Positions 1 through 64,000 of a DNA stretch of 64,000 nucleotides are shown here, one piece after another (the stretch's first letter is position 1; the number at the start of each line of letters is the position of its first letter). The translations under genes and the position numbers were made by a program. This stretch comes from an uncultured Alphaproteobacteria bacterium. Its GTDB lineage: Bacteria; Pseudomonadota; Alphaproteobacteria; Rs-D84. The notes below the pieces were generated by a model, which ran no database searches, was not told the DNA's origin, and was given only the letters and a program-made list of their open reading frames with translations. Location: contig CALXWX010000004.1 in assembly GCA_944392565.1 (NCBI GenBank), positions 1 to 64,000 of the forward strand, written 5' to 3'.

Positions 1-1
1 G

Positions 2-598
2 TCATTTTCTGCTTTCAAGAAATCGTGAAATTGTGGGCGGACTGACCCGAATAGTCCTGGCAATTTTGCGTTTAGAAATCCCTGCCGAATACATATCCAA
101 AATTAGATTTTCATAACCATCAATGATGTGACAAGTATTCTTTTGACCGTTTGGACGACCTAGTTTCACGCCGCGTAACTGTAATGCTGTTAATGCCTCT
201 TTGGTGCGTTGGGCGATAAGATTTCTCTCAATCTCGGCAGATAGTCCAAACGCAAAAGCTAAAACCTTGGATTGTATGGTGTCGCCTAATTCATAGCCGT
301 CTTTGACAGTATAAAGACGAGCTCCAATTTTCATACAATGTTCTAGTATTCGCATAATCATGAACATCTTTCGCCCGAGACGAGAAAGTTCACTGCATAT
401 TATAACATCGCCCGGGTTTAAATGTCGCAACACTCCGCCCAAAGCACGTTGTTCCGGCTCTTTGGTCCCTGAAATACCAGCATCTTCAATGTATTTATCA
501 ATGCAAAGCCCTAATGTGCTAGCTTTGGCATCTATGCCCAGTTTTTGATTTTCGCAATCTTGTTTGTTGGTCGAAACCCGAATATAACCATATATCAC
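2..598 (-). CDS. Serine recombinase (resolvase/invertase family)
   Basis: Small serine recombinase of 198 residues. The N-terminal catalytic domain opens MIYGYIRVS, with Ser9 as the expected nucleophile that attacks DNA at a crossover site. It continues with the family's ELSRLGR segment and the long helix ending in AEIERNLIAQRTKEAL. The last 40 or so residues look like a Hin-type helix-turn-helix (KRKIARTIRVSPPTISRFL). Translation starts at a GTG (598-596) preceded by an AAGGAG ribosome site; no closer ATG fits. A paralogue with the same layout lies at 47349-47984. Its role (resolution, inversion or integration) cannot be told, because no inverted crossover sites were recognised nearby. Complete gene; the stop is at positions 4-2. 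Confidence 0.9.
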   Translation of the reverse strand: MIYGYIRVSTNKQDCENQKLGIDAKASTLGLCIDKYIEDAGISGTKEPEQRALGGVLRHLNPGDVIICSELSRLGRKMFMIMRILEHCMKIGARLYTVKDGYELGDTIQSKVLAFAFGLSAEIERNLIAQRTKEALTALQLRGVKLGRPNGQKNTCHIIDGYENLILDMYSAGISKRKIARTIRVSPPTISRFLESRK

Positions 599-692
599 AA
601 TAAACTCCTTTGGTTTGTTGTTCTATATGCCGTAGATTTCGTTTTATTCAAGTAAATATAAGACAGTTGTATAAAAATTTGTTTGGAAATTT

Positions 693-711
693 TTTTTCTT
701 GACAAGAAAAA
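693..711. promoter_or_regulatory. 9-bp perfect palindrome over a -35 box (candidate operator)
   Basis: A 9-bp arm (TTTTTCTTG) is followed by one central A and its exact complement (CAAGAAAAA). It covers the TTGACA box at 699-704. A palindrome of this size over a promoter is a plausible site for a dimeric regulator such as the XRE protein encoded 450 bp downstream. That link is inference. Confidence 0.4.
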
Positions 712-725
712 TTATATCGTATAAC
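699..725 (+). promoter_or_regulatory. Candidate promoter of the retron transcript
   Basis: TTGACA at 699-704 and TATAAC at 720-725 are separated by 15 bp, slightly short for sigma-70. A start near 732 would place the whole structured non-coding stretch and the XRE and reverse-transcriptase genes on one transcript. Confidence 0.45.
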
Positions 726-726
726 T

Positions 727-1146
727 TCCCAATGACAAGGTCGAAGAAAAGGCATCTTTGTTCTGGGTTGCGCTTGTGCGTTGACCTGCGACTGGGATTA
801 CCAGTTGATTTAAAAAGTCTGTGCACGTGAATGTCGAATAACGATGTGCGTATACAGGCGCGATAGCTCGGATGCGATGCTATCGCGAAAATAGAGTAAG
901 GCGAAAGTTTTCCATCACCTTGCATCGTTAAACCTTTATCGGATGCCCCTGAGATATGACAAAAGGTTTGTATATCAAGATGGGATAAAGGAAGAAAAGA
1001 CGATGGCAAAACATAATTATGTTGCGAAAAATGGAAAATTGTTGCTTAGATTGTTTTGGTTAATTGTTAGGGTCATCTCATGGATACTAACAATTAACGA
1101 GTAACTAGTCTTCTCTATGTTTTTTTGAACCCAAGGGTGGGCACTA
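727..1146 (+). ncRNA. Structured non-coding stretch upstream of retron genes (candidate msr-msd)
   Basis: There is no convincing gene in this stretch of about 420 bp; an open frame on the minus strand (1009-644) has no family resemblance. Visible hairpins are ACTGG/CCAGT at 791-805 with a 5-nt loop, a 9-bp stem at 859-867/879-887 with an 11-nt loop, an 8-bp stem AAACCTTT/AAAGGTTT at 930-937/962-969, and a 12-bp stem at 1059-1070/1087-1098 with a 16-nt loop. Retrons encode their msr-msd RNA just upstream of the reverse transcriptase or of the partner gene, so this is the expected place. I could not identify the a1/a2 end repeats or the branching guanosine, so exact ends are unknown. Confidence 0.4.
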
Positions 1147-1485
1147 ATGATGATAAATGAAACATTGCGTTTAATACGAATAATACATGATTTATCAGTA
1201 ACAGATTTAGCAAAACAGTTAGGAATATCTGTTGGTCAACTATCAAAGATAGAGAATTGTAACGCTACACCAAGTTTAGAATTGATAGAGGAATACGCAT
1301 CTATATTTAAAACGACAAGTTCTGCCTTATTACTTTTTGCTGAGAATTTAGACGCAGAAAAAAAACGTAGCAAAATGAAAATATCTATACGCAACAAAAT
1401 GTTCAAATTGTTACAGATATTGGGTGATTATAAAGATGACAAAGAAAAAAGAAAAAATTATACTAGAGCAAAGCCCACTGTATAA
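1147..1485 (+). CDS. XRE-family HTH protein, retron partner
   Basis: 112-residue protein with an N-terminal Cro/C1-type helix-turn-helix at about residues 6-60 (LAKQLGISVGQLSKIENC is the recognition-helix region) and a basic, Lys-rich C-terminal tail of about 40 residues with no recognised domain. The start at 1147 is ATG-ATG; a second ATG at 1150 is equally possible and the ribosome site is weak (AAGGGTGGGC lies upstream). Its 3' end overlaps the reverse-transcriptase gene by 62 bp in another frame, which implies coupled translation. Retron operons with an HTH-family partner are a recognised class. Whether this protein is an effector, an autoregulator or both cannot be read from sequence. 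Confidence 0.8.
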   Translation: MMINETLRLIRIIHDLSVTDLAKQLGISVGQLSKIENCNATPSLELIEEYASIFKTTSSALLLFAENLDAEKKRSKMKISIRNKMFKLLQILGDYKDDKEKRKNYTRAKPTV

Positions 1486-2383
1486 TCTGTCTAGTAAAGC
1501 TAAGTTAGCACATTTGTTGGGTTGTCGCACACAGTTTTTACATAATTTTCGAAACAGCAGACGACAGTATAATATATTTAAAATCAAAAAAACTAATAGG
1601 ACGGGGAAAAGGCCCGTAGAAGATCCGAATGTATTTCTAAAAAGTATACATTCTAAATTTAAAAGTCTTATTTCAGAGATTCAAACGCCAGAATATTTGC
1701 ATTCTGGAACCAAAGGAAAAAGTCACATAACGAACGCAAGAAGCCATATAGATGCCAAATATTGTGTTACGTTGGATTTGCAATCTTTTTACCAAACTGC
1801 CACAAAAACTTTTTTGAGTTACATGTTCCGTACAGTATTTCAAATGCCTGACGATATTGCATACTGTATCTCGGATATCGCTACTATCCCATACAAACCA
1901 TCAGATGAACATAATTCATATTTTTCAACGGGATCCCCTTTGAGCCAGATTTTGATCTTCTGGTGTTATAAAAGTACGTTCGATTATATGGATAGATTGG
2001 CCAGAAAAAAGGGTATAATATTTACGCTGTACGTTGATGATATTACTTTTTCTTCCAATAGACAGATACCACAAAGTTTTATAAAGACCATTGAAAAACG
2101 ATTGAAAAAGGTGGGTTTGCATCTAAACAACAAAAAAACAAAGTGGTATTATCCCAAAGACTTTAAAATAGTAACGGGTTGTGCGATAAAGAATGGGGCT
2201 ATGAAAGCAAAAAATTGCAAACGAGAAGAAATAGTCGTCAAATTAAAGCAAGACAACAATTCTTGTCAAAAAATAGCGTCTATTGTCGGGAAAATTGCAT
2301 CGCAACAACAGATAGAACCGAATATCCTGAATGTCTCAAAACAACAATTGATATCTAAACGTAACAAGTTGATAAAAGGGTAA
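1424..2383 (+). CDS. Retron-type reverse transcriptase
   Basis: 319-residue reverse transcriptase (315 if the second ATG at 1436 is used). Visible motifs are the catalytic Asp of motif A in LDLQSFY (D118), GSPLSQIL of motif B, and YVDD of motif C at residues 203-206. Two hallmarks separate retron enzymes from group II intron and DGR enzymes: NAxxH (N104-H108, before motif A) and VTG (residues 250-252). Retron enzymes make a branched RNA-DNA (msDNA) from a cognate structured RNA and mostly act in phage defence. The protein is the size of a bare retron RT with no maturase or fused effector domain. It overlaps the XRE gene upstream and converges on 2390-2842. The sequence is more AT-rich than the core genes, consistent with transfer. 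Confidence 0.88.
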   Translation: MIIKMTKKKEKIILEQSPLYNLSSKAKLAHLLGCRTQFLHNFRNSRRQYNIFKIKKTNRTGKRPVEDPNVFLKSIHSKFKSLISEIQTPEYLHSGTKGKSHITNARSHIDAKYCVTLDLQSFYQTATKTFLSYMFRTVFQMPDDIAYCISDIATIPYKPSDEHNSYFSTGSPLSQILIFWCYKSTFDYMDRLARKKGIIFTLYVDDITFSSNRQIPQSFIKTIEKRLKKVGLHLNNKKTKWYYPKDFKIVTGCAIKNGAMKAKNCKREEIVVKLKQDNNSCQKIASIVGKIASQQQIEPNILNVSKQQLISKRNKLIKG

Positions 2384-2389
2384 TAATAT

Positions 2390-2842
2390 TTATTCATCTG
2401 AAGCTAAAAACACAAGCCCAAACCATTTACGTAATAGGTTCAGGTGGGCGCAGTAGGTCTTTGCGCTGGATTGTTCTTGCTTAAATTCAGCGGTTTCTTC
2501 GGCGGACAGACCAAGTTCCTTAATAAGTTTATTAGCCAGTCCTATAAGGTAAAAAACATTTCCTTGGGGACCTTTCAGGTCGATTACAATGCCAGTAGGA
2601 TACTTTGCGTTGAGTACAGTTATCATATCGTTATGCTGATTAGACTTGTGGAATGCGACCATTTGCACAAATTTGTTTTGAATCCGGCGGAGCAACCATG
2701 TCTGTCGGCAGGTAAGTTTACCACAATTTGTACGCCGTATAGCTGCTTCTAATTTGCACAACGAACGACAGGCAGCAAAGTAAAGCATGGCGAATTCTGT
2801 GCGGTTGTTGGGCGCAATATCATCAAAATGTGTGTATTTCAT
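2390..2842 (-). CDS. Phage/mobile-element hypothetical protein
   Basis: 150-residue protein, convergent with the reverse transcriptase (6-bp gap). The start at 2842 is chosen over an upstream ATG (2914) because AAAGGA lies at proper distance before it. The middle contains a LKGPQGNVFYLIGLA segment followed by a predicted helix. I recall this arrangement from small phage and plasmid proteins of unknown function, where a GNAF-like motif is followed by a charged helix. No catalytic motif, signal peptide or membrane segment is seen. A role in the element's biology is assumed only from location. Confidence 0.6.
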   Translation of the reverse strand: MKYTHFDDIAPNNRTEFAMLYFAACRSLCKLEAAIRRTNCGKLTCRQTWLLRRIQNKFVQMVAFHKSNQHNDMITVLNAKYPTGIVIDLKGPQGNVFYLIGLANKLIKELGLSAEETAEFKQEQSSAKTYCAHLNLLRKWFGLVFLASDE

Positions 2843-2995
2843 AGGCAATCCTTTTTGGGGTTGCTGTATTTGGCATAATCTTTCGAGCCTTGTCCAGTTA
2901 ATTGTACAAAACATTTATTTTGAAATTTTTTATGAAAAATATCGCATTTTATTGCTTTTTCTTGATTGTTATGGATTTTGCGGTATTGTTTCTGT

Positions 2996-3457
2996 ATGAA
3001 AAATAATAATCCAATTGTTATTCGTAAGTATTTTTTAGACGAATTGGGAAACGACATAAGGTGGACGAGAGCGAGTATTGAATCGCAAATTTGCTCTGCT
3101 GTTATTTTTGCCATTAAAATGAGTAAAGACGACAAAACATGGCAACATATGTTGACATTGTGGCCAAAGAATTGTTCTGTTCGATATGAATGGTTTGAAT
3201 CTGTTATTGCGGATATTAAATTGCCACAAAATATGGGTAATTTTTATAACACATATGATAATTTATACAATGTTTTGGTGCGCTGGTTAGATTCTGTAGA
3301 TAGTGTCACAGATCGAAAATTATTGATCTTACATTCATGTGGATTATCCATGAATAAAATCGGTAAAACTGTGGGCTTGTTACGTCAGACCGCCAGCCGT
3401 CGTTACACCAATGCAATAGATGCGTTGGTTTGGAATTTAAATCACTCTAAAAACTAG
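2996..3457 (+). CDS. DUF6362-like phage protein with C-terminal HTH
   Basis: 153-residue protein. The layout matches my memory of DUF6362 proteins in alphaproteobacterial prophages: an opening WTRASIESQI segment, a middle with WP and a tyrosine-rich stretch, a RWLDSVDSVTDRKLLILH segment and a terminal helix-turn-helix (GLSMNKIGKTVGLLRQTASRRY) like a sigma-factor region 4. The ATG at 2996 is preferred; a TTG at 2966 would add ten residues without support. No clear ribosome site is seen. Probably a DNA-binding regulator of the element, transcribed divergently from 2390-2842. Confidence 0.6.
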   Translation: MKNNNPIVIRKYFLDELGNDIRWTRASIESQICSAVIFAIKMSKDDKTWQHMLTLWPKNCSVRYEWFESVIADIKLPQNMGNFYNTYDNLYNVLVRWLDSVDSVTDRKLLILHSCGLSMNKIGKTVGLLRQTASRRYTNAIDALVWNLNHSKN

Positions 3458-3490
3458 CCCGTACACTTATATCGTAATTTGTCGCAAAAT

Positions 3491-3516
3491 CGTGCATTGT
3501 GCACGGTTATTTTTTG
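3491..3516 (+). terminator. Candidate terminator after the DUF6362-like gene
   Basis: CGTGCA/TGCACG 6-bp stem with a 3-nt loop (3491-3505), followed by a T-rich run (GTTATTTTTTG). It lies between 2996-3457 and the next gene and could alternatively be a regulator-binding palindrome. Confidence 0.4.
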
Positions 3517-3567
3517 TGCATATTTCTTTATATAAACCTATCAGAACACGAATCTAAAGGACAAATC

Positions 3568-3780
3568 ATGACGATAATATTATCCAAAGATGAATATATG
3601 ACCGAATGTGCATTGGCTGAAATGTGGGGTGTGAAACGCAATACTTTGCAAAAATGGCGTAGTGCCGGTGTTGGACCAAAATTTCTGAAACGTGTTGGTC
3701 GCATCGTATATCGAAAACAAGATATAGCCGAATTTGAGCAAAACAACATATTCCAACGCACTACAAGCGATAAACGATAG
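3568..3780 (+). CDS. AlpA-like small HTH regulator/excisionase
   Basis: 70-residue winged HTH protein of the MerR/AlpA/Xis kind. A tyrosine and acidic start is followed by LAEMWGVKRNTLQKWRSAGVGPKF and a wing ending GRIVYRKQDIAEFE, the usual helix_turn_helix_17 pattern. The start at 3568 follows a clean AAAGGA site; a longer frame from 3499 lacks one. In P4-like and PICI-type satellites such a gene switches on excision and replication genes, and here it heads a run of three co-directional genes (9-bp gap to the next). Function is inferred from domain and position. Confidence 0.8.
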   Translation: MTIILSKDEYMTECALAEMWGVKRNTLQKWRSAGVGPKFLKRVGRIVYRKQDIAEFEQNNIFQRTTSDKR

Positions 3781-3789
3781 GAAACGGCT

Positions 3790-4362
3790 ATGAAACGGCT
3801 GGCCAATCCAAAATGGGCACTTTTATTGGAAAATATATCACGTGAGGAACGCGGCGATATATTCATGGCGGTTTTGAAGTACCCGAATGCAGAATGTGCA
3901 AGTGCTGTGTGGCCATTTATAAAAGCCGAATTAGATGAAGACGATGTTAAATACAAAGCCAAATGCGAACGGTTGGCCACGAACAGATTGGCACGTTGGG
4001 GCGAACAGAATTCATCAAATATCAAACAGACATTATCAGATATCGGACAGAAATCAGACGCAATAGCAAATAGCAAGATCAACAATACAAGCACAATAAA
4101 ACAAAGCAAGGAAGCAAATGTTTTACTTCAAAAATTAGCCAGCTCTTTCAGCGCGTCGCGCGAACCTAAATATCGTATAGATAGCCAATTTTCATTGTCA
4201 AAAATTATTGAACGGAATCCAAATTTGTTTCCAATATTCAACGAGTTTACACCAGAACAAATTGAAAAAGGACAAATATCATTGAAACGCAAGTGCATGG
4301 GGCAGGATAAAACGATTGCGCAAATCATAGGATGGATAAGAAATGAAGGAAATTTCACATAA
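3790..4362 (+). CDS. DUF6291-like phage replication-type protein
   Basis: 190 residues. The N-terminal 60 or so residues (WALLLENISREERGDIFMAVLKY ... WPFIKAELDEDDVKYKAKCERLATNRLARW, given in two parts) match the family in which a DUF6291 domain precedes a variable linker, usually annotated as phage replisome-organiser-like. A low-complexity N/S/T/K linker (about residues 75-110) leads to a C-terminal domain without recognised motifs. An AGGA ribosome site lies before the ATG. It is placed between an AlpA-like gene and a terminase small-subunit gene, where satellites usually carry replication functions. The replication role is inference. Confidence 0.6.
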   Translation: MKRLANPKWALLLENISREERGDIFMAVLKYPNAECASAVWPFIKAELDEDDVKYKAKCERLATNRLARWGEQNSSNIKQTLSDIGQKSDAIANSKINNTSTIKQSKEANVLLQKLASSFSASREPKYRIDSQFSLSKIIERNPNLFPIFNEFTPEQIEKGQISLKRKCMGQDKTIAQIIGWIRNEGNFT

Positions 4363-4470
4363 AATATGGGTCCTGTGGCGACATTTTGCATTGAGGGTAA
4401 CGGCGACCGCGACACTTGCCTAGCGATAGAAATAAAAAACGGTGAACAGTGAACACTAAAAGGAGTGACT

Positions 4471-4944
4471 ATGTTATTGTCTAGAAGAGAATATGCAGCA
4501 CGTCGTGGAGTTGCAGTATCTGCTGTCCAAAAAGCCATCGATACAGGACGAATAACACTAACAGACGGAAAGATTGATCCCGAAAAGGCGGATAAAGAGT
4601 GGTTGGCAAATACTAACCCAGCCTATAATAGCACGCATCCAAACGACGGTCTTTCAACTTCTTATCATAAAAGCAAAGCAATGAAGTCGGCATATGAAGC
4701 AATGCTTAAAAAAATAGAATATGAAGAACGGGCAGGAAAGTTGATACAGTTAGTACAAGCGCAATCTGAGGCTTTTACAGCAGCCAGGGCCCCCAGAAAT
4801 TATTTATTGATGATCCCACGACGTATAGCACCACAGCTTGTCGGTCAGACAAATATTTCTAATATTGAGTATATCTTAACCAAGGAAATTAAGGCCGCAT
4901 TAACAGGCTTGTGCAACATATTAACAGGAAACGAAGGAGAATAA
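4471..4944 (+). CDS. Terminase small subunit, Nu1-like
   Basis: 157-residue protein with an N-terminal winged-helix DNA-recognition domain (LSRREYAARRGVAVSAVQKAI ... GRITLTDGKIDPEKADKEW, in two parts) followed by a long charged helix (YEAMLKKIEYEERAGKLI) and a C-terminal helical region. This is the layout of Nu1-type terminase small subunits that recognise the packaging site of phage DNA. The ATG at 4471 follows AAGGAG; a GTG at 4465 lies inside the ribosome site. No large subunit, portal or capsid gene follows. A stand-alone TerS is a signature of phage satellites that redirect a helper's packaging machinery. Confidence 0.75.
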   Translation: MLLSRREYAARRGVAVSAVQKAIDTGRITLTDGKIDPEKADKEWLANTNPAYNSTHPNDGLSTSYHKSKAMKSAYEAMLKKIEYEERAGKLIQLVQAQSEAFTAARAPRNYLLMIPRRIAPQLVGQTNISNIEYILTKEIKAALTGLCNILTGNEGE

Positions 4945-4946
4945 AA

Positions 4947-5021
4947 ATGCTAAAATATATAAAGCCCTTGATAACGTTATTCTCTGGACTTATGCGCTTT
5001 TCTTATCAATGTTGTGTGTAA
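4947..5021 (+). CDS. 24-residue micro-ORF between TerS and integrase
   Basis: ATG with a good GAAGGAG site a few bases upstream, coding MLKYIKPLITLFSGLMRF and a short Cys-containing tail. It starts 2 bp after the terminase gene and ends 14 bp before the preferred integrase start. The peptide is hydrophobic and basic at its N-terminus. It may be a leader peptide coupling integrase translation, or simply chance. No family is recognised. Confidence 0.35.
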   Translation: MLKYIKPLITLFSGLMRFSYQCCV

Positions 5022-5035
5022 ATAAAGGGATAAAT

Positions 5036-6247
5036 ATGCGAACGCTTAAATGTCAAAAGTTGGCTTTAACAACAGGATTTCTCAACAAATTGAAATCAGA
5101 CATTGATTTGCAAATAACAGATGCAGCATTGCCGGGTTTGCAATGCCGATATTCGGCTGCAACGGGGCGCAAAGTATTCTATTTGGGATATCGTGTTCGC
5201 GGTTCATATCAACAAAAGCATATAAGATTAGGATCGTTGGCGGAATTTAGCTTGAATGAAATTCGTACTCGGGCGATAAAGACAAAGCAAGATATCGCCA
5301 ACGGGTTGGACCCACAATCAGAACAGCGCATACGCATAAGGCAAAATGAAATGGCCGCAGCACGACGTAAACGAGTCCGTGAATTAACCGCAATATTTAT
5401 GGAAAAACACTGTCGTGAAAATAATCGGGCGAACACTTATCGATCAAACGAAGCGTTGATGCGTCTGTATATAAATCCATATCTTGGTGATAAACACATT
5501 GCAGATATTGATTTGGGTATAATCCAGGACATGTACGATAAAATCAAAAACACGAAAACCATTGCGATTGGTTTACATGTTATGCGATTGTTATCGACTT
5601 TTCTAAATTGGTGCGAAAAATACAATTATCGCACAATAAATTCAAATCCATGTCACTTAGTTCAAAAAGCTAAATCTCCAAAGATGAACCACACAATTCT
5701 GGATGTTGATGGATACAAACGGTTGTTTAGTGCATTGGATGAAGCGCTTTGTGTTGGGAGATATGCACCACAAACTGTCTTGGCAATAAAAACTCTTGCG
5801 CTGACGGGGTGTCGCAGCAGTGAAATAACAAACCTAGAACTGAATGAGTTAGATCTGAAAAACGGGTATCTGCGTTTAAACAAACGCAAAACAAATGCAT
5901 TTAATGTACCCCTAGGCGATCCAGCAATAGAAGTTATAAATCAAGCTTTGAGAATTTGCAAAAGTAACCGATATGTGTTTCATTCTCCAATTGACCATAC
6001 GCGTCCATTGACAGATTTGCGTAAAGCATTTTGGTGGGCATTAGATCGTGCGGGATTACCGCGGATGCGAATACATGACCTGCGTCATTCCTTTGCAACA
6101 CTGGCAACCAGCATGGGCGAAGATATACGAATATTAAAAGATGTACTGGGACACACAAAAATCACCACAACAGAAATATATACGCATGCGTCAAGTGTTG
6201 CCGCGCGTCGCACCGCAAATAATGTTGCAAGCAAGATAACGGGATAA
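5036..6247 (+). CDS. int: Tyrosine integrase (P4-type)
   Basis: 403-residue site-specific recombinase. The N-terminal 90 or so residues form a DUF4102-type arm-binding domain (FYLGYRVRGSYQQKHIRLG), followed by a SAM-like core-binding domain and the catalytic domain. Catalytic residues visible are Arg260 (TGCRSSEI), His347 and Arg350 (HDLRH), a GH pair in the DVLGHTK segment, and the nucleophile Tyr382 (TTEIYTH). The ATG at 5036 has AAAGGGAT before it; an earlier ATG at 5009 overlaps the micro-ORF and lacks a site. The gene ends 116 bp from a tRNA-Arg and about 400 bp from the proposed attachment point, as expected for tRNA-targeting integrases. Confidence 0.95.
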   Translation: MRTLKCQKLALTTGFLNKLKSDIDLQITDAALPGLQCRYSAATGRKVFYLGYRVRGSYQQKHIRLGSLAEFSLNEIRTRAIKTKQDIANGLDPQSEQRIRIRQNEMAAARRKRVRELTAIFMEKHCRENNRANTYRSNEALMRLYINPYLGDKHIADIDLGIIQDMYDKIKNTKTIAIGLHVMRLLSTFLNWCEKYNYRTINSNPCHLVQKAKSPKMNHTILDVDGYKRLFSALDEALCVGRYAPQTVLAIKTLALTGCRSSEITNLELNELDLKNGYLRLNKRKTNAFNVPLGDPAIEVINQALRICKSNRYVFHSPIDHTRPLTDLRKAFWWALDRAGLPRMRIHDLRHSFATLATSMGEDIRILKDVLGHTKITTTEIYTHASSVAARRTANNVASKITG

Positions 6248-6363
6248 ATTGGTATGCGCTGGTTTTGAAGTTTTGGGTGCCATGCATGACTCTCTTGCTC
6301 GGTACAAAATTCTGTGCCGACCGTGGGCAAAAATAAAAATCGGGATAAACCCGATTTAAATTT

Positions 6364-6440
6364 TGGCGTGCCCAGCAGGATTCGAACCTGCAACCTATTG
6401 CTTAGAAGGCAATTGCTCTATCCGGTTGAGCCATGGGCAC
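6364..6440 (-). tRNA. tRNA-Arg(UCU), intact, element-borne
   Basis: 77-nt cloverleaf read on the minus strand: acceptor GTGCCCA/TGGGCAC, D-arm GCTC/GAGC, anticodon stem ATTGC/GCAAT with loop CTTCTAA (anticodon TCT), T-arm GCAGG/CCTGC with TTCGAAT, discriminator G and encoded CCA. It decodes AGA and possibly AGG. It lies between the integrase and the remnant of another tRNA-Arg with the same anticodon, so it probably arrived with the element and replaces the broken host copy. Confidence 0.93.
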
Positions 6441-6643
6441 TTAACTGTTTTTATGGAATTTGACGCGAACGTCATCCAATTCCTATGTAACATTCTATGT
6501 AGCAAATATGTAACATTTTACATCAATTTGCGTACATTTCAATCAATCTGTATCCGGTTTTATACAGAACTGATTTTTGCGCACATCCACACAAATCCAG
6601 CATTTATGCATTCAAATCCAAATCTATCCATAAAAATTACGGA
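6441..6643. other. AT-rich stretch at the element end (arm-site candidate)
   Basis: There is no gene in these 200 bp. The sequence is AT-rich, and its right end has a small inverted pair ATCC/GGAT around 6626-6643 directly beside the tRNA remnant. Integrase arm-binding sites would be expected here but cannot be assigned by eye. With 6686-6790 it forms a gap of about 350 bp containing only the tRNA remnant and a terminator. Confidence 0.5.
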
Positions 6644-6685
6644 TGATTAGAAATCCGATGCTCTATCCAGCTGAGCTATGGGCGC
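6644..6685 (-). pseudogene. 5' half of a tRNA-Arg(UCU) gene, disrupted (attachment remnant)
   Basis: Read on the minus strand from 6685, the sequence has acceptor 5' strand GCGCCCA, D-arm GCTC/GAGC, 27-31 TCGGA and anticodon loop TTTCTAA (TCT). After two bases of the 3' anticodon stem it no longer pairs, and there is no variable loop, T-arm or acceptor 3' strand. The break therefore falls at the anticodon stem-loop, a classic crossover position for tyrosine integrases. It marks the right junction of the element; the missing 3' half should be at the left end outside this window. Confidence 0.75.
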
Positions 6686-6737
6686 GTTGGCGATATTTTA
6701 TAACATAAAAAGTTAAAATTCAAGCAAATCAAATATA

Positions 6738-6765
6738 ATAAAAAGACCCGTCAATACGGGTCTTT
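6738..6765 (-). terminator. Intrinsic terminator
   Basis: 9-bp stem AAAGACCCG/CGGGTCTTT with a 6-nt loop; on the minus strand the stem is followed by a T run. It ends the gene at 6791-7423. Confidence 0.8.
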
Positions 6766-6790
6766 GAAATACTGATTTAATCAGTAAAAT

Positions 6791-7423
6791 TTAATCATCT
6801 GCTAATTTTTTCAATCGCAAAATTTCAATATACATATAAACATCTGCCGCCGCATACAATAACAATACCGCCGCCAAATAATAAACCATGACAACCGCAC
6901 CCGCCATTGGATACACCATCAAGAATATTGCCAGCGCAATCAGTATAACAGACATTATTAAATCAAACCAATAATGTCCAAATTTTGCCCGTATCATATT
7001 GACAGAAAATATCAATGCACGCAACGATTTGAACAAGAACAACACAATAAATATGTAAATCAAACTGATTATCGAACCAACCGGATATATACAGAACAAT
7101 ACCCCCAATACGATATTAACCAAACCAAATAAAACATCAACCCATCCGCCACCAACATCACGCGACACAACAAATCCAGCAATCGTACGATACAAACCGA
7201 ACAAAATTAATGCAATTCCAATAACCAGCGTCAGCGCGGTCAGAATCGCAACCGGCTTTACCACCATCAATATCGCCGCGATACCAAACAACAGTGCCTC
7301 GCATATCAATAACGGCGCACTTTTGTTATACAATCGTTTCACCGATGCAGCAATCGGATTTACACGCGCCTGACGCGCCTTTGAATTTTTTACATCAGAT
7401 TTTGCATTTTTTGCTTTTGGCAT
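6791..7423 (-). CDS. HdeD/DUF308-family membrane protein
   Basis: 210 residues. A basic N-terminal tail of about 35 residues (Lys/Arg/Ala-rich) is followed by six hydrophobic helices spaced as in the DUF308 repeat of HdeD-like inner-membrane proteins, in two groups of three with short polar turns (RTIAGF and MIRAKF between them). No catalytic residues are evident. HdeD in E. coli is linked to acid stress; that role is not shown here. Single gene with its own terminator 25 bp downstream. The 250 bp upstream of it hold no recognisable gene. Confidence 0.75.
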   Translation of the reverse strand: MPKAKNAKSDVKNSKARQARVNPIAASVKRLYNKSAPLLICEALLFGIAAILMVVKPVAILTALTLVIGIALILFGLYRTIAGFVVSRDVGGGWVDVLFGLVNIVLGVLFCIYPVGSIISLIYIFIVLFLFKSLRALIFSVNMIRAKFGHYWFDLIMSVILIALAIFLMVYPMAGAVVMVYYLAAVLLLYAAADVYMYIEILRLKKLADD

Positions 7424-7673
7424 TCCAATCTCCCTTCCTGAATTATAATTTATGCATACATTATGTAATAATTATATTACAAAAAAACTATCAATTCAAT
7501 AAAACAATTTATATATGCCAAGTTTCCTTACAGTATACAAAACATATAAATATTGGCAAAACGCCATCTGCCCCGCCACAGGAACATTTAATTAATAAAA
7601 AGCGTTCGCTAACAACACAAAGATACAAAATTGCATAATCAAAATTACACCGTCAAACTATTGCAAACTAAAA

Positions 7674-8363
7674 TCAATCACTATTCATAGCTGCAACAAT
7701 TTTTTCAAACCCATTATCTTTTAAATTACCGGGTGACACACATATATTTTGATTACTACTTAATTTTAATAAATTATCATATTTTTCTAACTCAGTTACA
7801 CTATCGAACCAATTAGACCGCCCCCTAAAAATCACGATTAATTTGCCTCTACGTATAGCTTCACGCACTAAATCAAAAGTAAATCTTTGTGATGGGAAAA
7901 TTTCTTTTGGTTTTTTAAATTCTTTGGACGCATACGGGAACCATTCTAATGCCATAAAACGCCCTTTAATTTCTCCACATCTATCTATCAACCAGCGCGT
8001 TCTTTTTTTCCACCATTCATAGCCAGGATCTGTAATTATATTTCCGTTTACATTTAGACTTGAAAAATTTTTATCCAAATAAACGAAATTATCATATCCA
8101 TATGGATCAGCCAGATTTTCTCTAATTGCTTTACGATATTCTTCTGTACGAAAATTATCTAAAATATCATATCCTGGATTTAAAGATAAAAATACGACTT
8201 TTGCCGCATCCAACCCACCATTATACGGGGTCGGCATTACAGAAGTCTGCAATTTATGTTCCGGTTTTGCGCTGGCATTATATTGTTCAACGAAATGTTC
8301 ATCTATTTTTAAAACGAACGGACTATTTTCAGGAAAATTGCGCCAAGGATTTTGCATCAACAT
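7674..8363 (-). CDS. Hypothetical protein with UDG-superfamily-like opening motif
   Basis: 229 residues, soluble, no signal peptide. The segment AKVVFLSLNPGYD (about residues 54-66) resembles the GLNPG motif A of the uracil-DNA-glycosylase superfamily, and NICVSPGNL near the C-terminus sits where the His-Pro-Ser motif would be, though the His is missing. A LIVIFRGRSNWF strand lies between. The fold assignment is a guess from these motifs. The start at 8363 (ATG-TTG-ATG) follows AAAGAG. The gene is noticeably AT-rich compared with the flanking core genes and stands alone between a membrane gene and tRNA-Pro, so transfer is possible. Confidence 0.65.
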   Translation of the reverse strand: MLMQNPWRNFPENSPFVLKIDEHFVEQYNASAKPEHKLQTSVMPTPYNGGLDAAKVVFLSLNPGYDILDNFRTEEYRKAIRENLADPYGYDNFVYLDKNFSSLNVNGNIITDPGYEWWKKRTRWLIDRCGEIKGRFMALEWFPYASKEFKKPKEIFPSQRFTFDLVREAIRRGKLIVIFRGRSNWFDSVTELEKYDNLLKLSSNQNICVSPGNLKDNGFEKIVAAMNSD

Positions 8364-8484
8364 TACTCTTTAGTTATTAAATTGTTTTTTAATAAAATAA
8401 GTATATTCAAAAAAAGCTATTATTAATATATAATTATTTAATTATTAGCAAACACTTAAATAGTCACACAAATACCAGGATATA

Positions 8485-8520
8485 CGAAAAAACAAAACCC
8501 GCCACGAAATGCGGCGGGTT
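8485..8520 (-). terminator. Terminator of tRNA-Pro
   Basis: 8-bp stem AACCCGCC/GGCGGGTT (8496-8503/8513-8520) with a 9-nt loop, followed on the minus strand by TTTTGTTTTTT. Confidence 0.8.
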
Positions 8521-8528
8521 AAAATTTC

Positions 8529-8605
8529 TGGTCGGGGCGAAAGGATTCGAACCTTCGACATCTTGCTCCCAAAGCAAGCACTCTACCAGACTGAGCTACA
8601 CCCCG
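8529..8605 (-). tRNA. tRNA-Pro(UGG)
   Basis: 77 nt with acceptor CGGGGTG/CGCCCCG (one T-G pair), anticodon loop in TTGCTTTGGGAGCAA (anticodon TGG), T-loop TTCGAAT, discriminator A and encoded CCA. It is transcribed divergently from the secreted-protein gene at 8702. Confidence 0.95.
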
Positions 8606-8665
8606 AAACGAATGCCATTATAACAGTATTTTTATAAATTGCAAATTTTTATATTGATTTTATGC

Positions 8666-8694
8666 TTGTCTGTTTCAAACAAAATTTTTACAAT
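8666..8694 (+). promoter_or_regulatory. Promoter implying a leaderless mRNA
   Basis: TTGTCT (8666-8671), 17-bp spacer, TACAAT (8689-8694). The expected start is at about 8701-8702, on the ATG of the next gene, and no ribosome site precedes that ATG. A leaderless transcript is therefore likely. Confidence 0.5.
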
Positions 8695-8701
8695 AATACT
8701 G

Positions 8702-9757
8702 ATGTTAAAAACAATTATACATATCATTACAGTTTCTATATTGGTTTTTGCACCAAATATTTCAGACGCGACAACACGCGCGTCTGATTATGTCAGTGCA
8801 AACACATATAACAACCTGTACCCATATATGAATAATACAATGCGGACCCAATTAAATCCTGGGACCAATCCAACCCAATCTGGCGCCCAGATAAATGTTC
8901 TGGCACGAACAAATACTGCAAACGCCACAACCAGAAATGTTGTTGCACGCACCCCATCAAATGGCGGAACCGCATCCGCGGCACGCAGTGCAACCAACAG
9001 CGCATCATCATACGCACGCGCGGCAACAAATAACGCGTCTGCGCGGCGGGTTACTGCCCGTGCGGCAACAACGGGCGGCACAGCGCGCGCCGCCACCACA
9101 ACATCACGCAACGCAAATTCATCTGCGCGCCGTGTTGTGGCACGCGCCGGCACAACAACATCGCAAATGCAATCTGCAACATCACGAACCAGCCGTGGCG
9201 ATGCATCAAACACAACAAACCGCACATCATCCAGTACGGCAACATTTACATCTGATACTGCCCCATTATCATCGGCGCGTTGCCTGGCGGATTATACAGA
9301 ATGCATGAATGATTATTGCGAACGTGAAAACACTGAATATAACCGTTGTTATTGCAGTGCAAAATTAGCACAAATAGATGCCCAATACCAACCAAAGATA
9401 GACCAATTAATCAAAGAAATATTAACCGTACAAAATGAAAATCATTGGACAGACGCTGAAATGAATGAATATTGGATGGAAATGGTTGGTCAATATACTG
9501 GTGAAAATTCATGGAAAAATCTGGAAGATGCCCTGGATTTTGACTGGGCGGGGCTGACCAACAGCAATGTCCGCGGGCAACAGGCATTTGCCATGGGACA
9601 TGCATACTGTGTACAACATTTGCGTGGCTGTGCATACATGCAAACAAACCTGCGCGATGCATATCGATCTGAAATCGCGCGCGATTGCGCAACATATGAA
9701 TCATCTTTACAAAAATTACAAAACGCAGCCGAAAGTTTAGTGGAGTCATATAAATGA
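8702..9757 (+). CDS. Secreted Cys-module protein with A/T/R/S-rich region (paralogue of 59733)
   Basis: 351 residues. A signal peptide (residues 1 to about 22, ending near NISDA) is followed by about 150 residues of Ala/Arg/Thr/Ser low complexity with recurring ARAAT-like words. Then comes a Cys module CLADYTECMNDYCERE with a downstream RCYCSAKL, and a helical C-terminal domain with further cysteines. The same module in the same order (YTTCRDVFYDCMDEFCANK, then RCACSARV) is in the 1040-residue protein at 59733-62855, so the two are paralogues. The family is not one I recognise. The low-complexity part suggests an extended, surface- or periplasm-exposed linker. No Shine-Dalgarno site precedes the ATG. 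The gene overlaps the arginase-family gene by 4 bp (ATGA). Confidence 0.8.
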   Translation: MLKTIIHIITVSILVFAPNISDATTRASDYVSANTYNNLYPYMNNTMRTQLNPGTNPTQSGAQINVLARTNTANATTRNVVARTPSNGGTASAARSATNSASSYARAATNNASARRVTARAATTGGTARAATTTSRNANSSARRVVARAGTTTSQMQSATSRTSRGDASNTTNRTSSSTATFTSDTAPLSSARCLADYTECMNDYCERENTEYNRCYCSAKLAQIDAQYQPKIDQLIKEILTVQNENHWTDAEMNEYWMEMVGQYTGENSWKNLEDALDFDWAGLTNSNVRGQQAFAMGHAYCVQHLRGCAYMQTNLRDAYRSEIARDCATYESSLQKLQNAAESLVESYK

Positions 9758-10599
9758 AAAAAAGCATAATGGGCATTGAATACGGTCGCGGCGCGACCGC
9801 AAATATTGTTATTGATGGCGGTCCGGCATTGGCACCCGCGGCGGTCAAAGAAATGTATCCCGACGCTGATTGGACAACAGTTGTTGCCGATCCATACGAT
9901 GCCGAATTATGCGCAAATGACAGGTTCGGTGAAAACTATCAAATCCAGAAAAAGATTGTTGCAACAACCCCATTCGAACCACACATAATGATTGGCGGCG
10001 ATCATTCCGTAAATTTTGGACATTTTTCTGCACTGGCGAATCGGATGCCGGATAAAGATTTGTGCCTGATATATATTGATGCACATCTGGATATTCATAC
10101 GCCGGAATCTTCACGCGCCGAAGCATCCGGCGCCCCACACGGCACGAATGTTCGTGCATTACTGGGCGACGGCGATTCGCGTTGGTTATCATTACAAATG
10201 CGCCGTCCTGCATTGCGTCCTGAAAATATATTTTATCTGGGAACGCGTTCATATGAACCATCTGAAATAAATTTTGTTAACGCAAAAAATATATTCATGC
10301 GCAGTGCAAATGATTTACAAACACCAGATGATTGGTCGCGTGCAGTTGACGAAATACGCCGCCGAATTGGATTGCGTCAATATGTTGTATCATTTGATTT
10401 CGATGCAATCGATCCAAAATTATTCCGCGATGTCTTGGTTCCCGAACCAAACGGTATCAGTATGGAAGCCGCCGAATATTTTGTTCGCGCATTTGCCCCC
10501 GACGCACACAGTTTTGAATTTGTTGAATACGCACCAACCGGCGATAAATCCAGCGCCAATATTGTAAAACAATTAATCGATATTACGCTTGACGAATAA
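9754..10599 (+). CDS. Arginase/agmatinase-family ureohydrolase
   Basis: 281 residues. The manganese-binding motifs of the ureohydrolase superfamily are present: GGDHS (about residue 87), DAHLDIHTP (about 110) and SFDFDAIDP (about 210), plus EYAP near the C-terminus where the family glutamate lies. The DAHxD-xxTP-HG pattern is closest to arginases, but the substrate (arginine, agmatine, formiminoglutamate or a guanidino compound) cannot be settled by eye. Translation is coupled to the upstream secreted-protein gene through an ATGA overlap; a GTGGAGT site lies within that gene's end. Cytoplasmic; no signal. The pairing with a secreted protein of unknown function is odd. Confidence 0.88.
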   Translation: MKKSIMGIEYGRGATANIVIDGGPALAPAAVKEMYPDADWTTVVADPYDAELCANDRFGENYQIQKKIVATTPFEPHIMIGGDHSVNFGHFSALANRMPDKDLCLIYIDAHLDIHTPESSRAEASGAPHGTNVRALLGDGDSRWLSLQMRRPALRPENIFYLGTRSYEPSEINFVNAKNIFMRSANDLQTPDDWSRAVDEIRRRIGLRQYVVSFDFDAIDPKLFRDVLVPEPNGISMEAAEYFVRAFAPDAHSFEFVEYAPTGDKSSANIVKQLIDITLDE

Positions 10600-10606
10600 T
10601 ATTTTA

Positions 10607-10798
10607 TCATTTCACAGTGATATCACACATACGATTGTGCCGATAAATATTTCGTGCCAAATCATCACTGATAATATTCCAATCACTTGCACGCCCATAT
10701 ATTGGCACGCATGGGATACAGATATTATTCTGTAATTGTGTATCTTTCGCGCAAGATGCTACGAATATCGCGCACCCCAGTACCAGCCATTTCCACAT
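10607..10798 (-). CDS. Small lipoprotein, Rz1/o-spanin-like
   Basis: 63 residues. A short hydrophobic signal ends in a lipobox (FVASC), so the mature protein begins at Cys16 and is probably outer-membrane anchored. The C-terminus has ARNIYRHNRMC, which resembles the HN-containing tail of small lipoproteins next to lysis genes in alphaproteobacterial prophages. The gene overlaps the next one (10725-10952) by 74 bp in a different frame, the nested layout typical of Rz/Rz1 spanins. No holin or endolysin is adjacent. Confidence 0.55.
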   Translation of the reverse strand: MWKWLVLGCAIFVASCAKDTQLQNNICIPCVPIYGRASDWNIISDDLARNIYRHNRMCDITVK

Positions 10799-10952
10799 CT
10801 ATATCCCCCATTGCTTTTATAACCTGTTTTTGTGATTCCATATGCATTTCTGCGACATGCATATTACATTGTGTTTTCCCGACATGTCGACCAACCCAAT
10901 ACGCACCCAAAACAACACAAACAAATCCAATAAAAACATATAATTTCGCCAT
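10725..10952 (-). CDS. Small membrane-anchored protein, Rz/i-spanin-like
   Basis: 75 residues. An N-terminal transmembrane helix (YVFIGFVCVVLGAYWVG) is followed by a short helical, Met/Gln/Glu-rich segment and an acidic turn ending VRDIRSILRERYTI. Type II membrane topology plus an overlapping lipoprotein gene is what a two-component spanin looks like, though the periplasmic helix is short. A GGTGAAATT site lies before the ATG. It lies just downstream of the rho terminator on the same strand. Likely a phage-derived remnant or a domesticated envelope pair. Confidence 0.5.
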   Translation of the reverse strand: MAKLYVFIGFVCVVLGAYWVGRHVGKTQCNMHVAEMHMESQKQVIKAMGDIDVEMAGTGVRDIRSILRERYTITE

Positions 10953-10962
10953 AATTTCACCA

Positions 10963-10999
10963 TAAAAAATATCCTGTAATGTTTTAAATCACAGGATAT
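10963..10999 (-). terminator. Terminator of rho
   Basis: 9-bp stem ATATCCTGT/ACAGGATAT (10969-10977/10991-10999) with a 13-nt loop; on the minus strand it is followed by six T. Confidence 0.8.
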
Positions 11000-11024
11000 A
11001 ATCTTGCATCACATAATAATAATT

Positions 11025-12293
11025 TTATTGATTCATTGATGAAAAGAAATCCGCATTTGTCTTTGTCAAACGCAATTTATCCAACAAGAATTCCATTGCT
11101 TCCAATGTTCCCATTGGGTTAATTATGCGCCGCAAAACATACATTTTTGCCAGTGTATCTTTGCCGACCAACAAATCTTCCTTGCGCGTGCCAGATTTTG
11201 TTATATCAATTGCCGGATACACGCGTTTATCAGACAATTTTCTGTCCAAAATAATTTCGCTGTTTCCGGTACCTTTGAATTCTTCGAAAATAACCTCGTC
11301 CATCTTGGATCCGGTATCAACCAATGCGGTTGCAATAATTGTCAAAGACCCCCCACCTTCGATATTACGGGCGGCGCCAAAGAATCTTTTTGGACGCTGT
11401 AATGCATACGCATCAACACCACCGGTTAAAACCTTGCCACTGGATGGAACAACGGTATTATATGCGCGCCCCAGACGCGTAATAGAATCCAACAATATTA
11501 CAACATCTTGCCCTGCTTCGACCAATCGTTTTGCTTTTTCGATGACCATTTCTGCAACCTGGATATGCCGCGCCGCCGGTTCATCAAATGTTGATGAAAT
11601 CACTTCACCCTTGACACTGCGTTGCATATCAGTCACTTCTTCGGGACGTTCATCGATTAATAACACGATTAACTTTACATCCGGATAATTTGTCGCAATC
11701 GAATGCGCAATATTTTGCAGCATAACCGTTTTTCCCGTACGCGGTGGCGCAACAATCAGACTGCGTTGTCCCTTGCCGGTCGGTGCGATTAAATCGATAA
11801 CGCGTGCCGATAAACTGCGTCCCTTGTCTTTATCGCCAACAACTTCCATTTTCAGCATTTCATCTGGATACAACGGCGTCATATCATCAAACGAGACACG
11901 ATGCCGCAAATTATCTGGATTACCACCATTTACGCGTTCAATTGTTTCCAACGCGAAATACCGTTCTGATTCGTTTTGCGGTGCCTGGATTTGCCCTTCG
12001 ACATAATCGCCGGTTTTCAGTCCATATTTTTTAATTAACGCCGGCGACACATATAAATCATCTGGTCCCGCCAAATAATTGCTTTCTGGCGCGCGCAAGA
12101 ACCCGAACCCATCTTGCATCCGTTCCAACACACCATCACCAATTAACACAACCTTTTTATCCGCGGCAAACACACGCATCACAGCGAATCGTAATTGTTG
12201 TACATTTAATTGCGCTGGATTTTCAATCCCCATATCTTCCGCCATTTTCAGCAATTGCTGGGGCGATTTAGCCTTTAATTCATTTACATGCAT
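11025..12293 (-). CDS. rho: Transcription termination factor Rho
   Basis: 422 residues, the usual length. It has an N-terminal helical domain, a cold-shock-like RNA-binding domain (DGFGFLR and YVSP segments), then the RecA-type motor with Walker A APPRTGKT, Walker [11 protein letters not shown] and the Q/R loops. The hexameric ATPase unwinds RNA from the elongation complex at Rho-dependent sites. Single gene with its own terminator. The start at 12293 encodes [15 protein letters not shown], the family's normal opening. Confidence 0.98.
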
Positions 12294-12396
12294 AAATAAT
12301 CCTTTTGTGGGAATGGGCTATGCGGTGATACCGCACCCTTTTATTAATAGATGCATTTATTATACTATTTTTTTGTCAACATGTCAAGTTTTACAT

Positions 12397-12424
12397 TAAA
12401 AATCCCGCAAATGCGGGATTTTTT
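12397..12424. terminator. Bidirectional terminator
   Basis: AATCCCGC/GCGGGATT stem (12401-12408/12413-12420) with a 4-nt loop, flanked by A and T runs on the two sides. It ends the Cys-rich gene at 12439. Confidence 0.8.
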
Positions 12425-12438
12425 ATTTGGAAATATTT

Positions 12439-13143
12439 TTAATACTTTCCATAATAATCACAGTATTTACCAGGCCCCGAAAAACCGCCGCCACCGGTTG
12501 CCCCCTCTATTTCATATGTGCCGGTATTGTCGGTTACAACACTGGTATTGGTCAGATAACATTGACCAATATCGGTTGCGCCCGTTTGGTCCATCATTAC
12601 ACCGGTACTGCCGACCCTACTGCTGCTGGCAACGGTCCAATTCTTTTCGTCGTTTGGACCTGTTTTTGGATCTGGACATGGCGAACATCCGTTGCCTACA
12701 TCATTTTTGTACCAACCGGAATTGCAATTAAAAAAGATTCCATTTGTACATGTTGCATTTGCCGGGCATTTTGTACACCCAGATGTTTCACTGGTGGCGG
12801 TGCCATAATATCCCTTGCCGCATTTATAATTATCCTCTGGCACAGCATGACAAGAACCCAATCGCCCCATACCATCAACCCATGCACCACATGTTTCCTC
12901 ATATGTCCATGTTTGATATACATACACCCCATATTCATTCGGATCACCGGTTGTACCATAGGCTGGCATAGTATTTTTAAGTGCTTGACACATTTGCTCG
13001 CACGAGTCATATGATTGACCATCTGGCGCGGACCCAACCTTCATCAAATCTTGATCACACTTTGAACATGCAAATACACTGACCGCATGTGCATATGAAA
13101 TTGTTAGTCCGAACAATACCAAACCCGCAAAAATCTTTCTCAT
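12439..13143 (-). CDS. Secreted Cys-rich protein
   Basis: 234 residues. The signal peptide MRKIFAGLVLFGLTISYAHA is cleaved near residue 20. The mature chain has many cysteines in short CxxC and CxC spacings (FACSKCD, SGCTKCPANATC) resembling EGF/TNFR-like repeats, and a Gly-rich C-terminus. Disulphide-bonded periplasmic or surface protein; function unknown. The start at 13143 is chosen because AAGGAAGGGG precedes it and a signal peptide follows; an upstream ATG at 13191 would run through a hairpin. Other secreted Cys-rich genes in the window (33532, 59733) share CGxGY-type words, suggesting a lineage-specific family. Confidence 0.75.
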   Translation of the reverse strand: MRKIFAGLVLFGLTISYAHAVSVFACSKCDQDLMKVGSAPDGQSYDSCEQMCQALKNTMPAYGTTGDPNEYGVYVYQTWTYEETCGAWVDGMGRLGSCHAVPEDNYKCGKGYYGTATSETSGCTKCPANATCTNGIFFNCNSGWYKNDVGNGCSPCPDPKTGPNDEKNWTVASSSRVGSTGVMMDQTGATDIGQCYLTNTSVVTDNTGTYEIEGATGGGGFSGPGKYCDYYGKY

Positions 13144-13156
13144 ATTATCCCCTTCC

Positions 13157-13192
13157 TTTGCCGAAAATAAACGGTGGTTTATTTTCGGCAAA
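13157..13192 (-). promoter_or_regulatory. 15-bp perfect hairpin in the leader of the Cys-rich gene
   Basis: Arms 13157-13171 and 13178-13192 are exact complements with a CGGTGG loop (plus strand). The hairpin ends directly at the ribosome site of 12439-13143 and could mask it. A partial copy of the same words (an AATAAACCACCG run at about 13250-13261, then TTCGGCA) lies 75 bp away in the opposite orientation. Confidence 0.5.
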
Positions 13193-13357
13193 TTTTAGGA
13201 TTGACGCAGCCCGGTTTTTTGGGATAAAATATATTCAGGTTAGTAATAAAATAAACCACCGTTTTTTTCGGCATATTTTGTTTTTTTCTTGATTTTTATG
13301 GGTATTCCTGCTCCAATAAAAAATACATTAAATACAAACCATAAAAAGGATAAGATT

Positions 13358-13819
13358 ATGGCAGGCAGCATAAACAAAGTAATACTGGTTGGTAATGTGG
13401 GTCAAGATCCCCAGGTTCGTACAATGCAAAGTGGTCAAAAAGTGGTCAGTTTTTCCCTGGCAACATCAGATCGCTGGCGTGATCGTCAAACCGGCGAACA
13501 GAAAGAACAAACCGAATGGCACCGCATTGTTATTTTTAACCCTAACTTGGTCGAGGTTGCCGAACGCATGCTGCAAAAAGGGACAAAATTATATATCGAA
13601 GGATCATTGCGTACCCGCAAATGGCAAAATCAACAGGGCACCGATGTTTATACAACCGAAGTCGTTTTGAATCAATTTGCGGGTCAAATGGTTATATTGG
13701 CGGGTGCAAAAAGCCTGGATGGCGCCGCCCCGGGCGGTGATTATGGTCAACCGGCACAACCCGCACAACCACGCGAAGAAATATCGGTCGCCGATATTGG
13801 TGACGACATCCCATTTTAA
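13358..13819 (+). CDS. ssb: Single-stranded DNA-binding protein
   Basis: 153 residues. The OB fold begins MAGSINKVILVGNVGQDP and contains WHRIVIF and the GTKLYIEG strand. A short Gly/Pro/Gln linker leads to the acidic tip DIGDDIPF that docks replication and repair partners. The start at 13358 follows AAAAGGA; an in-frame upstream ATG at 13289 would add a non-family tail. Homotetrameric protector of ssDNA in replication and repair. Stand-alone gene; repeat-rich DNA follows. Confidence 0.97.
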   Translation: MAGSINKVILVGNVGQDPQVRTMQSGQKVVSFSLATSDRWRDRQTGEQKEQTEWHRIVIFNPNLVEVAERMLQKGTKLYIEGSLRTRKWQNQQGTDVYTTEVVLNQFAGQMVILAGAKSLDGAAPGGDYGQPAQPAQPREEISVADIGDDIPF

Positions 13820-13874
13820 TGGGATGCCTTCATCCGGCGATAAAAAATTATTTCACGATTTAACAAAATATTTA

Positions 13875-14115
13875 CCCCCTGTCATCCCGTGGCATAGGGG
13901 CTCGCACTCTCTTGTCATCCTGGGACGCGGGGTCTCCACACCACCGTGTCATCCTGGGGCGCAGGGTCCCCACAAAAACGAATGTTTTTGTGGGGTACAT
14001 TTTGACCCCAGGATCCAGGTAATATGTATTTTATCATCTTTGTCATTGCGAGCCATCGCAGATGGCGTGGCAATCCAGTAAATTATGTACGCACGCGAAT
14101 GCGTGCGACTTTATT
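13875..14115. repeat. Repeat-dense intergenic region
   Basis: Three imperfect copies of a TGTCATCCYG...GGGGTC word begin at about 13877, 13914 and 13947. The third is part of a large palindrome: outer arms ATCCTGGGG/CCCCAGGAT (13951-13959/14006-14014) and inner 12-bp arms at 13968-13979/13984-13995 around a GAAT loop. From 14041 a GTCATTGCGAG...CAATCCAG element follows, with near-identical copies at 27825 and 28052. No gene in 13820-14171. Confidence 0.8.
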
Positions 14116-14145
14116 TGCACTCTGAACTTTGAACTCTGCACTCTG

Positions 14146-14173
14146 TAAAAAACGGGGCGATGCCCCGTTTTTT
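14146..14173 (-). terminator. Terminator of the autotransporter gene
   Basis: ACGGGGC/GCCCCGT stem with a 3-nt loop and T runs on the minus-strand 3' side (A run at 14147-14152 on plus). It overlaps the stop codon. Confidence 0.8.
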
Positions 14174-17100
14174 AGAATCGATATGATCCCGATATCTTGA
14201 TATTATGCAATTGGATTGCATCATTATATTGGTATCTGTAATCAACACCAATTTGCAAACCATTTGCCGCCAAGAATTCAATTCCACCACCAATATTCGC
14301 CCATAATGGATCAATATCAATGTCATATTTTGTGAATTCATGTGCCGGTGCAAATTTATATTTTGCAAAATCTGGCGCACCCAACACATCATATTCAACA
14401 CCAATCGATGCATATGGACGAATCTGGAACCAAGATGTCGGATATATGCGTTTCTGGGCAATCAATGAATACCCCGGTGTCAAGATAAAGTATCCGTCTG
14501 ATTTCAATTTCATATAATCTTGACCCGCGGCTTCTTCTTTGACAGAAAAACCAAAGTTATACCCAACACGCGCATACGCATTACCAACGATATATTGATT
14601 CAGCCAATCATGCATCAGCCCCCATTCACTGATCAGACTGAACGCCGTACCACTGCCGTCGATTGGGTCAACAAAATTCTGGTTGCGCGAAATATCAAAC
14701 AAATGCATATCCAAGAACGCATTTCCATATACACGCGTCTTTTCACCCAGAATCTTCATCATATACCCGCCCAGACCAACATTGGTATTTTCAACATTCA
14801 TATCAACATGCCCCAATATCGATTCGCCTGGTTTGTACCCCAATTCCATCGTATCGGAATTATCGCTGGACATATTTGATACATGTGCGGTTAACCCGAA
14901 AATCGTTGTTTCTGAATATTGCCAATCAAATCCACCCGCAACACTGAACCGATTACCATCAACGCGTTTACCGTCTGATACATCTTGGGTAAACATACCG
15001 AATTCTGCATCAATCCATGCCTTGCTTATATTACGATTACGATTCCAAATAAATTCATCAAACATACGATCTTCGAAAGAACGGAAATTCGTGTGTTCAT
15101 TTAACGCAACACTGCCCGCGATTTGTTCAATTTCACGCGGCTGGAACAAGCGACTGAACCGCGCCAATCCCGTACCATCACGGCTGGTATTGTAATATTC
15201 CATACGGTTATACAATTCATTTGCCATTGTTGCCAGGTTTGTCCCCTTGAACATTGCCGGGATAACTTCTATTGGTGTGCTGTTAAAGAACCCAGTATTT
15301 TGCAATTGTCCCGCAATCAAGTTATCCAACGCACCCGCAGACATATATTCACCATCTGTATGCCCATCAACGCGTCCAACCACTGGTTGAATCTTGAACA
15401 CTTCAACAGGTCCACCGAATCGCGGATCAAACACGATGTAAATACTGTCTTCGACACCATCGCCATCTGTATCACGCATTGATAAATATGCCGGCAAATC
15501 TTCACCATTTGAACCGTTGTTCTTGTCCAACGAATCCAGGTAATTTATACAAATCGAACCATCCGCATTACAGAAATTAACATTCAAATTACGGATTTTA
15601 TCACCCAGTTCACGAATGCCTTCGTCTGCGTGCAATAACCATATTGCCGTTCCCTGATTAACGATATCAAATAAATCAATGCCAATTTGACCGTCTTTTA
15701 ATGGTTCATTATTTGATGCCGTACCAAATCCAGACACATCAGATATAAATTCACCACCAACTGTAATCATTGCCTGACCATCTGCGGCATTGGTGATTAT
15801 CCCCAGTGTGTCATCATCATTCAAACTGACCGTTGACCAATAATTACGATCTGATAAATTCACACCGCCACCAACGGCATATGGCAATATTGCGGCATTA
15901 ATCGAACTGATATTATTAAATACATAATTATCGCCAATTGTCATTTGTTCCAGTCCAATGAACTGTACACCACCAGAAACACTGTCTTCAACATTCACCC
16001 GCATCCAATTATCCGCCGGATTTGCAGCGAATCGTAAATCTTGGGCAATAATACTGCCACCAATATCAATATCACTGGTATTTATTGCCATTACGCCATC
16101 AACCTGGTTAATACCGGCAACATCTAAATTTGATGTTGTTATTGTATAATCATTTGACGCAACATTTATATCACCCGCATCCAATGCACCATTATAATTT
16201 TGATACAACATGTGATTTGATGTGAATGCCCCGGTGGTTGTTAATCCCGTGCCACCCAAAGTAATCGTTCCAGCATCACCCATTACAAAACTGGCAACAG
16301 TGGTAAAACCACCCCCAGAATCCAATGTTAAATCACCAGAATTCGTGATTAACCCAGTTAAATTTATGCCATCGTCTGCGGCAAATTTTAATGTGCCACT
16401 GTTATTAATATTTGCCGTTTCAATTGATTCTGCCGATAAACGGACCGCGGCACCATTTGCAACCGTTGTATCGCCCGTAATTTTTGCCGCCCCAGTAATA
16501 TCATATGTGCCATCATTACCCGCGGCATCAAATGCACCATTTACCGTTAACGAATTTGCCAAGAAAGTTAATTCATTATCCGTTGCGTTTAAATTTAACG
16601 CCCCAGAATTTGAACCCTGGTTCATATTGCCGTATACAATTACATCATTTTCTGTGGCAATCCCTGTTGCATTTATATTAACACGCGCATTTGTATTACC
16701 ATTGGCACCAACTGTTAAAAATGCCATACCAACATTTTTCGCGGTTATATCCAACACGCCATTTGTTGCATCGACTGCACTGGCACTGACATTACCACCG
16801 GTTGATTTTATAACAAAATCATTACTGTTTGTAATATTTCCAACAGATATATTATCTGTTGCTGTCAAACTGACTGTTGCAGCATTTTCAATATCCGCCG
16901 CATGAACAGATTTTGCATCAACCGTAAATTCTGCACCCGTCGCAACATCAATATCATTATCAAAAGTTGCCGCACCATTTGCATTAACCACAAATGTACC
17001 CGCATTATTTATCAACCCAGACACAGTTGCATCAGTTGCAGAATCCAATGTCAATGTATTTCCATTAACAATCGATACACCACCTGCGACATCAATTGCC

Positions 17101-19277
17101 GCCGCATCTGTTGTCATTGTTAACGAATTTGTACCACTGACAATCATCCCGGTGGTCGGATTGCTGACACCATCAAACCAAATTCCACCATCAATATCAA
17201 TCGCACCATTTGTGGCAGTAATTTGGCTGCCATGCGCCAAGAATTTCCCCGCACTGGTCAATGCACCAACATCTGCATCATCAGAATAAATTTCCAATGT
17301 ACTATTTGCACCCGATGATACATTACCAGCAATGGTTAATTTTTGCGATGTATCGCTGCCAAATGTTATGCGACCATTATTTCCGGCGGTAACATCACCA
17401 TCAACCGTTATATTTGCCGCATCAAATGTTACACCATACGATTCGTCCGCCCCACCATTTACAACAATATTTTTTTCAATATTAATATTTCCGTTTGCCA
17501 ATGTTGATTGCATCAAGAACCCATCTGGACCAGATGCCGCAACATTTACATTACCCGCCCCTTGGGTTCCATTACCACCCAATGTAAAATCACCATTGAT
17601 TTGGATATTTCCACCTGCAACAATTTCATGTGTTGCAGAATTAATATTCAATGTACCACCCGTAACACTTAAACCATTGGTGATATCAACACCACCGATC
17701 AGTGAATTTAAATTCATAACCCCACCGGCAACACTGACCGATTCGACCGACATATTACCGCCATTGGTATCCGACCCCTGGACAGTTAAAACACCATTAA
17801 TATTATTTAACGCACCTTTAATATTAATTTCACGCGCATTAATTAATAAGTTTTGCCCATTTTCTGCAACAATTTCAGCATTTGAATTATTTACAACCGC
17901 ACCATTAATTGTAATTTTACCGGTTGTATTTGTCGGTGCAATAATTTCCATATTTCCCGTATTTGATACGCCCAACAATTCAACAGTTGTACCATTCAGA
18001 ACCATTTTTCCCGCATTAGAAACATTTCCACCAATACTTAATGCGCCAGATGATAAAATTTCTGTATTTGATTCGGCGGTTGCACCATCAACCCCGCCAC
18101 TGATTACGATACCAGTCCCCGACGAATCGGTCGCAGTCATTTTTAAATCAGTACCGCGGTTTATCACAGAATCCGCAGTAATCGATTCTGCCAGCAATTC
18201 CATATTTGCATCAGTATTGCCCGCATCACCATTTATAATATCATTAACATCAATTGCACCATTACGCACCGCCAGATAAAAATCATCCAACTTATTTGCA
18301 AAAACCTGTAACCATGCATCATCATTTGCATTATCACCAAATACCAATGTTCCCGTATCTAAATGAAACGAATTTGTATTTTGCATCGCACTCAGGTCGA
18401 ATCCATATTCCAGATATGTTTCACCCTTTATTGTTGCCTTTAAATCCCCCTTGTTAACAAAAGACGGATTCGCACTATCCCCGCCCGATACATGCAAACT
18501 ATCTAAATTCAATGTCAACGAACCATCATTCGAATCGTTTGTAATAACGCCCGTCACATCCATATTTACGACATCATTTTCTTCGATTCGTCCGATTGTC
18601 ATTGTCCCAGAATTATAAATACTGCCACTGGATGTAATATCCCCCCCCAGCTTTATATTCATATTTTCCGCCGGCGCAACAGTACCCGCACCCAATATCT
18701 GACCATTTTGAATCGTACCCGCAGTTATTGAACCCGCCGTGATATTCACATCGCCTGTGCCGGTATCAATAAACTGGCCCATATTTAATTCACCTGCGAC
18801 CGTCAAATTAGTATTACCACCCGTCACATTAATTGCGCCAGTTTTCATGGTATTTGCAATAACGCTGAAACCAGATGCTACCTCAACCGAACCGGATACG
18901 GTAAACGCATCTGCATCTTCGATACGCAATGCCCCATTTGCATCAATACTGCCAAAAGAAATATTTATTGTGTTTGGCGTTTCTGGGATTGCATCAACAC
19001 CAATTCCCAAAGAATAGCCATCCGTTATGTCCAATACACCATTAACCGCTATATCGCCATCCGAACGGATTGTAAAATCCGTCTTGCTGACATCTGGTCC
19101 CGCATAAAATGTATCATCGGGTGCCGGTGCCGGTATTGCAGTACCAATATACATACTGTTCACTGTAAATCCCGTATCAGTTGTGTATCCATTACCAGAT
19201 TCAACAGTAATTGCGGTTGCAGCCTGCGCCCCCAGCGGTGCCAGGCATAACATAAAGAAAATTGTCTTTTTCATCAT
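14172..19277 (-). CDS. Large autotransporter (type Va secretion)
   Basis: 1701 residues. A signal peptide (MMKKTIFFMLCLAPLGAQA) is followed by about 1250 residues of Asn/Gly/Thr/Val-rich, irregularly repeated passenger. It has recurring words such as ITNSGDLTL, VSGG and NAGKMVL, as in a right-handed beta-helix. A linker comes next, then a C-terminal autotransporter barrel of about 280 residues starting near KAWIDAEFGMF and ending in the aromatic terminus GSYRF. The barrel lets the passenger cross the outer membrane. No serine-protease triad, RGD or lipobox is seen, so the passenger is likely an adhesin or surface coat; function unproven. The start is one of two adjacent ATGs (19277 or 19274) behind GGAAGAAAG. 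Divergent from eno. The reading frame is intact throughout. Confidence 0.92.
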   Translation of the reverse strand: MMKKTIFFMLCLAPLGAQAATAITVESGNGYTTDTGFTVNSMYIGTAIPAPAPDDTFYAGPDVSKTDFTIRSDGDIAVNGVLDITDGYSLGIGVDAIPETPNTINISFGSIDANGALRIEDADAFTVSGSVEVASGFSVIANTMKTGAINVTGGNTNLTVAGELNMGQFIDTGTGDVNITAGSITAGTIQNGQILGAGTVAPAENMNIKLGGDITSSGSIYNSGTMTIGRIEENDVVNMDVTGVITNDSNDGSLTLNLDSLHVSGGDSANPSFVNKGDLKATIKGETYLEYGFDLSAMQNTNSFHLDTGTLVFGDNANDDAWLQVFANKLDDFYLAVRNGAIDVNDIINGDAGNTDANMELLAESITADSVINRGTDLKMTATDSSGTGIVISGGVDGATAESNTEILSSGALSIGGNVSNAGKMVLNGTTVELLGVSNTGNMEIIAPTNTTGKITINGAVVNNSNAEIVAENGQNLLINAREINIKGALNNINGVLTVQGSDTNGGNMSVESVSVAGGVMNLNSLIGGVDITNGLSVTGGTLNINSATHEIVAGGNIQINGDFTLGGNGTQGAGNVNVAASGPDGFLMQSTLANGNINIEKNIVVNGGADESYGVTFDAANITVDGDVTAGNNGRITFGSDTSQKLTIAGNVSSGANSTLEIYSDDADVGALTSAGKFLAHGSQITATNGAIDIDGGIWFDGVSNPTTGMIVSGTNSLTMTTDAAAIDVAGGVSIVNGNTLTLDSATDATVSGLINNAGTFVVNANGAATFDNDIDVATGAEFTVDAKSVHAADIENAATVSLTATDNISVGNITNSNDFVIKSTGGNVSASAVDATNGVLDITAKNVGMAFLTVGANGNTNARVNINATGIATENDVIVYGNMNQGSNSGALNLNATDNELTFLANSLTVNGAFDAAGNDGTYDITGAAKITGDTTVANGAAVRLSAESIETANINNSGTLKFAADDGINLTGLITNSGDLTLDSGGGFTTVASFVMGDAGTITLGGTGLTTTGAFTSNHMLYQNYNGALDAGDINVASNDYTITTSNLDVAGINQVDGVMAINTSDIDIGGSIIAQDLRFAANPADNWMRVNVEDSVSGGVQFIGLEQMTIGDNYVFNNISSINAAILPYAVGGGVNLSDRNYWSTVSLNDDDTLGIITNAADGQAMITVGGEFISDVSGFGTASNNEPLKDGQIGIDLFDIVNQGTAIWLLHADEGIRELGDKIRNLNVNFCNADGSICINYLDSLDKNNGSNGEDLPAYLSMRDTDGDGVEDSIYIVFDPRFGGPVEVFKIQPVVGRVDGHTDGEYMSAGALDNLIAGQLQNTGFFNSTPIEVIPAMFKGTNLATMANELYNRMEYYNTSRDGTGLARFSRLFQPREIEQIAGSVALNEHTNFRSFEDRMFDEFIWNRNRNISKAWIDAEFGMFTQDVSDGKRVDGNRFSVAGGFDWQYSETTIFGLTAHVSNMSSDNSDTMELGYKPGESILGHVDMNVENTNVGLGGYMMKILGEKTRVYGNAFLDMHLFDISRNQNFVDPIDGSGTAFSLISEWGLMHDWLNQYIVGNAYARVGYNFGFSVKEEAAGQDYMKLKSDGYFILTPGYSLIAQKRIYPTSWFQIRPYASIGVEYDVLGAPDFAKYKFAPAHEFTKYDIDIDPLWANIGGGIEFLAANGLQIGVDYRYQYNDAIQLHNIKISGSYRF

Positions 19278-19380
19278 AATTTTTTTCTTTCTTCCAATCG
19301 ATTTTATGATTATATTATTGCACAATTCGTCAATTAAGACAAGACGGAACTGTACAAAAAACAAATATTTTTAGGAATAA

Positions 19381-20655
<1,275 letters not shown>

Positions 20656-20667
20656 ACAAATGAACAG

Positions 20668-20874
20668 ATGAACACAGCATTTGAATTTTTGCTGGTAATA
20701 AAATACATCGTATCAATTGCGATTGTATTAGCGATTATTCTGGCGCCCGCATGGCTGGCACGCCAGAATGGACGCAGCAAAAATGATATGATTCTGGTCC
20801 GCTTGGGCAGTTGGTTGTTCCTGTGGACCGGCATTGGATGGTTGTGGGCATTATTTTGGTCATCCAAGAAATAA
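20668..20874 (+). CDS. Small membrane protein, superinfection-immunity-like (Imm_superinfect)
   Basis: 68 residues with two hydrophobic helices (about 9-30 and 47-63) separated by a basic loop RQNGRSKN. The second helix, with the pattern LFLWTGIGWLWALFW, matches the T4 Imm-type domain common in small bacterial membrane proteins. That domain name comes from phage immunity, but most chromosomal copies have no shown role. Overlaps the terminator hairpin shared with tadA. Confidence 0.65.
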   Translation: MNTAFEFLLVIKYIVSIAIVLAIILAPAWLARQNGRSKNDMILVRLGSWLFLWTGIGWLWALFWSSKK

Positions 20875-20903
20875 AAAATCCGCCAAATAGCGGATTTTTT
20901 ATT
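20873..20903. terminator. Bidirectional terminator between eno operon and tadA
   Basis: ATCCGC/GCGGAT stem (20878-20883/20890-20895), 6-nt loop, A run before and T run after, extending the stem with A-T pairs. Confidence 0.85.
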
Positions 20904-21354
20904 TATCAAAATTTTTACGACGCGCCTTGAAAAAATCACGCAGCATTTTCGCCGATGCGTCTGCGTATTCAGGCATTTGAATCACATTCGGTTTCCATAA
21001 ATGCCGGTCTGAATCATAAACAGTCGCATTATGCATTATTCCCCCGCCCTTTTCATCCATCGCCGCAAAATACACATTACGAATCCGCGCAAATGAAATT
21101 GCCGTGGCACACATTGCACACGGTTCCAAACTGACATAAATATCACAATTATCTAAAAACTTTTGCCCTAATTTTTTACATGCGCGATTTATCGCAACAA
21201 TTTCAGCATGCAATGTCGGATTTTTCTTTAATTGCACCATGTTTTCCCCGCGCGCGATAATTTTTCCATCGCGCACAATAACCGCCCCAATCGGCACATC
21301 ATCATGCGCCTGGGCGCGGTTGGCTAAAATTAACGCTTGCGTCATAAAACTCAT
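20899..21354 (-). CDS. tadA: tRNA adenosine deaminase TadA
   Basis: 151 residues. Zinc deaminase motifs are HAE (proton-shuttle Glu, in TLHAEIVAI) and PCAMC (in SLEPCAMCATAI). It converts A34 to inosine in tRNA-Arg(ACG). The window also holds a tRNA-Leu with A34 (59577-59661), which would be a possible second substrate. Divergent from rsmD with only 17 bp between the start codons, so the promoters must overlap the genes. Confidence 0.93.
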   Translation of the reverse strand: MSFMTQALILANRAQAHDDVPIGAVIVRDGKIIARGENMVQLKKNPTLHAEIVAINRACKKLGQKFLDNCDIYVSLEPCAMCATAISFARIRNVYFAAMDEKGGGIMHNATVYDSDRHLWKPNVIQMPEYADASAKMLRDFFKARRKNFDK

Positions 21355-21371
21355 GCATTACACTGTACAAT

Positions 21372-21935
21372 ATGGATTCAAAATTGCAAATTATTTCCGG
21401 TCGCTTTCACGGTCGAAAACTAAATCTGCCACCAAATGCGCGTCCAACACAAAACCGCGCGCGCGCGGCACTGTTTAATATGCTGGCATCTGGAATAATT
21501 AATCAAAATGATGATTTAACAATATGGGATGCCTTTGCCGGCAGTGGCGCGTTCGGTATCGAATGCATATCACGATATCCAAATGCACATGTAATATTCA
21601 CCGACACATCACCTGAATCAATTCAAACAGTACGCAAAAATCTGGCAATGATAAAAATTGGTCCGAATGCAACAACTGAACAAATCGATGCAACCAATGC
21701 GATAAATAAATATGGCAGCGATGCCGATTTAATCTTTATTGATCCACCATATGACACACCTGAAATTGGCGCAATATTTGTACATAAATTAACACGCACT
21801 GCAAAAAATGGCGCAATTTTAATCTGGGAACAAGAATCAATTAATACGCCCCCCCCGCCAAACGGCTGGGAAATATTACGGGACAAAGTGTACGGTCGTG
21901 CTCATTTTTTAATAATGCGGCGAACAATTGAATAA
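21372..21935 (+). CDS. rsmD: 16S rRNA (guanine966-N2) methyltransferase RsmD
   Basis: 187 residues. It has the family opening IISGRFHGRKL, the SAM-binding DAFAGSGAFGIE, and the catalytic DPPYD (residues about 123-127). It methylates G966 of 16S rRNA during 30S assembly. The length is typical. Head-to-head with tadA. A PPPP run in the C-terminal region is part of the normal variable loop. Confidence 0.92.
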   Translation: MDSKLQIISGRFHGRKLNLPPNARPTQNRARAALFNMLASGIINQNDDLTIWDAFAGSGAFGIECISRYPNAHVIFTDTSPESIQTVRKNLAMIKIGPNATTEQIDATNAINKYGSDADLIFIDPPYDTPEIGAIFVHKLTRTAKNGAILIWEQESINTPPPPNGWEILRDKVYGRAHFLIMRRTIE

Positions 21936-22035
21936 AAACCTTGATTTTTCAATAATTTTGATAAATAATATGCCCCGCACGACACCCTTGGAGGTCGCGC
22001 ATATAAAAAACCAATACATATAAAAGGAATCAAAC

Positions 22036-22662
22036 ATGTCAATTAAATTAAATGCAGAAATTCGCGGGCGTGTCGGCAAGGGGGCTGCACGTGGCGTTCG
22101 CAAAAACAAAAACATCCCCGCTGTTATATATGGTGAAAAACAGGCACCGGTTTCTATTGAATTAAACGGTCGTGATTTTGAAATGCTGTTAAAAACACCC
22201 AGTTTGCGTACGAAATTATTTGAAATCGAAACAACAAATGGTCATGAAGACGCAATGTTAATGGATATTCAATATAATCCTGTCAGCGATGCCGTAATGC
22301 ATGTCGATTTCAAACGCATCAATGTAAAAAATCCCGTTAATGTCAGCGTCCCTGTCGAGGTTATTAATGCAGATATTTCCAAGGGGTTAAAAATGGGCGG
22401 TGTATTGAACTTTGCTGTGCGCAAGGTCGCAGTACGCGGTCTGGTTCACGATATCCCAGAAAAAATTACAATTGATTTAACGAACTTGAACATTGGTGAT
22501 TCTGTCCACGGTTCTGACCTGGTATTGCCAAATGGTATTGAATTAGGTCTGCACCAGGCAGAATTAGCATTCGCAACAATTGGCGGTAAAATGCCAGATG
22601 ATGCTGACGCGGGTAAAGCTGCGACAGCAACGGCGGCACCGGCAACAGATGCGAAAAAATAA
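22036..22662 (+). CDS. rplY: 50S ribosomal protein bL25 (Ctc form)
   Basis: 208 residues. An N-terminal 5S-rRNA-binding domain (GKGAARGVRKNKNIPAVIYG) is followed by the CTC-type beta domain (MHVDFKRI, PVEV, VRGLVHDIP) and an Ala/Thr-rich C-terminal tail. The long form is usual in alphaproteobacteria. An AAAGGAATC site precedes the ATG. Single gene with its own terminator. In related genomes pth often follows; here pth is at 62861-63382 instead. Confidence 0.95.
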   Translation: MSIKLNAEIRGRVGKGAARGVRKNKNIPAVIYGEKQAPVSIELNGRDFEMLLKTPSLRTKLFEIETTNGHEDAMLMDIQYNPVSDAVMHVDFKRINVKNPVNVSVPVEVINADISKGLKMGGVLNFAVRKVAVRGLVHDIPEKITIDLTNLNIGDSVHGSDLVLPNGIELGLHQAELAFATIGGKMPDDADAGKAATATAAPATDAKK

Positions 22663-22684
22663 TCTGATTAAAGATGAATTTTCC

Positions 22685-22707
22685 CGCCCCATTATGGGGC
22701 GTTTTTT
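22685..22707 (+). terminator. Terminator of rplY
   Basis: CGCCCC/GGGGCG stem with 5-nt loop ATTAT, then six T. Confidence 0.85.
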
Positions 22708-22728
22708 GTATTATTTTTTTCCTGTGGT

Positions 22729-22757
22729 CTTGAAATGATTTTTAGTATTCACTATAT
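22729..22757 (+). promoter_or_regulatory. Heat-shock (sigma-32-like) promoter of dnaK
   Basis: CTTGAAA (22729-22735), 14-bp spacer, CACTATAT (22750-22757). The -35 equals the RpoH consensus; the -10 is a weaker match to CCCCATNT. The position, about 50 bp before the dnaK ATG, supports it. Confidence 0.55.
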
Positions 22758-22805
22758 GGTATTCAAACAAAAATTATACAAGTTTTTCAGCAAGGAGTGA
22801 AAAAA

Positions 22806-24695
22806 ATGGCAAAAGTCTTAGGTATCGATTTAGGAACAACAAATTCCGCCATGGCGTTCATGGACGGCAGCGATCCTAAAATCATTGAAAATTCAGAAGG
22901 TCAGCGCACAACCCCATCTGTTGTTGCAATAACATCCAATGGTGAACAACTGGTTGGCATAACCGCCAAAAACCAGGCAGTTACAAACCCAGAAAACACA
23001 ATTTATGAAATCAAGCGTTTAATGGGTTTGCGCTATGACAGCCCGGCGGTCAAAGAAATTGCCGCGCGCGTTCCATATAAAATTGTGGCGGGTGATAATG
23101 GTGATGCATGGGTTGAAATTGACGGTAAAAAATATGCCCCATCACAAATATCTGCGATGATTTTGGCAAAATTAAAGAAAGATGCCGAAGCATACCTGGG
23201 CGAAACAGTAACAGATGCCGTTATTACCGTGCCAGCATATTTTAATGATTCCCAGCGTCAGGCAACAAAAGACGCCGGTCGTATTGCGGGTTTAAATGTA
23301 TTGCGTATTGTTAATGAACCAACAGCCGCCGCATTGGCATACGGCTTAGACAAAGATAAAAATGGAACTATCGCAGTTTATGACCTGGGTGGTGGAACAT
23401 TTGATATTTCAATTTTGGAAATTGTTGATGGCGTGTTCGAAGTAAAATCGACAAACGGTGATACTGCACTGGGTGGTTCGGATTTTGACGCGCGTATATT
23501 AAAATACCTGATTGATGAATTTAAATCGCAAACAGGCATTGATTTATCAAACGATAAATTGGCTTTACAGCGTCTGAAAGAAGCCGCAGAAAAAGCGAAA
23601 ATTGAATTGTCGTCCAAGACAACAACTGATATCAACCTGCCGTTCTTGACAGCTGATGCAACGGGTCCAAAACATTTTAATACAACATTGACACGTGCAA
23701 AGCTGGAATCATTGGTTGACGACTTGATTCAAAAAACAATTGAACCATGCCGCAAGGCATTAAAAGACGCAGGTTTGGATAAAAATCAAATTAACGAAGT
23801 CATCTTAGTTGGTGGTCAAACCCGTATGCCAAAAGTTCAAGAAACAGTCAAAGAATTCTTTGGTCGTGAACCACACAAAGGCGTTAACCCAGATGAAGTT
23901 GTTGCATTAGGCGCGGCAATCCAAGGTGGTGTCTTAAAAGGCGATGTCAAAGATGTATTGCTGCTGGATGTTACCCCATTGTCATTGGGTATTGAAACAT
24001 TGGGTGGTGTATTTACGCGCCTGATTGATCGTAATACAACAATTCCGACCAAGAAATCCCAGGTATTCAGTACTGCCGAAGATAATCAGTCTGCGGTGAC
24101 AATTCGCGTATTCCAGGGTGAACGCGACATGGCAGCAGATAATAAATTATTGGGTCAATTTAACCTGGAAGGTATCGCCCCTGCCCCGCGCGGCATGCCA
24201 CAGATTGAGGTATCTTTTGATATCGACGCCAATGGTATTGTACATGTTTCAGCCAAGGATAAAGGCACTGGCAAAGAACAGGCGATTTCAATTAAATCTG
24301 ATGGCGGTCTGTCCGAAGACGAAATCAAACGCATGGTTGATGAAGCAGCGGCAAATGCCGACGCAGATAAAAAGAAACGCGAACTGGCTGAGGCAAAAAA
24401 TGCCGCAGAAACTGCGATATTCAGCATTGAAAAATCATTAAAAGAACATGGTGATAAAATCAGCGCTGATGAAAAGACCGCCATCGAAGATGCCAAGAAA
24501 GAATTGGCAGACGAACTGACCAAGGCAGATGCAACCGCCGACAGCCTGAAAGCAAAAACAGACGCATTGGCTGAAAAAGCAATGAAACTGGGCGAAGCGG
24601 TATATAAAGCATCCCAAGAAGCATCCGCATCAAATGGCGACCAAAAGCCAAACGATGACGGCACACGCGATGCAGATTTTTCTGAAAAGAAATAA
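22806..24695 (+). CDS. dnaK: Chaperone DnaK (Hsp70)
   Basis: 629 residues. The ATPase domain contains GIDLGTTNS, the phosphate loops DLGGGTFD and VGGQTRMP, and the [11 protein letters not shown] signature. The substrate-binding domain follows ([14 protein letters not shown], linker before it), then an alpha lid and a polar C-terminal tail. The ATG at 22806 sits behind AAGGAG; an in-frame start 9 bp earlier is inside the ribosome site. ATP-driven folding chaperone acting with DnaJ and GrpE, neither of which lies within the window. A terminator immediately follows, so dnaJ is not co-transcribed here. Confidence 0.98.
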
Positions 24696-24711
24696 TCACA
24701 TCATATTAAAT

Positions 24712-24741
24712 AAAAAACACCCCATTTCGGGGTGTTTTTTT
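24712..24741. terminator. Bidirectional terminator after dnaK
   Basis: CACCCC/GGGGTG stem (24718-24723/24729-24734) extended by A/T runs on both sides; serves dnaK and the convergent gene at 24744. Confidence 0.9.
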
Positions 24742-24743
24742 TA

Positions 24744-24959
24744 TTATCTGCGTTCGCCCTGGTGCCGTGCGGCTGATAATGCCGTACGCAACGATTGTTC
24801 CGCAATCTGTCGAATTTTTTGTGCAAATGTGCGCATATTCATTGCATCTGCAACACTATCTGCAAAAATCTGTGAAATATATTCAATTTGCGTTGGTGCG
24901 ATGACAAAAACCTCGCTGGTTATATTTGATGGATTCAATCGATATACAGGTTCACGCAT
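24744..24959 (-). CDS. Small hypothetical protein
   Basis: 71 residues, soluble and helical: MREPVYRLNPSNIT, then EVFVIAPTQIEYISQIF and an Ala/Arg/Gln-rich C-terminal helix. The start at 24959 follows a GGGGGAT site; an ATG 15 bp upstream overlaps that site. No family recognised. It has its own terminator and faces away from secA. A real gene is likely from the ribosome site and codon use. Confidence 0.6.
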   Translation of the reverse strand: MREPVYRLNPSNITSEVFVIAPTQIEYISQIFADSVADAMNMRTFAQKIRQIAEQSLRTALSAARHQGERR

Positions 24960-25095
24960 AATAAATCCCCCCATAAATTAAAATTTATTCTATTCAAATA
25001 CTTGTTTGTTTATTTGTTTGCATTATATCATAAAGTATCTTGACCGCAAGGCGCAAAATTGCTATACCAACAGGGAAATAGACAAGGAAAATAGT

Positions 25096-27705
25096 ATGTT
25101 AAAAAATGTTATCGGAAAGTTATTAGGCTCTGCCAATGACAGAATTGTTAAATCATATGACAAAACAGTTTCTTTAATCAATGATCTGGAACCAAAATAC
25201 CATGCAATGTCGGACGCCGAATTACGCGAACAAACCAATGTATTGCGCGGGCGTCTGGCGGCGGGCGAAAAAGAAAAAAATATATTGCCGGATGCATTTG
25301 CCCTGGTCAGAGAGGCATCAATCCGTTCCATCGGGCTGCGCCATTTTAATGTTCAGTTAATTGGCGGAATGGTTTTAACAAATGGGCAAATTGCCGAAAT
25401 GAAAACCGGTGAAGGAAAAACACTGGTTGCAACACTGGCATTATTCTTAAAGGCTCTGCATGGTCGTGGCGCACATTTGATTACTGTGAACGATTACCTG
25501 GCATCACGCGATGCTGAATGGATGGGCAATGTGTACCGGTTCTTGGGCATGACGGTCGGTATAATCCAGCATGACATGACCGATGACGAACGCCGTGCGG
25601 CATATGCATGTGATATAACATATGTAACAAATTCTGAATTGGGGTTTGATTACCTGCGCGATAATATGAAATTTTCCAAGGCACAACAGGTATTACGCCC
25701 GCTGTTCTATGCCATTGTTGACGAAGTCGACAGCATTTTAATTGACGAAGCGCGCACCCCACTGATTATTTCTGGTCCCGCCGAAGATACCAGTGAACTG
25801 TACGAACGGGTTGATGCGGTTGTTGCGCAACTGGGTGCCGACGATTATAAAAAAGATGAAAAAGACCGGCATGTAACACTGACTGATGCGGGGGTTGATA
25901 ATGCCACGCGCATGTTAAAAGACGCCGGGTTATTAATCGGTGATAATTTGTATGCGTCTGAAAATGCCGCATTGGTTATGCATATCCAGCAATCATTACT
26001 GGCACATCATTTATATCAAAAGAATGTAAATTATGTCGTTCGCAATGGCGAAATTCTGATTGTTGATGAATTTACCGGTCGTGTGATGACGGGGCGCCGC
26101 TTTGGCAAAGGATTGCACCAGGCAATTGAAGCCAAAGAACATGTAAAGGTACAACCAGAAAATCAAACGGTATCCAGTATTTCATACCAGAACCTGTTCC
26201 GCCTGTATCCGACATTATCCGGGATGACCGGAACCGCCATGACCGAAGCGGCTGAATTCGAAGAAATATATAAATTGCGTGTGGTGTCAATTCCAACAAA
26301 TCGCCCAGTGGCGCGTATTGATCATCATGATGAAATATACCGCAACAAAGATGAAAAATACGACGCGATTATAAAGCAAATTTCCGAATGCATGGAACGC
26401 AAACAGCCGGTCTTGGTTGGTACTGTATCTATTGAAAAATCCGAAGAACTGGCAGAAATTGTTCGCAAAAAACTGGGGATTAACCCAGCGGTTTTAAACG
26501 CCAAACATCACGAGTCAGAGGCAAAAATTGTTGCCCAGGCTGGCGCCCCGGGTGCTGTTACTATTGCAACAAATATGGCGGGGCGCGGTACCGATATTAA
26601 ACTGGGCGGGAATGCAGAAAATCTGATTGCAGAATTATCCCCGGATGATCCGGATTTTGAAACTAAAAAGAAAGAGATTTATGACCGGATTGAAAAAAAT
26701 AAAAAGCAGGTCTTGGATGCCGGCGGTCTGTATGTAATTGGCACCGAACGCCATGAATCCCGCCGTATTGATAACCAGTTGCGCGGTCGTTCTGGACGCC
26801 AGGGCGACCCCGGGGATTCAAAATTCTTTCTGGCACTGGACGATGATTTAATGCGCATATTTGGCGCGGCGCGCCTGCAAGGAATGTTGACCACATTGGG
26901 ATTAAAGCCAGGCGAAGCGATTACCCATCCATGGATAACCAAGGCACTGGAAAAGGCGCAAAAACGCGTTGAATCCAGATATTTCGAATCCCGTAAAGAA
27001 TTATTGAAATATGATGATGTCATGAACGAACAACGCGGCGTTGTTTATAAACAGCGCGATGATTTAATGACATCAGATGATTTATCACCATTGGCACGGG
27101 AAATGATTGGTGATGTTATTGAAATGATATGCGAAAATAACATTCCCGAAAAATCGAATCCTGGGGATTGGAATCTGCGCGGCATCCATGATGCAATGTT
27201 GCGCGCATTTGCATTGGATATTACCGATATTGAAAAGTGGAAAACAGATGAAACAATATCAGAACGCCGTGCATATGAAATATTAAATAACCTGGCACTG
27301 CGTCGTTATAATCACCAGGCAGAAAAATATGGTCCAGAATTAATGCAAATGGCATCGCGTCAAATGATGCTGGGGGCATTGGATACAGTTTGGAAACGGC
27401 ACTTGCAACAAATGGATTATTTACAAACGGCAATCGGTCTGCGCGGATATGCCCAGAAAAATCCATTGTACGAATACAAGCGCGAGGCATTAGATTTATT
27501 TAAAAATACAATCAATAACTTTAAAATCATGTCTGTATCATACATTTGTCGTATGGAATTAACCCACGAAGATGTTGCAAAAACTGAACGCGAACGCGCA
27601 CAACATGACGCTGAATTAAACCAAGCTGGCGAAGCGCGCCGCAATGCACCATGCCCATGTGGTTCTGGTTTAAAATACAAACACTGTCATGGTAAATTAA
27701 AATAA
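25096..27705 (+). CDS. secA: Preprotein translocase ATPase SecA
   Basis: 869 residues. Walker A MKTGEGKT, DEAD-type DEVDSILIDEARTPLIISG, the preprotein cross-linking domain, the second nucleotide-binding fold (NMAGRGTDIKLGG, QLRGRSGRQGDPG), the scaffold helix, and a C-terminal zinc-binding tail CPCGSGLKYKHCHG that binds SecB and the ribosome. It drives Sec-dependent export of the many signal-peptide proteins here. The start at 25096 (MLKNVIGKLLGS) matches the family; an ATG 90 bp upstream has no support. No terminator seen; a repeat array follows. Confidence 0.98.
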   Translation: MLKNVIGKLLGSANDRIVKSYDKTVSLINDLEPKYHAMSDAELREQTNVLRGRLAAGEKEKNILPDAFALVREASIRSIGLRHFNVQLIGGMVLTNGQIAEMKTGEGKTLVATLALFLKALHGRGAHLITVNDYLASRDAEWMGNVYRFLGMTVGIIQHDMTDDERRAAYACDITYVTNSELGFDYLRDNMKFSKAQQVLRPLFYAIVDEVDSILIDEARTPLIISGPAEDTSELYERVDAVVAQLGADDYKKDEKDRHVTLTDAGVDNATRMLKDAGLLIGDNLYASENAALVMHIQQSLLAHHLYQKNVNYVVRNGEILIVDEFTGRVMTGRRFGKGLHQAIEAKEHVKVQPENQTVSSISYQNLFRLYPTLSGMTGTAMTEAAEFEEIYKLRVVSIPTNRPVARIDHHDEIYRNKDEKYDAIIKQISECMERKQPVLVGTVSIEKSEELAEIVRKKLGINPAVLNAKHHESEAKIVAQAGAPGAVTIATNMAGRGTDIKLGGNAENLIAELSPDDPDFETKKKEIYDRIEKNKKQVLDAGGLYVIGTERHESRRIDNQLRGRSGRQGDPGDSKFFLALDDDLMRIFGAARLQGMLTTLGLKPGEAITHPWITKALEKAQKRVESRYFESRKELLKYDDVMNEQRGVVYKQRDDLMTSDDLSPLAREMIGDVIEMICENNIPEKSNPGDWNLRGIHDAMLRAFALDITDIEKWKTDETISERRAYEILNNLALRRYNHQAEKYGPELMQMASRQMMLGALDTVWKRHLQQMDYLQTAIGLRGYAQKNPLYEYKREALDLFKNTINNFKIMSVSYICRMELTHEDVAKTERERAQHDAELNQAGEARRNAPCPCGSGLKYKHCHGKLK

Positions 27706-27718
27706 AAAATACAGCACC

Positions 27719-28050
27719 ATCCCCAGTTCCCCTCTATGGAGGGGTGCCGCACAGCGGCAGAGTGGTCAGAGAGTTCAAGAACGAGTTCCCACTCTGTCCC
27801 CAGATACGCTGCCCCACACATCTCTGTCATTGCGAGCCATCGCAGATGGCGTGGCAATCCAGTAAATTATGCCCGCGCGAATGCGCGACTTTATTATTAA
27901 CTGGATCGCCACGGTCGCAATGCTCCCCCGCGATGATAAAAAGCACCACACCCAGTTCCCCTCTATGGAGGGGTGCCGCGCAGCGGCGGGGTGGTCAGAG
28001 AGTTCAAGAACTAGTTCCCACTCTGTCCCCAGGTACACCCCCACTCACCT
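27719..28050. repeat. Direct repeat of about 100 bp, two copies 232 bp apart
   Basis: A unit beginning CCCAGTTCCCCTCTATGGAG and continuing through GGTGCCGC...GAGAGTTCAAGAAC to the segment before GTCATTGCGAG occurs at about 27721-27824 and again at about 27953-28051 with few differences. Each copy is followed by a GTCATTGCGAG palindromic element, so the whole block looks like a duplicated 232-bp composite unit. No gene lies in 27706-28179. Confidence 0.85.
27825..27935. repeat. GTCATTGCGAG palindromic element, copy 2
   Basis: The left arm GTCATTGCGAG...GGCAATCCAGT matches 14041-14080. The inner part contains an imperfect palindrome (CGCGCGAATGCGCG), and the right arm ACTGGATCGCC...CGCAATG is a degraded complement of the left. 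Non-autonomous and MITE-like; no coding capacity. Confidence 0.7.
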
Positions 28051-28051
28051 C

Positions 28052-28160
28052 TGTCATTGCGAGCCATCGCAGATGGCGTGGCAATCCAGTGAATAATAAA
28101 GTCGCACGCAATCGCGTGCGTGCATAATTGACTGAATTGCTTCGTTTCACTCGCAATGAC
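28052..28160. repeat. GTCATTGCGAG palindromic element, copy 3
   Basis: Termini GTCATTGCGAG and CTCGCAATGAC are exact complements. The inner segment (ATAAAGTCGCACGC...) is the reverse complement of the inner segment of the 14041 copy, so the core has been inverted relative to the left arm. Confidence 0.75.
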
Positions 28161-28179
28161 AAATATGATAAAACACATA

Positions 28180-28467
28180 TCATAAATCTTTATCCATATG
28201 CTGGGGCATGGCATTATCTGGCATGTTGCACCAGAATGATAACCCAAACACAAATATTTTTAATAACAGTGTATTTGGTATCTTTACGCGATCATTTTCA
28301 TATTGCTGCCATTTACGATGGTCAATTCCAAACTTTTTAGATATAAATTCTGTCCCAACGCCCAACATTGCGCGCGAGTTTTTTAACAGCCGCCCGGCGG
28401 TAATAAATGTATCAAATTCATCGCGTAAAATTGCGCGTCTTAATTTTTGTCGTTTGTTTTCTGGCAT
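28180..28467 (-). CDS. Small XRE-like HTH protein
   Basis: 95 residues. A basic N-terminus (ENKRQKLRRAIL) is followed by a Cro/C1-like fold at about residues 25-80 (LGVGTEFISKKFGIDHRKWQQYEN). The spacing, with WQQYEN in the recognition region and a following hydrophobic helix, fits phage-type repressors. The start at 28467 follows GGGGG at proper distance; longer frames lack a site. A structured leader of about 175 nt and its own promoter lie upstream. Target unknown; it is not next to phage genes. Confidence 0.65.
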   Translation of the reverse strand: MPENKRQKLRRAILRDEFDTFITAGRLLKNSRAMLGVGTEFISKKFGIDHRKWQQYENDRVKIPNTLLLKIFVFGLSFWCNMPDNAMPQHMDKDL

Positions 28468-28642
28468 AATATTTTCCCCCATTGTTTTTATTAATAAAAA
28501 CACCGCCGTGATTAATGGCGGTTGGAGGTTCATAACTATACAGAAATAGTGTGCTTATTCAATATATTCGCAGCCCCCCCAACCTGGTTGGAGATTTTTC
28601 TGTAGAGGTTCTTACACCCCGCATTGGTAATCAGCCAATGCG
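28468..28642 (-). promoter_or_regulatory. Structured 5' leader of the XRE-like gene
   Basis: On the minus strand the predicted transcript starts near 28641 with an 8-bp hairpin (arms 28620-28627/28635-28642, 7-nt loop). It continues through a G-rich segment and ends with a second stem ACCGCC/GGCGGT at about 28502-28523 close to the gene. A cis-regulator or small RNA is possible. No known riboswitch family was recognised. No gene is seen in 28468-28787. Confidence 0.4.
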
Positions 28643-28647
28643 TATTT

Positions 28648-28676
28648 ATTATGGCATATGTATTATTAAAATTCAA
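28648..28676 (-). promoter_or_regulatory. Promoter of the XRE-like gene leader
   Basis: On the minus strand TTGAAT (28676-28671), 17-bp spacer, CATAAT (28653-28648). Confidence 0.5.
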
Positions 28677-28731
28677 ACTTTATATCAAATCTTTTTAAAA
28701 TATTAACACAAAACAACAATCTGATATAAAA

Positions 28732-28763
28732 AATCACAGGGGACACAACCATCCCCTGTGATT
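28732..28763 (-). terminator. Terminator of the 51-residue gene
   Basis: 12-bp perfect stem AATCACAGGGGA/TCCCCTGTGATT with an 8-nt loop; on the minus strand it is followed by a T run. Confidence 0.88.
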
Positions 28764-28787
28764 CACATAACTTTTATAATCAATTAA

Positions 28788-28943
28788 TTATTTTTCATTC
28801 TGACCATGCTGAACATTAACACCACGCGCCATAAATTCAGCCGCCAAATTTACCGCCGCCGCCGCCTTTTTATAGCCTGCCCCACGCGCCTTGTTCTGCA
28901 ATAATGCAGCCGCCTTGTTAAATTTATTCATATTATCAGTCAT
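28788..28943 (-). CDS. Small Ala-rich helical protein
   Basis: 51 residues starting MTDNMNKFNKAAALLQNKARG, highly Ala/Asn/Lys-rich and predicted helical, with no cysteines, signal or membrane segment. The gene is framed by a consensus promoter (28983-29011) and a strong terminator (28732-28763), and AGAGGC precedes the ATG, so it is very probably expressed as a single-gene unit despite its size. Function unknown; the Ala/Lys composition could mean nucleic-acid or membrane contact. Confidence 0.65.
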   Translation of the reverse strand: MTDNMNKFNKAAALLQNKARGAGYKKAAAAVNLAAEFMARGVNVQHGQNEK

Positions 28944-28982
28944 ATTCAATGCCTCTTTCAAAAACATCTCTCTGACAAATAG

Positions 28983-29011
28983 AACATATACTAATAATTC
29001 TTTTTTGTCAA
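28983..29011 (-). promoter_or_regulatory. Strong sigma-70-like promoter
   Basis: On the minus strand TTGACA (29011-29006), 17-bp spacer, TATGTT (28988-28983). It drives the 51-residue gene and abuts the stop codon of the OmpA-like gene. Confidence 0.7.
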
Positions 29012-29014
29012 GTA

Positions 29015-30592
29015 TTATTGTGTACAACCATACATTCCGCAAACACCGGCATCATTTGGCGCGACATATTCTTCAACAACCGCAATTGGCGCCTGTTTTG
29101 CAGGTTCTGTATAGTGAACCTCTTTGACAACGCGCACACGGCGATTTGCCGCATTTGCAACCCCATCACCTGTTTGCACTGCCAATCCTTCTTCCCCAGC
29201 AGAAACCGCAACAATCTGGCTGGCTGGGATACCATACTTTATCAGCATTTTCTGAACAGCCTCTGCCCGGCGTCCACCCAATGAATAATTATAATCTTTT
29301 GATCCCATTGTGTCTGTATGGCCGACCACAGAAACCTTGATATTTTTATTTTCCTGGGTTGCTGTTGCCAATTGACGAATTAATTCTTCGTATTCTGGTT
29401 TTACTGTTGCCTTGTCAAAATCAAATCTGATTTCCAAGATTTCTTCCATAACATGCTGTTTCGGTTCCAATGGGATTTGCTGAACCTTTATGATTGTTTT
29501 ATCACCCGCGTTCTTTGATGATTGTATTGCATCCAGACGCGCATTAATCGCCGCCAATTCTGCACGCATTGCCATCATCATATTAATAAATTCTTCACGG
29601 GTTACCAATTCATCACTGACCATTGGAATTTCAGAATCTGTTGCATTTGTTTCTTGCTGTGGTGCAACATCATTATTTGACGAATCTTTGATACGACAAT
29701 TTACATCACCTTCACGCGTGCATTGTGTGCTGACACTGCTATCATTATTACTGTCCGTCATGGTTTTATCGCCGCCATAAATATTTTGATTAAATACCAT
29801 TGGTTGAACAGGAACCGGATTAATCAAATGTTCTGGGACATTCACATTATTAACGATAATAACACCCTCACGCGCCTTGGTTCCATTCATCGCCGCCATA
29901 TTACGCGTATCTGGATAATATGTTTGGGTTGCTGGCGTCGACTGTCTTTCCACTGCAACAAAAGTTTCACCATTTGCATTTATTGTTGTTTTTGTTGTCT
30001 TGGTGGTTGTTTCTGTCTTTGCTGTATTTACAATTTTTCCACCCGTGCAATCACGCAACGCAGTCATCGTTTTATAAAATCTGTCGCGACATTCATTTGC
30101 CGTCCCCGCCTGACCACTGGCAGACGCCGACAACCAGCAATCGTATTTTGCCTGTGCCTCTGCCGCCAATTGTGGATTTGTCATACTGGCATCATTAACC
30201 AATTGATCCATTAATTCATTATATGCCGTATACAATTCAAAAGATTCTTGTTCATCCGCAACGGGCCAATTATCCAAACTTTCCGGGAATGGCAGTTCAC
30301 CTGAAAACGCGGCGACCGCCTTTTGCGCGAACAATTCACCCATTTCTGGGTATCCGCTGGTCCGCGCATTATATATCGCATATGAACGATAGTTCATTGC
30401 CAACTGATTCAAGAAAGAATCCTGGTGTGGTGCCGAATAAACATCCAACGATTCGACATAATCAACAGTTGGTGTTGCAATCGGCGCATATTCATTATCA
30501 CCACTGCCCGCGCACGCCGCCAAGCCAGCAACCGCCGCAATTGCGACCATGCGCGAAATTATCCATGTTGATACACCAGAATTATTTTTCAT
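29015..30592 (-). CDS. OmpA-domain outer-membrane lipoprotein
   Basis: 525 residues. The lipoprotein signal ends LAAC (Cys27). A helical N-terminal domain with Cys pairs follows, then a Thr/Lys-rich linker, a coiled-coil segment (about 330-365) and a C-terminal OmpA/MotB peptidoglycan-binding domain (IRFDFDKATVKPEY, VVGHTDTMGSKDYNYSLGGRRA). It tethers the outer membrane to the cell wall in the manner of Pal, but is far longer than Pal (about 160-180 residues). The C-terminal extension ends in a CGMYGCTQ tail. The start at 30592 follows AAAGGGA. No tol genes are adjacent. Confidence 0.9.
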   Translation of the reverse strand: MKNNSGVSTWIISRMVAIAAVAGLAACAGSGDNEYAPIATPTVDYVESLDVYSAPHQDSFLNQLAMNYRSYAIYNARTSGYPEMGELFAQKAVAAFSGELPFPESLDNWPVADEQESFELYTAYNELMDQLVNDASMTNPQLAAEAQAKYDCWLSASASGQAGTANECRDRFYKTMTALRDCTGGKIVNTAKTETTTKTTKTTINANGETFVAVERQSTPATQTYYPDTRNMAAMNGTKAREGVIIVNNVNVPEHLINPVPVQPMVFNQNIYGGDKTMTDSNNDSSVSTQCTREGDVNCRIKDSSNNDVAPQQETNATDSEIPMVSDELVTREEFINMMMAMRAELAAINARLDAIQSSKNAGDKTIIKVQQIPLEPKQHVMEEILEIRFDFDKATVKPEYEELIRQLATATQENKNIKVSVVGHTDTMGSKDYNYSLGGRRAEAVQKMLIKYGIPASQIVAVSAGEEGLAVQTGDGVANAANRRVRVVKEVHYTEPAKQAPIAVVEEYVAPNDAGVCGMYGCTQ

Positions 30593-30682
30593 AAAAAATC
30601 CCTTTTTATAATCCCTTATATTATACGATTTTCTGACATATGAGTAAAGCGAAAAAGCATCACCCATATATTGAATGACGCC

Positions 30683-31492
30683 TTAATTTCCTAATGCTTG
30701 GGCGGCAAAAGACCCCAACGACCCCAGTGTCCCCAATGCCCCGCCACCACTGCCGGTAATACTGCTGACCTGTTCCATAATTGTGCCTGTATTTGTCGAC
30801 TGCCCCAAATTACTGATTGTATCCGTCAAGAATTCGCCCCACATCTGACGTTTTTTCGCACTTAAACGCGCATCAGAACACTTTTCTATTTTTTGGATTA
30901 ATCGCGTCGCCATTGCCAATTCAGACGCGGTATAATCCGCCTCTGTAAATGTAATCAAGTTAAACAATTCATATATATCAGATGATGTTTTTCTATCAGA
31001 ACACGACAACGACCCATCTTCGCAATATGTTGCGGTCCCAACCTTTGGAAATCCATCCCAAACCATTCCATCATTTCCATCACCTGCAAAATAATCATAG
31101 CAAACATCGTCTTTTGTTTCTGTACCAACCGCGATTTGAATTGCCGCATTATATCCGCCAACCGCCGCCGCACATGGACGCCGTCCCAAACGCTGCTGAA
31201 CCTCTTGTGCGGTCATTGCGCCTGTTTTTGCCCATTCTTTCATCGTATTATCAACAAAAGTAATTTCTTGGGCGCTGGGGACACACTCTGCGGTTAATGC
31301 CTTTTGCTGGGCATTTAACTGCTGGACACCGCTGACTAATTTCAATACGGTGGGAATCAAACTGCTGCCTGCACTGGAACTGGATGTTTCCTGGGGGGTA
31401 ACGGACGCCGCCTTGGTAATAGTAATTGCCATTGCGGGCATATTACCCATACATAAAAATCCACTAATAAAAAACAGTAAAAATTTCTTCAT
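30683..31492 (-). CDS. Secreted hypothetical protein
   Basis: 269 residues. A signal peptide of about 22 residues ends MPAMA. The mature chain is mostly helical with six or more cysteines (AECVPS, RRPCAAA, DDVCYDYF, TYCEDGSLSCSD) and ends in a Gly-rich flexible tail GSGGGALGTLGSLGSFA. No family recognised. It lies upstream of the OmpA-like lipoprotein gene on the same strand with a 90-bp gap and may share its transcript. Confidence 0.7.
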   Translation of the reverse strand: MKKFLLFFISGFLCMGNMPAMAITITKAASVTPQETSSSSAGSSLIPTVLKLVSGVQQLNAQQKALTAECVPSAQEITFVDNTMKEWAKTGAMTAQEVQQRLGRRPCAAAVGGYNAAIQIAVGTETKDDVCYDYFAGDGNDGMVWDGFPKVGTATYCEDGSLSCSDRKTSSDIYELFNLITFTEADYTASELAMATRLIQKIEKCSDARLSAKKRQMWGEFLTDTISNLGQSTNTGTIMEQVSSITGSGGGALGTLGSLGSFAAQALGN

Positions 31493-31543
31493 CTCTCTTA
31501 AAAAAGATTATAACACAAAAAAACATCGGAATAAATATAAAAA

Positions 31544-32059
31544 TTGCTTTTTGATGTATTGCGCGCTAAACTGACAGATGTGCAACGCGACAAACGCAAT
31601 TTTATAATATTTACAAAACACAGACGATTAAAGCGCCTGTGGCAGTTTTTCTTTACTGGATGGGGACTGGTAATGGTTGCGGCATTAATTGCCGGTTCAC
31701 TGTTCACCCGCCAGTTATTATGGACGCCAATATCTGCAATAAATATGACAGACATCGTCAGCAATCAATTCAAAATGTCAAATGCATCATTTGCTGGCAC
31801 AGATACAAACGGCGAACCATTTAAAATTCATGCCGCCAGTGGTCGTCAAGAATACGATAAACCTGATATAATATTCCTAGACGCTGTATCTGGCACCATT
31901 CGCCGCGAATCCGATGGACAAAAAATAACTGATAATATCGTCGCAAATACCGGTCAATATAATCGCAAGACCAAAACAATAACATTAAACGGCAATGTAC
32001 GCGTAGATTCCAGCAATGGCGACAAAGTCCGAACACAAGAATTGGTGATAAAATTATGA
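31544..32059 (+). CDS. lptC: LPS export protein LptC
   Basis: 171 residues. A cytoplasmic basic stretch of about 30 residues, one transmembrane helix (VMVAALIAGSLF) and a periplasmic beta-jellyroll domain (NQFKMSNASFAG ... TITLNGNVRV) fit the LptC bridge component that takes LPS from LptB2FG. The start is uncertain. No ATG is available; TTG at 31544 gives the length shown, and TTG 31559 or GTG 31579 are alternatives. The gene overlaps lptB by 4 bp. lptA, usually between the two, is missing here. Confidence 0.8.
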   Translation: MLFDVLRAKLTDVQRDKRNFIIFTKHRRLKRLWQFFFTGWGLVMVAALIAGSLFTRQLLWTPISAINMTDIVSNQFKMSNASFAGTDTNGEPFKIHAASGRQEYDKPDIIFLDAVSGTIRRESDGQKITDNIVANTGQYNRKTKTITLNGNVRVDSSNGDKVRTQELVIKL

Positions 32060-32784
32060 AACAATCTGTATTACGCATTCAACACTTATCAAAATCATAT
32101 GGCAAACGCATGGTCATCAAAGACATATCGATGGAGGCACACCAAGGCGAATCGGTCGGTCTGCTGGGACCGAATGGCGCGGGAAAAACAACCGCATTTT
32201 ATTGTATTACCGGTCAATTAAGCGCCACAGGCGGACAAATATTTTTAAATTCCCAGGATATAACCCATTTGCCGTTTTACCAGCGTGCGCGCCTGCACAT
32301 TGGATACCTGCCCCAGGAAAACAGTGTTTTCCGCGGTCTGACGGTTGAACAAAACATTATGGCAATTCTAGAAGTGGTCGAACCCAGCAAGAAAAAGCGC
32401 CAAAAAAAACTGGATGCCCTGTTGGACGAATTTTCAATATCATCCCTGCGGCGCAGTCCGGCAACCGCACTGTCTGGGGGCGAACGCCGCCGCGTTGAAA
32501 TTGCACGCGCATTGGCAAACGACCCAAAATTCATATTACTGGATGAACCATTTGCAGGCATTGACCCAATTGCCGTAAATGAAATCCGCAGTTTGGTGTC
32601 CCAGTTAAAGAATCGCGGTCTGGGGGTTATAATTACCGACCATAATGTACGCGAAACATTGGGCATCACCGACCGCAGTTATGTTCTGCACGATGGCAGA
32701 ATATTAAAACACGGCACCACCGCCGAAATCGTCAAAGACGAAATGGTAAAAAAAGTATATCTGGGCGAAGATTTTGTGATGTAA
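32056..32784 (+). CDS. lptB: LPS export ABC ATPase LptB
   Basis: 242 residues. Walker A GPNGAGKTT, Q-loop in GYLPQENSVF, signature LSGGERRR, Walker B and D-loop FILLDEPFAGIDP, H-loop IITDHNVRET: the LptB pattern rather than a generic ABC protein. It powers LPS extraction from the inner membrane with LptFG. Translation is coupled to lptC (ATGA overlap). A terminator follows. Confidence 0.95.
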   Translation: MKQSVLRIQHLSKSYGKRMVIKDISMEAHQGESVGLLGPNGAGKTTAFYCITGQLSATGGQIFLNSQDITHLPFYQRARLHIGYLPQENSVFRGLTVEQNIMAILEVVEPSKKKRQKKLDALLDEFSISSLRRSPATALSGGERRRVEIARALANDPKFILLDEPFAGIDPIAVNEIRSLVSQLKNRGLGVIITDHNVRETLGITDRSYVLHDGRILKHGTTAEIVKDEMVKKVYLGEDFVM

Positions 32785-32828
32785 TCCACCTGTAACAAGT
32801 CGCACGGGAATAATTCACTCTAAAACAA

Positions 32829-32852
32829 ACGGGGCAAATGCCCCGTATTTTT
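32829..32852. terminator. Terminator between lptB and carD
   Basis: ACGGGGC/GCCCCGT stem (32829-32835/32840-32846), 4-nt loop AAAT, followed by ATTTTTATT; serves lptB and, on the other strand, carD. Confidence 0.8.
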
Positions 32853-33414
32853 ATTCGTCATCTGACTCTTCATCATCGTCATCATCAATATCAACGGCAT
32901 TCAAATCAATTTCCTTTGGCACACCCAAAATATCTTCGATTTTTTCAGACGCGGCGTCCAAATCAATCTTGTGCAACACGGCAAATTCTTGCGCCATCCG
33001 TTCCAACGCCCGCAAATACAATTGCCGCGCAGAAAATGTCATTGTGTCCGTTGCATTGCGTCGTTGCAGATCGCGTACAACCTCTGCCAACTTCATCGGA
33101 TCACCAGAATTAATGTTTTCTTCGTATTGTGCCGCACGACGCGCCCAAATCATACGCTTTGCCCCAGCCTTACCCTTGGCTGATGCGATTGCTTCATCCA
33201 TTTTTTTAATTGTGGTCAATGGACGCAGACCGGATATTTCCGCGCGTTCCACTGGCACACGCAGTGTCATATGATTTCGTTCAAAATCAATAACCAACAT
33301 TTTTATTTTTTGCCCGCCGATTGTTTGTTCTTCGACACGCACCAACTTTCCGACACCCTGGGTCGGATATACAACATATTGTCCTGCTTTAAAATCTAGT
33401 TTCTTACTTGGCAT
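32851..33414 (-). CDS. carD: CarD/CdnL-family RNA-polymerase-binding regulator
   Basis: 187 residues. The N-terminal RNAP-beta interaction domain (AGQYVVYPTQGVGKL) is followed by a helical DNA-contacting domain with WARRAAQYEENI and LQRRNATDTMTFSARQLYLRA, and a very acidic C-terminal tail (Asp/Glu run) beyond the usual family end. It stabilises open promoter complexes, particularly at rRNA promoters. Common in alphaproteobacteria, absent from E. coli. Confidence 0.93.
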   Translation of the reverse strand: MPSKKLDFKAGQYVVYPTQGVGKLVRVEEQTIGGQKIKMLVIDFERNHMTLRVPVERAEISGLRPLTTIKKMDEAIASAKGKAGAKRMIWARRAAQYEENINSGDPMKLAEVVRDLQRRNATDTMTFSARQLYLRALERMAQEFAVLHKIDLDAASEKIEDILGVPKEIDLNAVDIDDDDDEESDDE

Positions 33415-33502
33415 ATTTGGATACCCTTTACGGTTGCCATTCTCTCAATGTCTTGCATATTATACCACAAAAAACCAGAAAAACAAATAAATGACTGAAA
33501 AT

Positions 33503-33530
33503 AAAAAATCGTCCAATTGGACGATTTTTT
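33503..33530. terminator. Terminator after the Cys-rich gene
   Basis: 12-bp perfect stem AAAAAATCGTCC/GGACGATTTTTT around AATT. Confidence 0.88.
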
Positions 33531-33531
33531 A

Positions 33532-34086
33532 TCATCTGATTGTACGACGCAGTGTCCCACTGGTTCGGCGAATACTGGACTGATGACTGCCCGATGTATT
33601 AACACTTTCAACCGCGCAAACCCATTCGCCATCCTGTAATATTGCCGTCTGCCCCGATGGACAATCTGGCTTTTCCAGTCGCCATGCAAAACAACTGCCT
33701 TTTTGATATGACGAATATGTTACATTATCGCCACCATCATATGTATATGCACCATATTCTGGATTCCAATACCCCGGTGTTTCCCCACTGCACCAGCGCC
33801 GATCCCCAAAACATTCAACACAGTTATTATTCGCATCACACAATTCCGTCGGATACGATGTTTCTTTATATCCGCTGTTTGCGCGATCACCATTACCCAT
33901 TGATTTACCATTTTCTAAATCACGGCACCACAATTTTTGACATTCTGCGGCATCAATACCGTCAATATCACTGTGCGAAACCAATATATACCCCGGTCCA
34001 CACGATGTGAATTTATCCGCCATTGCCGCGCCACCCGCGACCAGCCCAATATTAATTGCAATCAGTGAAATTAAAAATTTTTTCAT
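33532..34086 (-). CDS. Secreted Cys-rich protein
   Basis: 184 residues. The signal peptide MKKFLISLIAINIGLVAGGAAMA is followed by a chain with about ten cysteines (SCGPGYILVSH, CQKLWCRD, NNCVECFGDRRWC) and an Arg/Ser/Thr-rich end. The CGPGYILVSH word recurs as CGPGYVPRIL and GNYVLVSR in the 59733 protein, suggesting a shared extracytoplasmic domain. Function unknown. Single gene with its own terminator. Confidence 0.7.
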   Translation of the reverse strand: MKKFLISLIAINIGLVAGGAAMADKFTSCGPGYILVSHSDIDGIDAAECQKLWCRDLENGKSMGNGDRANSGYKETSYPTELCDANNNCVECFGDRRWCSGETPGYWNPEYGAYTYDGGDNVTYSSYQKGSCFAWRLEKPDCPSGQTAILQDGEWVCAVESVNTSGSHQSSIRRTSGTLRRTIR

Positions 34087-34199
34087 ATCCTAAATTCTCT
34101 TTACAGTTTATTTTATCATATTTTAGCAGTTATATGCAAACGCCTTTTTTCATATTTCAAAATAAATTTGCGGCGACAAAATGCCGCCGCAATAAAACA

Positions 34200-34628
34200 T
34201 TACTGTCCCAACCCCGCCGGCGAGAATCGTCCAATATTATTAAACAATTCCTGGATTGCGTTCAGTTCAATTGCCGCCGGAATTTCTGTTTCATCTTCGG
34301 AAATCATAACATCCGGCAAATCGTCATCATGCAATACCTGAATTTCACGAACACGCGCCCCATCAACCCACGCCAATAAAACTGTTTGATTATCATACTT
34401 CAACGGCAATGGTCCACGATAGTTTTCATCTGCACCATAATAAATCCAAACTTCATCACCATAAATCGTTTTCACCTGGGGCGAACCAATTTCATTTGTT
34501 AATTGTTTTGTTGTTTTAATATCAGCAACCACCGCATCCAAATCAGGCGGGAAAACATAACCCCGATGCTTGGTCTGAAAAGTACATGCAGACAACAAAA
34601 CCACAAAAATCAGCATAAATTTTTTCAT
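34200..34628 (-). CDS. bamE: BamE/SmpA-like outer-membrane lipoprotein
   Basis: 142 residues. The lipoprotein signal ends LLSAC (Cys14). The domain has the BamE pattern: an opening RGYVFPPDLDAVVADIK, then a TNEIGSPQVKTIYGDEVWIYYG segment matching the LLGSP...W.Y core. BamE supports BamA/BamD in barrel insertion, fitting the many outer-membrane barrels here. It lacks the usual short length (about 110-120) because of an acidic C-terminal extension. The symbol is tentative. Confidence 0.7.
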   Translation of the reverse strand: MKKFMLIFVVLLSACTFQTKHRGYVFPPDLDAVVADIKTTKQLTNEIGSPQVKTIYGDEVWIYYGADENYRGPLPLKYDNQTVLLAWVDGARVREIQVLHDDDLPDVMISEDETEIPAAIELNAIQELFNNIGRFSPAGLGQ

Positions 34629-34669
34629 ACCCAAAATTTACACCAAACCACGCCACCAATGCAACAGAA

Positions 34670-34694
34670 AAAACACGGGGCGCATGCCCCGTGT
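34670..34694 (-). terminator. Terminator of nifJ
   Basis: AACACGGGGC/GCCCCGTGTT stem with a 4-nt GCAT loop; on the minus strand followed by GTTTTTTC. Confidence 0.85.
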
Positions 34695-34695
34695 T

Positions 34696-37600
34696 TTACC
34701 CTTCTCCATTCTCTTTTACCTCTGGCGAATTCATCATTGCAAAATGCGCGATGTATTTCTTTAATTCGCTGCGGTAATGGTTATTTTCTTTTGCCATTTC
34801 AACCAATCTGTCAAAATGTGGATTTGCCGCACGCGCCGCACCAAAACGACTTTCTGTTTTCAAGAAATCTTCCAATGGTACCGTGCTGTCCACATTTGAA
34901 TCCATGGTCAACGGGCTGTGTCCATCAATAATCAGCGACGGATCAAACCGATACAACGGCCATGCGCCCGTATTAACCATTTGTGTTTCATGTTCAACCG
35001 CGTTTTGCAGTGCGAACCCATGCGCAATACATGGCGCATACGCCAATATGATTGACGGTCCGGGGAATGCCTCGGCCTCGCGAAATGCGCGAATTGCCTG
35101 GGGCTGGTTCGCGCCCAATGCAATTTGCGCAACATACGCCCCCGACATCATCGCAATCATCCCTAAATCTTTTTTGGCATGTTCTTTGCCGCCAATTGCG
35201 AATTTCATACTGGCACCAAATGGCGTTGCCTTGGATTGTTGCCCACCAGTATTTGAATACCCTTCGGTATCCAGAACCAATATATTCACATTTTCGCCAC
35301 TGTGTAATATGTGGTCCACACCGCCATATCCAATATCATACGCCCATCCATCACCGCCGATAATCCACACAGATTTATCAACAATTTCGCCGACCAAACT
35401 GCGCGCCAGTTCTGCGCGTGGCGAATCGATTTTCGCCAATTGTGCGCGCAATTTAGCCTCTATCTCGCGCTGTTTTTCTGGGTTGCGTTCGGCAAACATT
35501 TCTTCGACATTTGGGATGTTTAATTCGAACAACAATCCCTTTAATGTATCGCGCTTTTGATTCAACGCAATACGCATACCCAACCCATATTCGGCGTTAT
35601 CTTCGAATAATGAATTAGACCACGCCGGTCCGCGTCCATTTGCATCCGCGGTCCATGGCGTTGTCGGCAAATTCGCGCCATATATTGATGAACACCCTGT
35701 TGCATTTGCAACAACCATTCTGTCGCCAAACAAATGCGCCAACATTTTGATGTACGGTGTTTCACCACACCCCGCACACGCACCTGGGAATTCAAAATAA
35801 TGCGGCAACAATTCCACATGCTTTGGAATATTCAGGTTTAATTTTTCACGCGGAATATCTGGTATTTTTTGTGCGGCATCAAATTGTTTTTGTGCATCCC
35901 CGGCATCTGCCGCCGCAATCATCGCCAACGCATGTACCGGGCAATTTTTAACGCATATCCCACACCCGGTACAATCCGCCGGCGAAATGTTCAGCGTATA
36001 ATACATATCCGTCCCCAATTCAGGCGTTTTAACCGGCACCACAATCACACCATCGGCGCGTGCAGCATCTGCCTGTTGCGGGGTCATAACCTTGATACGA
36101 ATTGCGGCATGTGGACACAGTGCGGAACATTTTCCACATTGGATACACTTTGACAAATCAATTGATGCAACGCGTTCAGAAATTGCGCGTTTTTCATATT
36201 TTGCGGTACCCACCGGATATTGACCCGCACCAAATTCCCCATCAACACGAAACCGCGACACCGGCAAACTGTCGCCGCGTTGTGCCGCCATTTCGCCCAA
36301 TGTGCCGGCAATTTCTGTTGGTGCATCTGCGGTCATGGCTGGCACAAAATCAGGTGCAAAATTTGACACCGATGACGGCAACTGGTACTCGTGCAAGTAT
36401 TCTGCCGCCTTGTCCACCGCGGCCCAGTTTGCCTGGACAACATCCATCCCTTTCTTTTTATATGTTTTCTCGATTGCAACCTTGGCACTTTTTGCCGCAA
36501 CCGCCGGATCAATCACACGCGTTAAATTAAAGAAATTCAACATAATAAATGTGTTAATACGATTACCCAAACCCAATTCTGCCGCCGCCGCATTTGCATT
36601 CAAAAAGAACACACGCGCGCGCATACGAATCAGGTGTTCTTGTGCATCACGCGGCAGATTTGCAAACGCAACATCGGGCGCCATTGATGTATTAATCATA
36701 ACCGTACCACCCGCACGCAGTCCGCGGAATATATCAAACCGCTGGGCAATCATAAAGTTTGACACACTGATAAAATCAGCCACTTCGATTAAATATTGGC
36801 TTTTAATCGGCGCATCAGAAAATCGCACATGTGATGCGGTCAGACCGCCCGACTTTTTGGAATCATATACTGCATATGATTGCGGATATAAATCAGAATT
36901 TTCACCAACAATCTTTACAATATTTTTAACTGCGCCAACCGTACCATCAGACCCAATACCATACAAAATTGCCGTCTTGAAATTTGGTGCCTGGACCGCA
37001 AATGCCGGATCTGTTTTCAATGACAGCCCCGTCAAATCATCGTCGATTCCAACAGTAAAGTTATGATGCAATGTATCACGCATCAGGTTTTCATATACAG
37101 CCTTGACATCGCGTGGTTTAAATTCTTTTGACCCCAAACCATATCGACCGCCAAATACCGCCGCCGTATCGCCAACAACTGTTTTAACATCCTGGTACAA
37201 TGGTTCACCCAAACTGCCGGGTTCTTTGCATCTGTCCAGCACCGCAATGCGTTTAACAGTTTTCGGCAACGCTGCTAAAAATGCATCTTTTGGAAATGGA
37301 CGGAACAAATGTACCTTTACCAGTCCCAATCCCGCCAGCAAATATGGCAATGTTTCTTCGATTGTTTCACATGCACTGCCCATTGCGACAATTACATTTT
37401 CTGCATTTGGATCACCGACATAGTCAACCAGTTTATATTGCCGCCCTGTTAACTGGGCAAATTTGTCCATGCACTGCTGAACAATTTCTGGTGTTTTTGC
37501 ATACAGCGGATTGGCTGCTTCGCGTCCCTGGAAAAACACATCTGGATTTTGCGCGGTACCACGAATTGTTGGTTTATCCGGCGTCATACCACGCGCACGA

Positions 37601-38202
37601 TTCGCCACAATCAAATCATCTGGTATCATTTCACGCAGAACATCATCGCTAATTCTGTCCAGACGCGATTCTTCATGACTGGTGCGGAACCCGTCAAAGA
37701 AATGCAAGAATGGCACCCGCGCACGCAGTGTTGCCGCATGTGCGATTGCCGCCATATCATGTGCCTGCTGCACATTATGACTGGATAACAAGGCAAAACC
37801 CGTTGAACGCACAGACATAACATCGCTGTGATCACCAAATATCGACAACGCATGTGTTGCCAGCGCACGCGCCGCAACATGCATAACAAATGGCGTTTGT
37901 TCACCGGCAATTTTATACATATTCGGAATCATCAGTAATAATCCCTGGGATGCCGTAAATGTTGTTGCCAACGACCCCATTTGCAATGCACCATGCATTG
38001 CACCAGCCGCCCCCCCCTCAGATTGCATTTCAATTATCTGTGGGATTGCACCCCAAATATTTTTCTTGTGTTGGAACGACCATTCATCCGCCAATTCACC
38101 CATCGTACTGCTGGGGGTGATTGGATAAATCGCCGCAAAATCAACACATCTGTATGCGACATCTGCCGCCGCCCAGTTACCATCAACAATTAAATTTGCC
38201 AT
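34696..38202 (-). CDS. nifJ: Pyruvate:ferredoxin (flavodoxin) oxidoreductase
   Basis: 1168 residues, the single-chain form. Domain order: pyrimidine-binding domain (YPITPSSTMGE), gamma-type catalytic domain, a linker with two 4Fe-4S ferredoxin motifs (CIQCGKCSALCPH and CTGCGICVKNCPV, about residues 690-760), then the TPP-binding domain with CAGCGETPY and GDGWAYDIGYGG. It converts pyruvate and CoA to acetyl-CoA, CO2 and reduced ferredoxin. This oxygen-sensitive enzyme indicates anaerobic pyruvate metabolism, unusual among alphaproteobacteria. No ferredoxin or hydrogenase gene is adjacent. Confidence 0.97.
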   Translation of the reverse strand: MANLIVDGNWAAADVAYRCVDFAAIYPITPSSTMGELADEWSFQHKKNIWGAIPQIIEMQSEGGAAGAMHGALQMGSLATTFTASQGLLLMIPNMYKIAGEQTPFVMHVAARALATHALSIFGDHSDVMSVRSTGFALLSSHNVQQAHDMAAIAHAATLRARVPFLHFFDGFRTSHEESRLDRISDDVLREMIPDDLIVANRARGMTPDKPTIRGTAQNPDVFFQGREAANPLYAKTPEIVQQCMDKFAQLTGRQYKLVDYVGDPNAENVIVAMGSACETIEETLPYLLAGLGLVKVHLFRPFPKDAFLAALPKTVKRIAVLDRCKEPGSLGEPLYQDVKTVVGDTAAVFGGRYGLGSKEFKPRDVKAVYENLMRDTLHHNFTVGIDDDLTGLSLKTDPAFAVQAPNFKTAILYGIGSDGTVGAVKNIVKIVGENSDLYPQSYAVYDSKKSGGLTASHVRFSDAPIKSQYLIEVADFISVSNFMIAQRFDIFRGLRAGGTVMINTSMAPDVAFANLPRDAQEHLIRMRARVFFLNANAAAAELGLGNRINTFIMLNFFNLTRVIDPAVAAKSAKVAIEKTYKKKGMDVVQANWAAVDKAAEYLHEYQLPSSVSNFAPDFVPAMTADAPTEIAGTLGEMAAQRGDSLPVSRFRVDGEFGAGQYPVGTAKYEKRAISERVASIDLSKCIQCGKCSALCPHAAIRIKVMTPQQADAARADGVIVVPVKTPELGTDMYYTLNISPADCTGCGICVKNCPVHALAMIAAADAGDAQKQFDAAQKIPDIPREKLNLNIPKHVELLPHYFEFPGACAGCGETPYIKMLAHLFGDRMVVANATGCSSIYGANLPTTPWTADANGRGPAWSNSLFEDNAEYGLGMRIALNQKRDTLKGLLFELNIPNVEEMFAERNPEKQREIEAKLRAQLAKIDSPRAELARSLVGEIVDKSVWIIGGDGWAYDIGYGGVDHILHSGENVNILVLDTEGYSNTGGQQSKATPFGASMKFAIGGKEHAKKDLGMIAMMSGAYVAQIALGANQPQAIRAFREAEAFPGPSIILAYAPCIAHGFALQNAVEHETQMVNTGAWPLYRFDPSLIIDGHSPLTMDSNVDSTVPLEDFLKTESRFGAARAANPHFDRLVEMAKENNHYRSELKKYIAHFAMMNSPEVKENGEG

Positions 38203-38290
38203 ATTTAAATCCCTTAAAAAAATTCATACAGGCTATATAATACCCCCATTTTCCCAACAAGGCAAGATTTATAAAAAACACTTGACAAAT

Positions 38291-38320
38291 AAAAAATGGG
38301 GCGCATGCCCCACTTTTTAT
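38291..38320 (-). terminator. Terminator of ctpA
   Basis: TGGGGC/GCCCCA stem (38297-38302/38307-38312), GCAT loop; on the minus strand the stem is followed by TTTTTTATTTG. It lies between ctpA and nifJ. Confidence 0.8.
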
Positions 38321-39759
38321 TTTTTATCGGTCTTTTTATCATCAGATTTTTTATCATCCAACTTTGCTGAATCATCACCTGTTTCTATTTCCATAGCAAT
38401 TGGATCATCGGGCGTTGCCGGGACAATACTGGCGCGCGCCTGTAATTTAGACATTGCACGCACCATATCCATCGCGCGTTGCAGCTGATAATCCAACGCA
38501 TCTTTTTCTTCATCCGTCAGCTCTTCATCGTCATCATCAGATTTATCTTTCTTTTTCTTTTCCGCTTCTTCATTCTTTAATGCATTTTTAAACGACGCCT
38601 CTGAATACAGGCTTTCTTTGCGTTCAAGAACCTCGACCTTGCTCTGCAAGACTTCGACATCCGGGGTAATTCCTTCATTCTGAATAGAACGTCCCGATGG
38701 CGTATAATACCGCGCAATTGTAATATGTATTGCCGTACCATCACCCAGCGGTTTTTGCTGTTGCACGCTGCCCTTGCCGAACGATTGTGACCCCATAACC
38801 AGCGCACGACCATTATCTTGCAGCGCCCCAGCCACAATTTCAGACGCCGACGCCGAACCATGATTTATCAACACAACAACAGGTTTTCCATTTGCTAAAT
38901 CGCCCGGGGTTGCAAAATTGCGTTCAATGTCTGTTTCGCGCCGACCACGGGTTGAAACAATTTCACCCCCATCCAAGAATGCATCGGACACATCAATCGC
39001 CGCTGTTAAATAACCACCCGGATTATTCCGAACATCTAAAACATATCCAATAACATCTTTCTTTTCCAATTTTTCTAATGCCTTGTCCAGCTCTTTCGCG
39101 GTTGTTGCACCAAAATCAGAAATACGAATGTATCCAATCTTGTCGGCATCTTCGTCATCTTCCATGCCAGCCATTGTTTTTTCTTCATATTTAACCGATT
39201 CGACCTTGATGATATCGCGTTTCAATGTAATTGTACGCGGTTCTTGCCCTTCGGAAATAACGGTTAATTTAACTTTGGTTCCTGGGCGTCCTTTCATTTT
39301 TTTTGTCGCCTGGTTTAATGTCATATCAAATACTTGCTCACCATCAATATGGGTTATATAATCACCCGCCTTGATACCCGCCTTGTCTGCGGGGGTTCCG
39401 TCAATTGGCGAAATAACACGCACGGCACCCCTGTCACTGGTAATCTGAATCCCCAGCCCACCGAATTCACCCTGGGATTTATCATTAAATTCTTTGAAAT
39501 CATCTGCCGACAGATATGATGAATGTGGATCCAAGGCTTGCAACATACCATTCATCGCTGCCTCTAACATCTTTTTTTCGTCGGCTTCTTCGACAAAAGA
39601 ATCACGCGCAGTTTCGAACACCAACGCCAGTTTTTTCAATTGTTCATAAATCTGTTCGTCGGTTAAATGTTCCACCGGTTCATCTTTTTTTGATTTATCA
39701 GCACCAAATGCAACAACAGGCGTTAATAAAACCATAAAAACCAATAACTTTTTTAACAT
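38317..39759 (-). CDS. ctpA: Carboxyl-terminal processing protease (S41)
   Basis: 480 residues. The signal peptide MLKKLLVFMVLLTPVVAFGA is followed by an N-terminal helical domain, a PDZ domain (GGLGIQITSDRGAVRVISP ... IKAGDYITHIDG) and the S41 domain. The domain has YVLDVRNNPGG, the catalytic Ser in GSASASEI and the Lys in SFGKGSVQQ. The charged C-terminal 100 residues (Lys/Asp/Glu-rich) exceed the usual family end. Periplasmic Ser-Lys protease acting in protein and cell-wall-enzyme turnover. The start at 39759 was chosen for the signal peptide; the frame stays open much further upstream. Confidence 0.93.
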   Translation of the reverse strand: MLKKLLVFMVLLTPVVAFGADKSKKDEPVEHLTDEQIYEQLKKLALVFETARDSFVEEADEKKMLEAAMNGMLQALDPHSSYLSADDFKEFNDKSQGEFGGLGIQITSDRGAVRVISPIDGTPADKAGIKAGDYITHIDGEQVFDMTLNQATKKMKGRPGTKVKLTVISEGQEPRTITLKRDIIKVESVKYEEKTMAGMEDDEDADKIGYIRISDFGATTAKELDKALEKLEKKDVIGYVLDVRNNPGGYLTAAIDVSDAFLDGGEIVSTRGRRETDIERNFATPGDLANGKPVVVLINHGSASASEIVAGALQDNGRALVMGSQSFGKGSVQQQKPLGDGTAIHITIARYYTPSGRSIQNEGITPDVEVLQSKVEVLERKESLYSEASFKNALKNEEAEKKKKDKSDDDDEELTDEEKDALDYQLQRAMDMVRAMSKLQARASIVPATPDDPIAMEIETGDDSAKLDDKKSDDKKTDKK

Positions 39760-39924
39760 CGGTATCCCTTTCACAAAAATATACAGCAATTCATTGCACA
39801 GCATAAAACAAAAAGCGCCACCCCGCAAGCGCGTTTTATACACTTTTAATAAAAAAAACATCACAAATGTTGACAAAATAAATTTAAGGGCTATAATATA
39901 CTTGAAATAAAAGCGAGGTTTTAC

Positions 39925-40647
39925 ATGACAAAAACGCCAAAAACCAAAATAGAAATTGAGCAAAATCGTCAAATAATAACCAAGATGTTATCTGGGGCGG
40001 GTACGCACAAACGATTAAATAATGTAAATTGGTTGCGCCACGAAATCGCATATGTGGAACCCAGAACACTATTTTATATTCCAAATAAAGAACAAACACC
40101 ATATATAGATTACAACAATATGAAAAATATTGGTGACGCATATGATTATATTATTGATAATCCAAACCAGATAATCGATGCCACAGAAATTTGCAGAATA
40201 CACAGTATGTTGTGTGCAAACACACACATCCAGGGTGGCATATTTCGCAGCACACCAAAAATTCTGGAAATAACTGTAAATGGACAACGGATGCATGCAC
40301 CAGACGCATATGAAATACCATCACAAATGAATGAAATTATTTATAAAATGAATAACACGCCTGATATATTAACACGGGCATTTAACATTCATTATGATTT
40401 AATCGCACTGCAACCATTTGATGATTTTAACAAACGCACATCACGTTTAGTTATGAACTGGGTACTGGTCCAGGGCGGATATCGTCCAATCGTATTCAAC
40501 CAGCGCAGCGATAAACAACGCTATAAAGAAGCAATCTGTCAATATGCAAACGGCGATTATCGTGCATACACACATTATATGTCGGCATGCCTGTTGCGTA
40601 CGCAAAAAGAAATTATAAAATTACTAAAAAAATCGCGGGTATTATAA
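39925..40647 (+). CDS. Fic-family protein with degenerate active-site motif
   Basis: 240 residues. The Fic fold is recognisable from IHSMLCANTHIQGGIFRS, the flap region and LQPFDDFNKRTSRL. In active Fic AMP-transferases the motif reads HPFxDGNGRxxR. Here Gln163 replaces the catalytic His and Phe replaces the following Gly, while the Asn-Lys-Arg and final Arg remain. Loss of the base should weaken or abolish AMPylation, so it may have another activity (compare Doc or AvrB divergence) or act as a binding or antitoxin partner. An AGCGAGGT site precedes the ATG. It is followed after 2 bp by a kinase-like gene. Confidence 0.8.
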   Translation: MTKTPKTKIEIEQNRQIITKMLSGAGTHKRLNNVNWLRHEIAYVEPRTLFYIPNKEQTPYIDYNNMKNIGDAYDYIIDNPNQIIDATEICRIHSMLCANTHIQGGIFRSTPKILEITVNGQRMHAPDAYEIPSQMNEIIYKMNNTPDILTRAFNIHYDLIALQPFDDFNKRTSRLVMNWVLVQGGYRPIVFNQRSDKQRYKEAICQYANGDYRAYTHYMSACLLRTQKEIIKLLKKSRVL

Positions 40648-40649
40648 TA

Positions 40650-41573
40650 ATGACAAACGACATAAAAAATCTTAATCATGGGCGCGAAACATATGCTGTA
40701 TATTACGGCGACAAATTTGTATTAAAACGCCCATTACCAACATTAAATACCGACAAACGTACAACATGGCTGGCGAAACAACATCAAACCAAAGATAAAA
40801 TTGATGAAATACGCGCTGTTGGCAATCCTGTTTACAATATTCCTGAAATGTACTTTATCAATGATGATGAATATCAAATTCTGGAAGAACGCGCCCCCGG
40901 CGAACCATTAACCGCCGAATTATATTCAACATTATCAAAGCCCCAGCAATTTAAAATTATAAACAGCATCGCCAGTTTCTTGGTTGACATGAACGAACTG
41001 AAACCAATTGGTGATATACAAAAATACAGAATTGCGAATGATATAAAATTTTCCCGTCTGGATAATTTTATTGAACAAAAAATGGATAAATGGTTCACCA
41101 AAACCGAAATTTTAACAATGGCGGCAATCCGCGATCGTATTGGCGCATTTGAATATGAAACCAGACTGGCATGGTCGCACGGCGATTTAAATTCAGGCAA
41201 TATATTATACGATACCCAAACCAACAAATTATCATTCATTGATTTTGCCGAAGCAGATTATAAATTTATCTATCGCGATATATTTGCCCCATTACAAATT
41301 GAACTGAATATATGCAAACGCGTTTATGAAACATATTGCCAATTACACAATAAAGATTTGTATCCAATGTTAGGGATAAAAAATGACACACTGCGTGAAA
41401 TTATGAAATATCGTATTATGACCGCATGCCTGCGTCGTTTTATCAAGGCCGCAGATGATTTACGCATAAACCCCGCAAACCAAAAAAGCGCAGACAATAA
41501 TTTATTGAAAATATCATTTATGCGTCAACAAATTAAAAATATTATCGATTTAGAATTACAATTTTCTAAATAA
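40650..41573 (+). CDS. Aminoglycoside/choline-type phosphotransferase (APH fold)
   Basis: 307 residues. The N-lobe has YAVYYGDKFVLKRPLP (Lys of the ATP site) and YQILEERAPG. The catalytic loop is WSHGDLNSGNILYD, i.e. HGDxxxxN, and the metal-binding Asp lies in LSFIDFAEAD. The fold covers aminoglycoside, choline and homoserine kinases and the Fic-partner kinases, so the substrate is open. Near-overlapping with the Fic-like gene, which argues for a joint function. Convergent with envC, no terminator visible between them. Confidence 0.8.
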   Translation: MTNDIKNLNHGRETYAVYYGDKFVLKRPLPTLNTDKRTTWLAKQHQTKDKIDEIRAVGNPVYNIPEMYFINDDEYQILEERAPGEPLTAELYSTLSKPQQFKIINSIASFLVDMNELKPIGDIQKYRIANDIKFSRLDNFIEQKMDKWFTKTEILTMAAIRDRIGAFEYETRLAWSHGDLNSGNILYDTQTNKLSFIDFAEADYKFIYRDIFAPLQIELNICKRVYETYCQLHNKDLYPMLGIKNDTLREIMKYRIMTACLRRFIKAADDLRINPANQKSADNNLLKISFMRQQIKNIIDLELQFSK

Positions 41574-41579
41574 TCCACA

Positions 41580-42659
41580 TCAATCATCTTCGCGGAACAA
41601 ACGCGCCGGATCAACAGCTTTATCCCCACGGCGCACTTCCAAATACATTTCTGGTTTATCGGGATCCATACGACCAATTGGTTCGCCCGCCAATACCTGT
41701 TGCCCCAACATAACATTAATATCCCCCAGATTCGTCATAACAGTATTATATCCATTTTTATGCGACATAATCACAACACGACCAAACCCCTTGAAACTAT
41801 CTGCAAACTTCACTTCGCCATCCGCCGGCGCCATAACCAGCGCATTTCCACGCACGCGTATACGCCAACCATCAGATTTCAAACCCAACGCTGTTTTTTC
41901 ACCGAAATGCACAACAACGCGACCGCGTACTGGCTGATTTAACTTACGAATTGAAAATCTGGAATCACCTGACATTTCCGAACTCCCCACGCCGGCAGAC
42001 AATTCAGACAATGTCTTTGCGCGCGCCGACAATTCGCGCAATTTCTTTTGCAACGCCGATTGTTGCGTACGCAGTTTTTGATTTTGTGCCGAACGCGTTC
42101 GCAACAACTTGTCCAGCTGCGATTTTTCATCTGCATATCGTTTTGCTGTACGATCCAATTTTTCTTTTTCAATCGCACGCTGTTCACGAATTTTTTCCAG
42201 TTCTTGAATTTTTTCGGTGGCATCTTTAATTTCCGCATCAAAATTATCCGCCGCACCAGACAATATTGCCGATGTTAACACATAATCGCGCATATTTTCA
42301 GAATCAAAACTGGGGTGCGATGCAATAAACAATATACTGGCAGCAGCATCGGCAATTCGTTCCCGATTTTGTGCCAACGATTTTTCCAGTCTATCCCGTT
42401 GGGTGTCCAATTCACGAATTTTTTTTGCAACGGCACTGCGTTGATCTTCCAGTGTACTAACCTGGTCTGCAACTTTTACCAGTTTCTTTTTTGTTGATTC
42501 AACTTCTTTATTAGAATTTTTAACCTGTTGTGCCAGTTTTTCATTCTGTTGTTCTGTTTTTTTTATTTGCGCCTGGACCTGGGACAATTCACTGGCGGCA
42601 TGCGCCAGCTGTGGCACCCCCACAAACAGCAAAGAAAAAATAATCAGAACTTTTTTCAT
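41580..42659 (-). CDS. envC: EnvC-like LytM-domain protein
   Basis: 359 residues. The signal peptide (MKKVLIIFSLLFVGVPQLAHA) is followed by about 210 residues of coiled coil (repeated Gln/Lys/Glu heptads) and a C-terminal LytM/M23 domain (VRGRVVVHFGEKT ... VVIMSHKNGYNTV). The zinc-ligand pattern of active M23 endopeptidases is incomplete, as in EnvC and NlpD, which activate amidases at the septum rather than cutting peptidoglycan themselves. It lies 2 bp downstream of tyrS on the same strand. Confidence 0.88.
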   Translation of the reverse strand: MKKVLIIFSLLFVGVPQLAHAASELSQVQAQIKKTEQQNEKLAQQVKNSNKEVESTKKKLVKVADQVSTLEDQRSAVAKKIRELDTQRDRLEKSLAQNRERIADAAASILFIASHPSFDSENMRDYVLTSAILSGAADNFDAEIKDATEKIQELEKIREQRAIEKEKLDRTAKRYADEKSQLDKLLRTRSAQNQKLRTQQSALQKKLRELSARAKTLSELSAGVGSSEMSGDSRFSIRKLNQPVRGRVVVHFGEKTALGLKSDGWRIRVRGNALVMAPADGEVKFADSFKGFGRVVIMSHKNGYNTVMTNLGDINVMLGQQVLAGEPIGRMDPDKPEMYLEVRRGDKAVDPARLFREDD

Positions 42660-42661
42660 TA

Positions 42662-43876
42662 TTACTTTCTAACAACACGCAAGAATGTTTTTTTACCCTT
42701 TTGCACCATTATTTCATCAGATGGACTGATTGTTGATTTCCAATCTGTAATTTTTTCGCCGTTAATTTGAATTCCACCCTGTTCTATCATTCGGCGCGCT
42801 TCGGATTTTGATGGGAACAATTTTATCGCCACCAAGAAATCAACAATTCCCATTGGCACATCCATATCCAGTTCAAATGTTGGCGCATTTTCCATGCCCG
42901 CCCCCCCGGCGAATAACGCATTTGATGCGCTTTCCGCCGCAACGGCGGCATCATGCCCATGTGCAATTTCTGTTGCGGCAAATGCCAAGACTTTTTTTGC
43001 GGCATTCAATTCCGCGCCCTGTAATTTTGACAATCGCGCAATTTCATCCAACGGGATTTCCGTAAATATCTTTAAAAATTTTTCCACCAAATCATCCGGG
43101 GTATTGCGGAAATACTGATAGTATTCATATGGCGATGTTTTTTCTTCATTCACCCAAACGGCATTACCCGCCGATTTCCCAATTTTTTCACCACGCGCAT
43201 CTGTAATCAATGATGTTGATAAAACAAATGCTTCCTTGCCCAATTTTTTACGAATTAATTCCACCCCCATGATGCTGTTACCCCACTGGTCCGCACCACA
43301 GAATTGCAAAATACAATTATATTTTTTATACAGCGTTAAAAAGTCAACCGCCTGGAATGTCATATAGTTAAATTCTAAAAATGTCATCCCATTTTCTAAT
43401 CTGCGCCGCACACTTTCCATTGACAGCATCCGCGGAACTGTAAAATCAGTACCATATTCGCGCAAGAATTCCATATGTCCGTAATTCTTCATCCAATCAT
43501 TATTATCAACCATTATGGCATCATTTTCCGCGTCGCCAAAATGAATAAATTTTGAAATAGATTTACGCAATCCCGCGCAATTATGTTCAATTTGCGCATC
43601 CGTCAACATTGGGCGCCCCTTGTCCCGTCCCGATGGGTCACCAATGCGCCCCGTCGCGCCACCAACCAATAAAATTGGCTTATGACCATATTTCTGAAAC
43701 CAACGCATTAACATCAATGATGCCAAATGCCCCACATGCAATGAATCACCGGTCGGATCTGTTCCCCAATATCCCGCAATATGTCCCGCATTTAATGCAT
43801 CATTTAACCCATCCATGTTTGATGACTGGTTAATAAATCCGCGCGCTTCTAATTCCTGTAATAATTCATTTTGCAT
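42662..43876 (-). CDS. tyrS: Tyrosyl-tRNA synthetase
   Basis: 404 residues. Class I motifs: HIGH variant HVGH (in DSLHVGHLASLML) and KMSKS variant KIGKS (in GEKIGKSAGN); Tyr pocket GADQWGNS. The C-terminal S4-type RNA-binding domain (FPSKSEARRMIEQGGIQINGEKI) is present. The start at 43876 follows AAAGGGG; the open frame extends upstream without support. Its start abuts the next minus-strand gene's stop (43890), suggesting one transcript. Confidence 0.97.
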   Translation of the reverse strand: MQNELLQELEARGFINQSSNMDGLNDALNAGHIAGYWGTDPTGDSLHVGHLASLMLMRWFQKYGHKPILLVGGATGRIGDPSGRDKGRPMLTDAQIEHNCAGLRKSISKFIHFGDAENDAIMVDNNDWMKNYGHMEFLREYGTDFTVPRMLSMESVRRRLENGMTFLEFNYMTFQAVDFLTLYKKYNCILQFCGADQWGNSIMGVELIRKKLGKEAFVLSTSLITDARGEKIGKSAGNAVWVNEEKTSPYEYYQYFRNTPDDLVEKFLKIFTEIPLDEIARLSKLQGAELNAAKKVLAFAATEIAHGHDAAVAAESASNALFAGGAGMENAPTFELDMDVPMGIVDFLVAIKLFPSKSEARRMIEQGGIQINGEKITDWKSTISPSDEIMVQKGKKTFLRVVRK

Positions 43877-43889
43877 GTTTAAATCCCCT

Positions 43890-44273
43890 TTAACGCACTT
43901 TATCGGTATACAAAAACAATCGCAAATTATTTGCATCATTGAATGTTGGCATAATACCGCGTCCAATCAATGCCCGCGCCAGCGCATATCGAAAATACAT
44001 GCCATCACCAAATCCAAACTTGTCCGAAATAAAGTTTTTAATTCTGTATTCGCTGACTGGTTTTACGGTTAAATGCAACCGTCCGCGATACACCCACGCT
44101 GGTGGAATTATATAATCATTTTGCCCCAATCCGCGAACGATATCACCATTTTGCATACCTGCCACAAAATTTACCGGAAAATGTTGTTTATGCACGCCAC
44201 CATTTTTACGCGTCAGTATAACATTTGCCCCAAAATCATTTATTTTAATATTATCAACAATGTACTTTTCCAT
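43890..44273 (-). CDS. Hypothetical protein upstream of tyrS
   Basis: 127 residues, soluble, beta-rich start (MEKYIVDNIKINDFGANVIL) and a basic helical end. The start at 44273 follows AGGGG. No family recognised and no signal peptide. It lies 13 bp upstream of tyrS on the same strand, so it is probably co-transcribed. Confidence 0.6.
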   Translation of the reverse strand: MEKYIVDNIKINDFGANVILTRKNGGVHKQHFPVNFVAGMQNGDIVRGLGQNDYIIPPAWVYRGRLHLTVKPVSEYRIKNFISDKFGFGDGMYFRYALARALIGRGIMPTFNDANNLRLFLYTDKVR

Positions 44274-44328
44274 ATAAAAACCCCTGTTATAGTAAGATAC
44301 CACCCAACCAGCAATTTTTCCACAAAAT

Positions 44329-44352
44329 AATAACGGGGCAAGCCCCGTTATT
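44329..44352 (-). terminator. Terminator of the 44377 barrel gene
   Basis: 11-bp perfect stem AATAACGGGGC/GCCCCGTTATT with a 2-nt loop as read; on the minus strand it is followed by an ATTTTG stretch. Confidence 0.7.
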
Positions 44353-44376
44353 CAATTATTTTCACGGATATAACAA

Positions 44377-45153
44377 CTAAAATTCATATCGCAATCCCAT
44401 CATTATTTCATGCGATGAAAAATCGCGCCGGGTTGTTGCAATTGAATATTTGCCTAAATCAGTATATCGATATGATAAATCCGCCCCCAAATTTGGTGTT
44501 ATTGCAAAACTGATTCCAACCCCAACATTATAAATAAAACGATTTACTGCACTGTCCACCGATTCGTACAATGGTTCCCCACCCCACGCCATTACAGTAT
44601 CAATAACAACACCCGCACTTTCATTAATATGCGCTGTTCCAATTCCACCGGTTATATAAATTGCATTATAACAACACGGTTCGACAACATTCATATCTGT
44701 ATACATTGCATTTTTATACCGGGTACAGAACTTGAACAAATCATAATACGCATTAACCATGAATGTTTGCACACGACTTTTCAATGTATATGTTGATGGA
44801 TAACTTAAATTATGCGGATACGAACCCGGAACACCGTTTTTTGTATTCAGCGCCCAATCACCCGAAATTGCATAATTTCCATATCCATATTCTGCCTCTA
44901 TCCGCATATCAGCAAAACGCAAACCAATCGCGGCGCGATATGCCGCATTAATATCATCAATACGTCCATCAACAACCGTTGATTTATATGCATCTGGCGT
45001 ATGATACATATATTGGTCTGTATCAACAATAAAATCAGCAACCGCGATTTTACCCGACACATATGGCGATGGCAAAATTATTTCGCCCCGCGCATTTGCC
45101 CCAACCAACATGGTCAATACCCCCAACGAAATAAATGCAAATTTGTTACACAT
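44377..45153 (-). CDS. Outer-membrane beta-barrel protein
   Basis: 258 residues. A signal peptide of about 21 residues ends GANAR. The mature chain has alternating strands, Gly/Tyr-rich, and closes with ADLSYRYTDLG and MMGLRYEF, the aromatic C-terminus recognised by the Bam machinery. It resembles the eight-stranded OmpA-like or surface-antigen (msp4-type) family. A loop contains the Cys pair EPCCYN. The start at 45153 follows AAAGGGG. Confidence 0.85.
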   Translation of the reverse strand: MCNKFAFISLGVLTMLVGANARGEIILPSPYVSGKIAVADFIVDTDQYMYHTPDAYKSTVVDGRIDDINAAYRAAIGLRFADMRIEAEYGYGNYAISGDWALNTKNGVPGSYPHNLSYPSTYTLKSRVQTFMVNAYYDLFKFCTRYKNAMYTDMNVVEPCCYNAIYITGGIGTAHINESAGVVIDTVMAWGGEPLYESVDSAVNRFIYNVGVGISFAITPNLGADLSYRYTDLGKYSIATTRRDFSSHEIMMGLRYEF

Positions 45154-45230
45154 AAAAATCCCCCTTTGATTTTCATACACAGGATAGTTTGAACATGCAC
45201 CCTGCGTCAAAAGGTATGAATTCCGTAACA

Positions 45231-45258
45231 AAAAAATCCGGCATACACCGGATTTTTA
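45231..45258 (-). terminator. Terminator downstream of tsf
   Basis: ATCCGG/CCGGAT stem (45236-45241/45248-45253), 6-nt loop, A run before and T run after. It is 90 bp beyond the tsf stop. Confidence 0.65.
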
Positions 45259-45345
45259 TTTTTTTGCTAACAGCCCCGCCTTACACATAATATTTGCAAA
45301 TCGTGTAAAACAACTGTTTCCATTAATACAGACATTGTCATCTGT

Positions 45346-46215
45346 TCATGACAACATTTTTGCAACTTCGTCTGCCAGATTATCTTCGCGTTTCTGGATA
45401 CCTTCACCCAGGACAAAATACGCAAAACCCGCCAATTTACCACCGGCTTCTTCGACAACCTGCTTTACGGTCTTGGACGGATCCATAACGAACGGCTGTT
45501 CTTCTAAAACAGTTTCAGCATAATATTTATGGATACGACCCTGAACCATTTTTTCAACGACTTGTTCCGGCTTGCCGGCTGTTGCCCCTGATTCAATAAA
45601 CACTTTCTTTTCGCGTTCAACCGCCACCGGATCAACATCAGCAATTGTCATGAATTCAGGTTTGTTCGCAGCAATATGCATCGCGATTTTATTACCAATT
45701 TCATCAATTTTTTCAGAATCACCGTTAATTGCAACAACAACACCAATTTGCCCCATACCTGGAACCAGCGCATTGTGAATATATGTATAAATATGGTCGC
45801 CAGTTACCTTGGCAATACGACGCAGATTCATATTTTCACCAATTGTCGAAATAGTCGCCGCAATATCATCTTTGACCGCATTCATTGTCGCATCAAAATC
45901 ACCCTTTAATTCTGCGGCTTTTGCAGCAATATCAGACACCAACTTTTGGAATTTATCGTTTTTCGCAACAAAATCTGTTTCTGCATTAACTTCGACCACG
46001 CATCCCATATCATCACATTTTACGACCGTGACCAAACCAGACGCCGCAACACGACCTGCCTTGGACGCGGCTTTGACAATACCCTTTTGACGCAACCAAT
46101 CTGCTGCTGCTTCGATATCACCATTATTTTCAACCAGCGCCTTTTTACAATCCATCATACCCGCAGATGTTTTTTCACGCAGTTCCTGAATTAATTTCGC
46201 CGTTATTTCTGCCAT
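45346..46215 (-). CDS. tsf: Elongation factor Ts
   Basis: 289 residues. The N-terminal domain has ITAKLIQELREKTSAGMMDCKKAL, and the core has the TDFVAKN motif that contacts EF-Tu. It exchanges nucleotide on EF-Tu. The start at 46215 is chosen over an ATG 12 bp upstream because the family begins MAEIT. Downstream of rpsB in the usual rpsB-tsf order with a hairpin between them. Confidence 0.97.
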   Translation of the reverse strand: MAEITAKLIQELREKTSAGMMDCKKALVENNGDIEAAADWLRQKGIVKAASKAGRVAASGLVTVVKCDDMGCVVEVNAETDFVAKNDKFQKLVSDIAAKAAELKGDFDATMNAVKDDIAATISTIGENMNLRRIAKVTGDHIYTYIHNALVPGMGQIGVVVAINGDSEKIDEIGNKIAMHIAANKPEFMTIADVDPVAVEREKKVFIESGATAGKPEQVVEKMVQGRIHKYYAETVLEEQPFVMDPSKTVKQVVEEAGGKLAGFAYFVLGEGIQKREDNLADEVAKMLS

Positions 46216-46248
46216 ATTTTCCCCCATATATTAATTTGTTTAACCAGA

Positions 46249-46276
46249 TGCAGATACAAAAACATCTGTATCTGCA
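46249..46276 (-). promoter_or_regulatory. Hairpin between rpsB and tsf
   Basis: TGCAGATAC/GTATCTGCA 9-bp perfect stem with a 10-nt loop, no T run. It may be an attenuator or a processing site setting the rpsB:tsf ratio. Confidence 0.5.
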
Positions 46277-46298
46277 CCATTTATCCGCACTTTCTGAA

Positions 46299-47159
46299 TT
46301 ATTTATCTGCTTTTTCCGCTTTTTCAATCATTTTACCGCGGCGTTCTGCACGCGCTTCGGATGTTTTAGATTTCTGACGCGCTTCTTTATCTTTGATATC
46401 AGCTTCGAAATCGTCTGCGGCGGCATCTGCCATATCAGATTCAACTTTTTTACCAGCCGCACCACCCAAACGCTTTTCAATACCCGACAGAATTGCATCA
46501 ACGAACAAATCACAGTACAACTGAATTGCGCGTGCCGCATCATCATTGCCCGGCACTGGATAGTCAACCAATTCTGGATTTGCATTTGTGTCGCAAATTG
46601 CAATTGTTGGGATATCCAAGATTTTTGCTTCGCGTACTGCATTTAATTCGCGTGGCATATCAATCACAATCATCGCCTGTGGCGTGCCATGCATATCTAA
46701 AATACCACCGAAAATATCACGCAGTTTTTCAACTTCTTTGGTCATGACACCAACTTCTTTCTTGGTCAATCCCAATTTATCTGCATTTTCGATATCAGAT
46801 TCCATCTTTTTCAGACGACGAATAGATTGTGAAACCGTTGTCCAGTTTGTCAACATACCACCCAACCAACGATTATTCACATAAAATTGACCACAGCGTT
46901 CTGCGGCATCTTTAACAATATCTTTTGCCTGATGCTTTGTTGCAACGAATAAAATCTTGCCACCTGCTGCGGCAATCGCTTCCAGTGCAACCATTGCGCG
47001 ATACAATAATGGTGCCGTTTTATTTAAATTAATAATATGAATTTTATCTTTGACCCCGTAAACATATGGTGTCATCAGCGGGTTCCAGCGGCGTGTATGA
47101 TGCCCAAAATGAACGCCCGCTTCCATTAATTGCTTTATCGTAAATGTTGGCAATGCCAT
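46299..47159 (-). CDS. rpsB: 30S ribosomal protein uS2
   Basis: 286 residues. Family opening TIKQLMEAGVHFGHHTRRWNP and segments FVATKHQAKDI, NNRWLGGMLTNW and IPTIAICDTNANPELVDYP. A charged C-terminal extension of about 50 residues (Lys/Glu/Ala) follows the conserved fold. First gene of the rpsB-tsf operon; the 189 bp upstream to 47348 hold no gene but should carry its promoter. Confidence 0.98.
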   Translation of the reverse strand: MALPTFTIKQLMEAGVHFGHHTRRWNPLMTPYVYGVKDKIHIINLNKTAPLLYRAMVALEAIAAAGGKILFVATKHQAKDIVKDAAERCGQFYVNNRWLGGMLTNWTTVSQSIRRLKKMESDIENADKLGLTKKEVGVMTKEVEKLRDIFGGILDMHGTPQAMIVIDMPRELNAVREAKILDIPTIAICDTNANPELVDYPVPGNDDAARAIQLYCDLFVDAILSGIEKRLGGAAGKKVESDMADAAADDFEADIKDKEARQKSKTSEARAERRGKMIEKAEKADK

Positions 47160-47348
47160 TGTAAAATCCTTTGTTTTCTGTTGTTATCCTCGCCGTTGGT
47201 AAAACGCCAAATAAATATTTGGACAGAAATATAAACCGTACGGCTGTGTTCTTCGCACCAAAATGCGTACCCACATGATAACCCACCAGTATCCAGAAAT
47301 CAAGAAAAAATTAGCATTTTTCAAACAAATAAAAATGCACAAGAATGA

Positions 47349-47984
47349 CTATTGATTTGCGTCATCGTCATCCAAGATTAATTCATCTGATGTTATTCCA
47401 CGTACATTAATAAATTTACTAAGTGTATCACGATGCACACGCAATCGACGGGCAATTTCATATTTGCTGCTGCCACACGCCAATTTTTGTGATATGTATT
47501 TTTCACGACCATCTAATTTGCATATATTGCGGCTGCCCTGGGGACGCCCAACATGTTTGCCTTCGGCTTTTATACGCGCCAAGGCTTCTTTTGTTCGTTG
47601 CGATATCAAATTGCGTTCAATTTCCGCCGACAAACCGAACGCAAACGCTAAAACTTTGCTGGTGATATCTGACCCCAATCGATAGTTATCTTTTATCGTC
47701 CAAATTTTTGCCCCGATATCCATACAGTGGTGTAAAATACTCATTATTTGCAGCAAATTGCGTCCCAATCGTGATAATTCAGACGCAATTATCATATCAT
47801 CTTTTTGAATTCTTTTTATTAATCTGCCTAATTTTCGTTTATTTAAATCCTTTGTTGCAGAAATTGTTTCTTCAATCCAACAATCGATTGATAAATCTTG
47901 CTTTTCACAAAATTTTTTAATTTCAAAGCGCTGATTTTCTGTGGTTTGGTGGTCTGTTGACACACGTATATAGCCATATATCAT
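47349..47984 (-). CDS. Serine recombinase (second copy)
   Basis: 211 residues, same layout as 2-598: MIYGYIRVST with Ser9, ASELSRLGRNLL, AEIERNLISQRTKEAL, then a C-terminal HTH (SSKYEIARRLRVHRDTLSKFI) and a short acidic tail. The start at 47984 follows GGGAGG. It stands alone between rpsB and the A2M gene, with no phage genes or obvious inverted sites nearby. It could be a degraded island's last gene or a genome-resident invertase. Confidence 0.88.
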   Translation of the reverse strand: MIYGYIRVSTDHQTTENQRFEIKKFCEKQDLSIDCWIEETISATKDLNKRKLGRLIKRIQKDDMIIASELSRLGRNLLQIMSILHHCMDIGAKIWTIKDNYRLGSDITSKVLAFAFGLSAEIERNLISQRTKEALARIKAEGKHVGRPQGSRNICKLDGREKYISQKLACGSSKYEIARRLRVHRDTLSKFINVRGITSDELILDDDDANQ

Positions 47985-48103
47985 TTTTACCTCCCTTGGT
48001 GTTTGGCAAATACACGCATTCCCGCTCCAAAAATAATCCCCCCTGTTTGACACAGAAAAAATCTCATAAAATTACGACAGCGCAAAAAATTAATTAATTT
48101 GAC

Positions 48104-48132
48104 TTGTTTTTTCGCCTTTTCACATTTAATAT
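48104..48132 (+). promoter_or_regulatory. Candidate promoter of the A2M-pbpC operon
   Basis: TTGTTT (48104-48109), 17-bp spacer, TAATAT (48127-48132), about 30 bp before the ATG. Confidence 0.35.
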
Positions 48133-48160
48133 TAACACATTAACAGGAAGGGATTTTTAC

Positions 48161-51100
48161 ATGCGTCAAAAAAAACGATTAAATTCAGTAAAAAAAGCAA
48201 AAAAAACAGCACATGTGCCAAACCGCACAAAATTAATAATCGGCGTAATTTCTGCTGCTGTAATAATTATTGTTGGCGCATTAATATGGTGGCGCATTGC
48301 AGCGAACGACAGCAATAAAACAATATTTACCGCGAATGTGTATACCCCAGATATCGCAACATTTACTGACAGCAACACAATGTTCTTTGCAACATCGACC
48401 AGTATTCCCGAACCAAACAACGCCAGAAACATCAGCACACCCGGTAATGCGGTAATTTCATATACCCAAAAATCTGGAAATTATGCCCCGGCATTTAAAA
48501 TGAATTTAACGGATACAGAACTGGCGCAAAATATAAAAATATCCCCATTTATCCGTGGCACATGGTCAATGCGTGGTGATAACACAATCATATTTACCCC
48601 CGATATAACATGGCCTGCTGAAACAAAATTCACCATAAAAATAAATCCTGATATTTTTAATGATGATGTACAGCCAGACACCACGCGCGTATCCTTTACA
48701 ACACCTGAAATTACGGCAACTGTTGATAATTTTAATTTATACCCCGCCCCTGATGATAAAAAATCCGTCATTGGTATCGCGGTTATATCATTCAATTATG
48801 AAATTGATACAACTGACTTCGATGATAAAGTATCTTTAAAACTAGACAACGAAAACCTGGGGTTTGCTGTAAAATTTGATAAATTCCATCGCACCGCCTT
48901 TATTATATCCAATCCCGTAAAAATAACAGATACTGCACAAACTGTGCGATTAAAATTAAATCGTGTTCCCGCAATGGCGGGCGATTGCCGCACAGAAAAA
49001 ATAACGGCACATACTACAATTGAATCCGCCGACAACATATATAAAATATCATCATTGGAAACAATAATTGCAGATAACAATGACGGCAATTCGAACCAGT
49101 TAATATTATTAAACACCACTGTATCTGCATCTGATAAAACAAACTGGTCTGAATATATATCTGCATATCTGTTGCCACAATATCGCGACAGTGATGACGA
49201 AGAATCCGCCATCAACCACGAATGGAAAAACGATGAAATTACAGATGATGTATTAAATAATTCAAAAAAACTGGAACTGACCAACATGGATTTTGAATCA
49301 CCAAACGGTGTTCACCAATATGGGTTTTCATATAATGTTTCTGACCATGGTCCACGATATATATATGTATCTGTAAAACCAGGAACAAAATCGTCAAACG
49401 ATTTTATAATGAAAAACGGCATAAACAGCGTAATGCGCGTACCATACCCCGCGGCAACTGTTGAAATCGCCGGCAGTGGCGCATTATTATCATTATCTGG
49501 CGACCGCATGCTTGGCATTGTTGCCCGCGGCGGTGTGGATACTGCATATGTAAACCTGTACAAAATAAAATCAGATGAAATAAATCATTTAATATCACAA
49601 ACATATGATGTTTTTTCATCTGCGATGGAATTTAAATCGTGGTCATTTGGCGTATATGATATGTCTGTTGTATTCCAGAAAAAAATATCATTTGCCAATC
49701 CATCAATGACCCGCGCCAGTTATGCATCTGTTGACCTGGGCGACTATTTGGACAGAACATACGGTGATAACACTGGAATATTCGTTATTCAAACCGGCAC
49801 ATCTGAAAATGCCACCGATTATAATGACAAGCGTTTAATTTTACTGACCGATATGGGAATAATTCGTAAAGTAAATCTGGATGAATCATCATCTGTATTT
49901 GTATCAAACCTGTCAAATGGCAAACCGGCATCAGATGTTGAAATTTCTGTACTGGGGCGTAATGGAAACGCTGTATGGGCGGGTCGTACTGATGAAAACG
50001 GTCGTGCCAATATTCCACAATTATCATGGTCTGAATACAGAAATGCACGCGAACCCGTTGCAATTGTTGCACGCCGCGGTAATGATGTCGCATTTATCCC
50101 ATATAACGCATATGCCCAGCGTGTAGAATATTCTAAATTTGATATTGATGGCACCTATTCCGTTGCATCAAATCCATTAAACGCATTTATATTTTCTGAT
50201 CGCGGTATTTATCGTCCTGGGGAATCAATGGTTATTGGCGGAATTGTAAAGAATAAATCATTTAAATCATTGGCTGGGATTCCGGTAAAATTTGAAATGC
50301 GTGATGCACGCGGTCGATTGATATCAGAAAAAACATTTTCACTAAATCCAGACGGTATGTTTGACATAAAATATGAAATTCCATCTGATGCCCCATTGGG
50401 TACATGGAACGCATTTGTTTATTCATTAAATTCACGCGATCTGCCCCAAGATACACTGGGTGCATTAAACTTTGATGTCCAAGAATTTATGCCAGACACA
50501 ATGAAAATTACTGCAAACATTGCCGGGGCAACTGAAAATGGATGGATTTCACCAGAAAATTTATCTGTAAATGTTTCATTGCGTAATTTATTTGGAACAC
50601 CTGCTGTATCGCGCAGAATCGCGGCAAACGCAACATTAACCCCTGTTCAATATTCTTTTCCAGAATATAATGGATATATATTTACGCCCAATTTTACATC
50701 AAATGGTGAATTTGCTGAAAATACCGCCCGGCGCGCACAAACATTTTCTGTTGAATTGCCAGATGCAACCACAGATAAAAATGGCACGGCAACAATTGAT
50801 GTAAAATTTGATACCCCTGTTCCATCTGGGACATATGTAATGACAATGAACATTCGTGGGTTTGATGCAAATTCTGGCACCAGTGTACAGACAAATATAT
50901 CAACCCGCGTATCTGATGCAAAATATCTGGTGGGATATCACACATCAACAGACTTATCATACATAAATAAAAATTCCGCGCATAAAATTAACATTATTGC
51001 ACTGGATCATACGGCAACCCCAACTGTGGCAAATGGATTAACGCTGCGTCTGATACGGCGCGAAAACAAAACGACATTGGTCAAAGACTATAATAATTAT

Positions 51101-53926
51101 TATAAATATCAAACTGTTTCGTCCGACAAAATTGTATCAGAAACCCAAATTGATATCCCACAAAATGGAACAGATATTGCACTGGACACAAAAAATAGTG
51201 GGACATATTTTCTGCAAATATTGGATTCATCAGACCGCGTATTGGCAAATATTGAATATTTTATTGCTGGCGAAAATACCACATTGGAATCAGATACAAA
51301 TGCTGAATTACAAATAAAACTGGATAAATCCGAATATGCCCCGGGCGATGAAATCGCAATTAATATAACCGCGCCGTATATTGGCACAGGATTAATAACA
51401 ATCGAACGCGACAAAGTATACGCATATAAATGGTTTAACACCAAATCTACAACATCTGTACAACATATAACCGTTCCGTCTGGATTTAAAGGTACCGGAT
51501 ATATAAATGTATCATTTGTTCGCGATATAAACAGCCGCGACATATTCACAACACCATACGCATATGCGGTTGCACCATTCGCATCCGATACATCGGCACA
51601 TAATATAAACATAAAATTACAAACCCCAGAAATAATTACAGACAACAAATTAACTGTAAAATACACATCTGACAAATCTGCCAGAATGATGATTTTTGCA
51701 ATTAATCATGGCATATTACAGGTTGCGAAATATCAAATACCAAATCCATTGGCACATTTCTTTCAGAAATCCGCATTACAGGTAAATACATACCAAATTT
51801 TATCATTACTGTTGCCTGAATATAACATATTACGCGAATATGCAAAAACCGGGGGCGGTGATTACGGTGGCGATGCCGGCGCATTAGAACAAATCACAAA
51901 TAATCCATTTGCCCGCCGCACATTACCACCGGTTGCATTTTATTCTGGAATTATTAATGCCCAGGCAAATAAACCAGGCACAATTGAATTTGATATCCCA
52001 GAATATTTTAATGGCGAAATTGCAATATTTGCGGTTGCCGCGCGCGATAATGCGGTTGGTGCCACAGACACCAAAACACTGGTTCAATCGCCATTGATAA
52101 TATCCACATCTGCACCAACATTTGTTGCACCAAAAGATTCTTTCAAAATAAATTCAGTAATCACAAACATGACCCACGACAGTGGCGCATCTGCCAACGC
52201 ATTGGTATCAATGAACGCAACGGGCGGAATTGAAATCGCAAATGCCACGGCAACTGCAAATATTCCATTTGAATCAGAAAAATTATTTACATTTGATGCA
52301 CACGCCACTGATAAACTGGGCAACACAGAAATAACAACAAATGCACGCCTGACATCGTCCGATGACAAAACATTGGCGGCGCGTAATGCTATAAATACAC
52401 TGTCTGTGCGTCCCATTACACCATTCACAACAAATATTAAATTTGGTGAAATAAAATCATCAGAAACAGATGTCAAAGATTTCCTGATATCGATGTACCC
52501 AGAATTTGCGACAAACCGCATTTACATAACACGCGGCGCATCGGCAATGGTAATACCATTATATGAATACCTGTCAAAATATGACCTGCCTTGCACAGAA
52601 CAATTAGTATCACGCGCAATACCATACGCCTTGTTCCCGGATGATAAAATATTGGGAACGACATTTGATAAATCTGCGAAAAAAATCACAGATACAATCA
52701 ATCTGTTAAAGAATCGTCAAAACGATGATGGATCATTCGCATTATGGTCAACTGGCACTGCATCTGGAAACATTTCAGAAACAGCGTATTTAACCGCATA
52801 TGTTGCACAATTCTTGACAATCGCAAATGATGCTGGATTTACAGTACCCAACCAAATGTTATCGCGTGCAATTGATTATCTGCGCAGTTTTGCCGGTGGC
52901 ACAATAACAGATGACGCGTATGCTGCGGCAATGGCATATGCAATATATGTAATTTCTGAAAACGATTATGTAACCACCAGTTATATTGATACATTCACCC
53001 AATATGCAAATGAAAATATAAAAAATTGGCAATCAAAACTGATGGGGTCATATATTGCAACATCTTATAAAATATTAAAGCAAGACGATTTAGCCCGCGA
53101 TTTAATTGCGAAATATAAATTATCATCAAATTCAAAATATGAATACAGAACAATGTTCGATAACAATATCGCAAATGATTCGATGTATTATTATCTGACT
53201 GCAAAATATTTTAACGCCAATGATGCAACAAAATCAGACGCAATACGCAAATACATAAATTCTGGTAATTACAGTGCGTACACATCTGCATCAATAATAA
53301 TGGCAATGTCGGGTCAAAAATTTGATACAAATAAACTGCCTGAAATATCAATTGCATTAAATAAATCAGATGCAAAAACAATTACCCCAGAAAATAATTC
53401 CATAATAATGGATATTCCATCAGACACATCTGAATTAAACATAACCTGTTCGGATTGCAACGATGACAACATATTATATTACACAATAATACAGCAAGGT
53501 TATCCGACAAAATCCACAAAATATTCAAATGGCATTGAAATTATTCGTGAATACTATGATATGGATGGGAATAAAATAACATCCGGTAATATTGGTGATA
53601 TTATAACTGTAAAAATATTTGCACGCACACGCGGAAATACCGACATTGCCGACAATGTTGTAATCACAGACATGTTGCCCGGCGGTTTTATACCAACCAT
53701 TGATTCAATAAATGGAAATACAGATTTTTCCGAAATGCGTGAAGACCGGATATTAATATACACCGACCTGAACCGTACGGAATCAGAATACACATACACG
53801 GTTCAACTAGGCGTTGCCGGTACATTCAATATCCCGCCAATTTCCGCCCAATCTATGTATAACCCACAAATAAACGCATTGGGAAAATCTGGCACATTTA
53901 CCGTATCTGATGGTGCAAAAAAGTAA
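48161..53926 (+). CDS. Bacterial alpha-2-macroglobulin
   Basis: 1921 residues. A basic N-terminus (MRQKKRLNSVKKAKK) is followed by one membrane anchor (about residues 27-46), then many beta macroglobulin domains, the MG-type segments GIYRPGESMVIGGIVKN and LPPVAFYSGI, and the thioester site CTEQ (Cys1478-Gln1481) in the alpha-helical toroid. The thioester lets the protein trap attacking proteases covalently in the periplasm. The C-terminal end includes a Cys pair ITCSDCNDD and an isopeptide-like strand. The start at 48161 follows AGGAAGGGA. It overlaps pbpC by 17 bp, the usual A2M-pbpC pairing. Confidence 0.95.
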   Translation: MRQKKRLNSVKKAKKTAHVPNRTKLIIGVISAAVIIIVGALIWWRIAANDSNKTIFTANVYTPDIATFTDSNTMFFATSTSIPEPNNARNISTPGNAVISYTQKSGNYAPAFKMNLTDTELAQNIKISPFIRGTWSMRGDNTIIFTPDITWPAETKFTIKINPDIFNDDVQPDTTRVSFTTPEITATVDNFNLYPAPDDKKSVIGIAVISFNYEIDTTDFDDKVSLKLDNENLGFAVKFDKFHRTAFIISNPVKITDTAQTVRLKLNRVPAMAGDCRTEKITAHTTIESADNIYKISSLETIIADNNDGNSNQLILLNTTVSASDKTNWSEYISAYLLPQYRDSDDEESAINHEWKNDEITDDVLNNSKKLELTNMDFESPNGVHQYGFSYNVSDHGPRYIYVSVKPGTKSSNDFIMKNGINSVMRVPYPAATVEIAGSGALLSLSGDRMLGIVARGGVDTAYVNLYKIKSDEINHLISQTYDVFSSAMEFKSWSFGVYDMSVVFQKKISFANPSMTRASYASVDLGDYLDRTYGDNTGIFVIQTGTSENATDYNDKRLILLTDMGIIRKVNLDESSSVFVSNLSNGKPASDVEISVLGRNGNAVWAGRTDENGRANIPQLSWSEYRNAREPVAIVARRGNDVAFIPYNAYAQRVEYSKFDIDGTYSVASNPLNAFIFSDRGIYRPGESMVIGGIVKNKSFKSLAGIPVKFEMRDARGRLISEKTFSLNPDGMFDIKYEIPSDAPLGTWNAFVYSLNSRDLPQDTLGALNFDVQEFMPDTMKITANIAGATENGWISPENLSVNVSLRNLFGTPAVSRRIAANATLTPVQYSFPEYNGYIFTPNFTSNGEFAENTARRAQTFSVELPDATTDKNGTATIDVKFDTPVPSGTYVMTMNIRGFDANSGTSVQTNISTRVSDAKYLVGYHTSTDLSYINKNSAHKINIIALDHTATPTVANGLTLRLIRRENKTTLVKDYNNYYKYQTVSSDKIVSETQIDIPQNGTDIALDTKNSGTYFLQILDSSDRVLANIEYFIAGENTTLESDTNAELQIKLDKSEYAPGDEIAINITAPYIGTGLITIERDKVYAYKWFNTKSTTSVQHITVPSGFKGTGYINVSFVRDINSRDIFTTPYAYAVAPFASDTSAHNINIKLQTPEIITDNKLTVKYTSDKSARMMIFAINHGILQVAKYQIPNPLAHFFQKSALQVNTYQILSLLLPEYNILREYAKTGGGDYGGDAGALEQITNNPFARRTLPPVAFYSGIINAQANKPGTIEFDIPEYFNGEIAIFAVAARDNAVGATDTKTLVQSPLIISTSAPTFVAPKDSFKINSVITNMTHDSGASANALVSMNATGGIEIANATATANIPFESEKLFTFDAHATDKLGNTEITTNARLTSSDDKTLAARNAINTLSVRPITPFTTNIKFGEIKSSETDVKDFLISMYPEFATNRIYITRGASAMVIPLYEYLSKYDLPCTEQLVSRAIPYALFPDDKILGTTFDKSAKKITDTINLLKNRQNDDGSFALWSTGTASGNISETAYLTAYVAQFLTIANDAGFTVPNQMLSRAIDYLRSFAGGTITDDAYAAAMAYAIYVISENDYVTTSYIDTFTQYANENIKNWQSKLMGSYIATSYKILKQDDLARDLIAKYKLSSNSKYEYRTMFDNNIANDSMYYYLTAKYFNANDATKSDAIRKYINSGNYSAYTSASIIMAMSGQKFDTNKLPEISIALNKSDAKTITPENNSIIMDIPSDTSELNITCSDCNDDNILYYTIIQQGYPTKSTKYSNGIEIIREYYDMDGNKITSGNIGDIITVKIFARTRGNTDIADNVVITDMLPGGFIPTIDSINGNTDFSEMREDRILIYTDLNRTESEYTYTVQLGVAGTFNIPPISAQSMYNPQINALGKSGTFTVSDGAKK

Positions 53927-56321
53927 TAAATTTTCACAAATAATAAAATCCATGACGGCATACATTCGCCGTCATTGGATTTTATTTTCAATCATCACAA
54001 TACTTATATTTGCATATATAATAATAAAAATATTTTTTACCCCGCCCCTGTTATCCGATACACACTTTGGTCGTGCATACCTGGACAGAAATGGGAAATT
54101 AATGCGAATAACCCTGACTGCGGATGAAAAGTATCGCCTGTACACGCCATTATCAGAAATCAGTCCAACATTACAACAGGCAACAATTTTATATGAAGAT
54201 AAATATTTTAAATATCACCCCGGCATAAACCCAATTGCACTGGTTCGCGCAACAATAAATTATTTTTCTGCCGCCACGCGACAAATTGGTGCATCAACCA
54301 TAACGATGCAGGTTGCACGCCTGAAATACGACATGGACACACGACAAATCTGGGGAAAACTGAAACAAATTGCCGCAGCAATTTATATTGATATGTTTTA
54401 TTCCAAACATGAAATTTTAGAAGCATATTTAAATCTGGCACCATATGGTGGCAACATTGAAAGCATCGGCGCTGCATCATTAATATATTTTAACAAGCCT
54501 GCATCAGATTTAACAAAAATCGAATCCATCACACTGGCAACAATCCCACAAAATCCCATAAAACGCGGTCTGAATACAAAAACAGGCATACAGAATATAA
54601 TGAATATGCGTACGGACCTGACACGGCGCTGGATTAATCAAAACCCAGATGACGCCCCCCTGGATACATTGGCACAAATGCCATTAAACACCCGTACAAC
54701 ACGGGATTTGCCGTTTATTGCCCCACATTTTGTTAATTATATATCCGCACAATATAACAATTATTGGAATGATATGGGACCCCACAATTGGGCAATTCAT
54801 ACAACACTGGATGCAGATTTACAAGCCGCCATGGAAAATGCATTATCAAATGAAATCGCGCGCCGGCACAGCATTGGTGTACAAAATGCTGCTGCAATTT
54901 TATTAAATTATAAAACAATGGAAATTTTATCATACATTGGTTCTGTTAACTATTTTGATAAAACAATATACGGTGAAAACGATGGCGTTCGCGCCCGTCG
55001 CAGTCCGGGTTCAACACTGAAACCATTAATATATGCAACGGCGGTTGATATGGGATTCATACATTCAATGACATTATTAAAAGATGCAAAAATAAATTTT
55101 GGTGTATACGCCCCAGAAAACGCCGACAGTGAATTTTATGGTCCGGTATTGGCACGCGATGCATTGACACATTCGCGAAATATACCGGCAATTAATTTAT
55201 TAAAGAAAATCGGAACAAAAAATTTCTATAAAATTTTATCTGAATCTGGGGTATCTAACCTGAAATCCCCCGACTATTATGGCATATCTGTTGCATTGGG
55301 CGGCGCCGAAGTATCAATGCTGGAACTAGCTGATATATATGCAACAATGGCAAATTTGGGAACGCGTCATGAAATTCGCACCGATACCACCAGCCAGCCA
55401 GACACCGGCAAACAATTATTAAGCCCCGAAGCATTCTTTATAGTCATGGACATGTTGGCACGTCAATCAACACCAACAAAAAACATTCCATTTGCAAAAA
55501 AACAAACAAACAATTTGCGCCATTATTGGAAAACAGGCACATCATCATCATTTCGTGATGCATGGACCGCTGGAATATTTGGTGATTTTGTATTGATTGT
55601 TTGGGTTGGCAATTTTGATGGAACCCCAAATAATGCATTCAGTGGGGCAAAAACTGCGGCACCAATATATTTTTCACTGGCAAACACTGTTGAAAAATAT
55701 TATGCAACACATGGAAACTCAATAAAAAATAATAATTTCTGGCGCAATGATTTAAATATATCAGAAATAGAAATGTGCGACGGTGTTGGTGGACTGGCGG
55801 GAAAACATTGCCCAAAAACAACAACGGCATATTTTATTCCCGGCAAATCACCAATTGAAACATCAACAATTTATCGTGCCATTCCAATTGATATAAAAAC
55901 AGGTCTGCGTGCATGCACCCGAAATCCCCAAACAACAAAAATGGCAGTGTATGAATTTTGGGACGCTGAATACCTGGATATGTTCCAGCGTGCCGGGATT
56001 CATCGCAATACCCCGCCACCATTTATGCCGGGATGTAATCTGGATGATGTTTCCGCCAACCGAAATCGCACCATTATAATGTCGCCAATTGATGGCACAC
56101 GAACTGTAATAACATCGGACAAAGATTATGAAGATATCGCATTCCGCGCAATATCAGATATGATTGATACAAAAATATTTTGGTTCTTGGATGATAAGTT
56201 AATCGGCACCAGTATATCTGGTGAAACATTTCGTTATCCTGTTCCAATGGGTGATCATATTGTAAAAACAATCGATGAAATGGGCGCCGCAACCAGCATA
56301 AAATTCAGTGTCATAAAATAA
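53910..56321 (+). CDS. pbpC: Penicillin-binding protein 1C
   Basis: 803 residues. One N-terminal membrane helix (about 24-42) is followed by the GT51 transglycosylase domain with catalytic Glu96 in EDKYFKYHPG, then the transpeptidase domain with SxxK Ser368-Lys371 (SPGSTLKP), SRN (HSRNIPAIN) and KTG at 541-543. It ends in a PBP1C-specific C-terminal domain of about 90 residues. It polymerises and cross-links peptidoglycan; with the A2M it is thought to repair damaged wall and disarm proteases together. The start at 53910 lies inside the A2M end; an internal ATG (residue 15) is an alternative. Confidence 0.95.
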   Translation: MVQKSNKFSQIIKSMTAYIRRHWILFSIITILIFAYIIIKIFFTPPLLSDTHFGRAYLDRNGKLMRITLTADEKYRLYTPLSEISPTLQQATILYEDKYFKYHPGINPIALVRATINYFSAATRQIGASTITMQVARLKYDMDTRQIWGKLKQIAAAIYIDMFYSKHEILEAYLNLAPYGGNIESIGAASLIYFNKPASDLTKIESITLATIPQNPIKRGLNTKTGIQNIMNMRTDLTRRWINQNPDDAPLDTLAQMPLNTRTTRDLPFIAPHFVNYISAQYNNYWNDMGPHNWAIHTTLDADLQAAMENALSNEIARRHSIGVQNAAAILLNYKTMEILSYIGSVNYFDKTIYGENDGVRARRSPGSTLKPLIYATAVDMGFIHSMTLLKDAKINFGVYAPENADSEFYGPVLARDALTHSRNIPAINLLKKIGTKNFYKILSESGVSNLKSPDYYGISVALGGAEVSMLELADIYATMANLGTRHEIRTDTTSQPDTGKQLLSPEAFFIVMDMLARQSTPTKNIPFAKKQTNNLRHYWKTGTSSSFRDAWTAGIFGDFVLIVWVGNFDGTPNNAFSGAKTAAPIYFSLANTVEKYYATHGNSIKNNNFWRNDLNISEIEMCDGVGGLAGKHCPKTTTAYFIPGKSPIETSTIYRAIPIDIKTGLRACTRNPQTTKMAVYEFWDAEYLDMFQRAGIHRNTPPPFMPGCNLDDVSANRNRTIIMSPIDGTRTVITSDKDYEDIAFRAISDMIDTKIFWFLDDKLIGTSISGETFRYPVPMGDHIVKTIDEMGAATSIKFSVIK

Positions 56322-56355
56322 ACACCGGTACAATTTGCCATCAACCTTAATTTAA

Positions 56356-57252
56356 TTACAATAAAAATTTTGTAATATAGTTAAATGAAATCCCCAGCAC
56401 TAAATTACTGCCATAATGTTCCGCACCACGGGCGCGTGCCAAACGATATTGAACATATGGTCCCATTGTAAAATCACCCCATAAATTAGTATCCAAACGC
56501 AATACGGCACTTAAATCCCGTTCCAAATCAGTACTGACATAACGGGAATATGCAAAATATTCACGATAATAACCATCTGCTGAAAATTTTACCCCACGGC
56601 GCACAGGGTATTCCAACCGCCAGCCAAATTCTGCACCAATTTTACTGTTTTGCGCCCCAGCGTATGTAAAATCATATTCGTGGATTCCAGTTAAATACAA
56701 ACTTTTTATAATCGTATGGTCAAACAAAGAAATACCTGCACTGGAACGAATAATATTTTGCCGCGGCGATTCTGTACTGTCTGCAAATTGCGTTTCATAT
56801 GCTGCACGCACTGTCGGGCCAAATTTCAATCCCGAAAAATCCCAGCATGCGTACGATAAATCACTGGAATATAAAATTTTATCCGCATTTTCATCTGTTG
56901 TCGCAGGTTCATTATATGGTTTCAATGTCGTTTTACCATATTCCATAAACAAGCTGTTATCCCATTTAAACTTGTTTTTTGTATATTCTAATATTGTATC
57001 AAAAACACCCTTGATATAATCTTGACTGGTTGCATTCAGTGCAGATACAGGTGAATCTTGGTATTCTTCGGAATTTCGTACCTGGGTCTTTGACCAATCC
57101 AGTCCAATCCGACGAACCGATAATTGCAATTTACTGTTATCATGCGATACGCCGAATAAAGACTTTTCCGTTTTTGCATCATCCGCCATTGCCATAACTG
57201 GCAACAACATAAATAATAAAAACACAGAAATTTTTTTCAAAACTTTAACCAA
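56356..57252 (-). CDS. Outer-membrane beta-barrel protein
   Basis: 298 residues. The signal peptide ends MAMADD. The chain is rich in aromatic and acidic residues with strand patterns (FTMGPYVQYRLARARG, YGSNLVLGISFNYITKFLL) and a C-terminal aromatic/hydrophobic strand, indicating an outer-membrane barrel. No exact family recalled. Last gene of a three-gene minus-strand run (57881, 57263, 56356) with 10- and 6-bp gaps, so the three products probably act together. Confidence 0.75.
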   Translation of the reverse strand: MVKVLKKISVFLLFMLLPVMAMADDAKTEKSLFGVSHDNSKLQLSVRRIGLDWSKTQVRNSEEYQDSPVSALNATSQDYIKGVFDTILEYTKNKFKWDNSLFMEYGKTTLKPYNEPATTDENADKILYSSDLSYACWDFSGLKFGPTVRAAYETQFADSTESPRQNIIRSSAGISLFDHTIIKSLYLTGIHEYDFTYAGAQNSKIGAEFGWRLEYPVRRGVKFSADGYYREYFAYSRYVSTDLERDLSAVLRLDTNLWGDFTMGPYVQYRLARARGAEHYGSNLVLGISFNYITKFLL

Positions 57253-57262
57253 AGTTGATAAA

Positions 57263-57874
57263 TTATTTTACAATACGCAACACGCCATTCTGGTCAGAAT
57301 ACCGCCACCCCGCTTCGCGCACAGCAATTGTAAAATCCGCACGACTGGCAACCGGTATTTCAACCGTTATTTGATTCCCATTTATATACTTTGTTGTCAT
57401 TACTATGCCTTCATTTCTGGCGATTTGATTTAATTCCATCCACCCCGCCAATTTATCAGACATTATAATCTGTGCAACAAACACATCCCCAGAATTGCCA
57501 TCTGTTAACCAATTTTGAACATTATTGTCCATCAACCATTCACGCGCCGCATTCCGATCAACTGTCATTGAAATATTTGCTGAATACGTGGTATCAGACT
57601 GTTGTTCACTGTCAATAGACGAAGATGCAATTAAATTCATCAGTTCCGAATTTTTTGCATTTTGCAATGCCACCGCCAACTGATCTGGGATTGAATATTG
57701 TCCCAACACATCCGCCAATATTTGACGCCGTGCTTCGTCAAACGCCATATCTTTTGCCATTGCCGCAGTTTCACTGGTAACATTAACAGATGCCACACCC
57801 GACAAATCGACCGCAATCGCGCCAAATGGCGCGATTGCACAAAACATAACAAATAATAATTTTTTCAAATTCAT
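57263..57874 (-). CDS. Secreted hypothetical protein
   Basis: 203 residues. The signal peptide MNLKKLLFVMFCAIAPFGAIA is followed by VNVTSETAAMAKDMAFDEARR, a pattern weakly like the opening of DUF2066 or FlgT-type periplasmic domains, then a helical middle and two-strand units (IVMTTKYINGNQITVEIP). Middle gene of the three-gene envelope run. Function unknown. Confidence 0.65.
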   Translation of the reverse strand: MNLKKLLFVMFCAIAPFGAIAVDLSGVASVNVTSETAAMAKDMAFDEARRQILADVLGQYSIPDQLAVALQNAKNSELMNLIASSSIDSEQQSDTTYSANISMTVDRNAAREWLMDNNVQNWLTDGNSGDVFVAQIIMSDKLAGWMELNQIARNEGIVMTTKYINGNQITVEIPVASRADFTIAVREAGWRYSDQNGVLRIVK

Positions 57875-57880
57875 TTTTTA

Positions 57881-59353
57881 TTAAAACTTTGCATTTATTC
57901 CAACGCGTATTCCCAATGCTTTATAGAAAGAATTTACCTCGCCACCCGTTGAACAAACCCAACCCGGACACTGTTCTTCCAATGCCTTGATATTTATTGC
58001 GGTCGGACTGCCTGTTTCTGGATCCAGCATTGCGGTTTCATTTCCCTGCCATGGGGCGCCTTCTTGATTCAATATCGCATTATACATATCTGTATAGTAC
58101 GCTTCATTCAAGTATGTTTTTGCATCAGCATCACTGACGGTATAGTAATCATATGTCAATCCGATTGATAATGCAACTGCATCTGTTATAGCAGTTGTCC
58201 AATTTGCCCCCAATCCAAAATGGAATGCGCTGAACATACCGGCTTCGTCTTCAACACTTTTTGGATGCGCCCAATCAAAACGATATGGCTGATCCCCTTC
58301 GGATGTATATCCTGGGAATCCTAATTCTATATGACCGTTTACTGCATTATTTTGATTAATTATATAATCCATATCTAATGCAATATATGGTCCCGCCCAC
58401 GTGGTTTCATACGAATGACTGACCCCCGGTTGCTGATAATAATAAGTTCCCGCCGTATCAACACTGGTCGCGCCATCTGGAACCTTTACCGGCACCTTTA
58501 TATCATCACGCCAAATAATCGCCTGCTTTCCATTATCAAAGTTAAATATTAATGCCGGATCACATTGAATTTCGCCATCAATTTCGAAACACGCATGTGT
58601 ATCAACCGCCAAACCATAGTTCTTTTCGGTTTCCAGCTTATATTTCAAATAACGATATCCAACAGATGGTGTTATTGAAACATTTCCGACTTTGAACACG
58701 TCTGTCAACCCAAACCCAACATTAAATTCCATCATGTTGCCGCCCTGGCTGGTACCAATTGACATCGCATGCCCAATTTGATCAAAAGTACCGCTATCCG
58801 CCTGTTGATCATCATTAACATCACCTGTCCACGATGTAACCAGATACCCACCATTTGTAATATCGTCATCATACATGGCATTTTCACCCCACTGCATACC
58901 GTACTTAAACCCGGCATCGACCTGTAAAGTAGTACTGCCAACATCAAATGCATAACCCGCACTGATATCCAAAACATTCCACGCAATATTATCATAGCTT
59001 AAAATACTGCCTGATTGATTCATGCTAAATTGCCACTGCGCCATTTCGTGGGTTATTCCCGCATCCAACCAAAATCCAGATTTTTTTGACGATTGCGATT
59101 GCGCTGAACTGGTCGCGGTACGCTGTGTTGCATTATTTGTACTGTTTTGTGTTGCCGCAGTATTATATGTATTATACCGCGTACTGGCATATGATGGTGT
59201 CGTATAGCTGCGATTATACCCCGTTTGGCGCTGGGCATATGTTTGTGTTGAATACCGTGTCTGTGGCGATTGATATGCGCCCGTATAATATGTTCCCGCC
59301 GCATGTGCCGCAAATGGTAAAAACGCTAATATAACCCATGATGCTTTTCTCAT
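57881..59353 (-). CDS. Outer-membrane barrel protein with Q/N/T-rich N-terminal region
   Basis: 490 residues. Signal MRKASWVILAFLPFAAHAAG, then about 70 residues of Tyr/Thr/Ser/Gln/Asn low complexity (YTGAYQSPQTRYSTQTYAQR), then a barrel-like chain of alternating strands ending GIRVGINAKF, with a Cys-containing loop (EEQCPGWVCSTGG). The start at 59353 follows TAGGGGATAAA; the open frame upstream runs through the tRNA repeat region and is not coding. First gene of the envelope run. Confidence 0.8.
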   Translation of the reverse strand: MRKASWVILAFLPFAAHAAGTYYTGAYQSPQTRYSTQTYAQRQTGYNRSYTTPSYASTRYNTYNTAATQNSTNNATQRTATSSAQSQSSKKSGFWLDAGITHEMAQWQFSMNQSGSILSYDNIAWNVLDISAGYAFDVGSTTLQVDAGFKYGMQWGENAMYDDDITNGGYLVTSWTGDVNDDQQADSGTFDQIGHAMSIGTSQGGNMMEFNVGFGLTDVFKVGNVSITPSVGYRYLKYKLETEKNYGLAVDTHACFEIDGEIQCDPALIFNFDNGKQAIIWRDDIKVPVKVPDGATSVDTAGTYYYQQPGVSHSYETTWAGPYIALDMDYIINQNNAVNGHIELGFPGYTSEGDQPYRFDWAHPKSVEDEAGMFSAFHFGLGANWTTAITDAVALSIGLTYDYYTVSDADAKTYLNEAYYTDMYNAILNQEGAPWQGNETAMLDPETGSPTAINIKALEEQCPGWVCSTGGEVNSFYKALGIRVGINAKF

Positions 59354-59404
59354 ATTTTTATCCCCTACATTTTTATTATCAGTAAACATTCTATCATAAA
59401 ACGG

Positions 59405-59432
59405 TTGAAAAAAAAACTGCTTCTTGTAAAAT
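59405..59432 (+). promoter_or_regulatory. Candidate promoter of the tRNA-Leu transcript
   Basis: TTGAAA (59405-59410), 16-bp spacer, TAAAAT (59427-59432). The start at about 59439 would fall just before the two 67-nt repeats. Confidence 0.45.
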
Positions 59433-59442
59433 TTTGCATATT

Positions 59443-59576
59443 GCGGGCATGGCGGCGACGGACGACAGCGAAGTGCCGCCGGGACGCAGAATACAGTGTT
59501 GTAGATATTGCGGGCATGGCGACTACGCAGCGCAGCGAAGTGCCGCCGGGACGCAGAATACAGTGTTGTAGATATC
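59443..59576 (+). repeat. Two tandem 67-nt repeats ending at the tRNA-Leu 5' end
   Basis: Units 59443-59509 and 59510-59576 are exactly 67 nt each and agree at 60 of 67 positions by direct count. Each begins GCGGGCATGGCG, which is also the first 12 nt of the mature tRNA-Leu that starts at 59577. Each ends with the same 40 or so nt leader (GAAGTGCCGCC through GTTGTAGATAT). The array looks like an expansion of the tRNA's 5' edge plus leader. Confidence 0.9.
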
Positions 59577-59661
59577 GCGGGCATGGCGAAACGGCAGACG
59601 CACAGCACTAAGGATGCTGTGGATAAAATCCATGGGGGTTCGAATCCCCCTGCCCGCACCA
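59577..59661 (+). tRNA. tRNA-Leu(AAG)
   Basis: 85 nt. Acceptor GCGGGCA/TGCCCGC fully paired, D-stem GCG/CGC, anticodon stem CAGCA/TGCTG around loop CTAAGGA (anticodon AAG with T33), long variable arm GGAT/ATCC, T-arm GGGGG/CCCCC with TTCGAAT, discriminator A, encoded CCA. The anticodon is unusual for bacteria, which normally use GAG; an A at position 34 would need TadA to become inosine for wider reading. Confidence 0.9.
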
Positions 59662-59689
59662 AAATATGTAAATAATAAATAAAATATAC

Positions 59690-59719
59690 TTGCCCGACTT
59701 TTTAAAAATTTGCTACCAT
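59690..59719 (+). promoter_or_regulatory. Candidate promoter implying a near-leaderless mRNA
   Basis: TTGCCC (59690-59695), 18-bp spacer, TACCAT (59714-59719). The start would be within about 10 nt of the ATG at 59733, which has no ribosome site. Same situation as the paralogue at 8702. Confidence 0.35.
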
Positions 59720-59732
59720 TTATATATACAGG

Positions 59733-62700
59733 ATGAAAGGAATCAGATTATTTTTAACTGCATGCTTTGCATTCATTGGGATTCAATGTGCATATGCTGA
59801 TGACGATGACACCGCACGCGCGGCGACGCGGCGCAGCGCGACAACAACGGTCGTATCCAATCGTGGTCAATCTGGCGCCACATCTGTATCATCGCGAACA
59901 AATGCAACATCTGGGATATCACGTGCGACAACCCGCCAACCAAATAACGACACATCACAAAATGTACGCGAACGCACCACAACGGCGCGAACTGGCGTTG
60001 TCATTCGCGACAGTGGCGCGCGTACCGCCACAGAAAATTCATCACAAACGGTATCTGCGCGCACAACATCAACTGTTATGCCACGCGCGGCGGTTAATAA
60101 ATCCAATGTAATATCTGTTCCATCTGTATCCAGTGCGCGTACTGCAACTACAAATGCCACCCGTACGGGCATCCGCACCGGTGCCACCACCACATCAAAC
60201 CCGCGTGGCAATGGCGCGACATCAACGATATCGCGTGTGGCAACTGCGACACGCAACATATCTGCCCCAAAAACATCATCTACCGCACGCAGTGCCACAT
60301 CCGGCGCCCGTGTATCGCGTGCGGCAATAACTGCCGAAGAAATAATGAACCGTGATTACACCACATGCCGTGATGTATTTTACGATTGCATGGATGAATT
60401 TTGCGCCAACAAAGACAGTCAATTAAAACGCTGTGCATGTTCTGCACGCGTAAATGAATTTGATGATGTCAAGGCACAACTGGCAGAAGTAGAAGATAAA
60501 TTACTGGATTTCAGTCAACGATTACTGACCGTTAATATGGACAAAGAAGATGCCGCCGCAATATATCAAGAAACCGAAGGCGAAATCGCATTTAATCAAG
60601 ACGATACATCTGATTCAAAAAAATTACTGGATGAAATCGCCAACAAATTAAATACAACATTTGATACCAGCAGTTTTGATGCCAACCTGGCACCTATTTC
60701 ATTATCATTGGACACAGATGCGGCATTTGACAGTCTGGATTCATTATCTGGCACATCAACAACGGCAAAATCTGGCACAGATTTATACAACGCCGCATTA
60801 CCCGTATGCCGTGAAATGGCGATGGAGGTATGCACCGCAAACGATTTATCCATCGCAGAAAGCGGATATCAAATGCTGATTGAACAAGACTGCAATACTG
60901 TTGCCAAGGCATATCAAACCCAACAAAACCAGGCACGCGAACAAATATTGGAAAGCAGCGCACTGCTGGACATGTCGCGTCTGGACGATTACCAGACCCG
61001 CAATTCTGATGATATTTTAACATGCAAACGCAAAATGCTGGATATGTTAAGCAGCACATCCGTATGCGGTGAAAACCTGGGGAAATGCTTAGACATCAGT
61101 GGTCAATATATTGATCCATCAACCGGTGAAGCAATATTAACATCCAACCTGGTCAACCTGGGCAATTTAATTACACGTCCATCCGACAATCAAACATGGA
61201 CCAGCGCACCCGGCAACGAAAAATTTGTTTCATATTTAAATTCTAAAAAGATGTTCCTGGAATCAGCAACCGAAAATTGCGAAGATATCGCCGACACCGT
61301 ATGGGATCAATTTATTGATGATGCATTGGCGCAAATAAAACTGGCACAAGAAGCCAAACTGGAAGAAGTCCGCCAGTCTTGCACCACATTAACCGCACAA
61401 TGTTTATCTGATGCCGCCGAATCACTGGAAGATTTTGATGCGCGCGCACTGTCTATATTTGGTGTGGCGGCGGATAAAACCGTAAAACAAATGTGTGCCG
61501 AAGTCCAGGCGTCATGTACCGCATTATTGGATACAGTTGATGGGGGAACCGACTGGTCATCTGGTATGACAGAAATTGCGAACGACAAAACATATGAAAC
61601 AATTTTACAAACCTGTCGCGAAGTTGGACGCAATTGCATAATACAATCATGTAAATCAATATCTGGTAATTTTGGTCTGTGTGAAAACATCCAAACATCT
61701 GTTAACAGAAAATCTATCATCAACCGTACAGCTTGCTGGGATGAAGTATATAATTGTGTTGCCAGTGCCGGCACCGATGCAATTGACCAAATAACCGCAC
61801 AATTGGTTGCAAACAGTATCATTGATGATAACGGAACATTTTATAACAATGTATATGGCATTACCCCAAATGATGAATATGTAACCACCGGACCCACCCA
61901 GGACGAAATTGCAACAATATGTATTACTGCGGATGAAACGAATTCAAAAAATTGTATATATGATATATGCCATAATGAATGCAACGGTCAAGAAAATTCA
62001 TCCCAATGTCAGATATGCCGTATCGCTGAACGTATATGGGGTAATTGTGAAACCCATCCAACCGTAAATTTAACAGAAGAAAATTCACATAATAAAATAA
62101 AAATGCCCAGTAAAAACGCTGACGATACTTTATTGTCATGGTTTGCAAAAAATACAAACACCCAAGACGCTGTTGACAGCTGCCGTGATACATCATGCGG
62201 TCCTGGATATGTTCCACGAATACTTAACAATAATACAACCATATGCGTATCCGAAGAAAGCATGAGTTATGAAAATTGGATTTGTCCGGTACCCCCATTT
62301 GAACGAACCGAACCCATTAACCCAGACGACCCCAACAGCACAAATTGCTGTGCCGCAGTAGAAGGCGATGAAGACACAATCGGGTTCCTTGAAACAAACG
62401 GTTTATGCTGCATTAATGGGTCAAAAGAAACAATCACCGGATTAGATTGGGGTACCAATACACCATATTTTAGTAAAGATAAAACATCAATGCCAACAAA
62501 TGGTTTATGTATGCCAAACAGCAAAAATATAACATTTGTTGCCGCATATCCAGATGGAGATACTTTTACATATATATTATGCATCGGCGGCGATGTTACT
62601 AATGGTGATGAAACAGCAAGAGCTGGATTTCCAAACGGGCAAACCGTCAAATGCAGCGGCAATTATGTATTGGTATCAAGATCAGGAAAATATTCGACAC

Positions 62701-62855
62701 CAAAATATGATGCCACTAACCCTAATGCATATCCAACAAACTTTTACAGAACTGCAAATGGTGATGAATGCGAACAAAATCCTGACGGCACATGGCCCAA
62801 TACACCCCAATGTAATATAACAGATCCCGCAACATGGATTATCAATTGGGAATAA
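59733..62855 (+). CDS. Large secreted Cys-module protein (paralogue of 8702)
   Basis: 1040 residues. The signal peptide MKGIRLFLTACFAFIGIQCAYA is followed by about 180 residues of Ala/Thr/Arg/Ser/Val low complexity, then the Cys module CRDVFYDCMDEFC with RCACSA, as in the 8702 protein. About 600 residues of helical, Cys-containing chain follow (ACWDEVYNCVAS, NCIIQSCKSISG), ending in CGPGY-type Cys-rich segments shared with 33532. Roughly 40 cysteines imply an oxidising compartment. Not recognised as a described family. No clear ribosome site before the ATG. Stands alone between tRNA-Leu and pth. Confidence 0.8.
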   Translation: MKGIRLFLTACFAFIGIQCAYADDDDTARAATRRSATTTVVSNRGQSGATSVSSRTNATSGISRATTRQPNNDTSQNVRERTTTARTGVVIRDSGARTATENSSQTVSARTTSTVMPRAAVNKSNVISVPSVSSARTATTNATRTGIRTGATTTSNPRGNGATSTISRVATATRNISAPKTSSTARSATSGARVSRAAITAEEIMNRDYTTCRDVFYDCMDEFCANKDSQLKRCACSARVNEFDDVKAQLAEVEDKLLDFSQRLLTVNMDKEDAAAIYQETEGEIAFNQDDTSDSKKLLDEIANKLNTTFDTSSFDANLAPISLSLDTDAAFDSLDSLSGTSTTAKSGTDLYNAALPVCREMAMEVCTANDLSIAESGYQMLIEQDCNTVAKAYQTQQNQAREQILESSALLDMSRLDDYQTRNSDDILTCKRKMLDMLSSTSVCGENLGKCLDISGQYIDPSTGEAILTSNLVNLGNLITRPSDNQTWTSAPGNEKFVSYLNSKKMFLESATENCEDIADTVWDQFIDDALAQIKLAQEAKLEEVRQSCTTLTAQCLSDAAESLEDFDARALSIFGVAADKTVKQMCAEVQASCTALLDTVDGGTDWSSGMTEIANDKTYETILQTCREVGRNCIIQSCKSISGNFGLCENIQTSVNRKSIINRTACWDEVYNCVASAGTDAIDQITAQLVANSIIDDNGTFYNNVYGITPNDEYVTTGPTQDEIATICITADETNSKNCIYDICHNECNGQENSSQCQICRIAERIWGNCETHPTVNLTEENSHNKIKMPSKNADDTLLSWFAKNTNTQDAVDSCRDTSCGPGYVPRILNNNTTICVSEESMSYENWICPVPPFERTEPINPDDPNSTNCCAAVEGDEDTIGFLETNGLCCINGSKETITGLDWGTNTPYFSKDKTSMPTNGLCMPNSKNITFVAAYPDGDTFTYILCIGGDVTNGDETARAGFPNGQTVKCSGNYVLVSRSGKYSTPKYDATNPNAYPTNFYRTANGDECEQNPDGTWPNTPQCNITDPATWIINWE

Positions 62856-62860
62856 TAATG

Positions 62861-63382
62861 TCAAAACAGTTTTATTTTTGATATTACAGAACTGATTTCA
62901 GATAGTTCTGCATCACTGAAACGCCCCAATACCCAATCTGCGGGATTTATTGGTAATCCCAAATCCCGCGGATGTCCAATTCCGATTCGAATTCTGCGAT
63001 ATTCGGCGCCAACGGCGGCATCAATTGATTTTATACCATTATGACCCGCACTGCCCCCGCCGACTTTTTCACGCATCGCGCCAACAGGCAAATCCATATC
63101 GTCATGAATCACAATTAAATTTTCAATTGGAATTTTATAAAATCGCATTAATGCCCCAACCGCCATTCCACTGTTATTCATAAATGTCTGGGGCAGCACA
63201 AATATTACACGACGCCCATCAACATTTTCAGAATATGTCAATGCATCATGTTCGCGCCGCCACGCCGCATCCACCGGGACAAAATGCCGCACAGCAATAA
63301 ACCCAACATTATGGCGGGTACGCACATACTGCGCACCTGGGTTCCCCAGTCCAACAACCAATAACGGTTTATTTTCTTGCAT
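62861..63382 (-). CDS. pth: Peptidyl-tRNA hydrolase
   Basis: 173 residues, slightly short (about 190 usual). VVGLGNPGAQYVRTRHNVGF carries the catalytic His of the family (position about 24), with LPQTFMNNSG, IHDDMDLP and GGGSAGHNGIKSI. It releases tRNA from dropped peptidyl-tRNA. The C-terminus ends early, at VISKIKLF, convergent with the 59733 gene (5-bp gap). Confidence 0.96.
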   Translation of the reverse strand: MQENKPLLVVGLGNPGAQYVRTRHNVGFIAVRHFVPVDAAWRREHDALTYSENVDGRRVIFVLPQTFMNNSGMAVGALMRFYKIPIENLIVIHDDMDLPVGAMREKVGGGSAGHNGIKSIDAAVGAEYRRIRIGIGHPRDLGLPINPADWVLGRFSDAELSEISSVISKIKLF

Positions 63383-63427
63383 ATATATCTCTTTTTTCTA
63401 TTATAATATATCACAAAGGAGAAAAAT

Positions 63428-63964
63428 ATGAATCTAAAAATTTCTGGCGCATTGGTCGCTGTATCTGCCGCATTATTCAGCACAAGTTCAAACGCCGCGT
63501 TGTTGTTTGATCCGTATATCGGACTGGGGTTTGGAATTGGTTCTGCGACAATATTTGTTGATGACGACAATGCCACAGATAATGCCCAATCGTTCAGTGC
63601 CACCGCCGGATTCGATATTCCGATTTTGCGCGTGGAACTGGAATACGATTATATGACACCAAAAGATACAAAACTGCACCTGGGGTTAATAAACGCGTAC
63701 GCCAAACTGCCAACAACCACAATCCAGCCGTATATTGGCGCGGGTATCGGTACGGTATTTGATGGCGACATGAACGGCACAGATATTGAAAAAGTCACCG
63801 CGTACCAGGGCATGTTGGGAATTACATTTAATATCCATGTACTGCCACTGAAAATTGATGTCGAAGGTCGGGTGATGTACCTGCCGAATATTTATGACAT
63901 CGCAAACATCGCGCCAGACATTCTGCAATACGAAGGCCGTCTGAAACTGCGTTACATCTTTTAA
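63428..63964 (+). CDS. Small outer-membrane beta-barrel protein
   Basis: 178 residues. The signal peptide MNLKISGALVAVSAALFSTSSNA is followed by eight or so amphipathic strands (DPYIGLGFGIGSATI, VELEYDYMT, PYIGAGIGTVF) ending in LKLRYIF, the aromatic C-terminus for Bam recognition. Resembles the OmpA/OmpW-type small barrels. Its ATG follows AAAGGAG. The last 36 bases of the window hold the start of a GC hairpin, probably its terminator. Confidence 0.85.
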   Translation: MNLKISGALVAVSAALFSTSSNAALLFDPYIGLGFGIGSATIFVDDDNATDNAQSFSATAGFDIPILRVELEYDYMTPKDTKLHLGLINAYAKLPTTTIQPYIGAGIGTVFDGDMNGTDIEKVTAYQGMLGITFNIHVLPLKIDVEGRVMYLPNIYDIANIAPDILQYEGRLKLRYIF

Positions 63965-64000
63965 CATATAAACATAAAAATATCGGGGCAAACATGCTGA

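What the first reader, a model, noticed from the sequence alone, without database searches (positions are those of the whole stretch)
6364..6685. Host tRNA-Arg broken at the anticodon loop and replaced by an element-borne tRNA-Arg
The remnant 6644-6685 keeps the acceptor 5' strand, D-arm and anticodon loop TTTCTAA, then loses pairing. A complete but different-sequence tRNA-Arg with the same UCU anticodon sits 200 bp away next to the integrase. Most integrases restore the target with a 3' fragment in attP; carrying a full replacement gene is a different solution.
Basis: partly seen in the sequence, partly recalled or inferred. Interest (0 to 1): 0.75.

Follow-up and report, generated by a model that had tools for sequence, protein, structure and literature searches.

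The report
Mobile island replaces host's arginine tRNA
A small mobile DNA island inserts into the middle of its host's only tRNA gene for the arginine codons AGA/AGG and brings its own differently spelled copy to replace it; the trick was already known from some phages, but here it is carried by a small defence-gene island, seen in many related gut bacteria, and in some of them the foreign tRNA has stayed after the island decayed.

Summary
Window 6645-6685 (-) is the 5' part of a tRNA-Arg(UCU), ending in an 11-bp core GATTTCTAATC. The missing 3' part lies at the end of another contig of the same genome (C2:183255-183300). Joined at the core, the halves give a perfect tRNA, identical over 77 nt to the intact gene of relative G020. 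The complete tRNA-Arg(UCU) at 6364-6440 matches it at only 61 of 77 positions and is the genome's only intact UCU tRNA. The same junction (host 5' half, core, 214-216 nt, replacement tRNA) occurs in 15 of 156 congeneric genomes. Both halves were found in ten, in three different host tRNA sequences, and element-free sister species carry the tRNA intact. The carrier is a 13-18 kb element with a tyrosine integrase, a small-terminase-like gene, no capsid gene found, and exchangeable anti-phage cargo. Best explanation: integration destroys the essential tRNA and the element supplies a rescue copy whose altered anticodon stem lacks the integrase core. Structure is shown; expression and essentiality are inferred. 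The principle is known as tRNA-dependent lysogeny (mycobacteriophages, 2024). New here: the satellite-like defence carrier, its spread over three host alleles, and relatives in which the foreign tRNA became the resident gene.

The parts
6645..6685 (-). 5' part of the host tRNA-Arg(UCU) gene (acceptor 5' strand, D-arm, anticodon loop), left at the right junction (attR)
   Evidence: identical to the 5' part of the intact gene in G020
6645..6655 (-). 11-bp core GATTTCTAATC shared by attL and attR, spanning the anticodon loop
   Evidence: the only sequence shared by left and right junctions
6441..6644 (-). right arm of the element between core and replacement tRNA; 214-216 nt from the first core base to the tRNA in all 13 genomes where it can be measured
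   Evidence: alignment
6484..6516 (-). three direct repeats ATGTTACATA / TTGCTACATA / ATGTTACATA, probable arm-type integrase sites; two copies also near the left end on contig C2
   Evidence: binding not tested
6515..6542 (-). promoter-like TTGAAA-16-TAAAAT in front of the replacement tRNA (TTGAAT-16-TATAAT in other elements)
   Evidence: the scan finds no more promoters than in shuffles, support is conservation across elements only
6364..6440 (-). intact element-borne replacement tRNA-Arg(UCU), anticodon stem GCC/GGC, lacks the integrase core
6337..6357 (-). terminator-like hairpin AAATCGGGTTTATCCCGATTT plus T tract after the replacement tRNA
5009..6247 (+). tyrosine integrase (Arm-DNA-bind_3, Phage_int_SAM_3, Phage_integrase)
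   Evidence: relatives at 88% identity or more in 12 further genomes
4465..4944 (+). small terminase subunit-like protein, conserved element core gene
   Evidence: PHROG phrog_57 E=5.6e-25
3790..4362 (+). DUF6291 protein, conserved element core gene
2966..3457 (+). DUF6362-like protein (below Pfam's cut-off), conserved element core gene
1424..2383 (+). reverse transcriptase resembling retron type VI RT, element cargo
2..598 (-). serine resolvase/invertase, conserved element gene between core module and cargo
1..6655 (.). right part of the element as held in the window; the left 2.5 kb is on contig C2 (C2:183290-185820)
6791..7423 (-). host flank: DUF308 membrane protein next to the tRNA-Arg(UCU) locus in element-free relatives

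Best explanation
A 13-18 kb integrative element, probably a phage satellite carrying defence genes, recombines by its tyrosine integrase between an 11-bp attP core (GATTTCTAATC) and the same 11 bp in the anticodon arm of the host's tRNA-Arg(UCU) gene. Its attP carries no 3' half of the tRNA, so integration splits the gene and leaves neither junction functional (shown from sequence). The element carries, 215 nt from the core and beside the integrase, a complete tRNA-Arg(UCU) of different sequence with a promoter-like site and a terminator-like hairpin. This tRNA takes over decoding of AGA/AGG (inferred), so the integrant survives. Its anticodon stem reads GCC TTCTAA GC instead of GAT TTCTAA TC, so it lacks the core and should not be a target of the element's own integrase (difference shown, consequence inferred). 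Precise excision would restore the host gene and remove the rescue gene together; imprecise loss would be lethal unless the tRNA stays, which should stabilise the element (inferred). In some relatives the replacement tRNA has remained as the resident gene after the element decayed.
For: Reassembled tRNA is perfect and identical to the intact gene of G020. attR junction in 15 of 156 genomes. attL with the arm TTCAGAC + core + host 3' half, paired with attR, in ten genomes: G000, G012, G083, G014, G006, G134, G126, G129, G160, G091. In six tested pairs the joined halves score as tRNA-Arg(UCU) and the separate junctions do not. Both junctions lie on one contig in G083, G014 and G134. Three host tRNA sequence types are hit, all holding the core. 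Sister species without the element carry an intact gene (G136 C2 beside G177, G028 beside G129), so insertion happened repeatedly. Integrase identity G000-G012-G177 is 98-99% against 95 and 91% for UvrA, which suggests transfer. The replacement is the only intact UCU tRNA in G000, G083, G012, G134, G006 and G177. The principle was shown by experiment in mycobacteriophages (PMC10865867).
Against: No expression, aminoacylation or excision data. The element of the window is split over two contigs and their junction is inferred. G014 has a second intact UCU tRNA (C39), so the rescue is not strictly needed there. AGA/AGG are rare in host genes (2.7 and 0.4 per 1000), so essentiality is likely but not proven.
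Confidence: 0.9

Rival explanations
1. [quoted passage not shown] the neighbouring complete tRNA is a passenger.
For: Usual solution for tRNA integrases (PMC4383910 abstract). In G133 and G144 the element side holds an intact host-type tRNA followed by element-like terminator sequence.
Against: In all 15 attR junctions the sequence after the core is the element arm, not a tRNA 3' half, and ARAGORN finds no tRNA at six tested junctions.
Confidence: 0.03
2. Old pseudogene: the remnant is a decayed duplicate of a tRNA-Arg and has nothing to do with the element.
For: G176 has 5' half plus replacement tRNA without an integrase nearby.
Against: The displaced 3' half sits at the other end of the element in ten genomes, in three host alleles, with a constant arm and spacing; element-free sisters have the intact gene at the same locus.
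Confidence: 0.01
3. The two halves are still used: a trans-spliced split tRNA or an intron-containing tRNA.
For: Split tRNA genes exist in Archaea and mobile-element insertion was proposed as their origin (PMC3293823); the anticodon loop is a classic intron position.
Against: The insert is 13-18 kb with genes; Rfam finds no group I intron in window or elements; bacteria are not known to have a tRNA-splicing endonuclease (general knowledge); the complete replacement tRNA makes it unnecessary.
Confidence: 0.01
4. The element tRNA mainly serves the element's own translation (AGA/AGG-rich genes) or evades tRNA-cutting defences, and rescue of the host is a by-product.
For: AGA is about four times more frequent in six element genes than in eleven host genes (11.1 against 2.7 per 1000); the anticodon stem differs from the host's.
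Against: [quoted passage not shown] it is the only intact UCU tRNA in most carriers. This is compatible with rescue rather than exclusive.
Confidence: 0.05

Closest known systems
tRNA-dependent lysogeny of mycobacteriophages Fionnbharth (K4), cluster L and Gaia (Guerrero-Bustamante and Hatfull 2024, PMC10865867)
   Same: [quoted passage not shown] canonical relatives that do rebuild the tRNA exist.
   Different: There complete temperate phages of Actinobacteria, tRNA-Lys or tRNA-Leu, shown by genetics. Here a 13-18 kb element with no capsid gene found, in gut Alphaproteobacteria, tRNA-Arg(UCU), the tRNA directly beside the attachment site, and traces that the foreign tRNA becomes the resident gene.
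Sinorhizobium meliloti phage-related sequences that replace an inactivated tRNA gene by an isoacceptor gene resembling other Alphaproteobacteria (PMC11476347)
   Same: Alphaproteobacteria; inactivated host tRNA is substituted by an element-borne isoacceptor that looks foreign.
   Different: Described for phage-related sequences in one species; no satellite-like carrier, several host alleles or domestication described in the passages I read.
Lactobacillus johnsonii prophage Lj965 (cited in PMC10865867)
   Same: Integration fails to rebuild the tRNA; the prophage carries a cognate tRNA.
   Different: Prophage in a Firmicute; no function test reported there.
PICI-like and other phage satellites with anti-phage cargo (for P4-like satellites: PMC9122126 abstract)
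   Same: Small, integrase, small-terminase-like gene, no capsid gene found, exchangeable defence cargo.
   Different: No primase or master repressor identified here; helper dependence unknown.

Membership tests
tRNA-dependent lysogeny / integration | tyrosine integrase acting at a host tRNA gene | tested here: met
tRNA-dependent lysogeny / integration | short core (about 10 bp) so that the tRNA is not rebuilt at attL or attR | tested here: met
   11-bp core; no tRNA at either junction in six genomes
[quoted passage not shown]
   tRNA-Arg(UCU) 6364-6440 and in all 13 junctions where the region is complete
tRNA-dependent lysogeny / integration | host has no other tRNA of that isotype | tested here: met
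   42 tRNA hits in the genome; Arg anticodons ACG, CCG, UCU only
tRNA-dependent lysogeny / integration | element tRNA required for survival of the integrant | not testable with these tools
   needs genetics; host uncultured
tRNA-dependent lysogeny / integration | carrier is a temperate phage | tested here: not met
   no capsid, portal or tail gene recognised among the proteins scanned; large terminase not seen
PICI-like phage satellite | integrase plus terS in a 10-20 kb element without capsid genes | tested here: met
   not every ORF was scanned
PICI-like phage satellite | primase/replication and repressor module | tested here: inconclusive
   no primase or repressor recognised by Pfam or PHROGs in the proteins scanned
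PICI-like phage satellite | mobilised by a helper phage | not testable with these tools
   none
Canonical tRNA-restoring island | 3' half of the tRNA in attP rebuilds the gene | tested here: not met

The most novel reading that the evidence does not exclude
The element works as a natural disrupt-and-rescue system: it breaks an essential tRNA gene and brings a copy immune to its own integrase. The rescue copy then displaces the host allele for good when the element decays, so that mobile elements drive allele turnover of an essential tRNA gene across a genus. Three relatives fit: G086 (replacement tRNA behind the orthologous host promoter, element terminator and a scar of the host 3' half), G176 (5' half plus replacement tRNA only) and G088 (host-type promoter fused to the replacement tRNA; integrase with two stops). 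Lineages where the same tRNA is the ordinary resident gene could be donors or old recipients.
Probability: 0.55. Interest if true: 0.65.

Novelty: new variant of a known kind. Interest (0 to 1): 0.56.

Why it matters
It shows that the recently described phage strategy of destroying a host tRNA and supplying a substitute is not confined to complete phages. A small defence island uses it across many species of an uncultured gut lineage and in three versions of the target gene. It also offers a concrete route by which essential tRNA genes are replaced by foreign alleles, and it makes the element hard to lose, since random deletion would kill the cell. Tools that define islands by a rebuilt tRNA would miss such elements.

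Tried and rejected
The integrase and the att junctions have no relative in the viral contig collection, so no free phage or circular form was found. An intron or split tRNA was considered and rejected. The old-pseudogene reading was rejected by the paired halves. G136 has two versions of the locus on contigs whose UvrA differ (94 and 91%), so that assembly looks like a mixture of two strains, and G109 has 7% contamination and a truncated 5' half; neither was used as evidence for coexistence. The integrase tree is too shallow to resolve most branches. One paper search failed for a malformed term. The promoter scan alone is not significant (2 sites, shuffles mean 2.0); only conservation supports the promoter.

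Full report
Observation. On the minus strand the window holds an intact tRNA-Arg(UCU) at 6364-6440. About 200 bp upstream of it lies the first 41 nt of a different tRNA-Arg at 6645-6685. The window begins at the first base of contig C4 of a 939-kb, 99% complete genome in seven contigs. A pattern search for the missing 3' end found it at C2:183258-183278, 2.5 kb from the end of contig C2. The two halves share exactly GATTTCTAATC. Joined there they give a perfect 77-nt tRNA-Arg(UCU), identical letter for letter to the intact gene of a congeneric genome, G020. Neither junction alone scores as a tRNA. The complete tRNA beside the integrase matches the broken host tRNA at 61 of 77 positions and is the only intact UCU tRNA among 42 tRNA hits; the other arginine anticodons are ACG and CCG.

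Locus. In element-free relatives the intact tRNA lies between tspO-ftsB-dus-HTH-uvrA on one side and a DUF308 gene on the other. In the window's genome the first block is at the end of C2 and DUF308 at 6791-7423 of the window, in the expected order and orientation. Joining C2 end to C4 start is inferred from this and from relatives in which the whole element lies on one contig: G083 (13.2 kb), G014 (17.7 kb) and G134 (14.6 kb).

Distribution. The right junction (host 5' half, core, then RTYCGYAATTYTTATGGATAG) is present in 15 of 156 genomes of the genus. From the first core base to the replacement tRNA the distance is 214-216 nt in all 13 genomes where it can be measured. The left junction (TTCAGAC, core, host 3' half) accompanies it in ten genomes. 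Host halves fall into three sequence types. Type A is GCGCCC.TAGC.CAGCTGG, type B GCGCCCATGGCTCAAYTGG and type C GC.CCCGTAGCACAATGG; all hold the core. A UvrA tree places carriers next to non-carriers several times: G129 beside G028 with 100% and G177 beside the G136 C2 locus with 99% bootstrap support, both relatives with an intact gene; G134 lies beside G097, whose resident tRNA is itself the replacement type. The integrases of G000, G012 and G177 are 98-99% identical while their UvrA are 95 and 91% identical to that of G000, which suggests horizontal spread.

The element. Constant parts are a serine resolvase, a DUF6362-like protein, a DUF6291 protein, a small-terminase-like protein (PHROG phrog_57, E=5.6e-25), the tyrosine integrase and, in most carriers, the replacement tRNA. 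The left part varies. G083 has a HaeIII-like restriction-modification pair, a Fic protein and a PHP/ATPase protein. G014 has a type IIG-like restriction system. The window's genome has a retron-VI-like reverse transcriptase and an AbiL-like pair on C2. No capsid or tail gene was recognised among the proteins scanned. I read it as a satellite-like element with a defence cargo site; helper dependence is untested.

How it probably works. Recombination at the anticodon arm splits the host gene. The element brings no 3' half, so the gene stays broken (shown). The replacement tRNA has a terminator-like hairpin at 6337-6357 and a promoter-like TTGAAA-16-TAAAAT at 6515-6542, conserved as TTGAAT-16-TATAAT in other elements and overlapping the probable integrase arm sites. 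It lies in the same direction as the host tRNA promoter upstream, so both could feed it (inferred). AGA is read only by this tRNA and, though rare, is used in host genes (2.7 per 1000 codons, 11.1 in element genes), so rescue is very likely needed (inferred). The replacement has GCCTTCTAAGC where the core reads GATTTCTAATC, three changes, so it should not be a target of its own integrase (inferred).

After the element. G086 carries the replacement tRNA directly behind a promoter nearly identical to that of the type A gene of its sister G070. Behind it come an element-like terminator region, then CAGGGCATGCCA, a scar of the host 3' half, then the host terminator. G176 keeps only 5' half, arm and replacement tRNA between tspO and DUF308. 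G088 has the replacement tRNA fused to a host-type promoter, a left junction on another contig and an integrase with two stops. In G086 and G176 it is the only UCU tRNA found. A further group (G094, G097, G105, G118, G128, G132 and others) has the replacement tRNA as an ordinary resident gene with its own promoter; whether these are donors or old recipients is open. G133 and G144 show the reverse: an intact type A gene next to element sequence, either a tRNA-rebuilding variant or repair by recombination.

Known or new. The principle was established for mycobacteriophages as tRNA-dependent lysogeny, with 8-10 bp cores and a phage tRNA of the same isotype required for lysogens; the authors also cite prophage Lj965 (PMC10865867). 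Isoacceptor replacement by phage-related sequences was noted in Sinorhizobium (PMC11476347). The case here is the same mechanism in a new type of carrier and lineage. Host diversity and traces of permanent allele replacement were, as far as I found, not described. I therefore file it as a new variant of a known kind.

Noticed in passing
L078 6889-7273 (G000:C2, just outside the left junction): 2.3 copies of a 164-bp tandem repeat, each containing about 19 nt of the tRNA-Arg 3' tail; similar tail fragments follow the UCU tRNA in G133, G176, G128 and G118. Recalls the tyrT repeats of E. coli (from memory).
   Followed up: partly
L046 1965-2011 (G000:C5:56964-57010): A 3' half of tRNA-Asn(GUU) beginning at the anticodon arm lies 0.8 kb from a second tyrosine integrase (L046 2758-3945); the intact tRNA-Asn is on contig C7. 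Probably a second element in a tRNA anticodon arm.
   Followed up: partly
window 59577-59661: tRNA-Leu with anticodon AAG, unusual for bacteria; no GAG leucine tRNA was found in the genome.
   Followed up: no
L228 7096-9687 (G144): The element remnant carries a complete valyl-tRNA synthetase-like gene between an intact tRNA-Arg and the left junction.
   Followed up: no
tspO-DUF308 intergenic region, L212-L215, L228, L237: The UCU tRNA gene is inverted relative to its conserved neighbours between lineages.
   Followed up: no
L198 10011-11222 and L199 12140-13351: A second tyrosine recombinase-like protein beside the resolvase in the complete elements; not seen in the window's part of the element, where a reverse transcriptase sits in the corresponding region.
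   Followed up: no
L182, L183, L190, L191, L193, L194: More distant integrases of the same family lie next to an intact tRNA-Asn(GUU), L181 next to tRNA-Gln(CUG); whether these rebuild or replace the tRNA was not tested.
   Followed up: no

Follow-up and report, generated by a model that had tools for sequence, protein, structure and literature searches.

A tRNA-Leu(AAG) gene in place of tRNA-Leu(GAG) in an order of Alphaproteobacteria, with an anticodon loop resembling that of tRNA-Arg(ACG)

A stretch of 64,000 nucleotides from an uncultured alphaproteobacterium (contig CALXWX010000004.1 of assembly GCA_944392565.1; hereafter, the window) was initially annotated as carrying a tRNA-Leu gene with the anticodon AAG, in departure from the usual GAG. 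How did such a gene come to stand in this genome, and how would a tRNA with A34 read the leucine codons CUU and CUC? The usual bacterial A34 tRNA is tRNA-Arg(ICG), made with TadA (PMC3711424; PMC11066159), and a GtRNAdb-based account assigns “almost all” tRNA-Leu(AAG) genes of bacteria to Bacilli (PMC13249217), which bears out the rarity that had been claimed for an A34 tRNA-Leu in bacteria. Our literature search found no paper on tRNA-Leu(AAG/IAG) in Alphaproteobacteria; such a tRNA is already known in Lactobacillales, and it is the alphaproteobacterial setting that is unusual.

The gene, the leucine tRNA set and its distribution

The gene itself is confirmed by three approaches. ARAGORN calls exactly the interval and strand given in Table 1, Rfam model RF00005 scores 54.8 bits (gathering score, 29), and the pairs of the cloverleaf covary. 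Among 14 AAG orthologues, a standard pair is found in 322 of 322 cells and both sides have changed in 13 of 23 pairs; on four of five covariation measures none of 500 shuffles matches the alignment, and on the remaining one (further pair types) it is matched by 418. The fold z-score of the single strand is -3.1, with no equally low value in 200 shuffles, although in the minimum-energy drawing the D-arm and some of the anticodon loop are put in the wrong place. Judging from its body and anticodon, the tRNA would be charged with leucine.

Table 1. Features of the window around the tRNA-Leu(AAG) gene, and tadA
Feature	Coordinates	Strand	Remarks
tadA, tRNA adenosine(34) deaminase family, 151 aa	20899..21354	-	HAE/PCxxC motif, NF008113, 2b3j
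Upstream neighbour of tRNA-Leu(AAG), beta-barrel-like protein (AAGTYYTGAYQSP)	57881..59353	-	label guessed from sequence; locus marker
Candidate sigma-70 promoter, TTGAAA-16-TAAAAT	59405..59432	+	upstream of the tRNA leader
Leader repeat 1	59438..59504	+	copy of the first 12 nt of the tRNA, then hairpin
Leader repeat 2	59505..59571	+	91% identical to repeat 1
tRNA-Leu, anticodon AAG, CCA encoded	59577..59661	+	ARAGORN, Rfam RF00005, pair covariation
Anticodon arm, CAGCA-CTAAGGA-TGCTG	59603..59619	+	A31-U39, C32-A38, G37; anticodon AAG at 59610-59612
1040-aa protein, downstream neighbour of tRNA-Leu(AAG)	59733..62855	+	locus marker; function not assigned

The genome containing the window comprises 939 kb in 7 contigs and is 99% complete. 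Listing its leucine tRNAs, as the initial annotation had proposed, gives UAA, CAA, UAG, CAG and AAG; no tRNA-Leu(GAG) is present among all 41 over-threshold tRNAs typed genome-wide, which include one tRNA-Arg(ACG). AAG has replaced GAG in this genome. That a GAG gene was missed in a gap of the seven-contig assembly is unlikely, since the searches across the order show a pattern of mutual exclusion between the two anticodons. Of the 201 genomes of the order, pattern searches recovered tRNA-Leu(AAG) in 151 and GAG in 27 (after removal of G023, a false match with no tRNA there), with neither assigned in the remaining 23. The AAG genomes were found with a first pattern (99 genomes), a relaxed pattern applied to 36 genomes (13) and the arm itself applied to 61 genomes (39); as the third pattern presupposes the arm, its 39 genomes are unusable as proof of arm conservation. 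No genome with both anticodons was found among the 201, the GAG genomes having been checked for AAG with the first pattern and seven of them also in a further search. ARAGORN confirmed all 72 of the pattern-based AAG loci that were fetched and 8 of 8 more. Within the genus of the window, 141 of 156 genomes have AAG, 4 have GAG and 11 are without assignment.

tRNA-Leu(AAG) is a lineage trait of this order. Outside of it AAG is rare: two further AAG genomes were found among 385 sampled Alphaproteobacteria (G516 and G525), and a sample of 398 Pseudomonadota gave AAG only in two genomes, both from the genus of the window, and in a single additional row that is not tRNA-like. The same anticodon arm is carried by the firmicute Anaerorhabdus furcosa; AAG was found in 5 of 198 sampled genomes of its class and 46 of 392 of its phylum, the two samples overlapping. 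The same-arm records, as seen for 80 of 112 stretches, are gut and rumen Alphaproteobacteria MAGs, including Candidatus Enterousia excrementavium, and a few are titled Rickettsiales or Rickettsiaceae.

The nearest known case is the tRNA-Leu(IAG) of Lactobacillales, described for Streptococcus, Lactobacillaceae and Oenococcus (PMC13249217; PMC11472039). Both systems have in common that AAG replaces GAG with mutual exclusion of the two, that UAG is retained and TadA present, and that the loop resembles that of tRNA-Arg(ACG). In contrast, the present case lies in another phylum, Pseudomonadota, and is known from genes rather than RNA.

The anticodon arm, TadA and the reading of CUU and CUC

The difference between the two gene types extends beyond the anticodon. 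All 72 AAG loci read have the loop CTAAGGA and an A-U pair at 31-39, whereas all 27 GAG loci have the loop TTGAGGT, with G-C, C-G or U-G at 31-39 and never A31. A plain G34-to-A34 point change is rejected, because positions 31, 32, 38 and 39 differ too: the switch changed pair 31-39 to A-U and pair 32-38 to C-A, resulting in ACTAAGGAT. The genome's own tRNA-Arg(ACG) has A31-U39 and the loop CTACGGA (ACTACGGAT with the 31-39 pair), so that the nine central bases of the two tRNAs differ at base 35 only (A instead of C) and A31-U39, C32-A38, U33, A34, G36 and G37 are common to both. Apart from base 35, the leucine tRNA is distinguished from tRNA-Arg(ICG) by its class II body with a variable arm and by its presumable charging with leucine. 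In S. pyogenes, by comparison, the loop differs from that of tRNA-Arg(ACG) at both 35 and 37 (PMC11472039).

Of the 112 AAG genomes found with the first two patterns, 111 have C32; the exception, G194, combines U32 with A38 and A31-U39 and is a possible intermediate. The UAG and CAG tRNAs keep U32 and U38 (in 16 genomes, and in the genome of the window too). Farther away, C32/A38 and A31-U39 accompany A34 in G516, which belongs to another alphaproteobacterial family, and in A. furcosa and 41 further small genomes of its phylum; in G516 and in that phylum this core arose with a different stem. U32 is kept with AAG in G525, G741, G929, G1002 and G1020.

A tadA gene had been pointed out in the same window, and it is indeed there, being the sole match of the genome at E <= 1e-5. 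The protein matches NF008113 with E=3.5e-31 and 108 bits, below the curated cut-off of 150, and the S. aureus TadA 2b3j with E=6.2e-26; it retains the HAE, PCxxC and DxK motifs, the lysine of the last probably being Lys106 of the S. aureus paper. However, its proximity, at about 38 kb, carries little weight, since TadA is also present in 21 of the 24 GAG genomes tested in the order, compared with 16 of 18 AAG genomes, the two without it being 78% and 82% complete. No alignment column separates the TadA of AAG genomes from that of GAG genomes (264 columns; best residue p 0.0024; 14 versus 16 rows, one of which is G023, mislabelled as GAG), and a change in TadA marking the AAG genomes was thus not found in this test.

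Taken together, we consider it probable that tRNA-Leu(GAG) was replaced by a change of anticodon in place and that the product is converted to IAG by TadA. The AAG gene would have arisen by a change of the anticodon arm within the resident GAG gene, and a working tRNA-Leu(AAG) would take over CUU and CUC from tRNA-Leu(GAG). The new loop would copy the surroundings that TadA recognises in tRNA-Arg(ACG), for which reason TadA most likely deaminates A34; the mature tRNA, IAG, would then read CUU, CUC and possibly CUA. The tRNA probably needs this conversion to inosine in order to function well. The loop requirement described for TadA (C32, U33, A34, G36, a purine at 37 and A38; PMC11066159, PMC11472039) is matched at each position by the tRNA-Leu(AAG) of the window. 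Pair C32-A38 contacts Lys106 and Asn123 of the S. aureus enzyme (PMC3711424), and in AAG and AUG tRNAs each alteration of 32, 37 and/or 38 that was tried blocked E. coli TadA (PMC11066159). In addition, tRNA-Leu(AAG) is a substrate of S. pneumoniae TadA in vitro (PMC13249217), and in S. pyogenes, where its loop departs from that of tRNA-Arg(ACG) at 35 and 37 alone, it is fully I34 (PMC11472039). The S. pyogenes tRNA is edited efficiently by the TadA of its own species but not by that of E. coli (PMC11472039), so that editing may require more than the loop; what determines the specificity of bacterial TadA is, by one account, not yet definitively mapped (PMC11066159).

The C32-A38 and A31-U39 pairs could accompany A34 on grounds unrelated to TadA, for instance a tuning of codon reading on the ribosome through pair 32-38, and would then carry no information on editing. 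The genome's own tRNA-Leu UAA and CAA, which are not TadA substrates, also have C32 and A38, and the CTAAGGA loop exists without any TadA match at E <= 1e-5 in nine of nine small genomes tested from the phylum of A. furcosa (G909, G1012, G847, G732, G753, G634, G846, G972 and G803), although an edited state may have come first in those genomes, as proposed for arginine in Mollicutes (PMC3711424). Since the mutation tests link positions 32 and 38 directly to TadA (PMC11066159), we regard this explanation as rather unlikely. By their size, the nine small genomes are suggestive of Mollicutes, which have lost TadA (PMC3711424), and decoding of the leucine box by unmodified A34 is possible in them; three genomes of the same phylum with AAG but U32 do have a TadA match.

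Codon usage bears on a second alternative, in which A34 stays unmodified in the order as well. Such a tRNA would mainly read CUU, while CUC would be poorly read and shunned, and the U34 of tRNA-Leu(UAG) would cover part of the box. The window has 27 CUU and 4 CUC among 1342 leucine codons (2.3% together), and in its genus the share of the two codons, summed from pooled counts, is 4.7% in AAG and 4.0% in GAG genomes. A rise in CUU/CUC as a correlate of AAG was looked for and not found in the counts for window, genus and family, whereas a gain is reported for Lactobacillales. Instead, CUC is relatively lower: ten AAG genomes of the genus have 221 CUU and 16 CUC, against 50 CUU and 19 CUC in four GAG genomes of 17-38 kb or less each (Fisher p 1e-5), which does not agree with the prediction for a tRNA fully bearing inosine. 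However, a GTC/GTT control shifts in the same direction (odds ratio 0.50, versus 0.19 for CUC/CUU), three GAG genomes of genus g13 are equally low in CUC, and the family-wide CUC difference is not significant (p 0.075, G023 counted as GAG). With CUC scarce in AAG genomes, and with no such shortage of CGC relative to CGU, the codons of ICG, codon usage tilts slightly in favour of CUC being read poorly. Unmodified A34 is documented for arginine in mycoplasmas, and the TadA-less A34 tRNAs of Mollicutes likewise serve a four-codon box, in genomes that are reduced (PMC3711424); the nine TadA-less genomes point the same way. The AAG genomes of the order differ from them in having TadA, and their loop is nearer to that of tRNA-Arg(ACG) than the edited loop of S. 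pyogenes is (PMC11472039). We therefore judge unmodified A34 to be quite unlikely here, and retain deamination by TadA as the preferred reading. The altered decoding of the CUN box predicted by the initial annotation is plausible under that reading, but its effect would be modest, with UAG and CAG kept, little use of the two codons and similar shares in AAG and GAG genomes.

One locus with either anticodon

Both neighbours of the gene in the window flank the tRNA in 61 of 67 AAG loci (the 72 read, less 5 without enough flanking sequence), and, on the GAG side, in all 4 loci from the window's genus and in 10 of 27 overall. In genus g10 and family f5 the bodies of AAG and GAG tRNAs are nearly identical, the differences concerning mainly the anticodon arm and parts of the acceptor and variable arm. 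Since both anticodons occupy the same locus in the window's genus, the gene appears to have been switched in place; a switch at one orthologous locus inside one genus also sets this case apart from the Lactobacillales. In a TadA tree of 27 rows, a single clade of AAG genomes is rejected (p-AU 2e-7), and the AAG genomes G188 and G189 nest within GAG genomes of g10 on supported (starred) branches. This tree rests on one short gene and left out G023 as well as the long-branched G006 and G184; within those bounds, a single AAG origin with vertical descent is rejected. Switching from GAG to AAG in place, more than once, would be the simplest account. Alternatively, AAG loci may have spread by exchange of the tRNA locus between strains, or TadA may have been transferred. 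Horizontal transfer from A. furcosa is disfavoured: its tRNA has the same 17-nt arm but not the same body, so that convergence is favoured for the likeness.

More tentatively, with chances that we put a little short of even, repeated switching may represent a repeatable route by which TadA is extended to a new tRNA. The arm would be rewritten at 31, 32, 34, 38 and 39 to match tRNA-Arg(ICG) save for base 35, TadA need not change, and the switch would have occurred more than once at the orthologous tRNA-Leu locus, in a hardly used box and with no gain in codon usage. The same extension of I34 past tRNA-Arg was made by eukaryotes for eight tRNAs. If the account is true, editing spread here without the codon-usage gain proposed for Lactobacillales. 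A switch driven by codon usage is called into question, CUU and CUC being hardly used. Sister genomes with GAG or AAG at one locus, and the same neighbouring bases changing each time, amount to a natural experiment on what TadA needs.

Leader repeats and other observations near tRNA genes

Upstream of the tRNA, the window has a leader of two 67-nt tandem repeats, each consisting of nt 1-12 of its own tRNA followed by a hairpin. Comparable units, one to four in number and about 49-69 nt long, were seen in the window and at L055, L112, L117, L122, L159, L174, L188, L221 and L268, and each such unit upstream of tRNA-Leu(AAG) opens with nt 1-12 of that genome's own tRNA. Of 138 distinct AAG loci, 17 have exact upstream copies of the own 12-nt head, as does 1 of 27 GAG loci, while heads of other genomes were found upstream in none of 779 tries. 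As the repeats track each genome's acceptor stem, they are, on this sequence pattern, probably re-made or homogenised locally. A search with a profile of the hairpin gave 62 matches in 37 of 374 sequences (window included), 53 of them upstream of AAG and 2 upstream of UAG, the latter at one place in the window's own genome; the remaining 7, at three loci, lack a tRNA in the table, and their coordinates put them upstream of AAG. In the own genome (L047, contig 3, 1480-1562), a like unit upstream of tRNA-Leu(UAG) matches the AAG leader at 91% identity across 74 nt.

A candidate sigma-70 promoter precedes the leader; one was found against a shuffle mean of 1.3, which is not significant alone, and by eye the genes of relatives, AAG and GAG alike, are preceded by a similar TTGAAA...TA box. 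Placed between this candidate and the tRNA, the repeats are perhaps part of a transcribed leader. The repeats have an untidy look, but it is extremely improbable that the gene is decayed, silent or misassembled, and the pseudogene reading is rejected, in view of the 322 of 322 intact pair cells and 13 of 23 doubly changed pairs, the ARAGORN confirmation of 72 of 72 AAG loci from independent assemblies, and the fact that tRNA-Leu(AAG) is the only A34 or G34 reader of CUU/CUC found in the genome.

A few further observations concern other tRNA genes. Among the 41 tRNAs typed, tRNA-Trp, tRNA-Gln(UUG) and tRNA-Arg(CCU) are absent, with assembly gaps as the likely cause. At L014, in the own genome, a truncated and altered tRNA-Ala copy with the same 5' flank lies about 89 nt upstream of an intact tRNA-Ala(TGC). 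At L106 and L198/L367, the intact gene is preceded by a 5' fragment of tRNA-Leu that a second insert type (AATCCGAGTATATGAG...) splits after nt 12, and at L198 what reads as a nearly whole tRNA-Leu on the opposite strand bears such an insert as well. Finally, an ORF at 5009-6247 (+) that resembles tyrosine integrases, a family guessed from its sequence, ends next to tRNA-Arg(TCT) at 6364-6440, and with resolvase-like and reverse-transcriptase-like ORFs nearby, the region looks like an integrated element.
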